Source: Phaeobacter sp. 11ANDIMAR09 (lineage in GTDB: Bacteria; Pseudomonadota; Alphaproteobacteria; Rhodobacterales; Rhodobacteraceae). From it: a stretch of 64,000 bases of DNA. The stretch spans positions 1 to 64,000 of the forward strand of contig NZ_LIKT01000019.1 in NCBI RefSeq assembly GCF_001294455.1. The letters run 5' to 3'. The notes beneath the pieces are model-generated. The model searched no databases, had not been told where the DNA came from, and saw only the letters and a program-made list of their open reading frames with translations. Positions 1 to 64,000 of the stretch are shown piece after piece; position 1 is the stretch's first letter; each line of letters opens with the position of its first letter. Both the position numbers and the translations under genes were made by a program.

Positions 1-231
1 CTCAACAATGAACGCAACCTTGTGAAAAGATGAAAACCCGCGAGTATGAAGCTCAATGGAACTCACATAAACAGGTTCCGAAAGTTCTAGATGGCTCCAT
101 TCTCGGCGAGTTTTTATCGTGTTTTGGCCATCGTTGACGCCCACCAGTTTTGTAGTCTTGTTCCCTCTTTTTCGAAATAACTCGATGGGGACTTCTTCAA
201 GGGAAGGAGGGGAGGGGAGTTCGTCGTTCAT
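1..231 (-). CDS. Hypothetical protein, 3' end outside window
   Basis: An open frame of 77 codons reads from an ATG at 229-231 leftward off the window edge. It starts MNDELPSPPSLEEVPIELF and is hydrophilic, with no signal peptide or membrane segment in the visible part. I do not recognise the family. GC content is visibly lower than in the core genes, as in the next gene (611-1279), so both probably belong to the same acquired stretch. The lack of stops up to the edge is modest support, because the visible piece is short. Confidence 0.45.
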   Translation of the reverse strand, partial: MNDELPSPPSLEEVPIELFRKRGNKTTKLVGVNDGQNTIKTRREWSHLELSEPVYVSSIELHTRGFSSFHKVAFIVE

Positions 232-375
232 GGTAATTGCCTGCGAAATCAAATGAGTTCTCATAAGCGTAGGGTTGTTTCAGGTGGTAGGCAATCACCT
301 TGTGGGCCACTGACAACAAATCTCCCTCAAGGTTCCACTTTTAGGAGTTGAAGGGGGTGTCGGAGTTTGAAGGGA

Positions 376-589
376 GAAGTGTCCAGAATTTACCCTGGTT
401 CCCTTTATTGGTCACTTTGCCGGGTTTGAAAGACAAAATGCCTGGCGTGCTAGAAAGCAGATTGCCCTCTAGAATAACCTTATTTTCAGGGCTCTATCCG
501 AGTTCTTCCGGGATCATCCGGCCTCTTCCGGTTACTGCAAAATCAAGTGTCTCCTAACAGCTGTAGCTGTAGCTGTAGCGGGACACTTC
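376..589. repeat. 9-bp inverted repeat pair
   Basis: GAAGTGTCC at 376-384 is matched by its reverse complement GGACACTTC at 581-589, with a related word (AAGTGTC) at 545-551. The arms delimit about 214 bp that contains no gene. They could be the ends of a decayed insertion sequence or a small non-autonomous element, but no transposase and no target-site duplication are visible. Confidence 0.3.
559..579. repeat. Hexanucleotide tandem repeat (AGCTGT)x3
   Basis: Three perfect copies of AGCTGT plus AGC lie between the short inverted words AAGTGTC (545-551) and GACACTT (582-588). The flanking words could fold into a 7-bp stem around the repeat. No function is evident. Confidence 0.6.
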
Positions 590-610
590 GCGTTGCAGCA
601 AAATATCCGT

Positions 611-1279
611 CTACCGCATCTTGTCCTGTATCCTCTCTCGCAACTGTACGATTGCAGCTGCCCATTCGTTTTGAAATTCAGTTTTCTCGCTGTTTCTCTT
701 AATTCCGTCCTTGGTTAAGGTTTCGCAGGCCTCTCGACGCTTGGATACGTTTCTTGTCCCGACCACTGAGCGGTAAGAGTCCGGGGCAGGATCCAGGGCC
801 CAAATTGAGAATGTCAGGAACTGAAACAACTCACTCTGAAGCTTTAAGATCGTTTCGGGCCATTGTTGAACCCCAAAAGGCCAGAGGATCTCGGCTTCAT
901 CAAGCAAAGATCTAAACTCCGCTAGCGCTTCGTTCACTCTTTTTTGCTGTGCTTCGTAATCAGCCTCTGCGGCGATCAACGATGCCCTACTTATATCGTC
1001 TGCGGTAGAGCCCTTTGGTAAGGTCAAACCAGCGAACGAACGTCCAAGCGTGTGCATGGGATCCATTAGGTTTTCAAATTCATGTTCATAGGCTCTAAGC
1101 GCTAATAATAGCCTTTTGCCCAGTTCCTGAGAACGCTCCCAAGTTCTATCCGACTTCCACCTACAGACCGCGTACAAAGCGACAAGCGCCGTTAAAGTAG
1201 ATGCCAACGGGGTCAAAAAATTCGAAAAGTTCTCCAATCCAGCTCTCCAGAACTCTGTATCGTCCAAATCAGGCCTCAT
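611..1279 (-). CDS. Hypothetical protein with one N-terminal membrane segment
   Basis: The 222-residue product has one likely membrane helix at about residues 21-41 (FLTPLASTLTALVALYAVC), followed by a charged, mostly helical region rich in Glu, Lys, Arg and Gln that probably lies in the cytoplasm. I do not recognise a family. The ATG at 1277-1279 has no strong Shine-Dalgarno. The AT-rich composition differs from the core genes after 2 kb. It may be a small membrane-anchored accessory gene, but nothing seen here assigns a function. Confidence 0.55.
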   Translation of the reverse strand: MRPDLDDTEFWRAGLENFSNFLTPLASTLTALVALYAVCRWKSDRTWERSQELGKRLLLALRAYEHEFENLMDPMHTLGRSFAGLTLPKGSTADDISRASLIAAEADYEAQQKRVNEALAEFRSLLDEAEILWPFGVQQWPETILKLQSELFQFLTFSIWALDPAPDSYRSVVGTRNVSKRREACETLTKDGIKRNSEKTEFQNEWAAAIVQLRERIQDKMR

Positions 1280-2048
1280 TCACAAGTAGCGCATCAGCAA
1301 TGGACCGACGTCTGTCTCCCGCGTCAACACCAAGCTAATGAAAGCGCAACTTGAGCCCTAGATCCGACATTTGTTGGCCAGCCGTGAACGGCAGCTTCGT
1401 CCTGTAGTTTCAACTGGCCGCCGCAACGCTAGCTTTCGATTATGTTTGGTGGCTGCACTTGTGGCGAAGGGTGACTTTTCCCAGTACGCCTAAAGCAAGC
1501 CCATTCATGCTCTCGCCAGATTCGGCGGCTTTGCAAAGCCCGCGTCTTGAGCATTGCTGCCTTCCATAGCGACATTTGACAGTTGTGGCTCCTGGCTCAG
1601 GCCAGGAACACCTTTTAACTGCCCAGCGGCTGACGGGGGCAAGGGGGGCACCTCTGCGCTCCCTTAATGTGGCCCGCCGCGATAGATAGCAATTCGACGC
1701 CCAACGGTGCCAATGACCGTTTCCAGAGCTGCAGGGCCGTCTCCCCCGGTAAGATCTGGACGCGCTCCTGGATCTTTGTCGCTTTGTGGATCTCAATGTT
1801 AGGAATGATGCATCCGGCTTTTTTGAGAACCTTTAGGAGAGCGGGTTTCAATGTGCTCCGGTTCGGCCCAACAGCGCTGCACAAAAGCGCGCCTTCCCAA
1901 CAGAAGACGACAATGATATGTCGCCATCAGGCACTCTGGCGATGGCGTCGCCGGGGATTGTTTTGCCTTTCCCCAGATCCTGTACGCCGGGACTTTCAAT
2001 CGGGAGATTGAAGGCCCTGCCTTGTCTCCCTCACAACAGGAGACGGTC
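1280..2048. other. Gene-poor junction between accessory and core sequence
   Basis: This stretch of about 770 bp holds several mutually overlapping short frames (for example minus 1615-1884 and 1440-1796), none with recognisable protein sequence or a good ribosome site. I see no tRNA, integrase or clear insertion-sequence ends. It most likely contains decayed coding sequence marking the boundary between the low-GC island and the core genome. Confidence 0.35.
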
Positions 2049-3170
2049 ATGGCCTGGTCACCAGACAAAACTGAAATCAAGAGCTGGAATGAATGGGATA
2101 CGCTGCGCCACGTGATTGTGGGACGCGCGGATGATTGCCACATTCCTCCGGAAGAACCCGCGCTGGACGCCAAAGTGCCGGAGGACAGCGATATGCGTGG
2201 CCAGTGGGGACGCCGCCCGCAGGAAACAATTGATCGCGCCAATGAACTGTTGGACAATTTTGCCAGTCAGCTGCGCGGACGCGGTATTCGTGTCGACCGT
2301 CCCGTCTCGATTGACCATTCGCAGCCGGTGACCACGCCCGATTTTCACACCGAAAGCCAGTTTGGCTGTATGCCGCCGCGCGATGTGCTGCTGACGGTTG
2401 GGCGTGAAATGCTGGAGGCCACCATGTCCTACCGGTGTCGCTGGTTCGAATATTTGAATTATCGCCCCCTGCTAAAACAATATTGGGAAGAAGATCCAAA
2501 GTTCCGCCATGAGGCAGCGCCAAAACCGCGACTGACCGATGCGGATTACCATCCGGACTATCTGAGCGACAAAATCGGGGATGAAAAGCGCCTGCAATGG
2601 GCCGCTGAAAAGTTCTTTGTCACCACCGAAGAAGAGCCCTTGTTCGATGCGGCGGATGTGCTGCGATTTGGGAAAGATCTGGTGGTGCAGCATGGCTTTA
2701 CCACCAACCTCAAGGGCATCGAGTGGCTGCGCCGTCACTTCCCCGACCACCGCGTGCATACGGTGAACTTTCCCGGTGACCCCTATCCGATCCATATCGA
2801 CGCAACGTTTACCCCTCTGCGCCCCGGCTTGATCCTCAACAACCCGCAGCGTCGTCTGCCAGAGGAGCAGCGCGAGATGTTCACCAAAAATGGCTGGGAA
2901 ATTGTCGATGCGGTGCGCCCGGCGCATAACACGCCGCCGGCGCTGTGCTATTCCTCGACCTGGCTGTCGATGAATGTTCTGGTGCTGGACCCCAAAACCG
3001 TCTGTGTTGAAAAGTCAGAGGTCTATCAGGCCGAGCAGATGGACAAGCTGGGCATGGAAGTAGTCGAAGTCGAACTGCGCGACGCCTATGCCTTTGGCGG
3101 CGGGTTGCATTGCTGCACGGCGGATGTTTACCGCGACGGGGAATGTGAAGATTACTTCCCGAACCTCTAA
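2049..3170 (+). CDS. Glycine amidinotransferase (AGAT) family protein
   Basis: Members of this family transfer the amidino group of arginine to an amine such as glycine, giving guanidinoacetate and ornithine. The 373-residue product carries the AGAT signatures: AADVLRFGKD (catalytic-type Asp203), DPYPIHIDATF (His249) and GGGLHCCTADV near the C-terminus (nucleophile Cys355). These correspond to the Asp-His-Cys triad of human AGAT. The ATG at 2049 is preferred over a TTG at 2022 because AGGAGA (2038-2043) precedes it by five bases. A clear terminator follows (3191-3214), so the gene is probably a single transcription unit. The acceptor amine in bacteria is uncertain; inosamine-phosphate or other amidinotransferase activity is possible. 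Confidence 0.88.
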   Translation: MAWSPDKTEIKSWNEWDTLRHVIVGRADDCHIPPEEPALDAKVPEDSDMRGQWGRRPQETIDRANELLDNFASQLRGRGIRVDRPVSIDHSQPVTTPDFHTESQFGCMPPRDVLLTVGREMLEATMSYRCRWFEYLNYRPLLKQYWEEDPKFRHEAAPKPRLTDADYHPDYLSDKIGDEKRLQWAAEKFFVTTEEEPLFDAADVLRFGKDLVVQHGFTTNLKGIEWLRRHFPDHRVHTVNFPGDPYPIHIDATFTPLRPGLILNNPQRRLPEEQREMFTKNGWEIVDAVRPAHNTPPALCYSSTWLSMNVLVLDPKTVCVEKSEVYQAEQMDKLGMEVVEVELRDAYAFGGGLHCCTADVYRDGECEDYFPNL

Positions 3171-3190
3171 GTTCAAAGCGTTGCATCAGG

Positions 3191-3214
3191 CCGACCCGCG
3201 AGGGTCGGTCTTTT
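3191..3214 (+). terminator. Intrinsic terminator after the amidinotransferase gene
   Basis: CCGACCC (3191-3197), loop GCGA, GGGTCGG (3202-3208), then TCTTTT. A perfect 7-bp GC-rich stem with a T-run, 20 bp after the stop codon. Confidence 0.85.
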
Positions 3215-3344
3215 GGTTGTGGCGCCGCGAGAGGTGGGCGCAATTCAAGGCCAGGTTTTTCTGCCCTTGAAAACTCTTTGACCTCTGATCATCGGGGCGC
3301 GATAGCTCGTCCTGAGCCGCCCATAGGCAAAGGACCCAGAGCAG

Positions 3345-4247
3345 ATGATTGATACAGATACGGCTTTTGCCAGTTATGAGGACCTGCGCGCAGACCTGCC
3401 GCAGGCCAGTTTTCCCAAGCGGTCGCAAACGGGGCGGGATCTAAGCGATACCCTGAGCTGTTTTGATGCCTATGTACTGGATGCCTTTGGTGTTTTGAAC
3501 CGGGGTGAGGCAGCAATCGCAGGGGCAGTGGAGCGCATGGCGCAGCTGCGGGGGCTTGGCAAGCGTTTGCTGGTTCTGACCAATGCAGCCAGCTATACGC
3601 GAACGCAGGTTTTGGCTAAATATCACCGACTTGGCTTTGACTTTTCAGCTGATGAGGTGGTCTCCAGCCGGGATGTGGCCCTAGCGGCATTGCCGCCGTT
3701 GCCAGCGGGGCAGGTCTGGGCGGCTGCAGCCGCCGAAGGGGATGATTTTTTGGATGCGTCGCAAGGCCTGCGGATCTTACCATTGGCGGAAAACCCCGAA
3801 CTGTTGGAAACCGCCGGTGGGTTTATCCTGCTGTCCACGGCGCGGTGGGGGGCGGCTGACAGTGCGGTGCTGACGGCTGCGTTGCAGGCCCGGCCGAGGC
3901 CACTGGTGGTGGCCAATCCAGATCTGGTTGCCCCACGTGAAGAGGGGCTGTCGCTGGAGCCGGGTATGTTTGCCCATCAGATCCTACAGGCAACGGGAGC
4001 CAAGGCGGGTTTCTTTGGTAAGCCTTACCGCAACGCCTTTGAGGCCGCCTTGGCCCGGCTGGCTGGGGTGCCGCGCGACCGTATTGCCATGGTGGGGGAC
4101 ACGCTGCACACCGATGTGCTGGGTGGGGCCGCTGCGGGCATCGGTACCGTTTTGATCACGGATCACGGGTTGTTTCGCGGCCATGATGTTGGTCCCTATA
4201 TTGACCAATCCGGTATTCGCCCAGATTGGATCATCGCAACGACCTGA
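3345..4247 (+). CDS. HAD-superfamily (subfamily IIA) hydrolase
   Basis: The 300-residue protein resembles the TIGR01459 group of HAD-IIA phosphatases (NagD/4-nitrophenylphosphatase-like). Motif I is YVLDAFGVLNRG, with the nucleophile Asp46; motif II is the Asn of VLTNAASY near residue 87; motif III is the Lys of FFGKPYRNAFEAAL; and motif IV is MVGDTLHTDVLGG. In HAD-IIA enzymes these bind Mg2+ and a phosphorylated substrate. AGGACC lies nine bases before the ATG. The substrate cannot be read from sequence. It converges on the nitroreductase gene 88 bp downstream. Confidence 0.85.
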   Translation: MIDTDTAFASYEDLRADLPQASFPKRSQTGRDLSDTLSCFDAYVLDAFGVLNRGEAAIAGAVERMAQLRGLGKRLLVLTNAASYTRTQVLAKYHRLGFDFSADEVVSSRDVALAALPPLPAGQVWAAAAAEGDDFLDASQGLRILPLAENPELLETAGGFILLSTARWGAADSAVLTAALQARPRPLVVANPDLVAPREEGLSLEPGMFAHQILQATGAKAGFFGKPYRNAFEAALARLAGVPRDRIAMVGDTLHTDVLGGAAAGIGTVLITDHGLFRGHDVGPYIDQSGIRPDWIIATT

Positions 4248-4335
4248 CAGCTTTGGCCCCAGATGTCAGCGCTTGCGGCAGGCGGAGGGGCTAAAACAGG
4301 CGGAGGGGGTGAAAGGGGGACAGGGCAGCAAAGGA

Positions 4336-5013
4336 TCAGTCCTCGAACCCCAGAAAGCGGGTGGTGTTTTCCACCGGGCGGCGGCGTGAGATCACGGAGT
4401 TTGCGACAAAATCCTCATCCGGGTAGCCCAGAGCAACACAGGTGAGAATAACCTGGTCCTCCGGGATCTGGGCGACCTCGCGCACCACCGGGCTTTGCAT
4501 GATACCCTGGCCATTGATCACCGCGCCAATTCCCTTGCTCCAGGCCGCCAGCACCAGCCCATAGGTCATGGCTCCGGTGTCGAAATGGGCAATCGTATTG
4601 TCGAGCAACGCGCGATCAAAACAGACCACAATGGAGACCGGCGCGTCAAACTGGCGAAAGCCACGCATCACCCAATCCTGACGGCGCTCTTTGTCGTGGC
4701 GCTCGATGCCCATGGCTTCAAATAGCTGCACGGCAATTTCGATCTGGCGGGCGCGGTGTTCGCCTTCATAGGCGGCATAGTCTTCGATGTCGCGGCTCGG
4801 GGGTGTTCCGTCGAGCATACGCTCAGTATTGCCGCGCCGCACCTGTTCCAAAGGCTCCCCAGTCAGCACATGCAGGTGCCAGGGCTGGGTATTCATCGAG
4901 GAGGGCGCTCGGTTGGCCAGCGCGATGATCTCTTGCAGGGTCTCTTTGGGGATGGGAGCCTTGGTAAACCCCCGGATCGAGCGCCTCTCGGCTAGTGCCT
5001 GTTCAAGTTCCAT
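4336..5013 (-). CDS. Nitroreductase family FMN-dependent oxidoreductase
   Basis: This 225-residue protein has the nitroreductase fold signatures: RRSIRGF at the start (FMN-phosphate Arg), NRAPSSMNTQPWHLHVL in the first third, GIGAVINGQGIM in the middle and the C-terminal ALGYPDEDF. Such flavoproteins reduce quinones, nitroaromatics or enones with NAD(P)H. The frame is open further upstream, but the ATG at 5011-5013 follows GGGGAG and gives a normal family length. It lies downstream of TetR and cupin genes on the same strand and may share their regulation, although a 167-bp gap could hold a separate promoter. Confidence 0.88.
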   Translation of the reverse strand: MELEQALAERRSIRGFTKAPIPKETLQEIIALANRAPSSMNTQPWHLHVLTGEPLEQVRRGNTERMLDGTPPSRDIEDYAAYEGEHRARQIEIAVQLFEAMGIERHDKERRQDWVMRGFRQFDAPVSIVVCFDRALLDNTIAHFDTGAMTYGLVLAAWSKGIGAVINGQGIMQSPVVREVAQIPEDQVILTCVALGYPDEDFVANSVISRRRPVENTTRFLGFED

Positions 5014-5180
5014 GATCTCCCCCAAATATTGCCCGGCCAGTTTCTGGCTTGCTGGAGATGATATTAGGCCCCTAGAACTTTGCTTTATAGATGCTTTTGC
5101 GGATGTGCCGCAGCGGAACGATTGGTCTTTTTGAGTCGCGGTGTTCTCTGCAGTGGGAGGGCGCAGAATTCGCTGAGCTG

Positions 5181-5762
5181 TCAACCGCCAGCTTTGAGCC
5201 GCTCCAGAAAGCTTGCGGTGGCCGCGTCAAATGGGACGAGGTTGGCGCTGCTGCGCGCTACCAGTTGCGCCCCTTCGACCAGAGCCAGCGTCGCTGCGGC
5301 CTCGGCCTTTGGCTCCGCACTCCAGCCGGTGTCACTCCCCTCGGCGCGCAGCTGTTCAAAGCGCAGCTCTAGCCAGCTTTGCACCGTTGCGCGAAACTGG
5401 CAGATCTCTTGGCGGGTTTCGGGTGACAGGGCATCCCGCCCAACTGTAAACGCAACGCAGAGACATAGGCCGTGCCCCTCTTGCAGGGCCTGGCGGTAAA
5501 ACCTGACAAAGGCGATCAGCGCCTGGCGCGGCAGAGGCATTGCAATTGCATAGCGCTCCAGCGTCATCGCCACCTGTTTTGCATAGCGGGCCATAATCGC
5601 GTGCAGGAGATCTGATTTGGCCGGAAAGTGATAGTGGATGCTGGCCTTGCGAATGCCGACCTCGGCGCTCAGGTCAGAGTAGCTGAAGCCATCGGCCCCT
5701 TTTTGCCGCACCTGCCGTTCCGCGGCGTCCAGGAGACGGCTCCGGGTGTCGGGTTTGGTCAT
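5181..5762 (-). CDS. TetR/AcrR family transcriptional regulator
   Basis: The 193-residue protein begins with a TetR helix-turn-helix: RSRLLDAAERQVRQKGADGF, then SDLSAEVGIRKASIHYHFPA with the typical recognition helix ending in YYHF-like YHF. The C-terminal ligand-binding half is unassigned. The ATG at 5760-5762 follows GGGAG by eight bases; an ATG nine codons earlier is less well placed. It is encoded 93 bp after the cupin gene on the same strand. The palindrome at 6601-6620, ahead of the cupin gene, is the obvious candidate operator, which would make the unit autoregulated. Confidence 0.9.
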   Translation of the reverse strand: MTKPDTRSRLLDAAERQVRQKGADGFSYSDLSAEVGIRKASIHYHFPAKSDLLHAIMARYAKQVAMTLERYAIAMPLPRQALIAFVRFYRQALQEGHGLCLCVAFTVGRDALSPETRQEICQFRATVQSWLELRFEQLRAEGSDTGWSAEPKAEAAATLALVEGAQLVARSSANLVPFDAATASFLERLKAGG

Positions 5763-5855
5763 TTTGCGCGCTCCCATAGACGCTTTCATAGACAGGGTTC
5801 ATCTGGTGGCCCGCACGGTCGAAAGATCCGTCGTGAAGACGCCGACCCCGTTGCA

Positions 5856-6524
5856 TTAGGCGGTGGGCGATCTGGCATAGGGCAGATGGCCCGTTTTCAT
5901 CCAGACCCGTGCGCCGTCAGGCCCGGTCCGTGCGGTCAGGGGCGACCCCTGGGGCAGCCGTAGCCAGGATCCGGTTTTTAGGAGGTCGCCGCCTTCGCTC
6001 AGGCTGCCTTCGAGAACCAGGAGCTCAATGCCGCCGGGGTCGTTTACCTCAAAATGCGTCTCAGCTGCGATGTGATGATAGGTGACGACCTCGCGCGCAT
6101 CTCGGTGCAGTTCCAGCGTGGCAATGTCTTCAGTCACGGGGCTGCCTGCGACGGACATCTCTTTGCGAAACTGCGTCCGGTCCTCCATGTCAAATTGCCA
6201 GAGTTTGACAAAAATGGTGCAACCCTGGTCGGATCCCGGCGTGTGGCTGGTGGTGGGCGGGTTTCGCACATAGCTCCCCGCAGGATAGTCGCCATGTTCG
6301 TCCTGAAACACCCCTTCGAGCACAATGAATTCTTCCCCACCGGTATGGGTATGCGCAGAGAAGTGGCTCCCTGGCGCATATCTGACAATAGAGGTTGCAC
6401 GGGCCACTTCGGCACCAATGCGGTCGAGCATCCGCCGATCAACTCCCACCATCGGAGAGGCAACCCAAGGCTCATCTGCGGAATGCACAAGGGCACGTTT
6501 GCTGAAATCTGCGTTAATTTCCAT
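5856..6524 (-). CDS. Two-domain cupin protein (ChrR-like cupin)
   Basis: The 222-residue protein has two cupin barrels. The first carries the metal-binding pattern [18 protein letters not shown] with downstream [14 protein letters not shown]; the second is weaker ([19 protein letters not shown]). It resembles the cupin half of ChrR anti-sigma factors, but the zinc-binding anti-sigma N-terminus is absent, so I do not call it an anti-sigma factor. The ATG at 6522-6524 follows GGAGA. It is the first gene of a probable cupin-tetR(-nitroreductase) unit, with a 20-bp palindrome 77 bp upstream. Confidence 0.82.
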
Positions 6525-6600
6525 TTGCTTGTCTCCAAGTGTGACGATCATGTGCCGTAGGGTAGAGCCAGGTCGGCCTGAGGCTTAGCAGGAGGGTAGT

Positions 6601-6620
6601 TATCTACTAGTTGGTAGATA
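6601..6620. promoter_or_regulatory. Candidate TetR-type operator upstream of the cupin gene
   Basis: TATCTAC (6601-6607), spacer TAGTTG, GTAGATA (6614-6620) form a perfect 7+7 palindrome centred about 87 bp upstream of the cupin ATG. Size, spacing and position fit a TetR-family operator, and a TetR gene lies in the same operon. The assignment is inferred from position only. Confidence 0.6.
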
Positions 6621-7095
6621 GCCTGGCATAGCCCAGGGTAAAGATGGCGGCAGTCACGTTTGTGTCATTCTGGGGACTGCCAGACCGTAAGCCACGCCAC
6701 ATGAGCTCGTGGCACAGGGATGCGCAGATCACTTGCGAGGGGCATATCGTCACGAATTCTACTGGGGGGGGCGGTTTTCTGGGGTTGGGCGCTGCTATGA
6801 TCTTCCCAAAGGGAAACACCTAAACAATACACTGGTCACTCTATTGCAGCATGGAAAAATACCCCAGGCCAAGAGCGCCTTAAAACTTTCACTCGTTAAG
6901 CGTTGAAAAACAAAACAAATGGAAGAGCATAGCAGCAAGATTATCTTAATGTTTCTGGCCCCAGTTGTGGAGGCGGGTATTCCTTACCTCAGAATGAGAC
7001 TTGTGCGCACGGGTCGCACAGACGGGCCGCGATTTCTTGCCACGCTTAGGTGCTTCGCGGATTGACGCCGCTGGTCAGGCGGAACAGTGTTCGGC
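6621..7095. other. Intergenic stretch, nothing recognised
   Basis: About 475 bp separate the palindrome from glnE. Short frames on both strands here lack ribosome sites and recognisable sequence. It presumably holds the two divergent promoters for glnE and the cupin unit. Confidence 0.4.
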
Positions 7096-9906
7096 ATGTC
7101 TGATCACCTGTACATCACCCGCCTTCCTATTGCCTATGATCCTGATCTCGGCGCCGAGTCCCGTGACCTGGTTTCTGGGCTCTCATCCGAAGCAGGACAG
7201 TTGATCGCCGGAGCCGCTGGCTCCAGCCCTTATCTGCGCAGTTTGATTGAGCAGGAGGCAGCTTGGATCGGCGAGGCCTTGAGCGCTCCAAAACAAGCGC
7301 TGGCGGGCGTTTTGGCAGAATGCCGGGCACTGGCGCCTGATCAGCTGAAACCCGGGTTGCGGCAGGCCAAACGGCGGCTCGCACTCTTGACGGCGCTGTG
7401 TGATCTCTGCGGTGGCTGGTCGCTGGAAGAGGTGACAACGGCCCTGACGGATTTTGGCGCTCTGAGCGCGGATGTGGCGATCAAGGCCGAAATCGCCAGG
7501 CTGATCCGCCGCAAGAAACTGCCGGGCCTCACCGAGGCGGATATCGAGACCGCAGGCGGGCTCAGCATTCTTGCCATGGGGAAAATGGGCGCACATGAGC
7601 TGAACTACAGCTCGGATATCGACCTGATCTGCCTGTTTGACGAGACCCGCTTTGATCCAGACGATTTTTTCGAAGCGCGGCAGGGTATGGCGCGGGCGAC
7701 CCGCAATATGTGCACGACGCTGAGCGAACGCACGGCGGATGGCTATGTCTTTCGCACCGACCTGCGGCTGCGCCCCGATCCGGCCGTCACCCCCGCCTGT
7801 CTCGCTATGGAGGCGGCTGAGCGCTATTATGAAAGCCTGGGGCGAACCTGGGAGCGGGCGGCCTATATCAAGGCGCGACCCTGCGCCGGGGATATCGCCG
7901 CGGGCGAGGCATTCCTCAAAACCCTGCGGCCCTTTGTTTGGCGTCGCCACCTGGATTTTGCCGCCATTCAGGACGCCCATGACATGCGCCTGCGGATCCG
8001 CGAAAACAAAGGCACAGGTGGGCCGATCACCGTGCCCGGGCATGATATGAAACTGGGGCGTGGTGGTATCCGCGAGATCGAGTTCTTCACCCAGACCCGG
8101 CAGCTGATCGCCGGCGGGCGCGACGAGGAGCTGCGCCTGCGGGGCACCGTTGAAGGGTTGGCGGCGCTGGCGCAAAAGGACTGGATCCCATCTGATGTGG
8201 CAGCCCGGCTGAGCGAGCACTATCGCGCCCACCGTGAGGTGGAGCACCGTATTCAGATGGTGCATGACGCGCAGACCCACAGGATGCCAAACTCCGCCGA
8301 AGGCATCGCGCGGGTGGCCTGTCTGATGGGGGAAGATCCAGCAGATCTGCAGGCGGTCATCCGCAAACGGCTGGTCGAGGTTCATGACTTGACCGAGGAT
8401 TTCTTTGCGCCCGATGCGGTGGCCCAAACCAAAGCTGCGATCCCCGATGGCTTTGACAAAAACGTCATTGCGCGCTGGCGCGGCTATCCTGCGCTGCGGT
8501 CTGAACGGGGCGCGCAGATCTTTGACCGGCTCAAGCCGGAGCTACTGGATCGTCTGTCACGCACCGCCAAACCTGCCGAAGCGCTCTTGGCCCTAGATGG
8601 TTTCTTGGCGGGCCTGCCTGCCGGGGTGCAGCTGTTTTCCCTGTTCGAGGCCAATCCACATCTGATGGATCTCTTGGTGGATATCGTTGGCACCTCGCAT
8701 GCGTTGGCAGGTTTCTTGTCGCGCAACTCCGGTGTTTTTGATGCCGTGATTGGTGGCAGTTTCTTTGAGGACTGGCCGGGCGGGGACGTGCTGCGCCAAG
8801 AGCTGGAGGCGGTGCTGGCGCAGGAAGATGACTATGAAACGCAGCTCGATGCCGCGCGCCGCTGGTGTAAGGAATGGCATTTCCGCATTGGGGTGCACCA
8901 TCTGCGGGGGCTGTTGGATGCCAGGGCTGCAGGGGCACAGTATGGCGAATTGGCCGAGGCTGTAATCCAGGCGCTGTTTCCACGTGTTGTCGCCCAGTTC
9001 TCTGTCAAACATGGGCCGCCTCCGGGAAAGGGACCCATTGTCATTGCCATGGGCTCCCTGGGCGCTGGGCAGATCAATGCCCAGTCAGATCTCGATATCA
9101 TTGTTGTCTATGATCCCGAGGAAGCAGAGATGTCACAGGGGCGCAAATCGCTGGCCACGCGCCCCTACTATGCCCGGCTGACCCAGGCGTTGATCACAGC
9201 TCTTGCGGCGCCGATGTCACAGGGGCGCCTGTATGAGGTGGACATGCGGCTGCGTCCTTCGGGCAATAAGGGACCGGTGGCCACCAGCTGGTCAGCCTTT
9301 ACTCACTATCAGGAAAACGAAGCCTGGGTCTGGGAACATCTGGCACTGACACGGGCGCGGGTCATTGCTGGTGAAACGGGGTTGATGCAGGCCTTTGAGA
9401 GCTTCCGCCATAAAGTGCTTGGAACACCCCGGCAGACCGTAGCCGTGCTGGGTGAGGTGGCGCATATGCGCGACCGTCTGGCAGCGGCAAAAACGCCTTC
9501 TGGTGTCTGGGACGCCAAGACTGGTGCAGGGCGGATGATGGATATCGAGCTCCTGTCGCAGGCTGGCGCCTTGCTGGCGAAATCGCTGCAGCGGGATGTG
9601 GCCAGCGGGCTGGACAGCGCTGTCGCTGGTGGTTGGCTCGATGCCGCAGATGCAGTGGTTTTGCAATATGCCTATAGCCTATACTGGTCTGTGCAGACGG
9701 CGGCGCGCTTGCTGTCTGGCGCTTCTCTGGACCAAGAGACGCTGGGTGAGGGCGGCGCGCAGTTTTTGAGCCGCAGTGCCGCGTTTGAGAGCCTGCAGGA
9801 ACTGGAAAAGGCTCTGGAGAGGGCCTATGGCAACAGCGCTGCGATTATTTCGCAGACCCTAGAAAAGGAAGCGGCGGATGCAGAGCCTGGCGGAACTGGA
9901 TCATAA
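7096..9906 (+). CDS. glnE: Bifunctional glutamine synthetase adenylyltransferase/deadenylase
   Basis: GlnE attaches AMP to, and phosphorolytically removes it from, a Tyr on glutamine synthetase in response to PII. The roughly 936-residue product has two nucleotidyltransferase domains, each with the G-x(10)-SDxD signature: MGKMGAHELNYSSDIDL near residue 160 and MGSLGAGQINAQSDLDI near residue 650. Helical linkers (GIREIEFFTQ, EVEHRIQMVHD) follow the first, and the length fits the family. The start is uncertain: an AGGCGGA at 7076-7082 sits 4 bases before a GTG at 7087 and 13 before the ATG at 7096. Its 3' end overlaps the next frame by 29 bp. Confidence 0.93.
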   Translation: MSDHLYITRLPIAYDPDLGAESRDLVSGLSSEAGQLIAGAAGSSPYLRSLIEQEAAWIGEALSAPKQALAGVLAECRALAPDQLKPGLRQAKRRLALLTALCDLCGGWSLEEVTTALTDFGALSADVAIKAEIARLIRRKKLPGLTEADIETAGGLSILAMGKMGAHELNYSSDIDLICLFDETRFDPDDFFEARQGMARATRNMCTTLSERTADGYVFRTDLRLRPDPAVTPACLAMEAAERYYESLGRTWERAAYIKARPCAGDIAAGEAFLKTLRPFVWRRHLDFAAIQDAHDMRLRIRENKGTGGPITVPGHDMKLGRGGIREIEFFTQTRQLIAGGRDEELRLRGTVEGLAALAQKDWIPSDVAARLSEHYRAHREVEHRIQMVHDAQTHRMPNSAEGIARVACLMGEDPADLQAVIRKRLVEVHDLTEDFFAPDAVAQTKAAIPDGFDKNVIARWRGYPALRSERGAQIFDRLKPELLDRLSRTAKPAEALLALDGFLAGLPAGVQLFSLFEANPHLMDLLVDIVGTSHALAGFLSRNSGVFDAVIGGSFFEDWPGGDVLRQELEAVLAQEDDYETQLDAARRWCKEWHFRIGVHHLRGLLDARAAGAQYGELAEAVIQALFPRVVAQFSVKHGPPPGKGPIVIAMGSLGAGQINAQSDLDIIVVYDPEEAEMSQGRKSLATRPYYARLTQALITALAAPMSQGRLYEVDMRLRPSGNKGPVATSWSAFTHYQENEAWVWEHLALTRARVIAGETGLMQAFESFRHKVLGTPRQTVAVLGEVAHMRDRLAAAKTPSGVWDAKTGAGRMMDIELLSQAGALLAKSLQRDVASGLDSAVAGGWLDAADAVVLQYAYSLYWSVQTAARLLSGASLDQETLGEGGAQFLSRSAAFESLQELEKALERAYGNSAAIISQTLEKEAADAEPGGTGS

Positions 9907-10150
9907 ACAGCTCATTCGAGAGGCCTACCGGATTGAGGGCATCACCGCGAGCCAGTGCCGGAGTATCTTTTTGGACTGGGCGCTGAGCCTGCCTGTGCAT
10001 CTGGAGAACAGGCAGGCCATTACGGATTTGCTGGCGCATTACGGCGGTGAACCGGCGGACCACCCGATGACCCTGGTGCTGCGCGAAGGGTTGGAAGAAA
10101 CCGTGAAGCCGCGCCGTCGCGGTGGTTGGCGCTCGCGGCCGCGTGACTGA
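9878..10150 (+). CDS. Small conserved-looking hypothetical protein overlapping glnE
   Basis: A 90-residue frame opens 29 bp inside the end of glnE, with GGAAG just upstream of its ATG. The product is acidic and helical (LDHKQLIREAYRIEG), has an MTLVLREGLEE segment, and ends in a very basic tail (RRRGGWRSRPRD). Codon usage matches the neighbours. I do not recognise a family. The overlap suggests translational coupling to glnE, but a functional link is only inferred. Confidence 0.7.
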   Translation: MQSLAELDHKQLIREAYRIEGITASQCRSIFLDWALSLPVHLENRQAITDLLAHYGGEPADHPMTLVLREGLEETVKPRRRGGWRSRPRD

Positions 10151-10395
10151 GTGTCTGCAAGCTGCTGCTGCGCCGAACGCGTGTCCCGCTGCAGGCAGTC
10201 TTGCCCTGATTTGGGGCCCGTCCAGGAGGGCAAAGCTGCAAGAGTGGCGGTTCGCGAGGCATAGACGGGATTCTGAAATAGATTTCGATTTCGTTAAATT
10301 GGACTAAATTTGTCGCAATCCTGCCCCGTTTACGGATCAGATTGGCTTTGAACCACAGCGCCGGGTGTCACCGGTGATTGGCAAGGAGCAGAGCA

Positions 10396-11169
10396 ATGAT
10401 GACCCTTCGCAGACTTTTCCTCACAGCAATGGCCTGCAGCCTGTCGGCCTGTGCAACGGTAGATATCCCTTCGCGCAACGCGCCCTTCGAAAGCCTGCCG
10501 GACAGTTACGGAGCAATTGCTCCGGGCTATGATCCCATCGATACGCAATTGCTGCAGATTCAGCCCCAGTCGGTCACGCCCGTCATTGCGGTCGATACCT
10601 TTGCCAGTGAACCTAACCCCGGTCCCACGGCGGGAGTGCTGGGCAATGTTGCCGGTTCTGATATGACGATCTCCAAGGTGACTGTGCGTGTGCCACGTAC
10701 TTTGGAGGTTTCTGAAGCGAACCGCTATCTGCCTCAGGGCGATATCGTCTGGCGTGAGGATCCTCTGGGGGACCGTCATGCTCAGGTTCAGGCCATCGTA
10801 CAATCGGCACTGGAGGCAGGTGTGCGCCCCCTGTCTGGTCCGGTACAGGCTGAACTTGATGTCGAGGTCCTACGGTTTCACGCCCTGACCCAAAAGGCGC
10901 GCTATACCACCGGTGGGGTGCATTCGATTGCCTTTACCATGGTGCTGCGAGATGTGCAGACCGGAGAAGTCCTCACACAGGCGCGCGAGGTCGAGGCCGA
11001 TCTGACGGCCTATGGCGGGCGACGTGCTTTGGTGGCCATCGCCGAAGGCCGGACCCAGAAGGTGCGGATCACCGGATTTCTGGCCAAGGTGATCCAACAG
11101 GAAATCCTTGCTCCTGGCAGCCGCGAGCCACGGCGTGGTGGGCTGATCCAGGCACTGAACAAGCTCTAA
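10396..11169 (+). CDS. Lipoprotein of unknown function (DUF6778-like)
   Basis: The 257-residue protein has a lipoprotein signal: MMTLRRLFLTAMACSLSAC, with a lipobox LSAC and Cys19. The mature part has a flexible N-terminus and a beta-rich domain ending in GFLAKVIQQEIL. It resembles Rhodobacterales lipoproteins I recall under DUF6778, an assignment made from memory. AAGGAG precedes the ATG by seven bases. It is followed after 88 bp by an rRNA methyltransferase-like gene on the same strand, with no evident functional link. Confidence 0.8.
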   Translation: MMTLRRLFLTAMACSLSACATVDIPSRNAPFESLPDSYGAIAPGYDPIDTQLLQIQPQSVTPVIAVDTFASEPNPGPTAGVLGNVAGSDMTISKVTVRVPRTLEVSEANRYLPQGDIVWREDPLGDRHAQVQAIVQSALEAGVRPLSGPVQAELDVEVLRFHALTQKARYTTGGVHSIAFTMVLRDVQTGEVLTQAREVEADLTAYGGRRALVAIAEGRTQKVRITGFLAKVIQQEILAPGSREPRRGGLIQALNKL

Positions 11170-11257
11170 AGAGTTTCTGAGCTCTGCTACTGGTTTTGGG
11201 GTCGCATCACGGGTGCTGGCCCCTTTCCCTGTTGACAGGATAGGGCTAAGAGGGGGC

Positions 11258-12472
11258 ATGACAGCCACATCCCCTGCGCCAGAGCGCCCCCGTGTAAAAC
11301 TCCTGCCCAAAGCCAATGCCCGCGCCCTGCGCCATGGCTTTCCCTGGGTCTATTCCAACGAGCTGGTGACCGACCGGCGCACCCGCAAGCTGGAGCCGGG
11401 CAGCCTGGCCGTTTTGCTGGACGAGGCGCAGACCCCCATGGGGACCGTTGCGGTGAACCCAACCAGCAAGATCATCTGCCGGATGTTGGACCGCGATCCA
11501 GAGGCGGTGATTGATCAAGCCTGGTTTCAGACCCGGATTGCGCAGGCCTTTGCCCTGCGCTCCCAGCTCTATGATGCGCCTTTCTATCGTCTGATCCATG
11601 CCGAAGCAGACGGGCTGCCGGGCGTGGTGATCGACCGCTTTGGAGATACCTGCGTTGTCCAGCCCAATGCGGCATGGGCTGAGACCCATCTGGCTGAGCT
11701 GGCGGCGGCGCTGGCAGAAGTTACTGGCTGCAGCACCATTTTGAAAAACGCCTCTGGGCGGACCCGCGGGCTGGAAGGGCTGGATGACGAAAGCCAGACC
11801 CTGCTGGGCGCGACACCAACCGCTCCGGTACCCGTTGAAATGAACGGCGCCACCTATATGGCGGATCTGACAGGCGGGCAAAAAACCGGCTTGTTTTATG
11901 ACCAACGTGAAAACCATGCCTTTGCGGCCCGTCTGGTGCCCGAGGGCGGCGATGTGCTGGATTTGTTTTCTCACGTTGGCGGCTTTGGCCTGGCGATGCG
12001 GGCCGCCGGCGCCGGCACCGTGACCTGTGTTGATGGCTCGGCTGCAGCGTTGGATCTGGCCGGGCAGGGGGCGGCTGCTTCGGGCTTTGGCGATAGTTTC
12101 ACGGCCCGTCAAGGCGATGCCTTTGACCAACTGGCGGCCCTAGCGGAGGAAGGGCGCAGCTTTGATGTGGTGATCTGTGATCCCCCGGCCTTTGCCCCGT
12201 CAAAGCAGGCGCTAGAGGCTGGTCTGCGCGCCTATGAACGGATTGCCAAACTCGCGGCGCCCTTGGTGAAACCCGGCGGCTATCTTGGCCTGTGTTCTTG
12301 CTCGCATGCCGCAGATCTGGCGCGGTTCCGCAATGCCTCGGCGCGGGGCATTGGTCGGGCAGGGCGGCGCGGCCAGCTGATCTACACCGGCTATGCAGGC
12401 GCAGATCATCCGCAATTGCCGCAACTGGCAGAAAGTGGCTATCTGAAAGCCGTCTTCTTCCGGCTGGACTGA
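11258..12472 (+). CDS. RlmI/RlmK-like class I SAM-dependent rRNA methyltransferase
   Basis: The 404-residue protein has an N-terminal PUA-like RNA-binding region (ARALRHGFPWVYSNEL onward), a central EEHD-like region, and a Rossmann methyltransferase domain with motif I VLDLFSHVGGFGLAM, catalytic motif ICDPPAFAPSKQ and a second cysteine motif GLCSCSH. This is the layout of m5C rRNA methyltransferases such as E. coli RlmI, which modifies 23S rRNA. The exact target base cannot be inferred. The ATG follows an AGAGGGGG purine run. The PIN gene starts eight bases after its stop, so the two are probably co-transcribed. Confidence 0.88.
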   Translation: MTATSPAPERPRVKLLPKANARALRHGFPWVYSNELVTDRRTRKLEPGSLAVLLDEAQTPMGTVAVNPTSKIICRMLDRDPEAVIDQAWFQTRIAQAFALRSQLYDAPFYRLIHAEADGLPGVVIDRFGDTCVVQPNAAWAETHLAELAAALAEVTGCSTILKNASGRTRGLEGLDDESQTLLGATPTAPVPVEMNGATYMADLTGGQKTGLFYDQRENHAFAARLVPEGGDVLDLFSHVGGFGLAMRAAGAGTVTCVDGSAAALDLAGQGAAASGFGDSFTARQGDAFDQLAALAEEGRSFDVVICDPPAFAPSKQALEAGLRAYERIAKLAAPLVKPGGYLGLCSCSHAADLARFRNASARGIGRAGRRGQLIYTGYAGADHPQLPQLAESGYLKAVFFRLD

Positions 12473-12480
12473 ACCTGCAC

Positions 12481-13026
12481 ATGAAGCTGCTGCTGGATAC
12501 CTGTGTGCTATACCCTACCGTGATGCGGGAAATGCTGATCGGCGCGGCAGCACAGGGCGCTTTCACACCGCTGTGGTCGGCACGGATTCTGGAAGAGTGG
12601 AGCCGGGCCGCGCTAAAACTCGGTCCCGAAGGTGCAGCCCAGGCTGGTGCCGAGGTGGCGTTGCTCAAGGCCAATTGGCCTGGGGCCATCGTCGCTCCGG
12701 CCCCAGGGGTCGAGGCGCGACTTTACTTGCCGGATGCCGCCGATGTGCATGTGTTGGCCGCCGCCATCACGGGCCATGCAGATGCCATTGTGACGGTCAA
12801 TAACAAGGACTTTCCACGCCACACCTTAGCCGAAGAAGGCTTGCAACGTATTGGCCCTGATCAGCTGCTTTATGATCTCTGGCTAAAAGACAATGCGGGA
12901 TTAGAGGCGCTGGGGCAGAGGGTGCTGGCCGAGGCAAACCGCCTGTCGGGCGGTGGCTGGGAGATCCGGCCCCTGTTGAAAAAGGCGCGGCTGCCGCGCC
13001 TTGCAAAGGCACTGGCAGGCCTGTGA
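12481..13026 (+). CDS. PIN-domain protein (RSP_2648 family)
   Basis: The 181-residue protein starts MKLLLDTCVLYPTVMREML, with the first acidic PIN residue (Asp6), and has the later acidic motifs LPDAADVHVLAAAI and AIVTVNNKDFP. PIN domains are Mg2+-dependent RNases. No antitoxin gene sits next to it: the upstream partner is an RNA methyltransferase, so a stand-alone RNA-processing role is more likely than a toxin-antitoxin system. The frame extends upstream inside the methyltransferase gene, but the ATG at 12481, just after that stop, gives a normal N-terminus. Confidence 0.83.
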   Translation: MKLLLDTCVLYPTVMREMLIGAAAQGAFTPLWSARILEEWSRAALKLGPEGAAQAGAEVALLKANWPGAIVAPAPGVEARLYLPDAADVHVLAAAITGHADAIVTVNNKDFPRHTLAEEGLQRIGPDQLLYDLWLKDNAGLEALGQRVLAEANRLSGGGWEIRPLLKKARLPRLAKALAGL

Positions 13027-13030
13027 GCCG

Positions 13031-14020
13031 CTACAGGGCCTTCAGCGCTTCAGCTGCAATCTCAAACGAGCGTAGTCGGGCCGTATGGTCATGTATCTGC
13101 CCGGTGATGATCACCTCATCCGGGTCAAAGCGCGTCAGGATTGCTGACAATTCACGCTTTACCGTCTCAGGATTGCCGGTGGCAGAGACCGTCAGGGCCT
13201 CGTTCACACCCGCCAATACGGGCGGCGGCAGCAGGTTTTCTATATTGTCCACTGGGCGCGGCAGTTTGCCGGGTTGGCCCAAGCGCAGGCGCGCAAAGGC
13301 TTGCTGCATGGTCGAGCGCAAACGGATGCCTTCGGCGTCGGTCTCAGCGGCAAAGACATTTACGGCGATCATTGCATGAGGCTTTTCCAGATAGGCCGAG
13401 GGGCGGAAGCTGCCTCGGTAAACCTCTAGTGCCTCTTTGAGCGCCTGCGGGGCAAAATGCGAGGCAAAGGCATAGGGCAGCCCCAACTGTGCTGCCAGTT
13501 GCGCGCCATAAAGGCTGGAACCGAGCAGCCAGACCGGGACATTGCTGCCCTGGCCGGGAAAGGCGCGGACCTTTGCCTCTGGATCTAGCGGCCCAAGAAA
13601 GCCCATGAGTTCAATCACATCCTGTGGAAAACTGTCAGCAGCACTTGGCGCCATACCGCGTCGCAACGCACGGGCGGTCAGCATGTCGGTGCCAGGCGCA
13701 CGTCCGAGCCCCAGATCAATGCGGTCGCCATAGAGTGCTGCAAGGGTGCCAAAGGCCTCTGCCACCATATAGGGCGCATGATTGGGCAACATGATGCCGC
13801 CAGCCCCGATGCGCATGGATTTGGTCTGGCTGGCGATATGGCCAATCAGTACGGCGGTGGCAGCAGAGGCGATGCCGGGCATATTGTGATGCTCCGCCAG
13901 CCAGTAGCGGTGATACCCCCAGCCCTCGGCCCGGCGTGCCAGATCAGCACTGTTTTGAAAACTCTGCGGGATTTCGCTGCCCTCAGGCACCGGAGCAAGG
14001 TCAAGAAGAGAATAGCGCAT
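13031..14020 (-). CDS. LLM-class flavin-dependent oxidoreductase
   Basis: The 329-residue protein has the bacterial luciferase-like fold: [17 protein letters not shown], the flavin-contacting [33 protein letters not shown], and a C-terminal domain ending in [11 protein letters not shown]. These residues are typical of the YhbW/MsnO8 branch of luciferase-like monooxygenases, which use FMNH2 supplied by a reductase. The substrate is unknown. It converges with the PIN gene with only four bases between them. Confidence 0.87.
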
Positions 14021-14110
14021 GGGGATCCAATCAGGCTTCCAGTCACGGCAAGTTGAGATCTGGGTGTTTATTGCCCGGATGGCAAGAGGCAGAGGTAAAA
14101 TGACGTGATG

Positions 14111-14797
14111 TCAGGCGCCGTGCCAGCTGGCCTCCAGTCGTTCCAGTGCCGCGATGCGCTCATCTGTCTTGGGGTGCGACATCAACCAGGCCGGAGCCAT
14201 GCCCGCCCGCGCCTGGGTCAGCTCTTCGAGCTTGCGAAACAGGCTCTTTTGCGGTTCCAGCCCAATGCCCGATTTGGCCAGCAGCGCAGCGGCATATTCA
14301 TCGGCTTCATATTCGTCGCTGCGCGACAGGCGTGCCGCCAGCAGATTGGCCAACAACCCGGCAATCCAGGGGCCGACAATAGGAATATAGCGCCCCAGTA
14401 CCATCATCAGTGCAGTGCGCAGCGCATTCTGGCCTGAAAAATCAATGACACGTTTCTTGGCATGCCCCAGCGCCACATGGCCCAGCTCATGGGCAATGAC
14501 AGAGGCAAGCTCGGCCTCGGTGACCTCGCCGTTCTGGTATTTGCGGTAAAACCCGCGGGTGATGAAGATCCGCCCATCAGGTGCCGCCAGCCCATTCACC
14601 GGGTCGACCTCGTAGATGAACACTGGAATGCGCTCGATCTCCAGCGCGGCGGCCATGCGATCGGTCAGGCGTCGCAGCTTGGCATCGGCCAACTCGGTTG
14701 AGCGCGCATCCAGCTCGCGGTGGGTGCGCCAGACGGAAATCCGGTAAGAGATAAGGCCATAGATCACAGCCAGCAGGATAGGGGTAAAACGCAACAT
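14111..14797 (-). CDS. M48 family zinc metalloprotease
   Basis: The 228-residue protein has an N-terminal membrane or signal segment (FTPILLAVIYGLISY) and the zinc-protease motif HELGHVALGH, with His103, Glu104 and His107. The third ligand is probably the Glu of SDEYEADEYAA. The order matches M48 peptidases related to HtpX/BepA, which degrade or refold envelope proteins. The short N-terminus suggests anchorage to the inner membrane with the protease domain exposed; the side is not certain. Confidence 0.87.
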   Translation of the reverse strand: MLRFTPILLAVIYGLISYRISVWRTHRELDARSTELADAKLRRLTDRMAAALEIERIPVFIYEVDPVNGLAAPDGRIFITRGFYRKYQNGEVTEAELASVIAHELGHVALGHAKKRVIDFSGQNALRTALMMVLGRYIPIVGPWIAGLLANLLAARLSRSDEYEADEYAAALLAKSGIGLEPQKSLFRKLEELTQARAGMAPAWLMSHPKTDERIAALERLEASWHGA

Positions 14798-14953
14798 CTC
14801 TCAGATATGGGGCGGATTGGGCGGCAGGGCAAGAGAGCTGCGCCGGATCTCAAAGGGAATGTCGCCCAAAACGGACCTCGCCTGTCGTTCTCTGGTTGCA
14901 GATATCACTTCTGTGTTTCAGGATGGGGGAAATTGCCAAACCGTGAGAATGCA

Positions 14954-15253
14954 GTGTCAGACCCAGAGAACATCGATGGCCGTTTACACGGCGACCAGTT
15001 TGAGCCCGAGGAAAAGGACAACCTGCTAACGCGGCTGATCTATATGATTCTGATTGCGGTGATGATTTCTTTCGCCCAGACGGTGCTCGCAACCGCCACT
15101 GTGCTCCAGTTCATTGTCATGGCGATCAGCAAGGAGCCAAACGAGCGGCTGGCGGATTTTGGCACCGACCTCGGCATCTGGATCGCCAAGGCCGCGCGCT
15201 ATCAGATGGCGGCCAGCAACGTCAAACCCTGGCCTTGGACCGAACTGGACTAA
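14954..15253 (+). CDS. DUF4389 small membrane protein
   Basis: The 99-residue product has a hydrophilic N-terminus and two hydrophobic segments (LIYMILIAVMISFAQTVL and TATVLQFIVMAI), followed by the family-typical KEPNERLADFGTDLGIW and a KPWPW C-terminus. This is the pattern of DUF4389 proteins, whose role is unknown. I chose the GTG at 14954 because longer starts run into sequence that looks intergenic. It is transcribed divergently from the M48 gene. Confidence 0.8.
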   Translation: MSDPENIDGRLHGDQFEPEEKDNLLTRLIYMILIAVMISFAQTVLATATVLQFIVMAISKEPNERLADFGTDLGIWIAKAARYQMAASNVKPWPWTELD

Positions 15254-15339
15254 GATCACCCTCGGGTTTGGCCAAAGCCGGACCTTGGCCTAATCCGCTG
15301 CCCTGATCCCTGCCATCTGCGCCGCAGGGATACACTGCT

Positions 15340-15390
15340 ATCATCTTTCCAAAAATATTCCCGCCGGAGGCCTTGCCCAAAGGGCAATCC
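15340..15390. repeat. Diverged partial copy of the dispersed intergenic element
   Basis: The segment around 15347-15371 (CCAAAAATATTCCCGCCGGA core) is related, in reverse orientation, to the CTCCGGGATATTTTTGGCC part of the elements at 48115 and 50953. It is followed by a small hairpin, TTGCCC-AAA-GGGCAA (15373-15387). It lies between two convergent genes. Confidence 0.4.
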
Positions 15391-15436
15391 CTTAGGAGGT
15401 CGTTTCCAGTCAAGCGGGGCAGTGGAGGATGAGTTT

Positions 15437-16621
15437 CTAACGCGTCAATTCTTTCATGCCGCGCTCTAACCCGTCCAGGGTCATCGGCACCATGCGGTCC
15501 TCAAAAATCTCGCGGACCATGCCAATGGAATGGGTGTAATCCCAATGCTTCTGCGGCACCGGATTGATCCAAAGGTGGCTTTGCCACTGATCCCGGGCGC
15601 GCTGCAACCAAACCTGACCCGCCTCTTGGTTCCAGTGTTCATTGGCGCCCCCCGGATAGGCTATTTCATAGGGGGACATCGAGGCATCGCCAACAAAGAT
15701 GCATTTGTAATCCGGCCCATAGGTGCGCAGCACCTCATGGGTGGGCAGCTGCGCATCCCAGCGCCGCCGGTTGTCGCGCCATACACCCTCGTAAAGGCAA
15801 TTATGGAAGTAGAAATACTCCAGATGTTTGAACTCGGTTCTGGCAGCTGAAAACAGCTCTTCCACCACTTTGATATGGGGATCCATTGAGCCGCCCACGT
15901 CAAGAAACAGCAGGACCTTCACCGCATTGTGGCGCTCGGGACGGGTTTTGACGTCCAGATAGCCATGTTCGGCAGTGGCGCGAATTGTGTTGTCGAGGTC
16001 CAGCTCCTCATGAGCGCCCTCGCGCACCCAGCGGCGCAGGCGTTTCAGCGCCACTTTGATATTGCGGGTGCCCAGTTCCACATCGCCGTCGAGGTTCTTG
16101 AATTCGCGCTTGTCCCAGACCTTGACCGCGCGCTGGTGGCGGCTTTCCTTCTGGCCGATGCGCACACCTTCGGGATTGTAGCCATAGGCGCCAAAGGGCG
16201 AGGTGCCGCCGGTCCCAACCCATTTATTGCCGCCCTCATGGCGGCCCTGTTGCTCTTCGAGCCGCTGTTTCAGCGTCTCCATCAGTTTCTCGAACCCACC
16301 CATGGCTTCGATCTCGGCCTTTTCTTCGGCGCTCAGGTGTTTTTCCGACATTTTGCGCAGCCAGTCTTCGGGAATGTCCACCGCCTCCATCACCGCTGAA
16401 TGCGGGATCGCCTCCAGCCCCTTGAAGGTCGCAGCAAAGGCGCGGTCGAACTTGTCGATATTGCGCTCATCCTTGACCATGGCGGCACGGGCCAGAAAGT
16501 AGAAGGCCTCGATGTCATAGGTCACCAGCCCCTTTTTCATCCCCTCCAGAAAGGTGAGGTATTCCCGCAGGGAGACCGGAATCGACGCCTTGCGCAGGTT
16601 TTCAAAAAAGGGCTGAAACAT
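15437..16621 (-). CDS. VWA domain (CoxE-like) protein
   Basis: The 394-residue protein has an N-terminal region typical of CoxE-type proteins (SLREYLTFLEGMKKGLV) and a C-terminal von Willebrand A domain with the metal site written DVGGSM (usual consensus DxSxS, so the first Ser is Gly). VWA proteins of this kind work with a MoxR AAA+ ATPase as metal-inserting or protein-remodelling chaperones, and a moxR gene lies 2 kb upstream on the same strand. The protein is probably cytoplasmic. A small membrane protein gene ends 21 bp before its start. Confidence 0.87.
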   Translation of the reverse strand: MFQPFFENLRKASIPVSLREYLTFLEGMKKGLVTYDIEAFYFLARAAMVKDERNIDKFDRAFAATFKGLEAIPHSAVMEAVDIPEDWLRKMSEKHLSAEEKAEIEAMGGFEKLMETLKQRLEEQQGRHEGGNKWVGTGGTSPFGAYGYNPEGVRIGQKESRHQRAVKVWDKREFKNLDGDVELGTRNIKVALKRLRRWVREGAHEELDLDNTIRATAEHGYLDVKTRPERHNAVKVLLFLDVGGSMDPHIKVVEELFSAARTEFKHLEYFYFHNCLYEGVWRDNRRRWDAQLPTHEVLRTYGPDYKCIFVGDASMSPYEIAYPGGANEHWNQEAGQVWLQRARDQWQSHLWINPVPQKHWDYTHSIGMVREIFEDRMVPMTLDGLERGMKELTR

Positions 16622-16642
16622 AGAAGAGCCTTTCGCGACGGG

Positions 16643-16810
16643 TTAGGCCAGCATGCGATGGAGCACGATGGTGGCGATGACCCCCACAATAGCAAAAGCG
16701 ATGGCATAGACAGTGGCATATTGCAGTAAATCAGCTGTATTGCCGCCACGTTTTCGCGCCGAGTAAAGCCCCCATAGAATGCCCAGCAGGACTGCGCCAA
16801 TTACGATCAT
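16643..16810 (-). CDS. Small two-helix membrane protein
   Basis: A 55-residue frame with an ATG at 16808-16810 encodes two hydrophobic segments, MIVIGAVLLGILWGLY and YATVYAIAFAIVGVIATIVL, separated by a basic loop (SARKRGGN). The loop would sit on the cytoplasmic side. It lies between the DUF2927 and VWA genes on the same strand with short gaps, so it is probably part of that operon. Similar tiny proteins beside VWA genes occur in Rhodobacteraceae as I recall; no function is known. Confidence 0.72.
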   Translation of the reverse strand: MIVIGAVLLGILWGLYSARKRGGNTADLLQYATVYAIAFAIVGVIATIVLHRMLA

Positions 16811-16862
16811 GTTTGTTCCGCCTGTTTTTGCGCCCCCCACGGGGGTGCCGGTGTCAAAGGGA

Positions 16863-18290
16863 TCAGGGGCGCAGCTCAGCGACTTCGCGGACCTTTGATT
16901 GCACCGCCCAATCCGGGCCAAATCCGTAGCGTGCCCATCCCAGACTGTCCAGTCTGACCCTATTGGCAGTGGCAAATTGGCCCAAAAGATCCAAGGCTTC
17001 GGCTTTGATTAAAAGCGCTTCGGCGAGGAGGGCGGCGTTTTCATGCCGCGCCGCCTGCACCAGAACGGGGTTGATCCGTTGCAGGGCAATTTCACCCTCG
17101 CCACGGGCGATGTCATAGGCGGCCATACGGGGGCGAATAATCGCTTCGTGTAAATCGGTTCTGGGGTTTTGGTGTAGAAAATCAAGCGCGGTTTGGAAAT
17201 GGCGCTGCGCCAAATCCGGGTCTGACGCCTGGATCATTCGGCCCAGAACGTAGTGGCTATAGGCGCGGCGATGGTCGGACCATCCAAGATCACGGGCAAG
17301 AATAACCGCCTGGTTTGCAGCCCGTTTTCGGTCGTTGAGAAGACTGCCGGGACCGAGGGCAGTTTCGATCGCATTGATCCAGCTGCGCGGGGTCGCGGGC
17401 AGGGCGCGCGCGGCAATGGTGTCGCCAGCAGGATTCAGCCGCGACAACAGCGCAGGCAATTGGGCCGCGACCTCGCTGCGGCTCATGCCGGTGCGCAGCT
17501 CAGGCGCATAGGTGGTGCGCAGAACCAGCATATCAAAACCGGTAAGCACGGTGTGGACGTTGTCATCATTAAAAACCGAATCCGACAGGCGGTAGAGATC
17601 ATTGAGCGGGCCAATGGCCTGGGCCAGTTCCTCATGCAGGCAATCGCGGGCCTCTTGGGGGCTGATGTCATTGGGGACAAACACTGCCAGCCGCTCCCGG
17701 TGGCGCAGATTGGACCAATTGGTCTCGGGGTTGCGCCGATTGCGGTGCAGATCGGACAGCGAGTCGACATTTGGCACCACAAAACAGGCGGCCTTGGGCA
17801 GGGCGCGGTGGATCGCCCGGCTGGATACGGCCTGAACGGTAATCTCAACCGGGCCGCTGTTCACCCGCTGAATGTCGATCCCCGCTTCTGTCCTGAACCG
17901 CTTCAACAATTGGTCCAGGTCGCGTTGGAACCCGGCACCGGGGGTGCCGACCACTCGCAGGCGGATAGGCCGCTCAAATCGCGTCAGGACAGGGAGCTGG
18001 GTGCCACCTTCGAGCTGAAAGTGCAGATCCAGAAAATCGTTTGCGATATCCCGGTTGGAGCGTTGCGGTGGCTGGGGGCGGGGCGTGGAGAAGCTCTTGG
18101 CCGGTGGCAGGCTGTTGCTGGCCAGGGCGGCGCGGCTGGGGGCTTTCTGGCTTTCGGAGACTGCGCAGGCGGAAACCAACGTCGCCAAGCCCAGCGATGC
18201 CAACAGACGGCCGGGCCGCGCAAGACGACGGACCTTAGCCAAAACAGCACGCGTTTCGCAGCCTGCAAGGGAACGACTTAGAAAATTCAT
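16863..18290 (-). CDS. DUF2927 domain protein, probable lipoprotein
   Basis: The 475-residue protein has an unusually long basic N-terminus followed by a hydrophobic stretch and a lipobox-like VSAC (GLATLVSACAVSE). The DUF2927 region begins at FLDLHFQLEGGTQLPVLTRF and includes LAVFVPNDISPQEARDCLHE, where HE resembles a zinc-protease helix. The C-terminal 200 residues look like helical repeats (TPR-like). An ATG at 18288-18290 is taken; a GTG three codons upstream is possible. It probably belongs to the VWA operon. Confidence 0.82.
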   Translation of the reverse strand: MNFLSRSLAGCETRAVLAKVRRLARPGRLLASLGLATLVSACAVSESQKAPSRAALASNSLPPAKSFSTPRPQPPQRSNRDIANDFLDLHFQLEGGTQLPVLTRFERPIRLRVVGTPGAGFQRDLDQLLKRFRTEAGIDIQRVNSGPVEITVQAVSSRAIHRALPKAACFVVPNVDSLSDLHRNRRNPETNWSNLRHRERLAVFVPNDISPQEARDCLHEELAQAIGPLNDLYRLSDSVFNDDNVHTVLTGFDMLVLRTTYAPELRTGMSRSEVAAQLPALLSRLNPAGDTIAARALPATPRSWINAIETALGPGSLLNDRKRAANQAVILARDLGWSDHRRAYSHYVLGRMIQASDPDLAQRHFQTALDFLHQNPRTDLHEAIIRPRMAAYDIARGEGEIALQRINPVLVQAARHENAALLAEALLIKAEALDLLGQFATANRVRLDSLGWARYGFGPDWAVQSKVREVAELRP

Positions 18291-18587
18291 TGCTCTCACT
18301 CAGGGTTCCGGCATGCGTCATGAAAATCGGCGCCAAATAGCACCCGGTCAGTAGACCCCTTTTACTGTGATAGGGCAATGGGGCGCAAATTTGAAGAGAT
18401 GTGGGCAAGCGCGAGAAACTTGAGAGTTGTAGGCCTGGACTGCTCAAGAGCAGACCAGGCTGCCCCAGGCGCTGGGGCACAGATCGGTGCCAATTGTCGC
18501 TCGGTGCGGCTCATCTGAGGCGGCCTTGGGGACAGTTGTCCACCGGTGGTGGACCGCGGCCCCAGAGCCACGAGCCAGAGGCGGCGG

Positions 18588-19427
18588 TCAGCGACGGCTG
18601 CGTGCCATAAAGGCCAGACGTTCAAACAGATGCACGTCCTGCTCGTTCTTGAGCAAGGCACCATGTAGTTTTGGCAGCGCATCCGCTCCGTCGCGCGCGA
18701 GGTCTTCCGGGGTCAAGTCTTCGGCCAGAAGCAGTTTTAACCAGTCCAGAACCTCCGAGGTCGAGGGCTTTTTCTTCAACCCAGCCGTGTCGCGGATCTC
18801 ATAAAACTGGGTGAGCGCGGTGGTCAGCAGGGCTTCCTTGATGTCGGGATGATGCACTGCGACGATCTTTTTCATGGTCGCGGCATCCGGGAATTGGATG
18901 TAGTGGAAAAAACAGCGACGTAGGAAGGCGTCTGGCAGCTCTTTTTCATTGTTTGAGGTGATGATCATGATCGGGCGGTTCACCGCGCGTATCGTCTCAC
19001 CGGTCTCGTATACATGGAACTCCATCTTATCGAGTTCCTGCAGCAGATCGTTGGGAAATTCGATATCTGCCTTGTCGATCTCATCGATCAACAGGACGAC
19101 TTTTTCATCCGATTCAAAGGCTTCCCAGAGTTTACCCTTTTTGATGTAGTTCTTCACGTCATGGACGCGTTCTTCACCCAGTTGGCTGTCGCGTAGCCGG
19201 CTGACAGCGTCATATTCATAAAGCCCCTGCTGGGCGCGGGTGGTGGATTTGACGTTCCACTCGATCATTTTCAGCCCCAGGGACTCAGCCACCTGACGGG
19301 CCAGTTCAGTTTTGCCGGTTCCGGGCTCGCCCTTGACCAGAAGCGGGCGCTCCAGTGTGACGGCTGCGTTGACAGCTATTTTCAGGTCGTCGGTGGCGAC
19401 GTAGTCTTTAGTGCCTTGAAACTGCAT
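18588..19427 (-). CDS. MoxR family AAA+ ATPase
   Basis: The 279-residue protein has Walker A GEPGTGKT (residues 37-44), Walker B VVLLIDEIDKAD, sensor 1 IITSNNEKELPDAFLRR with the arginine finger region, and a helical C-terminal lid. MoxR ATPases couple ATP hydrolysis to remodelling of a client, through a VWA partner. That partner is encoded downstream at 15437-16621. The 297-bp gap between this gene and the DUF2927 gene contains no gene, so the two may have separate promoters. Confidence 0.92.
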   Translation of the reverse strand: MQFQGTKDYVATDDLKIAVNAAVTLERPLLVKGEPGTGKTELARQVAESLGLKMIEWNVKSTTRAQQGLYEYDAVSRLRDSQLGEERVHDVKNYIKKGKLWEAFESDEKVVLLIDEIDKADIEFPNDLLQELDKMEFHVYETGETIRAVNRPIMIITSNNEKELPDAFLRRCFFHYIQFPDAATMKKIVAVHHPDIKEALLTTALTQFYEIRDTAGLKKKPSTSEVLDWLKLLLAEDLTPEDLARDGADALPKLHGALLKNEQDVHLFERLAFMARSRR

Positions 19428-19613
19428 AATTTATACACATCCCCTGCTTGCTTACTCGCGATCTGGCGCATTTAGCACGGTTTTAACCCGGTCTCTTTAC
19501 TATTGTGTAGTGACAATCGGCCTGTCAGGGGATAAACGCAGCGGCATGGGGAGCCAGGATGTATGGCGAAAATTAAAGAGACCTACAGAATGGGCGAGAC
19601 CGAAGGAGCCGAA

Positions 19614-20036
19614 ATGAAACAAGAAATGTTTCTGCCGGAAGATTACCGTCCGGCCGAAGATGAGCCTTTCATGAATGAACGGCAGCTTGAGTATTTCCGT
19701 CGCAAACTTCTGAACTGGAAGCAGGATCTGCTCGCGGAAAGCCGCGATACCATCGAAGGGTTGCAAGACAATACCCGCAATATCCCTGATGTTGCGGATC
19801 GGGCCAGCGAAGAGACTGATCGGGCCCTGGAATTGCGGACCAGAGACCGCCAGCGCAAGTTGGTTTCCAAAATCGACGCGGCGATCCGCCGGATTGATGA
19901 AGGGGAATATGGCTACTGCGAAGTGACCGGAGAGCCAATTTCGCTGAAACGGCTGGACGCACGTCCCAATGCGACCATGAGCTTGGAAGCACAGGAACGT
20001 CACGAACGCCGCGAAAAAGTACATCGCGACGATTGA
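19614..20036 (+). CDS. dksA: RNA polymerase-binding transcription factor DksA
   Basis: DksA enters the secondary channel of RNA polymerase and, with ppGpp, adjusts initiation at rRNA and stress promoters. The 140-residue product has the coiled-coil and the DxxDxA tip (DVADRA, Asp59/Asp62/Ala64). The C-terminal finger is degenerate: Cys102 is present, but the other three positions are Thr105, Ser123 and Ala126, so it cannot bind zinc in the usual way. This resembles zinc-independent DksA2-type proteins and other alphaproteobacterial DksAs. AAGGAG lies six bases before the ATG at 19614, preferred over an earlier start at 19563. A strong terminator follows. Confidence 0.93.
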   Translation: MKQEMFLPEDYRPAEDEPFMNERQLEYFRRKLLNWKQDLLAESRDTIEGLQDNTRNIPDVADRASEETDRALELRTRDRQRKLVSKIDAAIRRIDEGEYGYCEVTGEPISLKRLDARPNATMSLEAQERHERREKVHRDD

Positions 20037-20063
20037 TTTCAGACCAAATATAAAAAACCATCA

Positions 20064-20093
20064 CGCCGGGGCCTTTTGCTCCGGCGATTTTCG
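20064..20093 (+). terminator. Intrinsic terminator after dksA
   Basis: CGCCGG (20064-20069) pairs with CCGGCG (20081-20086) around a T-containing loop, followed by ATTTTCGTTT. It lies 28 bp after the dksA stop. Confidence 0.8.
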
Positions 20094-20131
20094 TTTATGC
20101 ACAGATCATGATCGAAAGACAGCGGGCCGCA

Positions 20132-21307
20132 ATGACTCTGAGACATCTCAATATCACCATTGTCGGCGCGGGCATTGGTGGCCTAGCAGCGGCTTTGGTT
20201 CTGCGGCGCAAAGGAGCGCAGGTCACTGTGTTGGAACAGTCCGAGGCGGTGTCGGAAGTTGGGGCGGGCCTGCAGATCACCCCCAATGGTATGGCCGTTC
20301 TGACAGCGCTGGAGCTGAATGACGCCCTGGCTTGGTGCTCGCAGCGCGCCAAAGCCGTGGTGCTGCGCGAGCACCGACAGGGGCGTGAGGTTTTGCGGTT
20401 GGATCTGGACCAATATGCAGCCGATCTGCGCTACTATTTTGTTCATCGGGCAGATCTGATTCAGATCTTGGCTGAGGCCGCGCGCGAGGCGGGCGTTCAG
20501 GTGCGGCTTTTGCAAAGGGTCGAGCGGGTTGAGGCTGGGTCAAAACCTGTGGTGCATCTCGCCAATGGCGCCCAGTGTGGTGGCGATCTGGTGATTGGCG
20601 CGGACGGGCTGCATTCGCAGGCACGACGGGCGCTGAATGAGACAAACCAGCCTTTTTTTACTCGCCAGGTGGCCTGGCGGGCAATTGTGCCAAACCACAG
20701 CAAGCTGCCTGCCGAAGCGCAGGTCTTTATGGGGCCGGGGCAGCATCTGGTGGCCTATCCCTTGCGCGACGGCTCTGTCGTCAATCTGGTGGCGGTGCAG
20801 GAGCGTCGCGCCTGGGCCGAGGAGGGCTGGCATCTACCGGATGATCCGGAGAACCTGCGCCAGGCCTTTGCCGGCTTTGGCGGTGAGGCCCATCAGCTTT
20901 TGTCACAGGTGCAGGCCTGCGCGCTCTGGGGGTTGTTTCGTCACCCGGTTGCCGCGCATTGGCATCGCGGGGGCCTTGCCCTATTGGGGGATGCTGCCCA
21001 TCCGACACTGCCCTTTATGGCGCAGGGCGGCAATCTGGCGCTGGAAGATGCCTGGGTGTTGGGAGAGGCGCTGGAGGCCCATGTCGGGGATGTTGCAGCG
21101 GCTCTTGCCAGCTATCAGAGCCGCCGACAGGGGCGGGCAGAGCAGGTGGTTGAGGCCGCCAGCCGCAATGCCTGGAAATACCACCTACGCGCCCCTTTGA
21201 GCTGGCCTGCACATCAGATCCTGAAATTGGGTGGACGCTTGGCCCCGCAGCGGGTGGTGTCACAATTTGATTGGATCTACCGCCATGACGTTACACAGCA
21301 AAGCTGA
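20132..21307 (+). CDS. FAD-dependent aromatic monooxygenase (salicylate hydroxylase-like)
   Basis: The 391-residue protein is a class A flavoprotein monooxygenase. The N-terminal dinucleotide fold is IVGAGIGGLAAALVLRRKG, the DG motif is VIGADGLHSQARRAL, and the third FAD motif is LLGDAAHPTLPFMAQGGN. It is closest in pattern to 6-hydroxynicotinate or salicylate hydroxylases, which add one oxygen to an aromatic ring using NAD(P)H. An ATG at 20108 lies in the tail of the dksA terminator, so the ATG at 20132 is favoured. No ring-cleavage genes lie nearby, so the substrate is open. Confidence 0.88.
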   Translation: MTLRHLNITIVGAGIGGLAAALVLRRKGAQVTVLEQSEAVSEVGAGLQITPNGMAVLTALELNDALAWCSQRAKAVVLREHRQGREVLRLDLDQYAADLRYYFVHRADLIQILAEAAREAGVQVRLLQRVERVEAGSKPVVHLANGAQCGGDLVIGADGLHSQARRALNETNQPFFTRQVAWRAIVPNHSKLPAEAQVFMGPGQHLVAYPLRDGSVVNLVAVQERRAWAEEGWHLPDDPENLRQAFAGFGGEAHQLLSQVQACALWGLFRHPVAAHWHRGGLALLGDAAHPTLPFMAQGGNLALEDAWVLGEALEAHVGDVAAALASYQSRRQGRAEQVVEAASRNAWKYHLRAPLSWPAHQILKLGGRLAPQRVVSQFDWIYRHDVTQQS

Positions 21308-21541
21308 GATCCACTAGAGCTGCGCGGCAGCCTGGCACCGTAAGGCATGGGCTCAAGGATGAGCGGGGGGCTCCCGCCCGGAGTTGGGCCGCCTCGCGGC
21401 CCGGCCTCCCGTTGGGCCCGGCGCCGAGCTGGCGCTCGGCGCGGTTGCGCAGTCCGCAAAGCTGTTGAAACCAGACAGGGCGCGGCCCGGGAGAGTTTAG
21501 TCCTGATGGAACGCCGGGCATCTGCCAGAGAGGTTGCGGTG

Positions 21542-22348
21542 TTACAGGTCCAGTTCCACCCAGATCGGCACATGGTCGGAGGGCTTGTCGCGACCGCGGA
21601 TTTCTTTGTCGATCTGACAGTCCTGCAGGAGATCTGCGGCCTGTGGTGAAAGCAGGAAGTGGTCAATGCGAATGCCGTCGTCCCGGTTCCAGGCGCCGGC
21701 CTGATAGTCCCAGAAGGAGTAATGACCCGGCCCCTGGTGACGGGCCCGAAAGGCCTCGGTGAAACCGAGGTTGACGATACGCTGAAAGGCAGCACGGCTT
21801 TCGGGGCGGTGCAGGGCATCTTCGCGCCAAGCCTCGGGGCGTTTGGCGTCTTCGGCCTGCGGGATGATATTGTAATCCCCAGCCATCAGCGCGGGCATTT
21901 CGCTGGCCAGAAGATCGCGGGCGCGGGCCTCGAGCCGTTCCATCCAGGCAAGCTTATAGGCGTATTTGCCGCCGGGAACCGGCTGCCCCTCTGCGGTAAG
22001 TTCCACCGGGTTGCCGTTTGGCAAATACAGACCACAGATGCGCAGGGCCTGTTTGCCGATCACCGTGGCTTCGATCCAGCGCGCCTGGAGATCCTCGTCA
22101 TCACCGGGCAGGCCACGGCTCACGTCTTCCAGCGGCAGTTTTGACAGGATAGCCACGCCGTTGAAGCTCTTTTGCCCATGGGTTTCGACGGTATAGCCGC
22201 GGTCTTCGAGCAAGTCGCGTGGGAAGGCTTCGTCGACGGATTTGATTTCTTGCAGCAGCACAACATCGGGTTGAGCCTCATCAAGCCATTGCGGCAGTGC
22301 GGCAGCACGGGCCTTGATGCCGTTGATGTTGAAACTGGCGATCTTCAT
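21542..22348 (-). CDS. xthA: Exodeoxyribonuclease III
   Basis: This is the AP endonuclease and 3'-5' exonuclease of base-excision repair. The 268-residue protein has the EEP nuclease motifs in order: SFNINGIKAR, VLLQEIKS (metal-binding Glu), SFNGVAILSK, MAGDYNIIPQAEDAKRP, and the C-terminal SDHVPIWVELDL with the catalytic His. It converges with the monooxygenase gene, with about 230 bp between them. Confidence 0.95.
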   Translation of the reverse strand: MKIASFNINGIKARAAALPQWLDEAQPDVVLLQEIKSVDEAFPRDLLEDRGYTVETHGQKSFNGVAILSKLPLEDVSRGLPGDDEDLQARWIEATVIGKQALRICGLYLPNGNPVELTAEGQPVPGGKYAYKLAWMERLEARARDLLASEMPALMAGDYNIIPQAEDAKRPEAWREDALHRPESRAAFQRIVNLGFTEAFRARHQGPGHYSFWDYQAGAWNRDDGIRIDHFLLSPQAADLLQDCQIDKEIRGRDKPSDHVPIWVELDL

Positions 22349-22714
22349 GGTGCGTCTCCTGCCGCGGCGGTTTGGATGCTCTGGCTGATCTATCGCTGAA
22401 TAGGGGGGCGGAGCAAGGGGCGGTTGAAGAGGCGAATCAGAATGTGATGTTTTCTTCGCTTGGATCGCCCGTTTTGCAGCTCTGCGGGGTGCAATCCTGA
22501 CGAGAGATGATTGTCTTGCATCTACAGAGGTGTGGATAAAGCGGTCTATAGCCTGGGGATCGAATTAGATATTTGAAAAGGAACAATTAAATCTATTTAT
22601 AAGTTAAGGTGAGTATCTTTTGACTGGCAACTTAAAATTGAATTACTGTGTTTTCAGATAGCAAATGTCGTGCAAGCGTCGAGGGGTGATTATTCATTTC
22701 TAACGGAGGTTCCG
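22349..22714 (+). promoter_or_regulatory. AT-rich leader upstream of the repeat-peptide gene
   Basis: About 366 bp without a gene. The part from about 22500 to 22700 is markedly AT-rich (for example 22571-22610) compared with the surrounding GC-rich sequence. A candidate -35 TTGACT lies at 22620-22625, with a weak -10 TTACTG 17 bp later (22643-22648). A strong ribosome site, GGAGG, lies at 22705-22709. Composition and length suggest a regulated promoter or a structured leader; no operator palindrome stands out. A 12-codon frame at 22665-22703 could be a leader peptide but is short enough to be chance. Confidence 0.4.
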
Positions 22715-23026
22715 ATGACTGCTTTGCATAAAACCGATACGGCGACACTTTCCCCGGCTCAAACAGCGGGTGAGGTGGAAACACAGGGCTGCAGCCTGTT
22801 TCATGGCGACGGGGTCGAGCTCTATTCGTCCGGCTCCGCACCTGAAATGACCAGCTGCTGGACCGGCGAGAGCACAGCTTTGTTCTCATCTGGCTCTGCG
22901 CCAACGGCGCGCGGGGATCAGGCCTCCGGCGCTCTGGTTGAGCTCTTTTCATCCGGTTCTGCACCCACTGCAGAGGCCAGGGTGGTGAGCGGCGATCTCT
23001 CTGGGTTGTTCTCTTCGGGCAGCTAA
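22715..23026 (+). CDS. Repeat-containing small protein, candidate multi-core peptide precursor
   Basis: The 103-residue product has a polar N-terminal third (residues 1-30, leader-like), then four copies of L-(F/Y)-S-S-G-S starting at Leu36, Leu56, Leu77 and Leu98. Ala-Pro follows in the first three, and the fourth ends the protein. Spacers of 12-13 residues are variable and contain acidic residues, Gly and Thr; the only cysteines are Cys26 and Cys48. There is no membrane segment or Sec signal. GGAGG sits six bases before the ATG. The same-strand neighbours are an unknown enzyme-like protein and an EamA exporter. This layout fits a ribosomal peptide precursor with several cores; a non-modified repeat protein or scaffold is the main alternative. 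It may already carry a DUF number, which I cannot confirm. Confidence 0.85.
   Translation: MTALHKTDTATLSPAQTAGEVETQGCSLFHGDGVELYSSGSAPEMTSCWTGESTALFSSGSAPTARGDQASGALVELFSSGSAPTAEARVVSGDLSGLFSSGS
22820..23023 (+). repeat. Four in-frame copies of a Leu-Phe-Ser-Ser-Gly-Ser motif
   Basis: Copies start at 22820, 22880, 22943 and 23006 (spacing 60, 63 and 63 bp). The amino acids are nearly constant but the codons are not: Leu is CTC, TTG, CTC, TTG; the first Ser is TCG, TCA, TCA, TCT; the last Ser is TCC, TCT, TCT, AGC. The synonymous differences show old copies kept by selection on the peptide rather than recent DNA duplication. Confidence 0.9.
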
Positions 23027-23043
23027 GAGCACCAAGAACACTG

Positions 23044-23071
23044 GCGCGCCCGAATTGGGCGCGCTGCTTTT
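23044..23071 (+). terminator. GC hairpin with T-run between precursor and partner gene
   Basis: GCGCGCCC (23044-23051), loop GAATT, GGGCGCGC (23057-23064), then TGCTTTT. A perfect 8-bp stem 17 bp after the precursor stop. As a terminator or partial attenuator it would give more precursor transcript than downstream transcript, a common arrangement in peptide operons. Confidence 0.8.
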
Positions 23072-23137
23072 CGGGCAAGAGGGGGCGCGATGAAAGGCCC
23101 CGTGGCTCGGATGAGGTTGAGGCTTGAGGAGCAAAAC

Positions 23138-24316
23138 ATGGGGCAAATTCTGCAGTTTCCGGGACGCAAGCGGTTGCCAGGCCGCGCGGAGAACCTATCA
23201 AATCTGCTACACGCCCTGTCTTGCCAGCGCCATAGGCAGGAGGATGTCTACTGGCTGAAAGAAAATGCTGAGCTGCTGAATGTTCTGGAATGTACCCGCC
23301 TCGTCCCTCACGCTGCAGGGGGGGATGTCAGCGATCGGCAAGGCAGTCAGACGCGCGACCTCGCCGAAATCAGCCCGGTAGCGCTGGCCCCCTTGCGGGC
23401 CTTTTATCAGGCGACTGACCGCCATCTGTGCTTTTTTCGCCAATATTACCGGTTCATTCTTTCCATGGCTATGGATCTCGAAGATCTGGGTCTGGTTGAC
23501 CCCGCGCCGGCGGGGGAGGCAGGCCGGGCAGAGATCTTGGCCGATTGGGTGGTACAGCAGGATTTGCCAGGTCACGAGCTGTCTGACCTGCAGCGCGCCG
23601 AGGCCCGGCGATTGCTGGCACGGCGCGGCATCGCCGCGGATTTCCCTGGGCTGGATGCGCGGCTGCATCAGTTTATGGACAATACTGCGCAATTTGCGGT
23701 GCCCAATCGCAAAGCGGCTTATGAGCTCACCCATATCGTGTTCTATCTGAGCGACTACGGGCGCCGGGACCCGGCGGTGTCACGCGCAGCAATCCAGAGC
23801 CTCACCCATGTTGGGCTACTTGCCTATCTGGACCAGGACGCGGATCTGCTTTCCGAGATCTGTATCGCGCTGCGCTACTGTCAGCTCCATCCGCCTCAGA
23901 CTTGGGAAGACTGGTTGTTCCGCCAGCATCATAGCTTTGCAATGGTGGATGCCGAGGAGGCCACAGCCCCTGGCCTGCATCACGACGGGTACCATATGTT
24001 CCTGGTCAGCAGCTGGTATCAGGAGTTGAGCACAGGATCCGGTTTTGACAGGCGCATTCCGGCCGCCGCTCTGCGGTTCCGACGCCCTGACGCAGGGGGG
24101 ATTTTGCACCAATTGTCCGAGGCGACTTTTCGGGCGGGAGCGCAGGGCGGCGATTGGCAGGCCATGCGGGCGCAGGTCGCTGCGGGGCTGAGCGACAGTG
24201 GCTATGAGATTCTATGCGCGGCTGAGGGTAGCTCTGCCTCTTTTGACAGCTTTTTTGTGGATTTTGCACGCCACGGGACTGTTGGACCGCTGCTTGCGCG
24301 GATGGAAACCGCATGA
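23138..24316 (+). CDS. Unknown helical, His-rich protein partnering the repeat peptide
   Basis: The 392-residue protein has no signal peptide or membrane helix and looks mostly helical. Several His residues sit in hydrophobic helices: YELTHIVFYLSDYG (residues 195-208), SLTHVGLLAYLDQD (221-234), FRQHHSFAMVDAEE (261-274) and LHHDGYHMFLVSSW (280-293). These could form a metal or active site. I do not recognise a named family; it may correspond to a Rhodobacteraceae DUF. AGGAGC lies seven bases before the ATG at 23138; ATGs at 23090 and 23111 are alternatives. Its stop overlaps the exporter start (ATGA), so the two are translationally coupled. By position it is the best candidate for modifying or handling the repeat peptide. 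Confidence 0.85.
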   Translation: MGQILQFPGRKRLPGRAENLSNLLHALSCQRHRQEDVYWLKENAELLNVLECTRLVPHAAGGDVSDRQGSQTRDLAEISPVALAPLRAFYQATDRHLCFFRQYYRFILSMAMDLEDLGLVDPAPAGEAGRAEILADWVVQQDLPGHELSDLQRAEARRLLARRGIAADFPGLDARLHQFMDNTAQFAVPNRKAAYELTHIVFYLSDYGRRDPAVSRAAIQSLTHVGLLAYLDQDADLLSEICIALRYCQLHPPQTWEDWLFRQHHSFAMVDAEEATAPGLHHDGYHMFLVSSWYQELSTGSGFDRRIPAAALRFRRPDAGGILHQLSEATFRAGAQGGDWQAMRAQVAAGLSDSGYEILCAAEGSSASFDSFFVDFARHGTVGPLLARMETA

Positions 24317-25281
24317 GGTGGTCTGCCTCTCCTGTTCTGGGCGCAGTGATGGTCATCGCCTATACCGGCTTTGTCTCTTCGGCGGATGGGATCATCAAGC
24401 TTCTGGCGGGGGGCTATGAGGCGGCGCAGATCTACGTGCTGTCGGGCGGGTTGGTGGCGCTGTTGTCGGTGCTGGTGAGCTGGGGCTGCATCTGGGGGCA
24501 GGCTTATCGGGGTAACAGAGGGGTATCACTGCCGCCAAGAGGAGCTGTGTCAGCCCCATGTCGGCCGCCAGAAGTGGTGCCCTGGCGTACCGCTTGCCCG
24601 CGCGCTATGGCGCTGCGAAGTCTCGCGGCCCTGCTGGGGGCCATTTGCTTTTTCTACGCCTTTCGCCTGCTGCCTTTTGCGCAGGTTTTCCTGTTTATTG
24701 GACTGATGCCGCTGCTGGCGGGGGTTATGTCTGGGCTGATCCTGAAAGAGCGGATTGGGTTTGGGGCATGGATTGCGCTTGGTCTGGGTTTTGTGGGGGT
24801 GTTGTTTTTGTTTCCCAGCGGCGTCTCTTCTGTATCGGGAGGGTATATTCTGGCGCTATTGGGGGCGGCGTCGGGGACATTCTCCATGGTGATGGCGCGG
24901 TACATCAGTCGCTATGATGCAAATCTTCTGCCGCAGGTTTTTTATCCCAACCTACTGCTCTGTCTTGCGATGCTGCCGCTGTTGCCCTTTGTCTGGCAGC
25001 CGATGCCGCTGGGCAATCTGGCCTGGGTCTTCGGGTATGGTGTGCTGCTTTTTGCCGCCCGCTGGCTAGCGGTGTCGGCCCTGCGTCTGCTGCCTGCCTA
25101 TGTGGTGACGCCTTTGATGAACCTGCAATTTGTCTGGATGCTGACAATCGGGGCCTGGATCTTTGGAGAGATGCCTAGCCAAGGCACCTGGATTGGCGGC
25201 TGCATCGTGATCGGGTCAGGCCTGTTCCTGCTCTGGGGGCAGGTACTGAACCCCAGAGGGCGTCAGCGCATGGCCGCATAG
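24313..25281 (+). CDS. EamA/DMT-family membrane transporter
   Basis: The 322-residue protein has about ten membrane helices in two EamA halves. Visible features include LLGAICFFYAFRLLPFAQV at the end of the first half, ALGLGFVGVLFLFPSG, and the second-half VTPLMNLQFVWMLTIGAWIFGE. A hydrophilic Pro- and Arg-rich insertion at about residues 66-100 is longer than usual. DMT proteins export or exchange small molecules such as amino acids. The ATG overlaps the stop of the preceding gene by four bases, tying the exporter to the repeat-peptide cassette. It converges on erpA. Confidence 0.87.
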   Translation: MRWSASPVLGAVMVIAYTGFVSSADGIIKLLAGGYEAAQIYVLSGGLVALLSVLVSWGCIWGQAYRGNRGVSLPPRGAVSAPCRPPEVVPWRTACPRAMALRSLAALLGAICFFYAFRLLPFAQVFLFIGLMPLLAGVMSGLILKERIGFGAWIALGLGFVGVLFLFPSGVSSVSGGYILALLGAASGTFSMVMARYISRYDANLLPQVFYPNLLLCLAMLPLLPFVWQPMPLGNLAWVFGYGVLLFAARWLAVSALRLLPAYVVTPLMNLQFVWMLTIGAWIFGEMPSQGTWIGGCIVIGSGLFLLWGQVLNPRGRQRMAA

Positions 25282-25358
25282 CGCACTAGGTTTAGGGAGA
25301 TCAGTTGGAGGTCGCCTCTGACAGCGGCAGGGCGAGGGGCCTATTTGGGGTTTACCCC

Positions 25359-25682
25359 TTACATCGAAAACGATGTGCCGCAGCCGCAGCTGGAGGAGGC
25401 ATTGGGGTTTTCGATGGTAAAGCGCGCGCCGATCAGCTCTTCGGTGAAATCAATCACCGCGTTTTCCAGAAACGGCAGTGAGACGGTGTCGACCACCACC
25501 TTTTCGCCCTGACCTTCAAGCACCAGGTCGTCTGCGGCTGGTGCATCCAGGGCGATCTCATATTGAAAGCCTGAGCAACCGCCGCCTTCGACCGCGACAC
25601 GCAGGGCCAGGCCCTGGGCTGCAGCGCCGATTTCGGTCAGTCGAGCAAAGGCCCGGTCGGTCACTTTTGGTGGCAGGTTCAT
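25359..25682 (-). CDS. erpA: Iron-sulfur cluster insertion protein ErpA
   Basis: An A-type carrier that delivers Fe-S clusters to apoproteins. The 107-residue protein has the three conserved cysteines: Cys in VEGGGCSGFQYE and the C-terminal pair in SSSCGCGTSF. Length and motif order match ErpA/IscA; ErpA is preferred from the ENPNASSSCGCG tail. It is divergent from dgt with 90 bp between, and its 3' end faces the exporter gene. Confidence 0.9.
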   Translation of the reverse strand: MNLPPKVTDRAFARLTEIGAAAQGLALRVAVEGGGCSGFQYEIALDAPAADDLVLEGQGEKVVVDTVSLPFLENAVIDFTEELIGARFTIENPNASSSCGCGTSFSM

Positions 25683-25772
25683 CTGGTCTCTCCCGATGCT
25701 GTATTGCAGCGCATCCCATTATATAGAAAGGTGCAGGCAGATCGACAAGATTTCACGGGAGAAAGATTAGTC

Positions 25773-26924
25773 ATGCATGCCTCTTATGCCACCAAACCGG
25801 ATCAAAGCCGGGGCAGGCTGATCGCTGAGGAGGAAAGCAGCTTTCGCTCGCCCTATCAGCGCGACCGTGATCGGATCATCCATGCCAGCGCCTTTCGGCG
25901 GCTCAAACATAAGACCCAGGTCTTTGTTGAGCATGAGGGGGACAACTACCGCACCCGGTTGACCCATTCGATCGAGGTGGGACAGGTCGGGCGGACCATT
26001 GCCGCCGCTTTGGGGCTCAATCAGGAGCTGACCGAGGCGGTGGCCCTGGCCCATGATCTGGGGCATACGCCCTTTGGGCACACCGGCGAGGATGCGCTGC
26101 ATGCGCTGATGCAGCCCTATGGTGGCTTTGATCACAACGCCCAGGCGATCCGTATTGTGACCAATCTGGAGCGCCACTATGCCGAGTTTGACGGGCTGAA
26201 CCTCACCTGGGAAACCCTTGAGGCTATTGCCAAACATAATGGTCCGGTAGTGGGAGAGCTGCCCTGGGCCCTGGCGGAATGTAACGCGGCGATGGATCTG
26301 GAGCTGCATACCCATGCCAGCGCTGAGGCGCAGGTCGCTGCCCTGTCCGATGACATCGCCTATAACAATCATGATCTGCATGACGGGCTGCGCGCTGGGC
26401 TATTCAGAGATGAAGATATCACCCATCTGCCAATTATTGGCGCCGCCTATGCGCAGGTTGACGACACCTATCCTGGCCTTGATCCGCTGCGTCGCCGCCA
26501 TGAGGCCCTGCGCCGAGTTTTTGGCGTTATGGTCGGGGATGTGATCGACACGGCTCGCGCCAACCTCCGGGACAGCGGTGTTCAAAGCGTCGAAGAGGTG
26601 CGGTCGCTGGGGCGCCCGGTGGTGGCCTTTTCGCCGGAGTTGTGGCGGGATCTGAAAGAGATCCGTGCCTTTTTGTTTCGCCATATGTACCGGGCCCCTT
26701 CGGTCATGGAGGTGCGCATTCGCATGGCGGCGATTGTCGAAGATCTGTTTCCCTACCTCTTGGCCAATCCGCTGCAAATGCCCGATCGCTGGCATGAGGA
26801 AATCAAGGCGGCATCAGATCAGACCACCCTGGCGCGGATTACCTCTGATTACATTGCCGGTATGACGGACAGGTTTGCACTGCAGCAACATGAACAATTG
26901 ACCCGAGAGGGGAGGCTCTCCTGA
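25773..26924 (+). CDS. dgt: Deoxyguanosinetriphosphate triphosphohydrolase-like protein
   Basis: The 383-residue protein is an HD-domain dNTPase of the short type, which hydrolyses dNTPs to deoxynucleoside and tripolyphosphate. The N-terminal signature is YQRDRDRIIHASAFRRLKHK, and the metal residues are in RLTHSIEV and LAHDLGHTPFGHTGEDAL (HD motif). A later NHDLHDGLRAGLF segment completes the site. The ATG at 25773 is preferred over an upstream TTG-type start, since the family begins about 20 residues before SPYQRDRDR. A YciI gene follows after 133 bp. Confidence 0.92.
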   Translation: MHASYATKPDQSRGRLIAEEESSFRSPYQRDRDRIIHASAFRRLKHKTQVFVEHEGDNYRTRLTHSIEVGQVGRTIAAALGLNQELTEAVALAHDLGHTPFGHTGEDALHALMQPYGGFDHNAQAIRIVTNLERHYAEFDGLNLTWETLEAIAKHNGPVVGELPWALAECNAAMDLELHTHASAEAQVAALSDDIAYNNHDLHDGLRAGLFRDEDITHLPIIGAAYAQVDDTYPGLDPLRRRHEALRRVFGVMVGDVIDTARANLRDSGVQSVEEVRSLGRPVVAFSPELWRDLKEIRAFLFRHMYRAPSVMEVRIRMAAIVEDLFPYLLANPLQMPDRWHEEIKAASDQTTLARITSDYIAGMTDRFALQQHEQLTREGRLS

Positions 26925-27057
26925 TCAGCAAGCGGGATCTGGCGCAGATTTATCCCGGGGGTGGGCTCTGGCTGTATTTCTGCTGAAATCTGGCCCTATG
27001 CTCCGGCCTGCTGTGGCTTTTTCTTTGGGAAATCGCAGGACAAGACCGGGGCGCGCT

Positions 27058-27354
27058 ATGAAACAATGGACAGTTACTTTTCTTGATGCCCCAGGCATGT
27101 CGCGTATCCGCAGTGATAGAGCGCGGCGCAATGCGCATATTGCCTTTGTCCGGAACCGACCCGAGTTGCAGATTGGTGGGCCTTTGGCGATGGTGCCGAT
27201 GCAGGATTTTCCGGGTGCCATCTGGACAGTTCAGGCAGACTGCCGCGCCGATGTTGAGCGGTTAATCCTGTCGGATCCCTACTATGTCGCCTCGTTGCGT
27301 CGCTACACAGTCAGCGCCTGGGGAGATGCCGCCGTGGGCCAGGCGGCGCTTTGA
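27058..27354 (+). CDS. YciI-like family protein
   Basis: A 98-residue ferredoxin-fold protein starting MKQWTVTFLDAPGM, with RRNAHIAFVR (the His-containing segment), QIGGPLAM and the C-terminal ADVERLILSDPYYVA. These are family-typical positions of YciI/dehydrochlorinase-like proteins, whose activity is generally unknown. Here the usual Asp is not obvious, so catalysis is uncertain. It sits between dgt and argS on the same strand. Confidence 0.75.
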   Translation: MKQWTVTFLDAPGMSRIRSDRARRNAHIAFVRNRPELQIGGPLAMVPMQDFPGAIWTVQADCRADVERLILSDPYYVASLRRYTVSAWGDAAVGQAAL

Positions 27355-27435
27355 CCGCTGCTGGTGTTGCGCTGGGCGCAAGATCGGGGCGATAAAGGCC
27401 TCTCGGCCCGTTTATACGCTGGTCTTGTTTCATAG

Positions 27436-27449
27436 AATGGTTGACCATT
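27436..27449. promoter_or_regulatory. Palindrome in the argS upstream region
   Basis: AATGGT (27436-27441), TG, ACCATT (27444-27449): a perfect 6+6 inverted repeat 48 bp upstream of the argS ATG, overlapping a possible -35 TTGACC (27441-27446). It may be an operator or chance. Confidence 0.3.
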
Positions 27450-27496
27450 GAGCTAGGCATGATAAGCCGCAAAGCCGAACCAATGGGACGCCAGAG

Positions 27497-29242
27497 ATGA
27501 ACCTTTTTTCCGATATCCGTGCGCTTGTCATCGACAGCCTGACTGCAATGACTGCTGAGGGCGCTCTGCCCGAGGGGCTCGATTTTGCCAATGTCGCTGT
27601 TGAGCCACCGCGAGATTCGGCGCATGGGGATATGGCGACCAATGCCGCCATGGTGCTGGCCAAGCCCGCTAAGATGAAGCCGCGCGATATCGCCGATGCC
27701 CTGGCCGCCAAACTGGCAGAGGATGAACGCATCACCTCGGCTGAGGTGGCAGGCCCTGGGTTCCTGAACCTGCGGCTGGCGCCGGTGGTCTGGCAGGGCG
27801 TGCTGGGTGCGGTTCTGGAGGCCGGGCTGGACTATGGGCGTGCCGATCTGGGCCAGGGCAAGCGGGTCAATGTTGAATATGTTTCGGCGAACCCCACCGG
27901 GCCTTTGCACGTGGGGCACACCCGCGGTGCGGTCTTTGGCGACGCATTGGCTTCGCTGCTGAGCTATGCGGGCTATGACGTCACCCGCGAGTATTACATC
28001 AATGATGGGGGTGGGCAGGTCGACGTCCTGGCGCGCTCGGTCTACCTGCGTTATCTCGAAGCCCATGGCCAGGAAATCGCCTTTGCCGATGGCACCTATC
28101 CCGGTGACTATCTGGTCCCCGTGGGCGAGGCGCTGAAGGACAAGGTGGGCGACACCTATGTTGATCAGCCCGAGGATGTCTGGCTGGCCGAGGTGCGGGA
28201 GTTCTCCACCGATGCGATGATGGAGCTGATCCGTGAGGATCTGGCGATGCTGGGCATCAAGATGGATGTCTTCTATTCTGAAAAATCGCTCTATGGCACC
28301 GGCCGGATCGAGGCTGCCTTGGCAGAGCTGGAAAGCAAAGGGCTGATTTATCAGGGCGTCCTGGAGCCACCAAAGGGCAAGAAGCCTGATGATTGGGAGC
28401 CGCGCGAGCAGACCCTGTTCAAATCTACCGATCACGGCGATGATGTTGATCGGGCAGTGAAAAAATCCGATGGCGCCTGGACTTATTTCGCCCCGGATAT
28501 CGCCTATCACTATGATAAGGTCTCCCGCGGCTTTGACGAGCTGATCGACATCTTTGGTGCTGACCATGGTGGTTATGTCAAACGGATGAAGGCCGCTGTT
28601 TCGGCGCTCTCCGATGGCAAAGTGCCGCTGGACATCAAGCTGTGTCAGCTGGTGAAGCTGTTCAAGGATGGCCAGGAATTCAAGATGTCCAAACGGGCAG
28701 GGACCTTTGTCACCCTGCGCGATGTGGTTGATGCGGTAGGCCCCGATGTGACCCGCTTTATGCTGCTCACCCGCAAGAATGATCAGGGCTTTGACTTTGA
28801 TCTGGATAAGGCGCTGGAGCAATCCAAAGACAACCCGATCTTCTACGTGCAATATGCCAATGCGCGGATCTGTTCGACCCTGCGCAAAGCGGGTGAGGCT
28901 GATATTGCCACCGATGACGCGGTGCTGGGCGCGGCGGACCTGGCGCAGGTCTCCCATCCGGCGCAGCTGGCTGTGGTTAAGAAACTGGCAGAATGGCCGC
29001 GCCAGATCGAAATCGCAGCCCGCACAAACGAGCCGCACCGGGTTGCTTTCTACCTCTATGATTTGGCGTCAGAGCTGCACGGGCTCTACCACCTGGGCAA
29101 AACCGAGTTTGGTTTACGTTTTGTTAACGAGAGCAGCGAAACGGCAACACATGCCAATTTGGCGCTGGCGCGCAGCGTTTCCATTGTTATTTCCGCCGGT
29201 CTTGGTATTCTAGGGGTGAAACCGGCGCAGGAGATGCGGTAA
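27497..29242 (+). CDS. argS: Arginyl-tRNA synthetase
   Basis: A class I synthetase that charges tRNA-Arg. The 581-residue protein has the N-terminal Add-1 tRNA-binding domain, the HIGH-type motif [18 protein letters not shown] near residue 135, the KMSKS-type [13 protein letters not shown] near residue 395, and the DALR anticodon-binding domain at the C-terminus ([18 protein letters not shown]). No defects are seen. The next gene, a SPOR protein, follows 98 bp later. Confidence 0.97.
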
Positions 29243-29340
29243 AAAACCGCGCACAACCGTCGGACTGAGGCAGTTCAAGAGACCCAAATGCAGTCAGGTG
29301 AGAGTTGTCTCGCCTGGCGCTAAGGGCAGCAAGGCGGATT

Positions 29341-30927
29341 ATGGCGTATTTTGCGCAGGCGGGCTCCGGTCAGCCCAACTCCCATAATGGCTCCCCGGAT
29401 GGGGCGGCTTCTGATGGCTTTGGGCAGCAAGGCGCAGGCCCCAGAGTGACGGTGAACCCGCAGGTTACTGCCCGTCCGTTAGCAGCAGTTCAGCACCCCC
29501 CGAGCTTTCAACAGGCGCCTCAGCCTGCGCCTCAGGTGGCTCCAGTGCAGCCGCAGGTGTCGCGCTCTGTCAGTCCCTTTCCCGCGGAAGGGCCTGATCT
29601 CTATACCAATTACCAACCCCCTGCGTCAGAACCTGAGGTCGAGCCACAGCCTGTGTCCTTTGCCGCTGCAGCGCCAGTTCAGCAACCCAAATTGCAGGAC
29701 TATGTGAGTGAAGACTACGCGGTCCCGGGGATTGGCTCACAGACCTACGCTGCACCGGGAGCAGTTTCTACAGGAGCAACGGTTTCGCATCCTGAAGCCA
29801 CTTCTAGCTATGCGGAGCCAGATTATCTGGCTCAGGGCAGTAGCAGTGAAAGCGGCGCCTATGGCGCGGCCTATGGGGCTGCAGCCGCACAGAACTATGG
29901 GTATGAATCGCAGGAAGATGCTGCCGACGATTACGGCTATGACGACGGCAACAGCTTTGCAACACCGATAGCCGCATCGGGCCTGGCCCGTATCACCGGC
30001 CTGGTCGGAGCTGCCGCCTCGCTTGCCCTGGTGGTTGGGCTGGGGGTCTGGGGCTATCAGCTGGTCATGCGCGATGTCAGCGGGGTTCCCGTGGTGCGCG
30101 CAGTAGAAGGCCCGATGCGGACGCAGCCCGAGAACCCTGGCGGCAGCCAGGCAGACTATCAGGGCCTTGCGGTGAATTCTGTAGCCGCAAATGGCACCGC
30201 CGAAGCCGCCGCTGACCGGGTGACCCTGGCTCCGCAGCCTATCGAGCTGTCGCAGGATGATCAGCCCATGTCGCGCCTCTCGGCCCCAGAAGCGGATGTT
30301 CCCCCACGGGTGATCGGCCAAGGCGCTGAACCCGCAGCTCCCCAGGTTTCCGAAGCCTCTGTCACCGCCTATCAGAATGGCGATATCGATGCCCTGGTGG
30401 CTGAACTTACCGATGGTGTGGCGCCGATTACTGGTGACCCGGCCCAGGACGGGGCTGTAGCAGCGCCGTCGATTGTGCAGCCTGAACCCTTGCAACCTGT
30501 TGAGATCGCTGCAATTGGCTCGCCAACTGCGCCCTCTTCAGCTCTGCGGAATGCGCCAGGTGTCAAAATCTCGTTGCGCCCAAACCTGCGGCCCGCACGG
30601 TTTAGCCCTGCTGTGGCCCAAACTACCCCCGGGAGTGGTCGCGCCACTTTGGAGGTGGATCCCAATAGTCTTCCGGTCGGCACCCGCCTTGCGCAGCTCG
30701 GAGCCTATGAAAGCGCCGCCGTGGCGCGCGCGGAATGGGACCGGATCTACAATCGCTTTGAGGACTATCTGCAGGGCAAGACCCGGGTGATCCAGCGTGC
30801 TGAAAGCGGTGGGCGCACCTTCTATCGTCTGCGCGCCATGGGCTTTGACGGGCTTTCGGATGCACGCCGGTTCTGCTCGGCTCTGGTCGCGGGTAAGGCG
30901 GACTGTATTCCGGTGACAACTCGTTGA
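29341..30927 (+). CDS. SPOR-domain membrane protein
   Basis: The 528-residue protein has a long Pro-, Gln- and Ala-rich cytoplasmic N-terminus (about 215 residues), one membrane helix (LVGAAASLALVVGLGVWGY), a disordered periplasmic linker, and a C-terminal SPOR domain (VGTRLAQLGAYESAAVARAE onward, with FYRLRAMGFDG). SPOR domains bind denuded septal peptidoglycan, so it probably localises to the division site. It is followed by nagZ with a TGATG stop-start overlap, consistent with a cell-wall operon. The SPOR region is short and family-typical; the rest is low complexity. Confidence 0.88.
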   Translation: MAYFAQAGSGQPNSHNGSPDGAASDGFGQQGAGPRVTVNPQVTARPLAAVQHPPSFQQAPQPAPQVAPVQPQVSRSVSPFPAEGPDLYTNYQPPASEPEVEPQPVSFAAAAPVQQPKLQDYVSEDYAVPGIGSQTYAAPGAVSTGATVSHPEATSSYAEPDYLAQGSSSESGAYGAAYGAAAAQNYGYESQEDAADDYGYDDGNSFATPIAASGLARITGLVGAAASLALVVGLGVWGYQLVMRDVSGVPVVRAVEGPMRTQPENPGGSQADYQGLAVNSVAANGTAEAAADRVTLAPQPIELSQDDQPMSRLSAPEADVPPRVIGQGAEPAAPQVSEASVTAYQNGDIDALVAELTDGVAPITGDPAQDGAVAAPSIVQPEPLQPVEIAAIGSPTAPSSALRNAPGVKISLRPNLRPARFSPAVAQTTPGSGRATLEVDPNSLPVGTRLAQLGAYESAAVARAEWDRIYNRFEDYLQGKTRVIQRAESGGRTFYRLRAMGFDGLSDARRFCSALVAGKADCIPVTTR

Positions 30928-31931
30928 TGACCTGCGGTGCTACCATTCTGGATGCCACTGGGCTGGCCCTGACTGCGGAAGAAAAGGCCTTCTTTCGCGA
31001 CGCCGACCCCTTTGGCTTCATTCTCTTTGCCCGCAATATCGAGAGTGCCGACCAGGTTCGCGCTCTCTGCGCCGAGCTGCGCGAGTCTGTGGGTCGTGAT
31101 TGCCTCATCACAATCGACCAAGAGGGCGGCAGGGTTCAACGCCTGCGCAGCCCACTCGCCCGTGACTGGATGGCGCCATTGGACCATGTCAAACAGGCGG
31201 GCGACGGGGCTGAGCGGGCGATGTATCTGCGCTACCGTCTTATTGCGCAGGAACTGTTGGATCTTGGGGTTGATAGCAACTGCGCCCCCGTTGGCGATCT
31301 GGCAACACCGGACACGCATCCGTTTCTAAGGAACCGCTGCTACGGTGACCGCCCCAAACAGGTGGTCCGTCTGGCGCGCGCAGCCGCCCAGGCGCATCTG
31401 GACGGTGGGGTTCTTCCGGTTCTGAAACATATGCCAGGCCACGGCCGCTCGGTACTGGACAGTCACAAAGATCTACCGCATGTCACGGCCCCGCTTGATA
31501 CACTTCAGGAGCATGATTTTGCCGTTTTTTCCGGCCTTTCTGATTTGCCCTTGGGGATGACAGCACATCTGGTCTTTGAGGCGCTGGATGATCAACCTGC
31601 CACGGTTTCGCACAAGGTTGTGCAGATGATCCGCCGCGATATCGGTTTTGGTGGTTTGATCATGACCGATGATATTTCAATGAAAGCCCTGGCTGGAACT
31701 CCGAGTGAAAAGGCCGCAGCCGCGCGTCGTGCGGGCTGTGATCTGGTGCTGTTTTGCAATGCGTCCCTGGCAGAGCGGCGCGCCGTGGCAGAGGCTGCAG
31801 GCAGGCTGGACCAGGCAGGGCAGGAGCGTGCCAATGCGGCCATGGCGCAGCGCCAAGCCCCCATCGCGCTTGACACCGAAGCCGCCGAGGCCGAACTTAC
31901 CGCCTTGATGGGCGGAAAGGTCTATGTCTGA
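30927..31931 (+). CDS. nagZ: Beta-N-acetylhexosaminidase NagZ
   Basis: A glycoside hydrolase family 3 enzyme that removes GlcNAc from muropeptides during peptidoglycan recycling. The 334-residue protein has ITIDQEGGRVQRL, the signature LKHMPGHGRSVLDSHKDLP (catalytic His/Asp dyad loop), and the nucleophile region GLIMTDDISMKAL. The ATG at 30927 overlaps the upstream stop (TGATG), and the 3' end overlaps scpA by eight bases. With anmK at 49771 the window has two muropeptide-recycling genes. Confidence 0.93.
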   Translation: MTCGATILDATGLALTAEEKAFFRDADPFGFILFARNIESADQVRALCAELRESVGRDCLITIDQEGGRVQRLRSPLARDWMAPLDHVKQAGDGAERAMYLRYRLIAQELLDLGVDSNCAPVGDLATPDTHPFLRNRCYGDRPKQVVRLARAAAQAHLDGGVLPVLKHMPGHGRSVLDSHKDLPHVTAPLDTLQEHDFAVFSGLSDLPLGMTAHLVFEALDDQPATVSHKVVQMIRRDIGFGGLIMTDDISMKALAGTPSEKAAAARRAGCDLVLFCNASLAERRAVAEAAGRLDQAGQERANAAMAQRQAPIALDTEAAEAELTALMGGKVYV

Positions 31932-32721
31932 ACAAAATCTGTTTCACGAGGTCACGGCGCAGTCTGTGGAGGAACGGCTAGCAGCCGAAGCCTTGATTGT
32001 TGATGTCGATGGCTTTGAAGGGCCGCTCGACCTGTTGCTGACGCTGTCGCGGACGCAGAAGGTAGATCTGCGTCGGATCTCTGTGTTGGAGCTGGCCCGG
32101 CAATATCTGACATTTGTCGATCATGCTAAGGAGCTGCGCATCGAACTGGCGGCTGACTATCTGGTGATGGCGGCCTGGTTAGCCTATTTGAAATCACGGC
32201 TGCTGCTGCCGCCTGATCCCAGCGAAGAGGGGCCGTCGGGGGCCGAACTTGCAGCGCATCTGGCCTTTCAGCTGGAACGCCTGCAGGCGATGCGCGATGC
32301 GGCGGCCCGCCTGATGGGGCGGGATCAGCTGGGGCGTGATTTCTTTGTGCGGGGCCAGAACCAGGATATTCAGCGGATACGGACCGTGACCTATTCCGCC
32401 AACCTTCTGGACCTGATGCAGGGCTATGCCCGCATCCGCACCAAGGATGATTTCCGCCCCTTTGTGATGGACCGTGACAGTGTCTTTACCATGGAAGAAG
32501 CGCTGGAGCGCATGCGAAGTTTGATAGGTTTTACAGGAAGCTGGACCGATATGCTTAGCTATTTGCCCGATGGCTGGCACAAGGACCCGGTCAAGCGGCG
32601 GTCGGCTACGGCGGCAACCTTTGCCGCCTCCTTACAGCTGGTCAAGGAAGGGCGGCTCGAAATCCGCCAAAGCGATAACTTTGCGCCCATTCAGCTGCGC
32701 AGTCTGGATGAGGAGAGCTGA
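31924..32721 (+). CDS. scpA: Segregation and condensation protein A
   Basis: ScpA is the kleisin of the bacterial SMC complex. The 265-residue protein has the family signature VDGFEGPLDLLLTLSRTQKVDLR and AAWLAYLKSRLLLP, and a winged-helix C-terminus (ATFAASLQLVKEGRLEIRQ). It overlaps both nagZ and scpB by a few bases, so it is translated as part of the same operon. Confidence 0.94.
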   Translation: MSEQNLFHEVTAQSVEERLAAEALIVDVDGFEGPLDLLLTLSRTQKVDLRRISVLELARQYLTFVDHAKELRIELAADYLVMAAWLAYLKSRLLLPPDPSEEGPSGAELAAHLAFQLERLQAMRDAAARLMGRDQLGRDFFVRGQNQDIQRIRTVTYSANLLDLMQGYARIRTKDDFRPFVMDRDSVFTMEEALERMRSLIGFTGSWTDMLSYLPDGWHKDPVKRRSATAATFAASLQLVKEGRLEIRQSDNFAPIQLRSLDEES

Positions 32722-33395
32722 TGCAACCCGAAAGCCCCCGAGCGGTCAGTGAGCCGCATAGTGACAGCGACAGCCTGTTTGATGCCCCGCCAATCGCGGA
32801 GCAGGAGCGCATGGTCGAAGCAGTGCTTTTTGCCAGCGCCACCCCGGTGACCCTGCGCGATCTTGAAGGGCGGATGCCGCATGGGTGCACCCCGGCAGCG
32901 GCACTGGAACATCTGCGCAAACGCTACGAGGGGCGCGGGGTGCGGGTCGTGCAGGTGGGCGAGGCCTGGGCTATCCGGACCGCACCTGATCTTGGGTTTT
33001 TGATGCAAAAGGAAATCGTCGAGACCCGCAAGTTGAGCCGAGCCGCGATCGAAACCTTGGCGATTATTGCCTATCACCAGCCGGTGACACGTGCCGAAAT
33101 CGAGGAAATTCGCGGGGTTTCTGTGTCGCGTGGCACGGTGGATCAGCTGCTAGAGATGGAGTGGATCCGCATCGGGCGCCGCCGGATGACGCCGGGGCGA
33201 CCAGTGACCTTTGTGGTGACGCCAGTGTTCCTCGATCATTTTGGCCTGGAAAGCGCCCGAGATTTGCCGGGGCTCAAGGAGCTGCGTGCAGCTGGCCTGT
33301 TGGAAAACAGACCACCTCCGGGCAGCCTGCCCTTGGGGCAGGGCGGTGATGACGGCGATGAGGATGCGGATCAGCCCGAACTGTTTGGCGAGTAA
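32721..33395 (+). CDS. scpB: Segregation and condensation protein B
   Basis: ScpB, a dimeric winged-helix partner of ScpA and SMC. The 224-residue protein has MVEAVLFASATPVTL, AIETLAIIAYHQPVTRAEIE, and IRGVSVSRGTVDQLLEMEWI. An acidic tail (DDGDEDADQPELFGE) follows. It starts on the TGATG overlap with scpA. Confidence 0.94.
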   Translation: MQPESPRAVSEPHSDSDSLFDAPPIAEQERMVEAVLFASATPVTLRDLEGRMPHGCTPAAALEHLRKRYEGRGVRVVQVGEAWAIRTAPDLGFLMQKEIVETRKLSRAAIETLAIIAYHQPVTRAEIEEIRGVSVSRGTVDQLLEMEWIRIGRRRMTPGRPVTFVVTPVFLDHFGLESARDLPGLKELRAAGLLENRPPPGSLPLGQGGDDGDEDADQPELFGE

Positions 33396-33538
33396 AACTG
33401 CCTGAGGCGCCATGTCGCTTGTATCAGTGTGCGGCGCCAAGGAATTGCCAGATTGTTCTGTTAGGTAGAGACCGACGCGGGGCCACATGCGGTCTCGCCC
33501 TGGGGCGACCATGAAAGCGCTGGAGTGGGAAAACGGGT

Positions 33539-33763
33539 ATGAACCTTGATATGATTGTAAAAATGGTGATGCGGCGTCTTTTGGGTAAGGCGGTGAATGC
33601 CGGAGTAGATGCGGGGCTTGGGGCTCTTTCCGGGCGTAAGTCACGTCGGTCTGGTCACGAGGGCCGCGCACAGGCGGAAACTCCGGCCGAAGCTGAGGCC
33701 CGCGCTGAGCGCGAACGGATTCGCGAAATCAGGCAGGCGCGTCGGGCACGGCGGAATTCCTAA
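33539..33763 (+). CDS. Small basic hypothetical protein
   Basis: The 74-residue product starts MNLDMIVKMVMRRLLGKAVN with an amphipathic helix, then a Gly/Ser/Arg hinge and an Arg/Glu-rich tail (RERIREIRQARRARRNS). It is probably a nucleic-acid or membrane-surface binding peptide, but I do not recognise it. It is 143 bp downstream of scpB and overlaps the 3' end of the convergent MFS gene by 35 bp. GTGGGAAA ahead of the ATG gives a weak ribosome site. Confidence 0.6.
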   Translation: MNLDMIVKMVMRRLLGKAVNAGVDAGLGALSGRKSRRSGHEGRAQAETPAEAEARAERERIREIRQARRARRNS

Positions 33764-34940
33764 CCTCTGATCTGGGAAGGTGGCGCAGACTCACAGCGGC
33801 TTCAACCGCTTCGAAGAGGCACAGCAGTGCTGATAGAGCCAAACAGCCCATGAGCCCCCAAAGAGGGAAAATCAGCCCGCCCACGAAGGGGGCGGTAAAG
33901 ACGCAGAGATAGGTGATCGTGCTATAGAGCCCCATGATCGCGCCGCGTTGCCCCGGATCCAGGATTGTCAGCCTTGCCACCAACAGGTTGAGGCCAAGAT
34001 GCTGAAAGATCCCCCAGATCAGCGAAAAGATCAGCAGCAGCAGGTAATCCGCTGAGGTGGCAAGCATTCCCAGATAGGTCAGCGCGATCAGTACAAAGAC
34101 GGGTGGTGTCGCCCGCGCCAGCCCCAGCCGGTCCAACAGCGGATCAAAGAGCACAGCCAGCCCAAAACCAATGCCATAAAACAGCGGCAGCAGCCCGGCC
34201 TGCGCGGTGCTGAGACCCAGAGTAAGGGTTACATGTGCGCCGGTGAAAAAATAGGTGGCATAAAAGCTGAGCATCAGCAGGCTGGAGGCCAGAAGGCCGC
34301 GGCGCATTCCCGGCACCCGTAGGGCCGTCAGTGGCGAGCTGGCTTGCGAGCCAAGGCCAGAGGCCATCCGCCCCATCCGCGCCGAACTGAGCCAGAGCAG
34401 GGCGGCCAGCCCTGCGAGCGCGAGATAGACCAGACGCCACCCCGCGAGATCCGCGAGCCAAGCGCTGAGACTGACGCCCAGCACCATGGAAAGCGTCCAG
34501 CCGGTGAGCACCAATCCGACAACCCGCGCTTCACGTCCGCGTGGCGCGATGACGGCGGCGAGCGTATAGATTGACGGCAGCGCTGCGCCCCCGGCCAATC
34601 CGCATAGAACCTGTGCCGTGATCAACCCCCAAAGACCGGGCGCAGCAGAACTTGCCGCAAGCCCCAGGGCTAGGACCAAAAGTGCATAGCGCAATAGCCG
34701 CCCGGCTCCAATGCGATCTCCCAAAGGGGCCAGCGTCAGCGCGGCGGCAGCAACGCCCAGCCCATAGGCGCTGGCAGCCTGCATGACCTCACTCGGATTG
34801 GCATCCACTTCACTGCCAACAGCCAGAACCAGCGGCGACAACAACAGCGAATTTGAACCGACAATGCCGATGGCGCTCATCAAGATCGCGATTGACTGCC
34901 AGAGCGCTGGTTGGGTCGAGGATGAAGGGGAAGTGGTCAT
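33729..34940 (-). CDS. MFS transporter (drug efflux-like)
   Basis: The 403-residue protein has 12 predicted membrane helices. The MFS motif A equivalent is LAPLGDRIGAGRLLR, between helices 2 and 3, and a GWTLSMVLGVSLSAWL motif-C-like helix 5 suggests an antiporter (DHA1-type exporter). The substrate is unknown. An Lrp/AsnC gene is divergently transcribed 126 bp away, as in many regulator/exporter pairs. Confidence 0.87.
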   Translation of the reverse strand: MTTSPSSSTQPALWQSIAILMSAIGIVGSNSLLLSPLVLAVGSEVDANPSEVMQAASAYGLGVAAAALTLAPLGDRIGAGRLLRYALLVLALGLAASSAAPGLWGLITAQVLCGLAGGAALPSIYTLAAVIAPRGREARVVGLVLTGWTLSMVLGVSLSAWLADLAGWRLVYLALAGLAALLWLSSARMGRMASGLGSQASSPLTALRVPGMRRGLLASSLLMLSFYATYFFTGAHVTLTLGLSTAQAGLLPLFYGIGFGLAVLFDPLLDRLGLARATPPVFVLIALTYLGMLATSADYLLLLIFSLIWGIFQHLGLNLLVARLTILDPGQRGAIMGLYSTITYLCVFTAPFVGGLIFPLWGLMGCLALSALLCLFEAVEAAVSLRHLPRSEVRNSAVPDAPA

Positions 34941-35066
34941 AGGGAATGGTCCGATACATCTATTCTGTTTTTCCCCTTAAATGCCTTATAGTATTCTGTG
35001 AAGGCCGTTCTGAAAAGAGATGTGAAATTACAGATATCATTCGGGCGGGTGCTCAGGAGGCTGCAG

Positions 35067-35543
35067 ATGGATGCCATAGACAGAAGAATATTAGGTGAGC
35101 TGAGCCGAGATGCCACGCAATCCTATGCTAGAATCAGCGCCAGCGTTGGCCTCTCTGCTCCGGCTGTACACGAGCGGGTCAAACGGATGCGCGCCGCGGG
35201 GGTAATCCGCTCCACCGTCGCGCAGTTGGACGGTGCTGCCGTCGGCAAGCCGCTCCTGGCCTTTATCCATGTTGACACCATCGGCTGGGGCAAGACTGCG
35301 GAGCTGATGGCGTTGGAGGGCTGGCCAGAGGTTGAGGAAATACATACATCAACCGGCGATACCTGCCTGATCCTCAAGGTGCGCGTGGCCTCACCGCAGG
35401 CACTGGAGGGGCTGTTGGCGCAGATCTACGATGTCCAAGGGGTGCGGGGAACGCGCACCTATATGACGCTCTCCACGCGTTTAGAGCGCAGTGTGCAGGC
35501 CGAGATTTCACCGGATCTATCAGAAGGGGTGTTTGTAAAGTGA
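35067..35543 (+). CDS. Lrp/AsnC family transcriptional regulator
   Basis: The 158-residue protein has the N-terminal HTH MDAIDRRILGELSRDATQS and VGLSAPAVHERVKRM, and the C-terminal ligand-binding RAM/AsnC domain. AGGAGG (35055-35060) six bases ahead of the ATG decides this start over an in-frame upstream one at 34998. Divergent placement from the MFS gene suggests it controls that exporter, probably in response to an amino acid. Confidence 0.88.
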   Translation: MDAIDRRILGELSRDATQSYARISASVGLSAPAVHERVKRMRAAGVIRSTVAQLDGAAVGKPLLAFIHVDTIGWGKTAELMALEGWPEVEEIHTSTGDTCLILKVRVASPQALEGLLAQIYDVQGVRGTRTYMTLSTRLERSVQAEISPDLSEGVFVK

Positions 35544-35550
35544 GTTGGGA

Positions 35551-36117
35551 TCAGTCGAGTAGACCCGTGTTCAGGAGGGTATTGATCTCGGCATGGCTGC
35601 ACAGCGTGACAACGGGCACCTGGGGACCAAAACGATCCAGGGCCTGTTCCAGTCGCGGTGCTTCGCAGCGTTCAAAGTTCCAGATGTAGGAGAGAAATGC
35701 GCGGTCCGGGAGCCTCTCTGCACAGCCCTCTGCCATGCCCATACGGGTCCTGCCATAGTTTTGAAGGACCCGCTTGGCGATGCCAACAAGGGCGATACGG
35801 CGCGGCACCCGGACCCAGAGCACCAGGTCGGTTCGGGGCAGGCGTAGATCGAGGCTGGAGATGCTGATACCGTCCATGATCCAGCGTTGGCCCCGAATCT
35901 TTTCGGCGATCAATCTGCGCTGACTAGGTTTGTCGCGTTGTTTCCAGCCGGGCAGCCAGCGGATGTCACGATCAATCGAGATATAGTCGAAGCTTCCCTG
36001 CGTGCAGAGCTGCCGGGATAGGGTGGTTTTGCCACCGCCGCAGCAGCCAACGACCAGAAGGCGATTGGCTTGCTGCAACAGGGCTTTGGCATCAGAACGG
36101 GAAACATGGTTTGGCAT
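35551..36117 (-). CDS. P-loop kinase-like protein (FlaR/adenylate kinase-like)
   Basis: The 188-residue protein has Walker A VVGCCGGGKTTLSRQL near residue 23, a substrate/lid segment RGQRWIMDGISISSL, and RLPRTDLVLWVRVPRRIAL. This matches small P-loop proteins annotated as topology-modulation or adenylate kinase-like ATPases. Substrate unknown. Its 3' end lies seven bases from the convergent Lrp gene; dcd is upstream on the same strand, 110 bp away. Confidence 0.82.
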   Translation of the reverse strand: MPNHVSRSDAKALLQQANRLLVVGCCGGGKTTLSRQLCTQGSFDYISIDRDIRWLPGWKQRDKPSQRRLIAEKIRGQRWIMDGISISSLDLRLPRTDLVLWVRVPRRIALVGIAKRVLQNYGRTRMGMAEGCAERLPDRAFLSYIWNFERCEAPRLEQALDRFGPQVPVVTLCSHAEINTLLNTGLLD

Positions 36118-36227
36118 TAGGTCCTCGGGGTTTTTGAAAATGACGGCAGAGCCCGGTTGGGTCGGCAGTCACCTGGCGAGGAACAGAGGCAAGGCGGCGC
36201 CTGTGCAGGCGCTGCCTTGAACCCGGT

Positions 36228-37307
36228 TTAGCTGGGTGATTTGAAATGTTTGGAGAGCTTGAGCCCTTGGCCCTGATAGTTGGAGGCAATCCCGGAGCCA
36301 TAGAGCTGCTGGGGAAGCTCAGACATGCGTTCATAGACCAGACGGCCAACCACCTGGCCGTGTTCGAGCACAAAGGGCGCCTCGTGGCAACGCACTTCCA
36401 GAACGCCGCGTGAGCCTTTGCCGCCCGCAGCATCATGGCCAAAGCCGGGGTCAAAGAAGCCCGCGTAATGCACCCGGAACTCGCCCACCATGGCCAGATA
36501 GGGCGCCATTTCGGCAGCATAGGCCGGTGGGATCTGAACCGCTTCGCGGCTGACCAGAATGTAAAAGGCGCCAGGGTCCAGGATGATGCGACCAGAGGTG
36601 CTCTGCACCTCCTCCCAATAGTCCTGCGGGTCGTATTCGCCGATTCGGTCCAGATCAATCACGCCAGTGTGTGGCTTGGCGCGATAGCCCACCAGATCAG
36701 AGCCCGGCAGGCGCAGATCAACAGAGAAGCCGAGCCCGTCTTCGATCAGGGCTTTGCCATCCACCAGCGGGCTTTGCTGGTGCAGCTCCGCAAGTTCCGC
36801 ATCGCTCAGCACCGCCTGGCCCTGACGGAAACGGATTTGGTTCAGGCGCATGCCCGGGCGCACTAGGACCGAAAAGGAACGCGGGCAGATCTCGGCATAA
36901 AGCGGGCCAGTGTAGCCGGGTTTGATCCTGTCGAATTCGACACCCCCATCGGTGATTGTCCGGGTGAGCAGGTCGAGCCGCCCGGTGGAGCTTTTGGCAT
37001 TGGCCACTGCGGATACGTCTTTGGGAAGCGCCAGCCCCTCCATCAGGGGCACCAGATAGACGCAGCCTTTTTCCAAGACCGCGCCATTGGTCAGCTCAAT
37101 ACGATGCATCTCAAACTCGCCGATCCGGTCGGCAACGCTGCAATCCTGCCCGGCCAGAAAGGACGCGCGCACCCGGTACGCAACGCTGCCCAGCCGCAGA
37201 TCCAGGCTGGCGGGCTGAACCTGACCTTCGACCAGGGGCTCCGCGAGAGTGATCTCGCCCCGGGTGAACATTTTTTCAATCGCTTGGCTGGGTAGAACGC
37301 CGGTCAT
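36228..37307 (-). CDS. dcd: 2'-Deoxycytidine 5'-triphosphate deaminase, long alphaproteobacterial type
   Basis: This enzyme deaminates dCTP to dUTP on the dTTP route. The 359-residue protein is about twice the length of E. coli Dcd (193) and looks like a fused two-domain form. The N-terminal half has QPASLDLRLGSVAYRVRASF and PKDVSAVANAKSSTGRLDLL; the C-terminal half has GRIILDPGAFYILVSREAVQ and HEAPFVLEHGQVVGRLVYER. A good ATG lies at 37305-37307. It precedes the P-loop kinase gene on the same strand. Confidence 0.9.
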   Translation of the reverse strand: MTGVLPSQAIEKMFTRGEITLAEPLVEGQVQPASLDLRLGSVAYRVRASFLAGQDCSVADRIGEFEMHRIELTNGAVLEKGCVYLVPLMEGLALPKDVSAVANAKSSTGRLDLLTRTITDGGVEFDRIKPGYTGPLYAEICPRSFSVLVRPGMRLNQIRFRQGQAVLSDAELAELHQQSPLVDGKALIEDGLGFSVDLRLPGSDLVGYRAKPHTGVIDLDRIGEYDPQDYWEEVQSTSGRIILDPGAFYILVSREAVQIPPAYAAEMAPYLAMVGEFRVHYAGFFDPGFGHDAAGGKGSRGVLEVRCHEAPFVLEHGQVVGRLVYERMSELPQQLYGSGIASNYQGQGLKLSKHFKSPS

Positions 37308-37401
37308 GGTCCATTTCCTTTGGCTTGGAAGTGCCTATAGTGCTGACCGATATCATCTCTTTAGGGTTTTGGCAAAACGGCAAGTGGGAGGGGCAGAATG
37401 C

Positions 37402-37442
37402 AAAAAAACCGTTTGAATGCAAAGCACTCAAACGGTTTTTTT
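37402..37442. terminator. Bidirectional hairpin terminator next to tRNA-Pro
   Basis: CCGTTTGA (37409-37416) pairs with TCAAACGG (37428-37435), flanked by an A-run on one side and a T-run on the other. It therefore works for the minus-strand tRNA and, symmetrically, for plus-strand transcripts. Confidence 0.8.
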
Positions 37443-37518
37443 GGTCGGGCTAGCAGGACTCGAACCTGCGACCTTCCGTCCCCCAGACGGACGCGCTACC
37501 AGGCTGCGCCATAGCCCG
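37442..37518 (-). tRNA. tRNA-Pro (anticodon GGG)
   Basis: Read on the minus strand, the 77-nt sequence has a 7-bp acceptor stem (CGGGCTA/TAGCCCG), a D-arm GCGCAGCCTGGTAGCGC, an anticodon loop CTGGGGG flanked by TCCGT/ACGGA giving anticodon GGG, a T-arm GCAGGTTCGAATCCTGC, and an encoded CCA at the end (37442-37444). All stems pair. Confidence 0.97.
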
Positions 37519-37593
37519 CTGATGACGGGTTCTACTGTATTTCCCGGCGGGGGCAAGGGGGTATTTCCGGTTTTTTTCTGTGGCAGTAGATTT

Positions 37594-38982
37594 TTATCCG
37601 GCAGCCAAGATCGCGCGCAGCTCTGCGGCGCAGTCCGCGACCTCAGCCTTCACATGCGCGGGCAGCCGAGATGTATGTTCGAGAAGAGAGAGAACATTTG
37701 TGACGGGATCGGCAGAGGCCTGCGCGGCAATTGGCTCGGGATCCGCTGTCGTGATCTCTGGCGCCTCTTGCTGCACGACAGGCGGGGTCATCTCCTGAGC
37801 GAGTTCTGCCAAAGGCGGCTCAACAGCCGCTACATCAGCGGTCTCAGCCTGAGGCGGCGCGGGCTCCAATGTGGCAAGCGGTTGCTGGGGAGCCCCTACT
37901 GTTTCTGTTTCGGCCGCAGGGGAGTCGCTTACTGTCGCCACGGAGGGGGCGGTGTCCGCCAGAGAAGGGGCAAGCGGCTCTACCGTATCCTGAAGAGGGG
38001 CAGCCGCGCGAGCGGGACCTGATGATTCCGCGGTGGTTTCTTGAGGTGCTTCTTCGGTGTCCAGCGGCACCTGCGCGTTTGGAGCGGCCTCTGCAGGACT
38101 GTCGAGCTCCATATGCATCTGCTCAGGTTCCGGCGTGGAAGCTGCCAGTACCGGTTCTGCAGGGGCTACGACCTCTGGGGCAGCATTGGCGACAGGCTGC
38201 TCCGTCTGCGAGGGGGTTACCGTTGGCTCAACCACTGAAGCGGCTTGGGCGGCTGCGGGACTCTTTTGCGGCTCTGCGGCAACCTGTGCTTCGGCAGGTG
38301 GGGAGGACTCAGCAACCACTTCCGGAGCCGGAGCCGGAGGAGGGGATGATTCGTTTTCAATTCCGGCGGAAACGTCGGGCGCTACTGGTTCGGACTGTGT
38401 GGCTTCGGGCTCGGAGGAGGGCGCAGGAGCGGTAACTTCAGGCGGTGCAACTGCAGTTTCCACGCTGGGTTCTGGGACCACCGCGGCAGGAGTTTCAGAT
38501 TCGGGTGCTACTTGAACTGCTTGCGGCTGCGCAATTTCGGGGTGGGGTTGAGCGGGGGCGGTCGGTTCAACAAATGCGACTTGCGCGCTGGCCACATCGG
38601 CCTCGGGTGCGGCAGCGGGGACCTCCTGCGGGGGAATGGCTGCCGGGTCGACTTTTTCCACGGAACGCGCTTTTGGGGCTGCCTCCTCGACCGGAGGGCC
38701 GTCTGACTCGAGATCATGGGACATCTGGCTCACATGGGCGATGCCATGATCGCGCAGAATCGCCTGGACCTCTTTGATCGACAGCCCGTCTTTGTGGAGG
38801 AGTTTCCGAATGCCCCCCAGGAGCAGCATATCTGCAGGTCGGTAGTAGCGGCGGCCGCCAGCCCGTTTTACCGGCTTAATCTGGGTAAACTTGCTTTCCC
38901 AAAAGCGCAGAACATGTGCCTGCACGCCGAGCCAGTCCGCGACTTCGCTGATGGTGCGAAAGGCGTCCGCTGATTTTGACAT
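37594..38982 (-). CDS. MerR family regulator with long disordered tail
   Basis: The 462-residue protein has a MerR helix-turn-helix in the first 70 residues ([20 protein letters not shown], then [20 protein letters not shown]), with no metal-binding cysteines. From about residue 100 to 430 it is Pro/Ala/Glu-rich and low complexity, and a short helical element ([19 protein letters not shown]) ends it. The fatty-acid and ihfA genes lie upstream on the same strand, a typical alphaproteobacterial order. The ATG at 38980-38982 is chosen over an earlier start, since the family begins just before the HTH. Confidence 0.88.
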
Positions 38983-39104
38983 AGTGATCGTTCCAATGTT
39001 CGCGCTCTGGGGAGGCGCGGAGTTTGCTGTTCCCAACCAGGGCGTTGCAGGCAGGCAACGCCGGGCGGATCAGGCAGAAAGAGACAATGCTGGACGGTGC
39101 CGCC

Positions 39105-39407
39105 TTACTTTCGGTTTCCGTCGGCCACCCGGTCCTTCATCAAATGCGAAGGGCGGAAAGTCAGAACGCGGCGTGGCTGAATAGGAACTTCCTCACCGGT
39201 CTTTGGATTGCGGCCAATACGAGCGGATTTATCCCGAACGCTAAAGGTGCCAAAAGACGAGATTTTCACCTGTTCGCCTTTTACCAGGGCATCGGACATG
39301 TGTTGCAACATGCTCTCTACCAGCTGGGCACTTTCGTTTCGAGACAAGCCCACCTCACGGAAGACCGCTTCGCTCAAATCCATGCGTGTAAGAGTTTTTT
39401 CGCTCAT
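39105..39407 (-). CDS. ihfA: Integration host factor subunit alpha
   Basis: IHF bends DNA at specific sites for transcription, recombination and replication. The 100-residue product has the HU/IHF fold, the signature [20 protein letters not shown] and [18 protein letters not shown], with the DNA-intercalating Pro in [10 protein letters not shown]. Subunit alpha is inferred from the [13 protein letters not shown] start. It lies between merR and fabH, as in other alphaproteobacteria. Confidence 0.93.
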
Positions 39408-39500
39408 GCTTAATCCCCGTTGTTTGTCAAACAATAGGGGCAGGGGAATTTCCCTGTCAATATCAATGAATTGCAAGAGCCTTGTTTCCGGGGGGCGGCG

Positions 39501-40472
39501 CTACCAGCGCAACACTACCGCGCCCCAGGCCAAGCCGCCGCCAATGGCTTCTGTAACGATCAGGTCGCCGGGCTTGATTTGACCGCGCGATTTCCCGACA
39601 GAGAGTGCCAGGGGGATCGAGGCGGCAGAGGTGTTGCCATGGTCCTGAACAGTGACAATCACGTTGTCCATCGGCAGGCCCATCTTTTTGGCCGTGCCCT
39701 GAATGATGCGGATATTGGCCTGATGAGGCACGATCCAGTCAACATCTGCGGTGCTCAAATCCGCGCGTTCCAGTGCGGTACTGGCTGTTTTTGCAAGCTT
39801 TTCTACGGCGTGGCGGAAGACTTGGTTGCCCTGCATGCGCAGATGGCCGGTGTTTTGCGTGGCAACGCCACCATCCACATAGAGCAGATCCTTGTAGCGA
39901 CCATCGGAGTTGAGGTCGGTGGACAGAATGCCACGATCCTCTTTGCTGCCGGCCAGGGTCTGTGCCTCCAATACCAGCGCACCAGCGCCATCACCAAAGA
40001 GCACACAGGTCGCGCGATCCGTCCAATCCATGATTCGGCTAAAGGTTTCGGAGCCAATGACCAAAACCCGCTCAGCCTGGCCGGAAACGATCAAGGCATT
40101 TGCATTGGTCAGCGCGTAAACGAATCCGGCGCAGACCGCCTGGACGTCAAAGGCAAAGCCGCTTGTCATGCCCAGTTTGGCCTGAACCATGGTTGCGGCA
40201 GAGGGGAAGGTCAGGTCAGCGGTGGAGGTCGCAAGCACGATGGCGTCGATATCCGAGGCTTCCAGTCCGGCGTCTTTCAACGCGGCCAGGGCGGCTTCGG
40301 TTGCCATATCCGAGGTGGTTTCCCCCTCGGCGGCGAAATGGCGCCGCTCAATGCCTGAACGCGAGCGAATCCATTCATCGCTGGTGTCCAGAGAGGCTTC
40401 GAATTCCGCGTTTTCCACTACTCGCTTGGGGAGATAATGTCCTGTGCCAACCACTACTGCACGTCGCGTCAT
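39501..40472 (-). CDS. fabH: Beta-ketoacyl-ACP synthase III
   Basis: FabH starts fatty-acid synthesis by condensing acetyl-CoA with malonyl-ACP. The 323-residue protein has the catalytic Cys114 in AVCAGFVYA, the His in WIVPHQANIRII and the Asn in DHGNTSAASIPLA. The plsX gene ends 20 bp upstream on the same strand, so the two are co-transcribed. Confidence 0.95.
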   Translation of the reverse strand: MTRRAVVVGTGHYLPKRVVENAEFEASLDTSDEWIRSRSGIERRHFAAEGETTSDMATEAALAALKDAGLEASDIDAIVLATSTADLTFPSAATMVQAKLGMTSGFAFDVQAVCAGFVYALTNANALIVSGQAERVLVIGSETFSRIMDWTDRATCVLFGDGAGALVLEAQTLAGSKEDRGILSTDLNSDGRYKDLLYVDGGVATQNTGHLRMQGNQVFRHAVEKLAKTASTALERADLSTADVDWIVPHQANIRIIQGTAKKMGLPMDNVIVTVQDHGNTSAASIPLALSVGKSRGQIKPGDLIVTEAIGGGLAWGAVVLRW

Positions 40473-40492
40473 TCGATGTCTGCCTTTTGGAG

Positions 40493-41599
40493 TTATTTGA
40501 TGGGATGCTCAGCATCCTGGGGAACGATGTCATCTTGGGTAAGCTCGACGACAGATGCAACCCGTGCGGCCAGTTTTTCAGCAAAGCCTTGCTGAGCCAG
40601 GAGGAAGGCGAGTTTGACCGCAGCCGAGATTCCGGTGGCATCGGCGCCACCGTGGGATTTGACCACTGTACCATTCAGCCCAAGGAACACGCCACCGTTG
40701 ACCCGGCGCGGGTCAATCCGTTTGGCCAATCGCGCCAACGAGGTATAGGCCAGAACTGCGGCAATCCGGGAAAGGAACGAATATTCAAAGGCTTCACGCA
40801 GGGTGCTGCGCAGCATGCTGGCGGTGCCTTCCCCGGTCTTGATGGCGACATTGCCAGTGAACCCATCGGTCACAATGAGATCAACTGCATCGCCGGGGAT
40901 ATCGCTGCCTTCAACAAAGCCAACAAATTCATACTCGGCCGTTTCCGCATGGGCCGCGATCAGGGCATGGGCTTCTTTCAGCTCTGCATGGCCCTTGTGC
41001 TCTTCGGTGCCGACATTGAGCAGCCCAACGCGTGGGCGGCGAATATCCATCGAATTGCGGACATAGGAGGTGCCCATGAGGGCATATTGCAGCAGATCCC
41101 GCGCATCGGCGCGCACATCGGCGCCAACGTCCAGCATCACATTGAACCCCTGAGGGTTACGTGATGGCCAGAGAATCGCAATCGCCGGACGGTTCACACC
41201 AGGCACTTTGCGCAGCCGCAGCATCGACAGCGCCATCAAGGCGCCGGTATTGCCGCAGGAAACCGCCCCTGCGGCCTCACCTTTCTTGACCGCATCCAGC
41301 GTCGACCACATCGAGGTGCCCTTGCCATTTCTCATGACCTGGCTGGGCTTATCCTCCATCGTGACGACTTTTTGGGCGTCCCGAATCTCGACACGCCCGG
41401 CCAGAATGCGCCGCTTGGCGACCAAAGCCGCCAGTTCCTCGGCGGGACCGTGCAGCAAAAAGGCGAGCTGGGGATTCTTTTCGGCAGACATGGCAAGACC
41501 GGCCACCACAACTGCGGGGCCGGCGTCTCCGCCCATGGCGTCAACCGAGATCACAATGCGGTCGGATTTTGTCACTGATTGATCGGGTTTACCCGTCAT
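40493..41599 (-). CDS. plsX: Phosphate acyltransferase PlsX
   Basis: PlsX makes acyl-phosphate from acyl-ACP, the first acyl donor for phospholipids. The 368-residue protein has ISVDAMGGDAGPAVVVAGL, GNTGALMALSMLRL and VTDGFTGNVAIKTGEG. The yceD-rpmF-plsX-fabH order is conserved in Gram-negatives and links lipid synthesis to ribosome supply. Confidence 0.95.
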   Translation of the reverse strand: MTGKPDQSVTKSDRIVISVDAMGGDAGPAVVVAGLAMSAEKNPQLAFLLHGPAEELAALVAKRRILAGRVEIRDAQKVVTMEDKPSQVMRNGKGTSMWSTLDAVKKGEAAGAVSCGNTGALMALSMLRLRKVPGVNRPAIAILWPSRNPQGFNVMLDVGADVRADARDLLQYALMGTSYVRNSMDIRRPRVGLLNVGTEEHKGHAELKEAHALIAAHAETAEYEFVGFVEGSDIPGDAVDLIVTDGFTGNVAIKTGEGTASMLRSTLREAFEYSFLSRIAAVLAYTSLARLAKRIDPRRVNGGVFLGLNGTVVKSHGGADATGISAAVKLAFLLAQQGFAEKLAARVASVVELTQDDIVPQDAEHPIK

Positions 41600-41638
41600 G
41601 CAAAAATCCGCCCCGCAAATTGTGTGATCGTCGCGATC

Positions 41639-41845
41639 TTATGCCGCGTCTTCGTCGATTTCGACTTCGTCGTTGATAGCAACAACTTCTTTGCTGTCAT
41701 AGTGGCCGCAGGAGGGGCACACGTGATGGGGACGCTTCAACTCACCGCAGTTCGAGCATTCGTTCGGGTTTGCAGCAACCAGAGCGTCGTGCGCGCGGCG
41801 GTTGTTACGGCGCGACTTGGATACTTTATTCTGTTGGACGGCCAT
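41639..41845 (-). CDS. rpmF: 50S ribosomal protein L32
   Basis: A 68-residue protein starting [20 protein letters not shown] with the zinc-ribbon cysteines in ECSNCGE and VCPSCGH (Cys30, 33, 43, 46). It has an acidic C-terminal tail. It lies directly upstream of plsX with 39 bp between. Confidence 0.97.
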
Positions 41846-42074
41846 GTCTCAACCTTCGTCTATTGGGGCCTTGGGGTTGATGCCCGCGGCGCGTTTCACA
41901 TTCGTTCGTTAGATCGGTAGGCGAGCGTTTAGGCCGCAGCCTCTCCGATGTCCAACCAAAAATTCCGATGAGCGCGCGAAAATACTGAGAATCTCCGTCT
42001 GCGCAAGCGGTTTTTTAAGCCAGGCGGCCCGGTGATACCACCCGCAAAACCGGTTTTTCGTGAGTTTTTTAACC

Positions 42075-42611
42075 TTAGCTCTTTGGGTCGAGCTGTTTCT
42101 TGAGGGCTGCAAGCCCAGCAAAGGGCTTGGTGTCCTCTTCCCGCATCGGAGCGACCCCCGGTTCAGCGTAGACCGCTTCGCCCAGTTCTGCGCCTTCTTT
42201 GCGCGGGTAGGTGGGGATCAGCAGCGACAGGGCTTCGATCATCACAACCGAAGGATCGATTTTGTCCTGGAGGGGTTCAACGCGCTCATCTTCCTCCATT
42301 TCGACCTCAGGGTCATCGGGCTCTGACAAGCCAGAGACAAAAATACGCTCGACCTTTTCATCGATTCGCGTGGACATGGGCTCCAGTGTCACCACACAGT
42401 CCTGCTGAACCGTGGCGCCCAGGCTGGCAGAAAGTTGCCAGTCGCGCTGGCCCTTGGCCGTGATCTTTCCGGTGAAGCGAAGTTTCTTCAATCCCTTGAT
42501 TTCCAGCTCCTGTGCCAGTGTTTCAAGCACTTTGGCATCGGGCTGTATGTCAAAGGAAGTTGCCCTGTTCTGTGGCAGATCGGACACCTTAAAGGCGGTG
42601 CTGTCAGTCAT
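42075..42611 (-). CDS. yceD: DUF177/YceD family protein
   Basis: The 178-residue protein has the conserved VQQDCVVTLEPMSTRIDEKV core (one Cys) and acidic DPEVEMEEDERVEPL, ending in EPGVAPMREEDTKPFAGLAAL. The family is involved in 23S rRNA accumulation in plants and bacteria, through an unclear mechanism. The gene precedes rpmF with 229 bp between, a gap in which I see no gene. Confidence 0.9.
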   Translation of the reverse strand: MTDSTAFKVSDLPQNRATSFDIQPDAKVLETLAQELEIKGLKKLRFTGKITAKGQRDWQLSASLGATVQQDCVVTLEPMSTRIDEKVERIFVSGLSEPDDPEVEMEEDERVEPLQDKIDPSVVMIEALSLLIPTYPRKEGAELGEAVYAEPGVAPMREEDTKPFAGLAALKKQLDPKS

Positions 42612-42709
42612 GATGGCTACTTTCGTTTCTTGAACCGGAGGCTTGCATTAGGTAATCGGGTTCAAAGGCGTGTTCAAGCCAGAGGCAATGCAGTGTTGTG
42701 GGGATCATC

Positions 42710-43180
42710 ATGAATGCACAAAAAGACCAGCTGAAGGCAGCGGTGAAATATGCAGCCTGGGCAGTCGCGGCGCTGGCAGTGGCTGGGTGTACAGCGATTT
42801 ACAAAAAACACGGCTATGTTCCCAGCGAAGAACAGCTGGCAGAAGTTGTTGTCGGCATTGATACGAAGGATTCGGTTGCCGAAACGATTGGCGTGCCGAC
42901 GGCCTCGGGCGTGTTGAACGATGGCGGCTACTACTATGTCTCAACCCTGATGCGGACCCGTGGGGCAGGGGCAACCAAACCGGTTTCGCGGTCTCTGGTC
43001 GCGATCAGCTTTGACTCGCGCGACGTGGTTTCGGGAATCGAACGCTATAGTCTGGAAGACGGCAAGGTGATTCCGCTCGCGCGCCGGGTGACCAGTTCCA
43101 GTGTTGAAGACAAAACATTCCTGCGCCAGCTTCTTGGTAGCCTCGGCAACTTTAACCCAGGCTCCTTGTTGGAGGAGTAA
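42710..43180 (+). CDS. bamE: Outer membrane protein assembly factor BamE (SmpA/OmlA)
   Basis: BamE is the small lipoprotein of the BAM complex that inserts beta-barrel proteins into the outer membrane. The 156-residue product has an N-terminal hydrophobic segment and lipobox (AALAVAGC), then HGYVPSEEQLAEVVVGIDTK, DSVAETIGVPTASGVL and GGYYYVS, typical of SmpA/OmlA. It is divergent from yceD. An alternative start four codons earlier lacks support. Confidence 0.9.
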   Translation: MNAQKDQLKAAVKYAAWAVAALAVAGCTAIYKKHGYVPSEEQLAEVVVGIDTKDSVAETIGVPTASGVLNDGGYYYVSTLMRTRGAGATKPVSRSLVAISFDSRDVVSGIERYSLEDGKVIPLARRVTSSSVEDKTFLRQLLGSLGNFNPGSLLEE

Positions 43181-43284
43181 CATCCGAGATCCGGCCCGGG
43201 GCCAGACGCTGCTGGCCGGATTTGTCTGAATTGTGAGTGATTGGTCGCGTGGAGCGGCTACTTCGAGAGGCAAGGAGGGCTAAA

Positions 43285-44082
43285 GTGAGGGGTGCAAGCG
43301 ACGGAAAGTCTGTGGCGGATGCGCCAGTTTCAGCTGTGTTGCTGGAACGGGGCGGCTACCGGGCCCGGCTCGCTCAGACTGCGCAGGATCTTTTACAGGC
43401 GCAGCAGTTGCGGGGGCGTTGCTTTCGGACAGAGGTTCGGGACCAAGACCCCTATGATGCGGCCTGCCTGAATGTCTTGATCGAATCGCAGGCCAGCGGG
43501 GATCTGGTTGGCTGTTTCCGGTTGATGGTGCTGGAGAGTGGTCAGGCGATCGCTGAGAGCTACTCTGCTCAATTTTACGATTTGTCGCGGCTTTCAAAAT
43601 TTCCAGAGCGGATGATGGAGCTGGGTCGCTTTTGCATTGATCCTGGTGTTCAGGATGCGGATATTCTGCGCCTGGCTTGGGCTGCGGTCACAGACATGGT
43701 CGACCAGCAATCTGTTGCCCTGCTGTTTGGCTGTTCGTCTTTTGCCGGAACCACCCCCGAGACCTATACCGAGGCCTTCGCTTTGTTGCAGCGCCGCCAT
43801 TTGGCGCCTGACCGCTGGCGCCCGGGTCACGCAGCGCGCGAGACCCGCTGCTTTGACGCTCTTCTGCACGACCGCGCCGAAGGGCAGAAACCGGATCTGA
43901 AACTGGCCCAGGCGCAGCTGCCCCCCTTGCTGCGCAGCTATCTGACAATGGGGGGCTGGGTGAGCGACCATGTTGTGATCGACGCGGATCTCAACACCTG
44001 CCATGTTTTCACCGGTCTCGAAGTCAAGGCAATTCCGGCAACGCGCAAACGGCTCCTGCGGAGCGCTGCGCAACAGTCCTGA
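43285..44082 (+). CDS. OlsB-like N-acyltransferase (GNAT fold)
   Basis: Proteins of this type transfer a 3-hydroxyacyl group from ACP to ornithine in ornithine-lipid synthesis. The 265-residue protein has the family LRGRCFRTEVRDQDPYD and MELGRFCIDPG, then LLFGCSSFAGTTPETYTEAF. The start is a GTG at 43285, because GGAGGGC precedes it by a good distance, rather than the upstream GTG at 43237. An OlsA-type second acyltransferase is not seen nearby, so ornithine lipid is likely but not shown. Confidence 0.85.
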   Translation: MRGASDGKSVADAPVSAVLLERGGYRARLAQTAQDLLQAQQLRGRCFRTEVRDQDPYDAACLNVLIESQASGDLVGCFRLMVLESGQAIAESYSAQFYDLSRLSKFPERMMELGRFCIDPGVQDADILRLAWAAVTDMVDQQSVALLFGCSSFAGTTPETYTEAFALLQRRHLAPDRWRPGHAARETRCFDALLHDRAEGQKPDLKLAQAQLPPLLRSYLTMGGWVSDHVVIDADLNTCHVFTGLEVKAIPATRKRLLRSAAQQS

Positions 44083-44120
44083 GCGTTGACCTTACCGCCT
44101 GCGCGGTTTAGCTGGCTCCT

Positions 44121-45950
44121 ATGGCACGTATTCCTCTTTTGCAGATGACCGGGATCTCCCTCACCTTTGGTGGCGATCCCATCTTTTCAGATCTCGATCT
44201 GGTGGTTCAACCCGGCGACCGGGTCGCGCTTGTTGGGCGCAATGGATCGGGAAAATCCACCCTTATGAAGGTGATGGCGGGGCTTGTTGAAGCTGATACC
44301 GGCAGCCTGGTGGTACCTTCGGGGCGCTCGGTTGGCTATATGGAGCAGGATCCGCAGATGACCGGATTTGCGACCTTGGGCGATTTTGCAGCAAGTGAAC
44401 TGGACCCGGGCGAGCTCTATAAGGTGGAACGCGCCGGTGAGGGGCTGAAATTCGACCCCGATCGGCCTGTGGCAACAGCTTCGGGCGGTGAGCGGAGGCG
44501 GGCGGCCCTGGCCAAGCTGATGGCGGAAGCCCCTGACCTGATGTTGCTGGACGAGCCGACCAACCACCTGGATATCGAGGCAATCACCTGGCTGGAATCC
44601 GAGCTGAAATCCACGCGGGCCGCCTTTGTGTTGATTTCACACGACCGGGCCTTTTTGCGGGCGCTGACACGGGCCACTCTTTGGGTAGATCGCGGGCAAG
44701 TGCGCCGCCAGGAAAAAGGCTTTGAAGGCTTCGAAGCCTGGCGGGACAAAATCTGGGAAGAGGAAGACCAGCAACGCCACAAACTCAATCGTCTGATCAA
44801 AAGCGAAAGCCGGTGGGCGGTTGAGGGCATCTCGGCCCGACGCAAGCGCAACATGGGCCGCGTGCGCGCTCTGCATGAGCTGAAAGACCAACGTGCCAGC
44901 CAGATCAAGCGCCAGGGAGCGGCAGAACTGGCCCTGGAGGCGGGACCAAAATCCGGTCGCAAGGTGATCGAGGTCGAGGGGCTGAGCAAGACCTATGGCG
45001 ACAAGCGAATTGTGCAAGATTTTTCCCTGAAGGTTCAACGCAGTGACCGGGTGGCCTTTGTCGGTCCTAACGGCGCGGGCAAGACCACATTGCTGAAGCT
45101 GATGCTGGGGCAGGTCGCGCCGGATGCCGGATCCGTCAAGCTGGGAACCAATCTGGAAATCGCGCTCTTTGACCAGACACGTGACCAGCTGGATCCAGAT
45201 GCCAGCCTCTGGGAGAACCTGACATCTGACCCCTTGCTGGGGATTTCTGGCAAGGCGGATCAGGTCATGGTGCGGGGCAACCCCAAGCATGTTGTTGGCT
45301 ATCTCAAGGAGTTTCTGTTTGACGAGAGTCAGGCCCGTGCGCCTGTCAGATCCCTGTCTGGGGGCGAGAAGGCGCGGCTGCTCTTGGCCCGGCTAATGGC
45401 GCGACAAAGCAACCTTCTGGTGCTGGATGAACCGACCAATGATCTGGATGTGGAAACCCTGGACCTGTTGCAGGAACTGCTGGATTCTTACGATGGTACC
45501 GTATTGCTGGTGAGCCATGATCGGGACTTTTTGGACCGGGTTGCCACCACAACCATCGCCATGGAGGGCGATGGCAAGGTGACTGCCTATGCAGGGGGCT
45601 GGAGTGACTATATCAGTCAACGGGGCGATTTTCCTGGGATAGGAACTTCGGAAAAACCGTCTAAAAACAAATCGCAAAAGGCCAAGTCTAAGGCAGCGGC
45701 ATCAGGTGATGTGGCGGGCAAGGAAAAGCTGAGTTTCAAGGAGAAGCATCGCTTGGAGGCCTTGCCTGCTGACATTGAGCGGCTGGAGCAAGAGATTGCC
45801 AAGCTGCAGGACCTGATGGCTGACCCGGAGCTTTTCACCCGCGAGCCGGTTAAGTTCAAAAAGGCCACAGAAGCCTTGGTCGAGCGGCAGGAAAAGCTGG
45901 CTGCGGCAGAGGAGGAATGGCTGGAGCTGGAAGAAAAGGCCGAAGGGTGA
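44121..45950 (+). CDS. ABC-F family ATPase
   Basis: The 609-residue protein has two ATPase domains and no membrane part. Walker A motifs are LVGRNGSGKST and VGPNGAGKTT; signatures are SGGERRRAAL and SLSGGEKARLL; Walker B motifs are LMLLDEPTNHLD and LLVLDEPTNDLD. A charged linker follows the first domain, and a Lys/Glu-rich coiled tail (LERLEQEIAKLQDLM) ends it, as in Uup/EttA types that act on ribosomes. A terminator follows at 46101. Confidence 0.93.
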   Translation: MARIPLLQMTGISLTFGGDPIFSDLDLVVQPGDRVALVGRNGSGKSTLMKVMAGLVEADTGSLVVPSGRSVGYMEQDPQMTGFATLGDFAASELDPGELYKVERAGEGLKFDPDRPVATASGGERRRAALAKLMAEAPDLMLLDEPTNHLDIEAITWLESELKSTRAAFVLISHDRAFLRALTRATLWVDRGQVRRQEKGFEGFEAWRDKIWEEEDQQRHKLNRLIKSESRWAVEGISARRKRNMGRVRALHELKDQRASQIKRQGAAELALEAGPKSGRKVIEVEGLSKTYGDKRIVQDFSLKVQRSDRVAFVGPNGAGKTTLLKLMLGQVAPDAGSVKLGTNLEIALFDQTRDQLDPDASLWENLTSDPLLGISGKADQVMVRGNPKHVVGYLKEFLFDESQARAPVRSLSGGEKARLLLARLMARQSNLLVLDEPTNDLDVETLDLLQELLDSYDGTVLLVSHDRDFLDRVATTTIAMEGDGKVTAYAGGWSDYISQRGDFPGIGTSEKPSKNKSQKAKSKAAASGDVAGKEKLSFKEKHRLEALPADIERLEQEIAKLQDLMADPELFTREPVKFKKATEALVERQEKLAAAEEEWLELEEKAEG

Positions 45951-46100
45951 CTGAGTCCACTCTTCGTTAACAAATGGTTATTGGCCACTGTTCATCTAAG
46001 GGCCCGGTACCTTTGGTATAGGGATGGCTCAGACCGAAGCAAAGCTGTGACGGGAAAACTGCCGGGCTATGTAGGCGGAAGTATAGGGTGAAACAGCAAA

Positions 46101-46134
46101 TAGGCGCAGGGCTCAACGCTCTGCGCCTATTTTC
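46101..46134 (+). terminator. Intrinsic terminator downstream of the ABC-F gene
   Basis: TAGGCGCAG (46101-46109) pairs with CTGCGCCTA (46121-46129), followed by TTTTC. The stem lies 150 bp after the ABC-F stop and about 35 bp before the SDR stop on the other strand, so it may serve either gene. Confidence 0.75.
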
Positions 46135-46169
46135 ATTCGGCATTGAAAAGGGCAAAGCCAGCGGAGGCT

Positions 46170-46925
46170 TTAACGCATGCGCAGGGCACCGTCGATGCGG
46201 ATGACTTCGCCGTTGAGATAGCCCGCCTCGGCGATGAAACCCGCCAGTTGGCCATATTCAGCTGGATCGCCCAAGCGTGCAGGATTGGGCACATCTGCGG
46301 CCAATTGCTGCTGCACCTCTTCGGGCAGGCCTGCCAACATCGGCGTCATGAAAATACCCGGAGCAATGGTCATCACCCGGATCCCGCTAGAGGCCAGATC
46401 ACGGGCCATGGGCAGGCACATGCCAACAACGCCGCCTTTGGAAGCGGCATAGGCGGCCTGACCCTTTTGCCCATCAAAGGCCGCAATCGAGGCCGTATTG
46501 ATGATGACACCACGTGCGCCGTCGGATTCGGGTTCATTCTTGGCGATTTCAAGGGCGGCCAAACGCGCCACATTGAACGTGCCTACCAGGTTGATGTCGA
46601 TGGTGCGTTGGTAGGCGTCCAGCGGGTGGGCACCATCGCGCCCAATGGTTTTAATTCCATAGGCGATCCCGGCGCAGTTCACACAGGCAGAAATGCGGCC
46701 CATCTTTTCGACGGCATAGGCGATGGCGGCAGTTACCGACGCCTCATCTGTCACATCGGTCTGCACAAAATGGCCGCCGATCTCTGCAGCGATCAATGGG
46801 CCGCGTTCCGCGTCGCGATCCAGGATGGTGACGGCTGCGCCGTTATCGGCAAAATGGCGTGCGGTAGCCTCGCCAAGGCCGGAGGCGCCGCCAGTGATGA
46901 TGGCGCAGGTCTGTGCAAGTTTCAT
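46170..46925 (-). CDS. SDR-family NAD(P)-dependent oxidoreductase (3-hydroxyacyl-CoA dehydrogenase type)
   Basis: The 251-residue protein has the glycine-rich IITGGASGLGEATARHF, the NAG equivalent VNCAGIAYG, the catalytic Ser in IINTASIAAF and Tyr/Lys in AAYAASKGG. The sequence pattern resembles HSD17B10-like 3-hydroxyacyl-CoA dehydrogenases of fatty-acid and steroid degradation. A palindrome 23 bp ahead of the ATG suggests a regulator of the TetR/FadR type, with no regulator gene nearby. Confidence 0.87.
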   Translation of the reverse strand: MKLAQTCAIITGGASGLGEATARHFADNGAAVTILDRDAERGPLIAAEIGGHFVQTDVTDEASVTAAIAYAVEKMGRISACVNCAGIAYGIKTIGRDGAHPLDAYQRTIDINLVGTFNVARLAALEIAKNEPESDGARGVIINTASIAAFDGQKGQAAYAASKGGVVGMCLPMARDLASSGIRVMTIAPGIFMTPMLAGLPEEVQQQLAADVPNPARLGDPAEYGQLAGFIAEAGYLNGEVIRIDGALRMR

Positions 46926-46947
46926 GAGCAGTGCTCCTTCGGGTATC

Positions 46948-46961
46948 TGAACATTTGTTCA
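46948..46961. promoter_or_regulatory. Candidate operator upstream of the SDR gene
   Basis: TGAACA (46948-46953), TT, TGTTCA (46956-46961): a perfect 6+6 palindrome with a 2-bp centre, 23 bp upstream of the SDR start and downstream of its likely promoter. Typical of fatty-acid or aromatic-acid regulator sites, but the regulator is unknown. Confidence 0.45.
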
Positions 46962-46987
46962 ATAACTACCAGATGGAGCGCTTCTGT

Positions 46988-47935
46988 CTAGCACGACGTG
47001 GCGCTCATCAGTTTTCTGTCCCAGCGCGCCAGCGGAGAGAGCAGTCGCCCCAAGGGTGGCCACAGGACCCAGGTGCCGCCCAATTGCGACAGCTGCGCGC
47101 CGGTGCCCAGTTTGAACCGCGCAAGTCCCGGCGCCTCCTCGGTATTGATAAGGCCCAGATCCAATTGCTGGCAGCCCTTGGCCGCGAGCCAGGTCATGGC
47201 CTCCCACATCAACAGGTTATGAGCCGAAAGTGACTTTCCAGCCGGTGTTGCATGGGCAATGTGGTAGGTGGCCCCCTGACCGTGGCGCAGGATCAGGATT
47301 GCGGCAACGGGTGTGGCTCCGTCAAAGGCCTGAAAAAGTTTCGCCTTTCCTTTGTTTGCTTTTGCATAGGCTAGGGTCAAAGCAACGGGCCAACTGCGGT
47401 AGCCGCGGCGGTTCTGCTGGGCTTGATCTGCGGCAAAGAGCCAGTGGTTTTGGTCCAAAGCCATGTTTTGCCGACTGACTCGCAGACCGCTTGAACGGGC
47501 ACGGTTCAGCCGGTTGCGCCATTTCTGACGCAGGGCGGCAGAGCGCTGCTCACTGGAATTGCTCAGGTCCAGTAGGGCCACATAGCTCGGGCTAACCAGC
47601 GGCAAGGCACCAATATCGACAAGTTCTGGGCAGGGGTGCTCTGGCGATAGAATTATCGGGGTGCGGTGGAGCCCATTGGCGCGCAGCGCCTCTACTAGCC
47701 GGGAGGGCTGCGGCATGGGCGCACGATTGATCATAGCAAGCCTCAGCCCAGCTGCCAGGCGTCGGGTGGTGACGAGGGTGTCGTGAAGCTCTGGCAGAGG
47801 GGTGGGGGCTTGGGCCAAAGCCGTCATGGCACGTTGGAACTCAACAGATTGTGCCAGCGTCACCGGGCGGGAGGGGCGCCTGTGCAGTTGCTGTGCTGGC
47901 TTGCTGTGTGCGGCGGGAGAGGGGAAATCCAACAT
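46988..47935 (-). CDS. FemAB-like GNAT-fold acyltransferase
   Basis: The 315-residue protein has a positively charged N-terminus and central LRQKWRNRLNRARSSGLRVS, typical of the FemAB/GNAT-like group of acyl transferases. Further on are VALTLAYAKANKGKAKLFQA and ATYHIAHATPAGKSLSAHNL. It may transfer an acyl or aminoacyl group to a cell-envelope acceptor. Substrate unknown. The ATG at 47933-47935 is chosen over a TTG five codons earlier. Confidence 0.72.
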   Translation of the reverse strand: MLDFPSPAAHSKPAQQLHRRPSRPVTLAQSVEFQRAMTALAQAPTPLPELHDTLVTTRRLAAGLRLAMINRAPMPQPSRLVEALRANGLHRTPIILSPEHPCPELVDIGALPLVSPSYVALLDLSNSSEQRSAALRQKWRNRLNRARSSGLRVSRQNMALDQNHWLFAADQAQQNRRGYRSWPVALTLAYAKANKGKAKLFQAFDGATPVAAILILRHGQGATYHIAHATPAGKSLSAHNLLMWEAMTWLAAKGCQQLDLGLINTEEAPGLARFKLGTGAQLSQLGGTWVLWPPLGRLLSPLARWDRKLMSATSC

Positions 47936-47962
47936 GGGTCTATTTACCAATCAGAAACCTAA

Positions 47963-48118
47963 ATGAGGGTTAATGAAAGAATGAAAAAACAGTTTCAGAT
48001 TCTGGGCCGGATTGCGCCAAATCCAAAGCTGACTGTTTCAGCAGCTTTCGCATTGGCCTCTATCTTATCCGTTCCGGTTTTTATTGTGTTGAGCTTGGCG
48101 GACTGGCTGTTTTTGTGA
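47963..48118 (+). CDS. Small single-pass membrane protein
   Basis: A 51-codon frame (ATG at 47963; alternative ATG at 47981 with GAGGG upstream gives 45 residues) encodes KKQFQILGRIAPNPKLTV and then a hydrophobic helix (FALASILSVPVFIVLSLADW). It is a plausible membrane peptide. Its stop codon lies inside the first hairpin of the dispersed element at 48115. I do not recognise a family. Confidence 0.5.
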   Translation: MRVNERMKKQFQILGRIAPNPKLTVSAAFALASILSVPVFIVLSLADWLFL

Positions 48119-48245
48119 GGCTCTGCCTCACACTCCGGGATATTTTGGGCCAAATGAAGGAGAAAGCGTATCTTTTACATTTCATTTGGCCCTAAGTATC
48201 CTGGGGGTGAGCCCCCCAAGGGGCGAGGGGGCAAAGCCCCCTCAA
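48115..48245 (+). repeat. Dispersed intergenic element, copy A (three hairpins)
   Basis: Copy A folds into three hairpins. The first is GTGAGGC-TCT-GCCTCAC (48115-48131). The second is GGGCCAAATGAA (48147-48158) with TTCATTTGGCCC (48181-48192). The third is GAGGGGGC-AAA-GCCCCCTC (48225-48243). It lies between the small membrane protein and tyrS. Copy B at 50953 keeps all three stems. Confidence 0.85.
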
Positions 48246-48322
48246 TGCAAGATCGACAGCTCAATTTTCGAAGGCCCTCAGACCGAACAGCAGGCTTTAG
48301 GTTATGGAAGTGGTACTATTCT

Positions 48323-49579
48323 TTAGGTTTCTAGCTGAACCAAGGCATGTCGCTTTTTTCCCGCGCTGAGCTTTATTGGGCTTAAAAGCGCGGTGGCGTC
48401 GATCATAAGCCCAGCGTCATTAAGTGGTTTGTCATCCAGCTTGGCCCCGTTTTCATTGATCAGACGCTTGGCATCTTTTCCCGATTTGGCAAGTCCGGAT
48501 TTCACAATCAGCTGAACGATAGAAATGCCATCGCCAAGCTCGGCGCTCGTTAGGGTCAAGGTCGGAAGGTCGTCGCCAATGCCGCCCTTTTCAAAGACTT
48601 CGCGCGCGGTGGCTTCAGCGGCGGCTGCAGCCTCGGCACCGTGAAGCAGCTTGGTTACTTCATTTGCGAGGATGACCTTGGCGGCATTGACTTCGGAGCC
48701 AGCAAGGGCGCCAAGTCGCTCGCACTCATCCACAGGCAGCTCGGTATAGAGTTTCAGGAAACGACCAACGTCCGCATCGGTGGTGTTGCGCCAGAATTGC
48801 CAGAACTCGTAGGGGCTGCGCATATCGGCATTGAGCCAGACGGCGCCATCCTGGCTCTTGCCCATCTTTTTGCCATCAGAGGTGGTCAGCAGCGGGGAGG
48901 TCAGCCCATAGATTGAATTGTCCAGCACGCGGCGGGTTAGGTCGATACCGTTGACGATATTTCCCCATTGGTCCGAACCCCCCATCTGCAGGATACAGCC
49001 GTAGCGGCGATTGAGCTCGAGAAAGTCATAAGCCTGCAGAATCATATAGTTGAATTCGAGGAAGCTCAGGCTTTGCTCGCGATCAAGGCGCGACTTAACG
49101 CTTTCAAATGCCAACATCCGGTTGACCGAGAAATGGCGGCCAATGTCGCGCAGGAATTCGAGATAGTTGAGATCATCCAGCCATTCAGCATTGTTTAGCA
49201 TCAAAGCCTTGTTGGGCGCTTCGCTGTCGTAGTCGATATAGGCCGAGAACACCTTTTTGATCCCGGCGATGTTTTCATTGATTGCAGCATCATCCAGCAG
49301 CGGGCGTTCATCGGCGCGGAAGGAGGGGTCACCCACTTTGGTGGTGCCGCCCCCCATGAGGGTGATCGGCTGGTGGCCGGTTTTCTGGAACCATCGCAGC
49401 ATCATGATCTGAATGAGAGACCCCACATGCAGCGATTTTGCAGTGGCGTCAAAGCCGATATAGGCGGGTTTAACACCCTGCATCAGGGCCTCATCCAGGC
49501 CTTGATAATCGGTGCAGTCAGCAAGGAACCCGCGTTCCATCATGACAGCGACGAAGTCCGATTTTGGGTGGTAGGTCAT
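48323..49579 (-). CDS. tyrS: Tyrosyl-tRNA synthetase
   Basis: A class I synthetase that charges tRNA-Tyr. The 418-residue protein has the HIGH-type [13 protein letters not shown], the tyrosine-specific [18 protein letters not shown], and the KMSKS-type [15 protein letters not shown], with an S4 RNA-binding domain at the end ([20 protein letters not shown]). The ATG at 49577-49579 is normal for the family; upstream frame is open but not conserved-looking. Confidence 0.95.
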
Positions 49580-49770
49580 AACATGCCTCGGCTTTTGGTT
49601 TGCGACCTGCTGTATAAGGTGCAAATGGTCCACATGGAACCTGTTTTGCCGACAAAAATGCACCAGTTTCCTGCAGTGGCGGCGGCTGCTATTCAGGCGC
49701 AAAGACACTGAGGGCTTCGAAGCGCGTATCGCATTTCATGGCGGCTCTCACACTGAAAACGGGACATCAG

Positions 49771-50883
49771 ATGAGCAAGGCAATTGCAAAGACCGGATTT
49801 CTGCGTGCAATGGGCGCAATGAGTGGCACATCTCTGGATGGGGTGGATGTTGCTGTGCTTGAGACTGACGGCGTCGAGATCGCAGGCTTTGGTCGCTGCG
49901 GATACCACCCCTATTCCGAGGCGGAACAGGAGGTCTTGCGTGCTGGTCTTGGGCATTGGCATGGCAAGGAAGTGGTTGCTGCATCTGAAGTGGTTGAAGC
50001 GGCGCATATCTCCGCACTTTCAGGAACCGAAGGCATCGATCTGATTGGGTTTCATGGTCAGACTCTGGCTCATGCACCGCGCCTGCAGGGGACGCTACAA
50101 GTGGGAGATGGCGCGACCTTGGCTGAGGCGTTGAAGCTGCCGGTTGTTTGGGATTTCCGCAGTGATGATGTGGCAATGGGGGGGGAAGGCGCGCCCCTGG
50201 CGCCGTTCTTTCATTTTGCCTGTGCCAAATACATCAAAGCAACGGGACCGATCTGTTTTTTGAATCTCGGTGGGGTGGGCAATATCACCTTTGTTGATCC
50301 GCGCTACGATAGCCCCGAGGAACCAGGGGCGTTGCTGGCTTTTGACACTGGCCCGGCGAATGCTCCAGTCAATGACCTTTTGCAGGCTCGGCTGGGTCTG
50401 GGCTTTGACGAGGATGGTCGCGTGGCCAGCAGCGGAGAAGTTGAGACTGGGGCGCTGGAGCTTTTCTTGGCTGAACCCTATTTTTCTCGACTGCCACCCA
50501 AGTCTCTGGATAGGAACGATTTCTCAGAGATGATTGGGCTTGTGAAAGAGCTGAATGACGCAGATGCTGCAGCCACTCTTACGGCAATGTGTGCAGCTTC
50601 GGTCGTTCAGGGGATGGAGCACTGTCCGCAAAACCCATCGGCGGTTTTGGTCACAGGAGGGGGGCGGCACAATCCTGTGTTGATGCAGATGCTGACCGTT
50701 TCATTGGATTGCCCGGTTAAAAAGGTTGAAGAGGTTGGACTGGATGGTGACATGTTGGAAGCCCAGGCTTTTGCTTACCTCGCCGTACGAGTGGCCCGGG
50801 GCTTGCCAACCTCCTGTCCGGGCACAACAGGCGTCAGTGCTTGTGTTGGCGGGGGCGTGGTGAGTGTGCCAGGTGTTCGTTGA
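49771..50883 (+). CDS. anmK: Anhydro-N-acetylmuramic acid kinase
   Basis: AnmK phosphorylates and opens 1,6-anhydro-MurNAc in peptidoglycan recycling. The 370-residue protein has the N-terminal [44 protein letters not shown] and [14 protein letters not shown], and [17 protein letters not shown] near the end. The ATG at 49771 is chosen from family alignment; an ATG at 49738 is in frame. It is divergent from tyrS. Confidence 0.92.
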
Positions 50884-50952
50884 AACGCTGCAGAATTGAG
50901 CCATTTGAAGATGCGAACCGTCCCGGCATGATTAAAGAAGGGGATAGCTGAT

Positions 50953-51072
50953 GCGAGGCTCTGCCTCGCGCTCCGGGATATTTTTGGCCAAATGAATAGG
51001 ACGCCTCGTTTTCATTTGGCCAGAAGTATCCTGGGGGTGAGCGTCGAAGGCGCGAGGGGGCAAAGCCCCCTT
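50953..51072 (+). repeat. Dispersed intergenic element, copy B (three hairpins)
   Basis: The same three hairpins as copy A: GCGAGGC-TCT-GCCTCGC (50953-50969), GGCCAAATGAA (50986-50996) with TTCATTTGGCC (51011-51021), and AGGGGGC-AAA-GCCCCCT (51055-51071). The first stem differs from copy A at one pair (C-G here for T-A there), which keeps pairing. The loops differ in sequence and length. Confidence 0.85.
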
Positions 51073-51168
51073 TCTTGAGAGGCATGATAGAACTCGAAGA
51101 CTGTTGGAGCGATGAAGGGTTTTGAAGCGCCAGGCCTTTTGGTTTGAATGCGGTTTGGTCAGAGGGGT

Positions 51169-51588
51169 TTAAGCAACCGGAATGTTAAATGAGGGGGCGG
51201 CCAGCTCAAACCCTTCGAACTGGAAACCGGGTGAGACGGTGCAGCTAACCAATGTGTAGTCTCCGGTGCTGCGGGCGGCTTGCCATTGACCCTCGGGGAC
51301 GATTATCTGTGGCTCACCGGCTGTCAGGTCCGGGGTTAATAGGTGCTCTCTGGCCGGGCCGTCATCGCTTTCCGAGATTGACAGGATCAAGGGCGCGCCG
51401 GCTTGGTAGAGCCAGATTTCAGCTGCATCGACGCGATGCCAATGGCTGGTCTCCCCCCTGCGCAACAGAAAGTAGATGCAGGTGCCGCTGGGGCGGCCCT
51501 TATTCTGCGCCACCCAGGTCTGGCGATACCAACCGCCTTCGGGGTGGGGGGAGAGTTGCAGTTTTGTAATGATTTCATCCGCAGTCAT
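51169..51588 (-). CDS. Cupin protein of the DUF985/YML079 type
   Basis: The 139-residue protein matches the DUF985 cupin pattern: LSPHPEGGWYRQTW, GTCIYFLLRRGETSHWHRVD, EIWLYQAGAPL, VPEGQWQAARSTGDYTLV and SPGFQFEGFELA. These form a small beta-barrel dimer of unknown ligand. It is divergent from selO. Confidence 0.87.
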   Translation of the reverse strand: MTADEIITKLQLSPHPEGGWYRQTWVAQNKGRPSGTCIYFLLRRGETSHWHRVDAAEIWLYQAGAPLILSISESDDGPAREHLLTPDLTAGEPQIIVPEGQWQAARSTGDYTLVSCTVSPGFQFEGFELAAPSFNIPVA

Positions 51589-51641
51589 CGCGATGGCACC
51601 TTCACGCTGGTATTCTTTTGTCTAGGACATATCTTGGGGCC

Positions 51642-53060
51642 ATGGTTTTGCACATCCCCTTTGATAACTCTTATGCCCAGTTGGGTTCCGGTTTCTTTAC
51701 CAAACAGTCGCCTGAACCGGCGATTGCACCCAGTCTTATCGCTTTCAACCTCCCCCTGGCCGACCTGTTGCAAGTGACAGGAAATGATCGCGCGGAGATG
51801 GCAGAGGTCTTTTCTGGCAAGCAGATTCCGGCAGGGGCAGACCCTTTGGCACAGGCCTATGCGGGCCATCAATTCGGCAATTTCAATCCGCAGTTAGGCG
51901 ATGGGCGCGCGCTTTTGTTGGGAGAGGTCCTCGGCCGTGATGGCAAGCGATATGACATTCAGCTCAAAGGTTCGGGACGTACGCCTTACTCGCGTCAGGG
52001 AGATGGGAAGGCCTGGTTGGGGCCGGTCTTGCGGGAATATGTGATCTCGGAAGCGATGCATGCCCTGGGGGTTCCCACCACGCGGACCTTGGCTGCTGTT
52101 GCAACGGGTGAGACAGTCTGGCGCGAGGGCGGTTTGCCGGGAGCAGTTCTTACGCGGGTTGCCTCCAGTCACTTGCGGGTTGGCACATTTCAGTATTTTG
52201 CAGCCCGCGGTGAGACCGAGGCGCTGAAGAAGCTCACCGCCTATGCGATCCAACGCCACTACCCGCAGGCGCGGGGCGCATTGGAGCTGTTGCGCGCGGT
52301 GCGGGATGCCCAGGCGGGCTTGATTGCGGCCTGGATGTCGGTCGGCTTTATTCATGGCGTCATGAATACTGACAACTGCAGTATTTCAGGCGAGACAATT
52401 GACTATGGGCCCTGTGCTTTCATGGATCAGTATCGTGCCGACCAAGTGTTTTCCTCCATCGATCGCATGGGACGTTATGCCTTTGCAAACCAACCAAAGA
52501 TTGCGGTTTGGAATCTGGCTCAGCTGGCCACGGCTTTGATCCAGCAATTGGACAATCCGCAAGAGGCCGTGGAGGAAGCTACGGCAATTATTCACGCCAT
52601 GCCCTCTTTGATCGAGGTGGAATGGCTGCGCCTGTTCCGCCGTAAGATCGGATTGGAAACCATTGCGACGGGCGATCTGGAGCTCATTTCGGATCTACTG
52701 CAGGTGATGTCCGAGGGTGAGGCGGATTTTACCAATATCTTCCGCGCTTTGGCGGAGGGGACTGCGGTGGAGCAATTCAAGGACCCAACGGGCTTTGAAG
52801 CCTGGCAGAGCCGCTGGATGAAGCGGCGTCAGGTTGAGCAGAACGCTGAGGCGATCATGCAGGCTAGCAATCCGGTCTATATTCCCCGCAACCACAAGAT
52901 TGAAGAGATGATTGGCACTGCAGTTGCTGGTGATTTCACCCTCTTTGAGCGGATGGGGCAGGTGTTGCAAACCCCCTATGTCGAACAGGACGGAGCCGAG
53001 GATTTGCGGCGCCCACCAGAGCCCAATGAGGTTGTCAGGGCAACCTTTTGTGGCACATAG
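51642..53060 (+). CDS. selO: SelO/YdiU protein adenylyltransferase
   Basis: SelO is a pseudokinase that transfers AMP to proteins, linked to redox stress. The 472-residue protein has LYAQAYAGHQFGNFNPQLGD-type segments (AGHQFGNFNPQLGDGR), GSGRTPYSRQGDGKAWLGP with the Lys, VPTTRTLAAVATGE, and the catalytic loop HGVMNTDNCSISGETIDYGP. It ends in FCGT, where eukaryotic homologues have a C-terminal selenocysteine. The start is an ATG at 51642. Confidence 0.93.
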   Translation: MVLHIPFDNSYAQLGSGFFTKQSPEPAIAPSLIAFNLPLADLLQVTGNDRAEMAEVFSGKQIPAGADPLAQAYAGHQFGNFNPQLGDGRALLLGEVLGRDGKRYDIQLKGSGRTPYSRQGDGKAWLGPVLREYVISEAMHALGVPTTRTLAAVATGETVWREGGLPGAVLTRVASSHLRVGTFQYFAARGETEALKKLTAYAIQRHYPQARGALELLRAVRDAQAGLIAAWMSVGFIHGVMNTDNCSISGETIDYGPCAFMDQYRADQVFSSIDRMGRYAFANQPKIAVWNLAQLATALIQQLDNPQEAVEEATAIIHAMPSLIEVEWLRLFRRKIGLETIATGDLELISDLLQVMSEGEADFTNIFRALAEGTAVEQFKDPTGFEAWQSRWMKRRQVEQNAEAIMQASNPVYIPRNHKIEEMIGTAVAGDFTLFERMGQVLQTPYVEQDGAEDLRRPPEPNEVVRATFCGT

Positions 53061-53400
53061 GGCATATATTTTGCCGAAAATGGTCTGGGATCTCGCGAAA
53101 TGCGGGGCCTGGAAAAACAAAAAACGGACAGGCTAGGGCCCCACGCCCAACGGCTTTTGTGGCATTTTGATGCAATGGAAGCGGGCGGGGGTACCGTGCG
53201 AAGCAGAGGAAGGGCATTTGCCTTTTTCGTGATGGTGCTTGCGGGGTGAGAGACCGCGCGGCAATGGGCGGTAAAAAATACGGCGCCCTATGAATACAGG
53301 GCGCCGTCAAGCTGGGTTCGGGAGCGGTGATTGCTCCCAGATTATTCTCCAATACCGCTTGGAATGGGACTAGCCGCGAGACGCTATTGGAGGCAAGGAA
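53061..53400. other. Intergenic stretch between selO and the helicase gene
   Basis: About 340 bp with no convincing gene. It holds the minus-strand terminator of the helicase gene (53272-53307) and a smaller hairpin, GGGAGCGGTGATTGCTCCC, near 53320-53338. Confidence 0.5.
53272..53307 (-). terminator. Intrinsic terminator of the DEAD-box gene
   Basis: ACGGCGCCCT (53280-53289) pairs with AGGGCGCCGT (53298-53307), and the minus-strand transcript continues into a T-run (plus-strand A-run at 53273-53278). A perfect 10-bp stem with an 8-nt loop. Confidence 0.88.
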
Positions 53401-54714
53401 TCAACGTGCCTCGCGACGGCCTTTGTTGGCTGTGCCGCCACCTGCACCCGCGGTCTTGCCCGAACCACCGGGTTTTCCGCCCCGGCGTGCCCCGCCGCCA
53501 CGGCGACGGTTGCCACCGCCGGGCCGACCACCTGGTTTGCCACCGGGACGGCCACCACGAGGGGCGTCCGGGCTGGCGATTGCTTCCCAGGGGCTGCCGG
53601 ATGCGGTGGGGATGGTGATCTTCATCACCTTCTGAATCGCTTTCAGCTCTTCCATCTCATCCGGAGCGCAGAAGGCCACGGCCTGACCATCCTTACCCGC
53701 ACGAGCGGTTCGGCCGATCCGGTGCACATAGGCATCCGGCACATTCGGCAGCTCGTAGTTGTAGACGTATTTTACGTCCGGAATGTCCAATCCGCGGGCC
53801 GCCACATCGGTTGCCACCAGGACCTTAATCTGGCCGGATTTAAACGCCGCCAGGGCACGTTCGCGCTGACCCTGGCTTTTGTTGCCATGGATGGCGGCGG
53901 CGGCAAAGCCGGATTTTTCCAGCACTTTCATCAGCTTTTCCATACCATGTTTGGTACGGCCAAAGACCAGCGTGCGCTCATCCTTATGCTCGGTCAGCAG
54001 TTCCTTCAGCAGGCTCAGCTTCTCGGCCTTGGCGATGAAATGCACCGATTGGGTCACTTTGGCGGCGGGCTTGCCGGGCGGGGTGACTTCGATGCGCACG
54101 GGCCGGTTGAGATAGGAATTGGCGATCTCATTCATCTGCTTTGGCATGGTGGCCGAGAACAGCATGGTCTGGCGTTCCTCGGGCAACAGGGATGAGATCT
54201 TGCGCAGGGCATGGATAAAGCCGAGGTCCAGCATTTGGTCGGCCTCGTCCAGCACCAGGAAATCACAGGAGCCCAGATCCAGCGCCTTGCGGTCCAGAAT
54301 ATCGAGCAGACGGCCAGGGGTGGCCACCAGAATATCGGTGCCGCGCGAAATCCGCTGGATCTGCGGGTTGATCGACACACCGCCTACCACCAGACCGATC
54401 TTCATCGGGGTGCCTTCGGTCAGCGCCTTCAGGGTTGCGGCGATCTGATTAGCCAGCTCGCGGGTCGGGGCCAGAACCAGGCCACGCACGGTATGCGCGG
54501 CGGGTTTGCGGCCATAGTCCAGCATGCGCGAAATCAGCGGCACACCAAAGGCTGCGGTCTTGCCGGTGCCGGTCTGGGCCAGGCCCAGCACGTCTTCGCC
54601 GTTTAGCGCATGAGGAATGGCACGGGCCTGGATTGGGGTCGGATCCTTCAGACCCATATCGGCCAGACGGGCCAGAACTTGATCGGGCAGGCCCATGGTT
54701 GAGAATTCAGTCAC
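53401..54714 (-). CDS. DEAD-box RNA helicase (RhlE-like)
   Basis: The 437-residue protein has the Q motif FSTMGLPDQVLARLADMGLK, Walker A AQTGTGKTAAFG, PTRELANQIA, DEAD motif VLDEADQMLDLG, SAT motif FSATMPKQMNE and HRIGRTARAG. After residue 375 the tail is Gly/Arg-rich (RRGGGARRGGKPGGSG), likely for RNA binding. RhlE-type helicases remodel ribosomal and mRNA structure, often at low temperature. The start is an ATG at 54712-54714. Confidence 0.94.
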   Translation of the reverse strand: MTEFSTMGLPDQVLARLADMGLKDPTPIQARAIPHALNGEDVLGLAQTGTGKTAAFGVPLISRMLDYGRKPAAHTVRGLVLAPTRELANQIAATLKALTEGTPMKIGLVVGGVSINPQIQRISRGTDILVATPGRLLDILDRKALDLGSCDFLVLDEADQMLDLGFIHALRKISSLLPEERQTMLFSATMPKQMNEIANSYLNRPVRIEVTPPGKPAAKVTQSVHFIAKAEKLSLLKELLTEHKDERTLVFGRTKHGMEKLMKVLEKSGFAAAAIHGNKSQGQRERALAAFKSGQIKVLVATDVAARGLDIPDVKYVYNYELPNVPDAYVHRIGRTARAGKDGQAVAFCAPDEMEELKAIQKVMKITIPTASGSPWEAIASPDAPRGGRPGGKPGGRPGGGNRRRGGGARRGGKPGGSGKTAGAGGGTANKGRREAR

Positions 54715-55069
54715 GTATCGTCCTTTCGCGGCTCACTGCCTCTGGCACGAACCGTGTCGGCCAGTCGCAATATGCGCTGGCTTTTGGTGGGGCAACACCC
54801 TCTCACGACGCTGGCGACGCCAGCCCGCTGGGAATTGCGAATGCCCCACGCGTGATTTTGGGAACCTTGGTATTTCACTAGACAGCGGGTCTGTCGCGCA
54901 GAGGGCGCGTCCGTTCTGTCTCTGCTCACGCGGCAGGGAGGGATACCTGTGGTCCAAATGGCGGTATCTGTGGATAAAGTCAATGACGAGTTCTGGTGGA
55001 ATTTTGGTTTTCGTCGGCCTCTTGATTGGCTAAACAGGGAGCCCAGAGTTGGATGGAAAGCAAAACGCC
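54715..55069. other. Divergent promoter region between helicase and Fur genes
   Basis: About 355 bp with no gene recognised. It must carry the helicase promoter and long 5' leader and the Fur promoter. I see no Fur-box or cold-shock leader that I can support. Confidence 0.4.
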
Positions 55070-55495
55070 ATGACGATTATCGCTCGATGTGAGGCCAAGG
55101 GCCTGCGGATGACCGGCCAGCGCCGGGTGATTGCCCGTGCCCTGCAGGAGAGCGCCGACCATCCGGATGTGGAAGAGCTCTATGCCCGCGCCAGTGCGCT
55201 GGATGCGGGGATTTCTTTGGCCACTGTCTATCGGACCGTCAAGCTGTTCGAAGAGGCGGGAATTCTGGACCGGCTGGAATTTGGCGATGGGCGGGCGCGC
55301 TATGAGGATGCGGATCGCGAACACCATGACCACCTGATTGATATCAATACCGGCGCCGTCATTGAGTTCTGTGATCCCGAAATCGAAGCTCTGCAAGAAC
55401 GGATCGCGGCCAAGCTCGGTTATCAGCTCAAAGGGCATCGGCTAGAGCTCTACGGCGTGCCCATGAAAAAGGGTGATCCTTCCGAACACTCCTGA
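55070..55495 (+). CDS. Fur family regulator (Fur/Mur type)
   Basis: The 141-residue protein has the winged helix DVEELYARASALDAGISLAT and VYRTVKLFEEAGIL, then the metal-site EHHDHLIDINTGAVIEFCDP. The usual structural-zinc CxxC after HHDHL is replaced (DINT), leaving one Cys. This pattern is typical of alphaproteobacterial Fur/Mur, which often sense manganese. No iron or manganese transporter lies next to it. The ATG at 55070 is favoured over a TTG seven codons earlier. Confidence 0.88.
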   Translation: MTIIARCEAKGLRMTGQRRVIARALQESADHPDVEELYARASALDAGISLATVYRTVKLFEEAGILDRLEFGDGRARYEDADREHHDHLIDINTGAVIEFCDPEIEALQERIAAKLGYQLKGHRLELYGVPMKKGDPSEHS

Positions 55496-55697
55496 GGCTA
55501 GGGCGTGATCCCTGCTGCGGCTGGCCGTCGGTTAACCTATCAACTATTGTGACGTCTGCCCCAACAAACTGTTGTGACCCGTGTCGCAAATGGGCTTGCA
55601 GAAGATCAGTCTGCCCCCCATCCACGGAAGCAGCTGCGGCGGACCGAAGACTTGTGTCCCGATCCAGAGCAGCTCGCATATCTTTGGAGGGCCAGGC

Positions 55698-56621
55698 GTG
55701 AACAATCTAAACGGAATTCTCCTCGTCATTGCGGCCATGGCGGCCTTTACGCTGGAAGATATGTTCATCAAACACCTGTCGGGTGAAATCCCGGTGGGTC
55801 AGATTCTGATTATGCTGGGCCTGGGCTCGGGGGCTGTCTTTGCGGCTGTGGCACTGTATCGAGGCGACAATCTTTTAGCGCCTGCGGCCTGGCGGGGCGC
55901 GGCGATCCTGCGCACCCTGTCCGAGGCGGTTGGCGCCATGGCCTTTGCCACCGCACTGTCGCTGGTCGATATCTCGACCGTTGCAGCGGTGTTTCAGGCG
56001 CTGCCACTGGTGATCACCATGGGCGCGGCGCTATTCCTGGGGGAACAGGTTGGCTGGCGGCGGTGGAGCGCGATTTGTGTAGGTTTTGCCGGGGTCTTGA
56101 TGATTGTGCGCCCCGGCCTGGCCGGGTTTGACCCTTCGGTGGTTCTGGTGCTTCTTTCTGTGCTGGCGATTGCGGCACGGGATCTGTTGACGCGCTTGGT
56201 CGACAGCACAGTTTCTTCGGCGGTGGTCAGCTTTCAGGCCTTTGCTTCACTGATTGTGGCGGGTGGGCTGTTGCTGGTGATGACCGGGGCAGAGGCAACC
56301 GCTGTGGATGGGCGTCAGATCGTGATGATGCTGGGGGGTATCGTCTTTGGTGTTGCAGGCTATTATGCCATTGTGACGGCGACCCGCATCGGGGATGCTT
56401 CGGCCATTACGCCATTTCGTTACAGCAGGTTGTTGTTTTCCATTCTGGTCGGCGTGCTGGTCTTTGGCGAGAGGCCTGATGCCATGACCCTGGGCGGTGC
56501 CGCGCTTATCATTGCCTCTGGCCTGTATACGTTTCTGCGCGAGCGACGCCTGGTTCGTGAACAGGTGCGCCAAGAGAGTAGACCTGTTGAAGAGGCTGCA
56601 GCGGCGGTTTCCCCCTCCTAG
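55698..56621 (+). CDS. EamA-family DMT transporter
   Basis: The 307-residue protein has ten predicted membrane helices in two EamA repeats (GILLVIAAMAAFTLEDMFIK, LSLVDISTVAAVFQALPLVI and a second half ending at LGGAALIIASGLYTFLRE). The start is a GTG at 55698 preceded by GGAGGG; the longer frame upstream is not transporter-like. Probably an exporter of a metabolite. Substrate unknown. The cytoplasmic tail is acidic. Confidence 0.87.
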   Translation: MNNLNGILLVIAAMAAFTLEDMFIKHLSGEIPVGQILIMLGLGSGAVFAAVALYRGDNLLAPAAWRGAAILRTLSEAVGAMAFATALSLVDISTVAAVFQALPLVITMGAALFLGEQVGWRRWSAICVGFAGVLMIVRPGLAGFDPSVVLVLLSVLAIAARDLLTRLVDSTVSSAVVSFQAFASLIVAGGLLLVMTGAEATAVDGRQIVMMLGGIVFGVAGYYAIVTATRIGDASAITPFRYSRLLFSILVGVLVFGERPDAMTLGGAALIIASGLYTFLRERRLVREQVRQESRPVEEAAAAVSPS

Positions 56622-56711
56622 AGCTGCTCCTAGGTGGCGCCTGTAAAAAACGGCATCGATACCGTTGGCGCAAACAGCGAGATGTTAGCCCTAAAGGCGT
56701 GAAATAAGTGA

Positions 56712-56725
56712 CGTTAGCGATAACG
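56712..56725. promoter_or_regulatory. Candidate LacI-type (CceR-like) operator upstream of eno
   Basis: CGTTA (56712-56716), GCGA, TAACG (56721-56725): a palindrome with a central CG, 70 bp before the eno ATG. The centre and spacing match the pattern I recall for CceR, a LacI-family regulator of central carbon genes in Rhodobacter. The match is by memory, and no CceR gene is in the window. Confidence 0.45.
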
Positions 56726-56759
56726 ACCACTGTTTACATTTATCCCTTGGCTGCTATGA

Positions 56760-58073
<1,314 letters not shown>

Positions 58074-58121
58074 GCCCCAGGGTTGCCAAATGGGCTGAAG
58101 CGGTGGCTTCAGGCAGTTTTA

Positions 58122-58150
58122 GGAAGGGCAGCCCACCGGGCTGCCCTTCC
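58122..58150 (+). terminator. Long hairpin after eno
   Basis: GGAAGGGCAGCCC (58122-58134) pairs perfectly with GGGCTGCCCTTCC (58138-58150) around ACC. The T-run is weak (GGTCTTTGG), so it may act as a terminator or as an mRNA 3'-end stabiliser. Confidence 0.7.
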
Positions 58151-58237
58151 GGTCTTTGGGGGATGTGACGGATCGCCGCCAGCTGCGGCATCCGGGGCAG
58201 TGTGTCGCAGGGCCTTTCAGGGAGAGAAAGCCAGCAG

Positions 58238-58687
58238 TCAGAGGACCTTTGTCATCAACATGTATCTCTCGCGCGGCGCGAACCTGCTGCGTTGATAGAG
58301 CCGCTGAGCCTGTTGGTTGTCCCGATCGACCTCGAGATGCAACGCCTTGACCCCAGCCTCAGCCAGGGTTTTGGGCAATGCGATCAAGACTTCAGAAGCG
58401 AGGCCGCGTCCGCGCACGGGTGGGCGGATGTAGATCTCGTCGACGAAGCCATCCATGCCGCCGAACTCGACCGACCAGCCAAAGGTCACTACGATATAGC
58501 CAATGGGCGCGCGGGTGGGACCGATGATATAGACGGCCCCATAGGGGATGCCTTCCAACAGCGGTACGATGCCCGCGCGGCGTTGGTCGGGGCTGGTTTG
58601 CAGACCTGCCTCTGCATGAAAGGCCTCCACCAGGCTCAGCAGCCTGTCCAGGTGCTCGGGGCGGGCCAGATGCAGGGCCGCGGTCAT
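58238..58687 (-). CDS. GNAT family N-acetyltransferase
   Basis: The 149-residue protein has the GNAT core: IGYIVVTFGWSVEFGG, then FVDEIYIRPPVRGRGLASEV with the acetyl-CoA loop, and ALHLEVDRDNQQAQRLYQRS. Substrate unknown. Its ATG overlaps the stop of the nucleoside hydrolase gene, so the two are coupled. Confidence 0.88.
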   Translation of the reverse strand: MTAALHLARPEHLDRLLSLVEAFHAEAGLQTSPDQRRAGIVPLLEGIPYGAVYIIGPTRAPIGYIVVTFGWSVEFGGMDGFVDEIYIRPPVRGRGLASEVLIALPKTLAEAGVKALHLEVDRDNQQAQRLYQRSRFAPRERYMLMTKVL

Positions 58688-59625
58688 AGCTGTGCCAGTC
58701 GGTCAGTGATGAGGGTGAAGAATCCATCGGCATTCAGATCACCGATGAACAGCACATTGGGGCTGCGGTTGGTGACCCCCCACCAATCGGCGACGGTCAT
58801 GCCAAGGGTCAGCTCAGACTGGGTTTCGATCTCGACATTGATCCGGCGGCCCGAAAACAGATTGGGCTGGATCAGATAGGCAATGACGCAGGGGTCATGC
58901 AGGGGGCCGCCGTCAGAGCCGTATTTTTCGATATCGAACCGCTCAAAGAAGTCGAGCATTTCTGCGGTGAAATGGCCGACAGAGGTGTTCAGGTTTCGCA
59001 GGGCCTCAATGCGCGGGCGAGTGGTCAGCGCCTTATGGGTGACATCCAGCGGCATCATAGTGATTTCTGCCCCGGATTTCAGCACAATGTCAGCAGCTTC
59101 CGGGTCGACGTAGATGTTGAATTCAGCCGCAGGAGTGACATTGCCAACCTCGAAATAGGCGCCGCCCATCAAGACGATCTCTTGCACCCGTTCAACGATA
59201 TCCGGCGCGGCCTGAAAGGCGGCAGCAATATTGCTGAGCGGCCCCAACGGGCAAAGGGTGACGCTGCCTGCAGGCTCGCGGCGCAGGGTTTCAATGATGA
59301 AATCGACGCCGTTCTGCGCCTGTAGCGGCATCGTTGGTTCAAACAGGTCAGGGCCATCGAGGCCGGTCTTGCCATGGACTTCTTCGGCGGTGACCAGAGG
59401 GCGGCAGAGCGGCGCATCGCGCCCGGCAAAGACCGCCACATCGGGGCGCCCGGCCACCTCGCAGATGATGCGGGCATTTCTTTGGGTCAGCGACAGCGGC
59501 ACATTGCCGGCCACGCAGGTGATTCCCAATACTGTGATCTCTTCCGGGCTGGCCAGGGCCAGGAGCAGCGCGACGGCATCATCCTGACCGGGGTCTGTGT
59601 CGATAATTACCTTACGGGCGGTCAT
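58684..59625 (-). CDS. Nucleoside hydrolase
   Basis: Hydrolyses the N-glycosidic bond of nucleosides. The 313-residue protein has the Ca2+ site VIIDTDPGQDDAVALLLAL, the LCPLGPLSNIA and IVLMGGAYFEVGNVTP regions, and the C-terminal GGPLHDPCVIAYL. The pattern fits IunH/RihA-type hydrolases. It is followed directly by the GNAT gene. The ATG at 59623-59625 is chosen over a TTG six codons upstream. Confidence 0.9.
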   Translation of the reverse strand: MTARKVIIDTDPGQDDAVALLLALASPEEITVLGITCVAGNVPLSLTQRNARIICEVAGRPDVAVFAGRDAPLCRPLVTAEEVHGKTGLDGPDLFEPTMPLQAQNGVDFIIETLRREPAGSVTLCPLGPLSNIAAAFQAAPDIVERVQEIVLMGGAYFEVGNVTPAAEFNIYVDPEAADIVLKSGAEITMMPLDVTHKALTTRPRIEALRNLNTSVGHFTAEMLDFFERFDIEKYGSDGGPLHDPCVIAYLIQPNLFSGRRINVEIETQSELTLGMTVADWWGVTNRSPNVLFIGDLNADGFFTLITDRLAQL

Positions 59626-59748
59626 GGCATGGTCCTGTGGCAAAAGGTGAGCCTCGCAGCGGGGCGTGACATTGTCCAGCGTGGCGCTGCGGGTGAGGCT
59701 GGCAATTTGAATACTTATGGAAAGATGATGCCAGGGTCAGCCCCTGGG

Positions 59749-60594
59749 TCAGCCTGTGTCTCTCTCGTCTGCCTTCACCGCATCCCAAAGCGCATCCATT
59801 TCTGCCAAGTCGCTGTCTTCAGGCCGTTTGCCCCGTTGAGACAGTTTTGCTTCGACGCCTTCAAAGCGGCGGATGAACTTGGCATTGGCGCGGCGCAGGG
59901 CCGCCTCGGGCTCGACGCCGAGGTGGCGGCCCAGATTGGCCATGACAAACATCAGATCTCCAAACTCCTCTTCGACCTCGACCTGAGTCAGCTCGGCGCG
60001 GGCCTCGGCCAGTTCGGCGCTTTCTTCGGCGATCTTGGCGATGACCTGATCAACCGCGGGCCAGTCAAAGCCGACACGGGCGGCACGTTTTTGCAGCTTG
60101 TAGGCGCGTAGCAGTGCGGGGAGACCGACGGCGACGCCGTCCAGGGTGCCGGTCTCTTGGTTTCCTGCGCGCTCAGCGGCCTTTATGGCTTCCCAGTCGG
60201 CAGTCTGCTGGTCGGCGCTTTTGTTGCGGGTTTCATCGCCAAAGACATGCGGATGGCGTGAGACCATCTTGTTGGACATGGCGGTCACCACATCCTGAAA
60301 GGTGAAATGCCCGGCCTCGGTAGCCATCTGCGCGTGAAAGACCGATTGAAACAGTAAATCCCCCAGCTCGCCCTTGAGCTCATCCCAGGCTTCACGTTCG
60401 ATGGCATCAGCCACCTCATAGGCTTCTTCGATGGTGTAGGGGGCAATGGAGGCAAAATCCTGCTCCAGATCCCAAGGACAGCCGTGGGAGCGATCGCGCA
60501 GGGCCTGCATGATTTCCAACAGCCGTTCGATCCCGGCGGATTCGTTTTTGATCAGGGCCATGTCAAAGGGCCGTTTTTGGGATGTATCGGGCAT
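59749..60594 (-). CDS. mazG: Nucleoside triphosphate pyrophosphohydrolase MazG
   Basis: MazG cleaves (d)NTPs to NMP and PPi, protecting against damaged nucleotides. The 281-residue protein has two MazG domains: the first with GCPWDLEQDFASIAPYTIEE and ELKGELGDLLFQSVFHA, the second with KIAEESAELAEARAEL and EEEFGDLMFVMANLGR. GAGAGG precedes the ATG at 60592-60594. The frame continues far upstream antisense to the next gene, which is not real. It is divergent from the M20 gene. Confidence 0.93.
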   Translation of the reverse strand: MPDTSQKRPFDMALIKNESAGIERLLEIMQALRDRSHGCPWDLEQDFASIAPYTIEEAYEVADAIEREAWDELKGELGDLLFQSVFHAQMATEAGHFTFQDVVTAMSNKMVSRHPHVFGDETRNKSADQQTADWEAIKAAERAGNQETGTLDGVAVGLPALLRAYKLQKRAARVGFDWPAVDQVIAKIAEESAELAEARAELTQVEVEEEFGDLMFVMANLGRHLGVEPEAALRRANAKFIRRFEGVEAKLSQRGKRPEDSDLAEMDALWDAVKADERDTG

Positions 60595-60657
60595 TGCAGC
60601 CTCTCTTGTTCCTGTGTCAGATGCATCAATCCCGATCCTCGCACTGGAGTCCAGCCC

Positions 60658-61833
60658 ATGGCCGTCGTTAACCGCATTGCTGATTTTGCCCCCGAGATGA
60701 AGACCTGGCGTCAGCATCTGCATCAGATCCCCGAACTGGCATTGGATCTGCCCAAGACAGCTGCCTATGTGGCAGAGCGACTGCGCGAGATTGGCGTGGA
60801 TGAGCTGCACGAGGGCATTGCCACCTCGGGCATGGTGGCGATTATCAATGGCCGTGACAACGGGCAGGGCCTGGGGCCGACCATTGGCCTGCGTGCCGAT
60901 ATGGACGCCCTGCCGATTCCGGAAGAAACCGGTGTCGATTACCTGTCGCAACATGCGGGCAATATGCATGCCTGTGGCCATGATGGTCACACGACCATGT
61001 TGTTGGGGGCGGCCAAATACCTGGCTGAGACACGCAATTTTGCTGGCCGGGTTGCGCTGATCTTCCAACCCGCCGAAGAGGCGATTGGCGGCGCGCGGAT
61101 CATGGTGGAAGAGGGGATCATGGGACGGTTTGGCATTGGCGAGGTCTATGCGTTGCACAATGCGCCGGGATTGCCTGTGGGGGCGTTTTTGACCTCGCCG
61201 GGTGCACTGATGGCGGCGGTGGATACCTTCCACATTAACATTCAGGGGGTTGGCGGGCATGGCGCGATGCCGCACGAGACCCGTGATCCGGTGATGGCGG
61301 CCTGCGGGATTGCGCAGGCGATCCAGACGATCATCAGCCGTAATCATCACACGCTTGAGGATCTGGTGGTTTCTGTCACGCAAATCCACACGGGCACCGT
61401 TGATAATGTGATTCCGGATACTGCCTATATCAATGGCACCGTGCGCACCTTTAATCCTGAGGTTCAGGCCATGGTAATGCGCCGTATGGAGGAGATTGTT
61501 GCCGGTCAGGCCGCGAGCTATGGGGTGACGGCTGATCTGGACTATGAGGTTGGCTATCCGGCCACCATCAACGACGCGGCAAAGGCGGCGTTTGCCGCCG
61601 AGATCGCTGGTGAGGTCTCGGGTCCGGAAAACGTCGAAGCCGATGGGGGCCGGGAAATGGGCGCCGAGGACTTTTCCTATATGTTGAATGCCCGCCCCGG
61701 AGCCTATCTGTTCTTGGGCCAGGGAGAGGGGGCAGGGCTGCATCACCCCAAATATGATTTCAATGATGAGATTGCGCCCATTGGCGCGTCCTTCTTTGCC
61801 CGCCTGGTGGAACGCGCCCAGCCCTTGGAATGA
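60658..61833 (+). CDS. M20-family amidohydrolase (hippurate hydrolase-like)
   Basis: The 391-residue protein has the M20/M40 motifs: WRQHLHQIPEL, GLRADMDALPI, HACGHDGHTTMLLGAA and FQPAEEAIGGA, with GHGAMPHETRDPV in the lid domain. These metal sites are typical of aminoacylases and hippurate hydrolases. The substrate is probably an N-acyl amino acid. A ureohydrolase pair follows 126 bp later on the same strand. Confidence 0.91.
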   Translation: MAVVNRIADFAPEMKTWRQHLHQIPELALDLPKTAAYVAERLREIGVDELHEGIATSGMVAIINGRDNGQGLGPTIGLRADMDALPIPEETGVDYLSQHAGNMHACGHDGHTTMLLGAAKYLAETRNFAGRVALIFQPAEEAIGGARIMVEEGIMGRFGIGEVYALHNAPGLPVGAFLTSPGALMAAVDTFHINIQGVGGHGAMPHETRDPVMAACGIAQAIQTIISRNHHTLEDLVVSVTQIHTGTVDNVIPDTAYINGTVRTFNPEVQAMVMRRMEEIVAGQAASYGVTADLDYEVGYPATINDAAKAAFAAEIAGEVSGPENVEADGGREMGAEDFSYMLNARPGAYLFLGQGEGAGLHHPKYDFNDEIAPIGASFFARLVERAQPLE

Positions 61834-61959
61834 GCAGAGGTGACAGGAGATCAGAAACCGGGTATCGCTGTTTTCATAATATGATCAAATTTTGCCTGAC
61901 AGCAGGGGCGAAGGGGAGATCCTTTGCCTGATGCGGGGTGGAGAACAGGGCGAACCAAC

Positions 61960-62928
61960 ATGGCACTTGAAGATGCAAAACACTCAATTGATGCAGCTTT
62001 TACCCGGAAAGACCTGAAGGGGCTGAGTTTTGAGATCACCTTTGGCGGGGCAATGTCCTTCCTGCGACGCAAATATACCAAGGATCTGACCGGGGTGGAT
62101 ATTGCCGTTACCGGGGTGCCATTTGATCAAGCTGTCACCAATCGCCCCGGAACCCGACTGGGGCCGCGGGCCATCCGCGAGGCCTCTTCTCTGCAAAGTC
62201 CGGATGAACCCTATGGCTGGCCCCATCGTCCGCTCAGCACCCTGGCGATCGCTGATTACGGCGATATTGCCTTTGATCATGCAAATGTTGCCGCCTTTCC
62301 CGCAGCCCTGACCGAGCATATTCGCGGGATTTTGGCGCAGGACACGGCCTCGGTGGTATTGGGGGGGGATCACTATATCAGCTTTCCGATCCTCAAAGCC
62401 TATGCCGAAAAATATGGCCCCATCTCGCTGCTGCAGTTTGACGCCCATACCGATACCTGGCCGGACGACAATATGGATCGTATTGATCACGGCACCATGT
62501 TCTACAAAGCGGTAAAATCTGGCATCGTGGACCCCGAAACCTCGGTCCAGGTGGGGATCAGAACCACCAATGACGACACACTGGGGGTAAATATCATTGA
62601 TGCTGCCACCGTGCATGAGATCGGCCCGGTTGAGACCGCACGCCGGATCAAAGAGATCCTGGGGGATCGCCCGACCTATCTGACTTTTGACATCGACGCA
62701 CTGGATCCCGCCTATGCACCGGGCACCGGCACCCCAGTCTGGGGCGGTCTGACCTCTGCGCAGGCAGCACGCATCTTGCGCGAGATCGCAGGTATCAATA
62801 TCAAGGGCGGCGATGTGGTGGAGGTTTCACCTCCTTTTGACACCACCGGAGCGACCGCAATTGCCGGGGCTCATGTGGCAACGGAAATTATCTGCCTTCT
62901 GGGCTGGAATATGAGAGACAATGGCTGA
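61960..62928 (+). CDS. Agmatinase-family ureohydrolase, copy 1
   Basis: The family removes urea from guanidino compounds such as agmatine, guanidinobutyrate or guanidinopropionate. The 322-residue protein has the Mn2+ ligands in VLGGDHYISFP, LLQFDAHTDTW and TFDIDALDPAYAPGTGTP, and the substrate loop DHGTMFYKAV. It is classed with agmatinases by pattern, but the substrate is not certain. Copy 2 starts eight bases before its stop. Confidence 0.88.
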   Translation: MALEDAKHSIDAAFTRKDLKGLSFEITFGGAMSFLRRKYTKDLTGVDIAVTGVPFDQAVTNRPGTRLGPRAIREASSLQSPDEPYGWPHRPLSTLAIADYGDIAFDHANVAAFPAALTEHIRGILAQDTASVVLGGDHYISFPILKAYAEKYGPISLLQFDAHTDTWPDDNMDRIDHGTMFYKAVKSGIVDPETSVQVGIRTTNDDTLGVNIIDAATVHEIGPVETARRIKEILGDRPTYLTFDIDALDPAYAPGTGTPVWGGLTSAQAARILREIAGINIKGGDVVEVSPPFDTTGATAIAGAHVATEIICLLGWNMRDNG

Positions 62929-63868
62929 GTTTAATCAACCGATTAGTGGCAATGATCTGGCCCGGTTCTCCGGGCCGAGCACCTTTATGCGTCTGCCGCA
63001 GGCGACCTCGCTTGAGGGGTTGGATGTAGCCTTTCTTGGAGTGCCGATGGATATCGGAACCTCCTGGCGCTCGGGGACGCGGTTTGGTCCCAAGCAGATC
63101 CGTTCGGAGAGTGCCATGCTGCGGCCCTATAACATGGCCACAGGAGCGGCGCCTTTTGACAGTCTGAATGCCGGCGATATTGGTGATCTGGCGATCAATA
63201 CCTTCTCGCTGAAGGAATCGCTGCGCATCATCGAGGAAAGCTATCAGGCGATCCTGGGCGGCAATGTGATCCCGATGGCCATGGGAGGGGATCATTCGAT
63301 CACCCTGCCGATTCTGCGCGCGATTGCAGCCAAGTACGGGCCCGTCGCATTGGTGCATGTGGATGCCCATGCCGATGTGAACGACGATATGTTTGGCGAG
63401 CGTGAAACCCATGGCACCGTGTTTCGCCGGGCCTATGAAGAGGGTTTGATTGTCGCAGACAAGACCTATCAGATTGGCATTCGTGGCACAGGCTATGGCG
63501 CCGATGATTTCACCGAGGCCCAGGGCTGGGGCTTTCAGCAGTTCCCCGCACAGGAGCTTTGGGGGCGGCAATTGCACAATATGGGCGCTGAAATTCGCCG
63601 CGATATTGGCACCCGTCCAGTCTATATCACCTATGATATCGACAGCTTGGACCCGGCCTATGCGCCCGGTACCGGCACGCCCGAGATCGGCGGCTTGACC
63701 ACACCGCAGGCGCTGGAGCTGATCCGCTCGCTGAAGGGGCTCAATATTGTGGGCTGTGATCTGGTGGAGGTCTCGCCGCCCTATGATACCACGGGCAATA
63801 CGGCGCTGACTGCGGCTAATTTGCTTTATGAGATGATGTGCGTTCTTCCGGGCGTCAAGTCACGTTAA
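62921..63868 (+). CDS. Agmatinase-family ureohydrolase, copy 2 (guanidinobutyrase-like)
   Basis: The 315-residue paralogue keeps all metal ligands (MAMGGDHSITLPI, VHVDAHADVND, TYDIDSLDPAYAPGTGTP) but differs in the substrate loop (ETHGTVFRRAYEEG), a pattern closer to guanidinobutyrase. It overlaps copy 1, so the two are translated together. Two diverged copies in one operon suggest two guanidino substrates, or a heteromeric enzyme. Confidence 0.88.
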   Translation: MAEFNQPISGNDLARFSGPSTFMRLPQATSLEGLDVAFLGVPMDIGTSWRSGTRFGPKQIRSESAMLRPYNMATGAAPFDSLNAGDIGDLAINTFSLKESLRIIEESYQAILGGNVIPMAMGGDHSITLPILRAIAAKYGPVALVHVDAHADVNDDMFGERETHGTVFRRAYEEGLIVADKTYQIGIRGTGYGADDFTEAQGWGFQQFPAQELWGRQLHNMGAEIRRDIGTRPVYITYDIDSLDPAYAPGTGTPEIGGLTTPQALELIRSLKGLNIVGCDLVEVSPPYDTTGNTALTAANLLYEMMCVLPGVKSR

Positions 63869-63928
63869 GCTCCTGTATGCAAACCTCCTGCTGGGGGATA
63901 TAGATCTGCAACGGGAGACAGGGCCAAG

Positions 63929-64000
63929 ATGGGGAAGATAATGATGCTGATTTGGGTAGTGCTGGCGGTCGTTGTGGTGATTGTCGGCTTTGTCCGATTG
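63929..64000 (+). CDS. Membrane protein, 3' end outside window
   Basis: Twenty-four codons from an ATG at 63929 to the edge encode MGKIMMLIWVVLAVVVVIVG, a membrane segment or signal peptide. It could be the start of a DUF1499-type protein, by vague similarity only. It lies 61 bp after the ureohydrolase pair on the same strand. Confidence 0.5.
   Translation, partial: MGKIMMLIWVVLAVVVVIVGFVRL

Follow-up and report, generated by a model that had tools for sequence, protein, structure and literature searches.

Between an xthA-like and an erpA-like gene, Phaeobacter sp. 11ANDIMAR09 (Rhodobacteraceae) carries a small gene of near-identical repeats, a gene for a protein of 392 aa and one for an EamA-type transporter. 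The question that this locus raises is whether it represents a cassette for ribosomally made, modified peptides (RiPPs) of a new type, as a preliminary description, drawn from the sequence alone, had proposed. The window referred to below is the whole stretch of DNA analysed, 64,000 nt of contig NZ_LIKT01000019.1.

The repeat gene (nt 22715–23026, + strand, as read from the ORF) encodes a multi-core precursor-like protein of 103 aa, with a leader beginning MTALHK and four repeat units. GGAGG at nt 22705–22709 (+), read directly 5' of the ATG, is its likely ribosome-binding site; an alternative in-frame start, GTG at nt 22670, would give a protein of 118 aa. The four copies of L[FY]SSGS described earlier were confirmed: LYSSGS (unit 1, nt 22820–22837) and three copies of LFSSGS (unit 2, nt 22880–22897; unit 3, nt 22943–22960; unit 4, nt 23006–23023; all +) begin at residues 36, 56, 77 and 98, i.e. 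at spacings of 20, 21 and 21, and the stop codon follows immediately after unit 4. The SSGS of successive units is encoded as TCG TCC GGC TCC, TCA TCT GGC TCT, TCA TCC GGT TCT and TCT TCG GGC AGC. Since these codons differ among all four, the units are not recent copies, and their conservation with different codons, including TCN versus AGC for serine, indicates that the repeat is maintained by selection. The protein matched no Pfam family in a Pfam scan, and no signal-peptide-like or anchoring stretch was seen on inspection by eye. The corresponding protein of another locus (L044) shows a below-cut-off Pfam match to DUF1048 (E 1.1e-4), which is probably compositional.

The partner gene follows at nt 23138–24316 (+). 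Its product had been called an unknown, His-rich protein of 392 residues; the length stands, but the protein belongs to Pfam family DUF6902 (PF21843; 413.5 bits against a gathering cut-off of 27, E 8.4e-124), is related to DUF6895 (see below), and is only mildly rich in histidine (16 residues, 4.1%). Its modelled structure resembles an alpha/alpha toroid.

Array and DUF6902 are strictly coupled in genomes. Of 394 genomes from the window's family, sampled at nearly one per genus, 108 encode DUF6902. A profile built from two-unit stretches of arrays beside DUF6902 (33 rows, the window's own included) recovered the window array at E 1.7e-13 and matched 99 of the 394 genomes, every one of them DUF6902-positive, and none of the 286 DUF6902-negative genomes of the family (99/108 vs 0/286; Fisher test, 2.9e-83, uncorrected for relatedness); given the origin of the profile, and as only 19 candidates were scored in candidate-rich genomes, differing arrays elsewhere could escape detection. 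Among the nine DUF6902-positive genomes missed by the profile, six have arrays with unusual cores (G134, G299, G318, G356, G395, G425), G074 and G323 are without an array, and G174 represents a contig end. A class-wide draw of 289 genomes gave DUF6902 matches over the cut-off in three, all from the window's family, and a below-cut-off match in one genome of another family. Named relatives of DUF6902 come mostly from Roseobacter-group bacteria (of 386 relative-encoding stretches among public genomes, 80 were retained). Broken cassettes were also seen. At locus L166, from a congener (G009), both the array and the DUF6902 gene are broken, i.e. the whole cassette has decayed, and in Roseovarius litorisediminis (L226) the DUF6902 gene has an internal stop and H286N while the array is retained.

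The cassette occupies a conserved position. An xthA-like exonuclease gene (nt 21542–22348, −; Pfam Exo_endo_phos) and an erpA-like gene (nt 25359–25682, −; Pfam Fe-S_biosyn) form its flanks and lie outside the system. Across 114 loci, i.e. the 107 described below plus seven congeners, xthA is found upstream on the opposite strand in 105 of the 106 with room and erpA downstream on the opposite strand in 99 of 109. The preliminary description had called the two genes adjacent in related genomes, which would make the cassette an insertion between them, and the adjacency was borne out: in 22 of 36 DUF6902-negative genomes that have both on the same contig they are within 500 nt on one strand. The distance is within 1400 nt in 33 of the 36 (the remaining three measure 2.7, 3.7 and 165 kb), and 1365–3406 nt in ten DUF6902-positive genomes. 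The cassette thus sits between two neighbour genes, in the opposite orientation.

The EamA/DMT-type transporter gene (nt 24313–25281, +; PF00892, E 2e-18) overlaps the DUF6902 stop with its start by 4 nt (ATGA), as had been noted, and is an optional part of the cassette, lying downstream of DUF6902 in 63 of 109 loci. The co-occurrence suggested at the outset therefore holds for repeat protein and partner and fails for the exporter. The GC-rich hairpin reported after the repeat gene exists (nt 23044–23064, between precursor and partner) but is no more stable than shuffled sequence (z −1.05; 35 of 200 shuffles fold equally well). In the 60 nt following the precursor, z fell below −2 in 22 of 103 loci (simple shuffles); the hairpin is a weak feature and a possible attenuator. 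As the preliminary description had stated, standard RiPP enzymes are missing: radical SAM, LanM, YcaO, ATP-grasp and lasso cyclase proteins are absent from the 16 proteins of the window's 14–33 kb region that were scanned with Pfam (8 further ORFs left out), and standard RiPP enzymes were not seen among the gene clusters common to many loci (92 of 116 loci, where neighbours were named by eye and not, as in the window, by Pfam). By the same inspection of 92 of 116 loci, no protease common to the loci was recognised. An M48 peptidase gene (nt 14114–14797, −; PF01435, E 4.1e-26) lies in the window at a distance of 8 kb.

Array anatomy was compared over 107 loci, comprising the window and 106 other DUF6902-positive genomes; G174, in which the gene is cut by the contig end, was left out. 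An array lies directly upstream of DUF6902 in 105 of the 107, and these loci have what is expected of a RiPP cluster, a precursor with leader and core beside a candidate modifying enzyme. The 105 consist of 104 arrays found by rule (for L147 in the wrong frame, the true array being read by eye) and the array of L089, recognised by eye, which is interrupted by a run of N; only L137 and L156 are without one. For L132, L133 and L147 the rule set the register wrongly; these three were excluded from the statistics on 101 arrays, and their cores were re-read by eye for the core count, the tree and the comparisons of core with enzyme. Units follow the consensus G-[DE]-x4-F-core(4)-x-P, number 2–20 per array, and are spaced at 20 or 21 residues in 519 of 571 cases, with extremes of 13 and 40. 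The gap between array and DUF6902 has a median of 109 nt and does not exceed 250 nt in 96 of 101 arrays, 60 of the 101 arrays end at exactly the last core residue, and a leader-like start is seen in the K at residue 6 of 70 of 97 arrays (start chosen by rule).

With the F of the consensus numbered 0 and the core residues +1 to +4, pairs of units from the same array differ at +1, +2, +3 and +4 in only 1, 0, 1 and 2% of cases, values that are biased low because units had been selected with at most one core mismatch. Spacer residues differ in 63–77% of these pairs. Where two units have the same residue, its codon differs in 44–55% of cases at the core and in 31–50% in the spacers (101 arrays). 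When units were picked by their flank alone (97 arrays), the core differed in 6–12% of pairs, many of these being off-register matches, and the spacers in 67–77%, and a single exact core was present in 62 of the 97. Selection within arrays acts on F and the four core residues. Between genomes the core varies, with identities at +1 to +4 of 31, 72, 33 and 45%; position +2 is Ser, Thr or Cys in 99 of 101 arrays, Asn in one and Ala in another. About 46 distinct cores occur in 105 loci, the total being approximate because the registers of PSCG and GSAP are doubtful. A wider count gave 50 core strings over 191 loci, partly from the same genomes as the 107; the named loci among them (L169–L248) are partly genomes already in the main set and do not form an independent sample. 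The preliminary description had anticipated a varying repeat number with a fixed motif. The number does vary and the motif is nearly fixed within an array, but between species it is not. A core under its own selection and variable between producers, as RiPP precursors have, is what was found.

The core changes with the enzyme. It is identical in 96% of pairs whose enzymes are more than 85% identical, and is common to 57% of pairs at 75–85% enzyme identity, 41% at 65–75% and at most 14% below 65%. On the enzyme tree (102 labelled rows, 44 cores) at least 63 core changes are required, the minimum possible being 43; this is a quick tree, in which 39 of 101 inner branches are open. With xthA similarity taken into account, core similarity still tracks that of the enzyme (partial r 0.22, p 0.001), and with the enzyme taken into account it also tracks xthA (0.125, p 0.02; n=95 for both). 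With few core differences inside arrays and at least 63 changes between genomes, it follows that all copies switch together while their codons stay diverse. Locus L151 has two arrays, with cores TSGS and GSSC, and mixed-core arrays were seen at L083, L110, L125, L127, L128 and L129; these are possible intermediates of core change.

The window's DUF6902 protein is also over the cut-off for DUF6895 (PF21836; 67.6 bits against 23.8, E 1.5e-18), and the two families align by hhalign at 93% (E 2.4e-7). Many polar residues of DUF6902 are invariant. Alignment with DUF6895 together with conservation points to a proposed active site formed by His199 (codon at nt 23732–23734), Asp236 (nt 23843–23845), Glu240 (nt 23855–23857) and His286 (nt 23993–23995; all +), which correspond to H208, D250, E254 and H313 of L260, one of three DUF6895-type proteins compared. 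Loss of these residues is linked with loss of the array. Both complete enzymes that lack an array are altered (L137, H199R and D236S; L156, H199Q, D236L, E240R and H286T), and the quartet is intact in all 102 other complete enzymes (325–383 aa; contig-cut genes set aside). No mention of DUF6902 was found in the literature searched.

Small ORFs also precede genes of the DUF6895 type. In each of three cases, the DUF6895 proteins L260 and L261, which come from two other proteobacterial families, and the weak relative L168, a small ORF lies upstream on the same strand. The ORFs of L260 (7506–7700) and L261 (9440–9868) have the motif GPW[FY][VI] in common, with two such units in L261, and resemble precursors of a different class of peptide. 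The DUF6895-like gene of L168 (4724–5809, −), from another alphaproteobacterial family, is preceded by an ORF of 79 aa ending in AGSAGSAGSVG. Though only three, these cases would fit a superfamily of peptide-modifying proteins.

The system is real and widespread, and fits best among multi-core RiPP-like pathways, its partner protein being related to DUF6895. The RiPP-like interpretation of the preliminary description is thereby partly supported, by the coupling, the variation in copy number, the absence of RiPP enzymes and the genomic position, while fixity of the motif between species and necessity of the exporter fell away. The probable reading is that the cassette encodes a multi-core precursor and that DUF6902 is the enzyme which modifies it, an epimerase being the likeliest kind. 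A ribosomal precursor with a short leader and 2–20 units would be modified at its cores through a site around His199, Asp236, Glu240 and His286; that DUF6902 acts catalytically on the core is very likely. The favoured reaction would be acid/base epimerisation at a core alpha-carbon, with +2 as the best candidate position and, given catalysis, a chance slightly better than even against all other chemistries together. A protease encoded elsewhere might then cleave the modified array into short peptides that are specific to the species, a step for which the balance is about even, and the products would be exported, probably by EamA where its gene is present. The peptides may have a role between cells, as a species-specific signal or antagonist. 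It is a speculative and rather unlikely extension that the cassette serves throughout the family as a species 'password', DUF6902 turning identical short peptides into D-residue-containing tetra- to hexapeptides, although arrays that switch their core in concert are what would be expected of pheromones or self-recognition signals in Rhodobacteraceae.

The same pairing could support another chemistry, in which DUF6902 dehydrates Ser, Thr or Cys at +2, for example, or forms a ring. This is the most serious alternative, if clearly the less probable one, since the two arrays with Asn or Ala at +2 offer neither a hydroxyl nor a thiol side chain there for elimination, and epimerisation is the only function cited, in the portions of the literature available, for the nearest family, DUF6895. 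Further removed is the proposal that DUF6902 is a non-enzymatic, dedicated binding partner of the repeat protein (chaperone, export adaptor or immunity protein). Coupling by itself does not demonstrate catalysis, and no cofactor site was identified in DUF6902, but its many invariant polar residues, and a quartet common to DUF6895 and altered in the two complete genes without an array, make such a role very improbable.

Alternatively, the repeat protein might stay intact as a beta-solenoid or other scaffold displaying F-core-x-P turns, which DUF6902 would modify or bind. Modelled with AF2, a Leisingera protein of 10 units has about two strands per unit (pTM 0.68; pLDDT 68–84 over residues 61 to 220, overall mean 69.2), and ladders of stacked identical residues would also account for matching cores within an array. 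However, AF2 is reported to give false, confident solenoids for repeats (PMC11795689, seen in part); arrays of two units (6 of 101) or three (8 of 101) are short for a solenoid; the spacing, though mostly 20 or 21, spans 13 to 40; and a scaffold sits poorly with the window precursor, in which no secretion or anchoring stretch was recognised by eye. An intact scaffold is accordingly held to be unlikely, somewhat less so than a mere binding partner.

If epimerisation of a multi-core precursor is correct, about a quarter of the family genera sampled (107/393) would possess a RiPP-like class that uses no standard RiPP enzyme, DUF6902 would gain a function, and some 46 natural core variants would be available on one scaffold. 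A peptide epimerase would also be predicted to work repeatedly on a single chain. The near-identical peptide units found in many marine relatives, which vary from species to species and are encoded beside one enzyme-like protein, point to a RiPP of a new type and raise the question of what causes a concerted core change in all copies despite divergent codons.

Among the literature matches listed, a coverage outside which most subscription journals fall, no description of the array with DUF6902 was found. The nearest known system is a lasso pathway. A DUF6895 member is cited as a lasso-peptide epimerase (Shi et al., ACS Catal. 2026, doi 10.1021/acscatal.5c08590, as cited in the available part of PMC13352647). 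Its family is homologous to DUF6902, and the three DUF6895-type proteins compared share with DUF6902 the H, D, E and H and a small ORF directly upstream. The present cassette differs in its multi-core precursor with four-residue cores and in having its own Pfam family, and the asparagine-synthetase-like cyclase expected near a lasso cluster was found neither among the 16 window proteins (14–33 kb, Pfam) nor, by eye, among the common neighbours at other loci. MslH, the metal-dependent epimerase of the lasso peptide MS-271, would be alike in mode of action, acid/base epimerisation of a ribosomal peptide, and, according to the portion of PMC10406935 consulted, acts on one C-terminal Trp. Several cores on one polypeptide are known from microviridins (PMC5934393) and fungal Kex2-processed repeat proteins (PMC7329392), as far as excerpts of these sources show; the DUF6902 locus differs from them in its enzyme family and core, and no ATP-grasp enzyme was found there. 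The cassette transporter is a member of the EamA/DMT family (PF00892), and its close relatives occur almost only in the DUF6902 cassette: matches at 1e-30 were obtained in 12 of 61 genomes drawn, and in 11 of those 12 they lie beside DUF6902.
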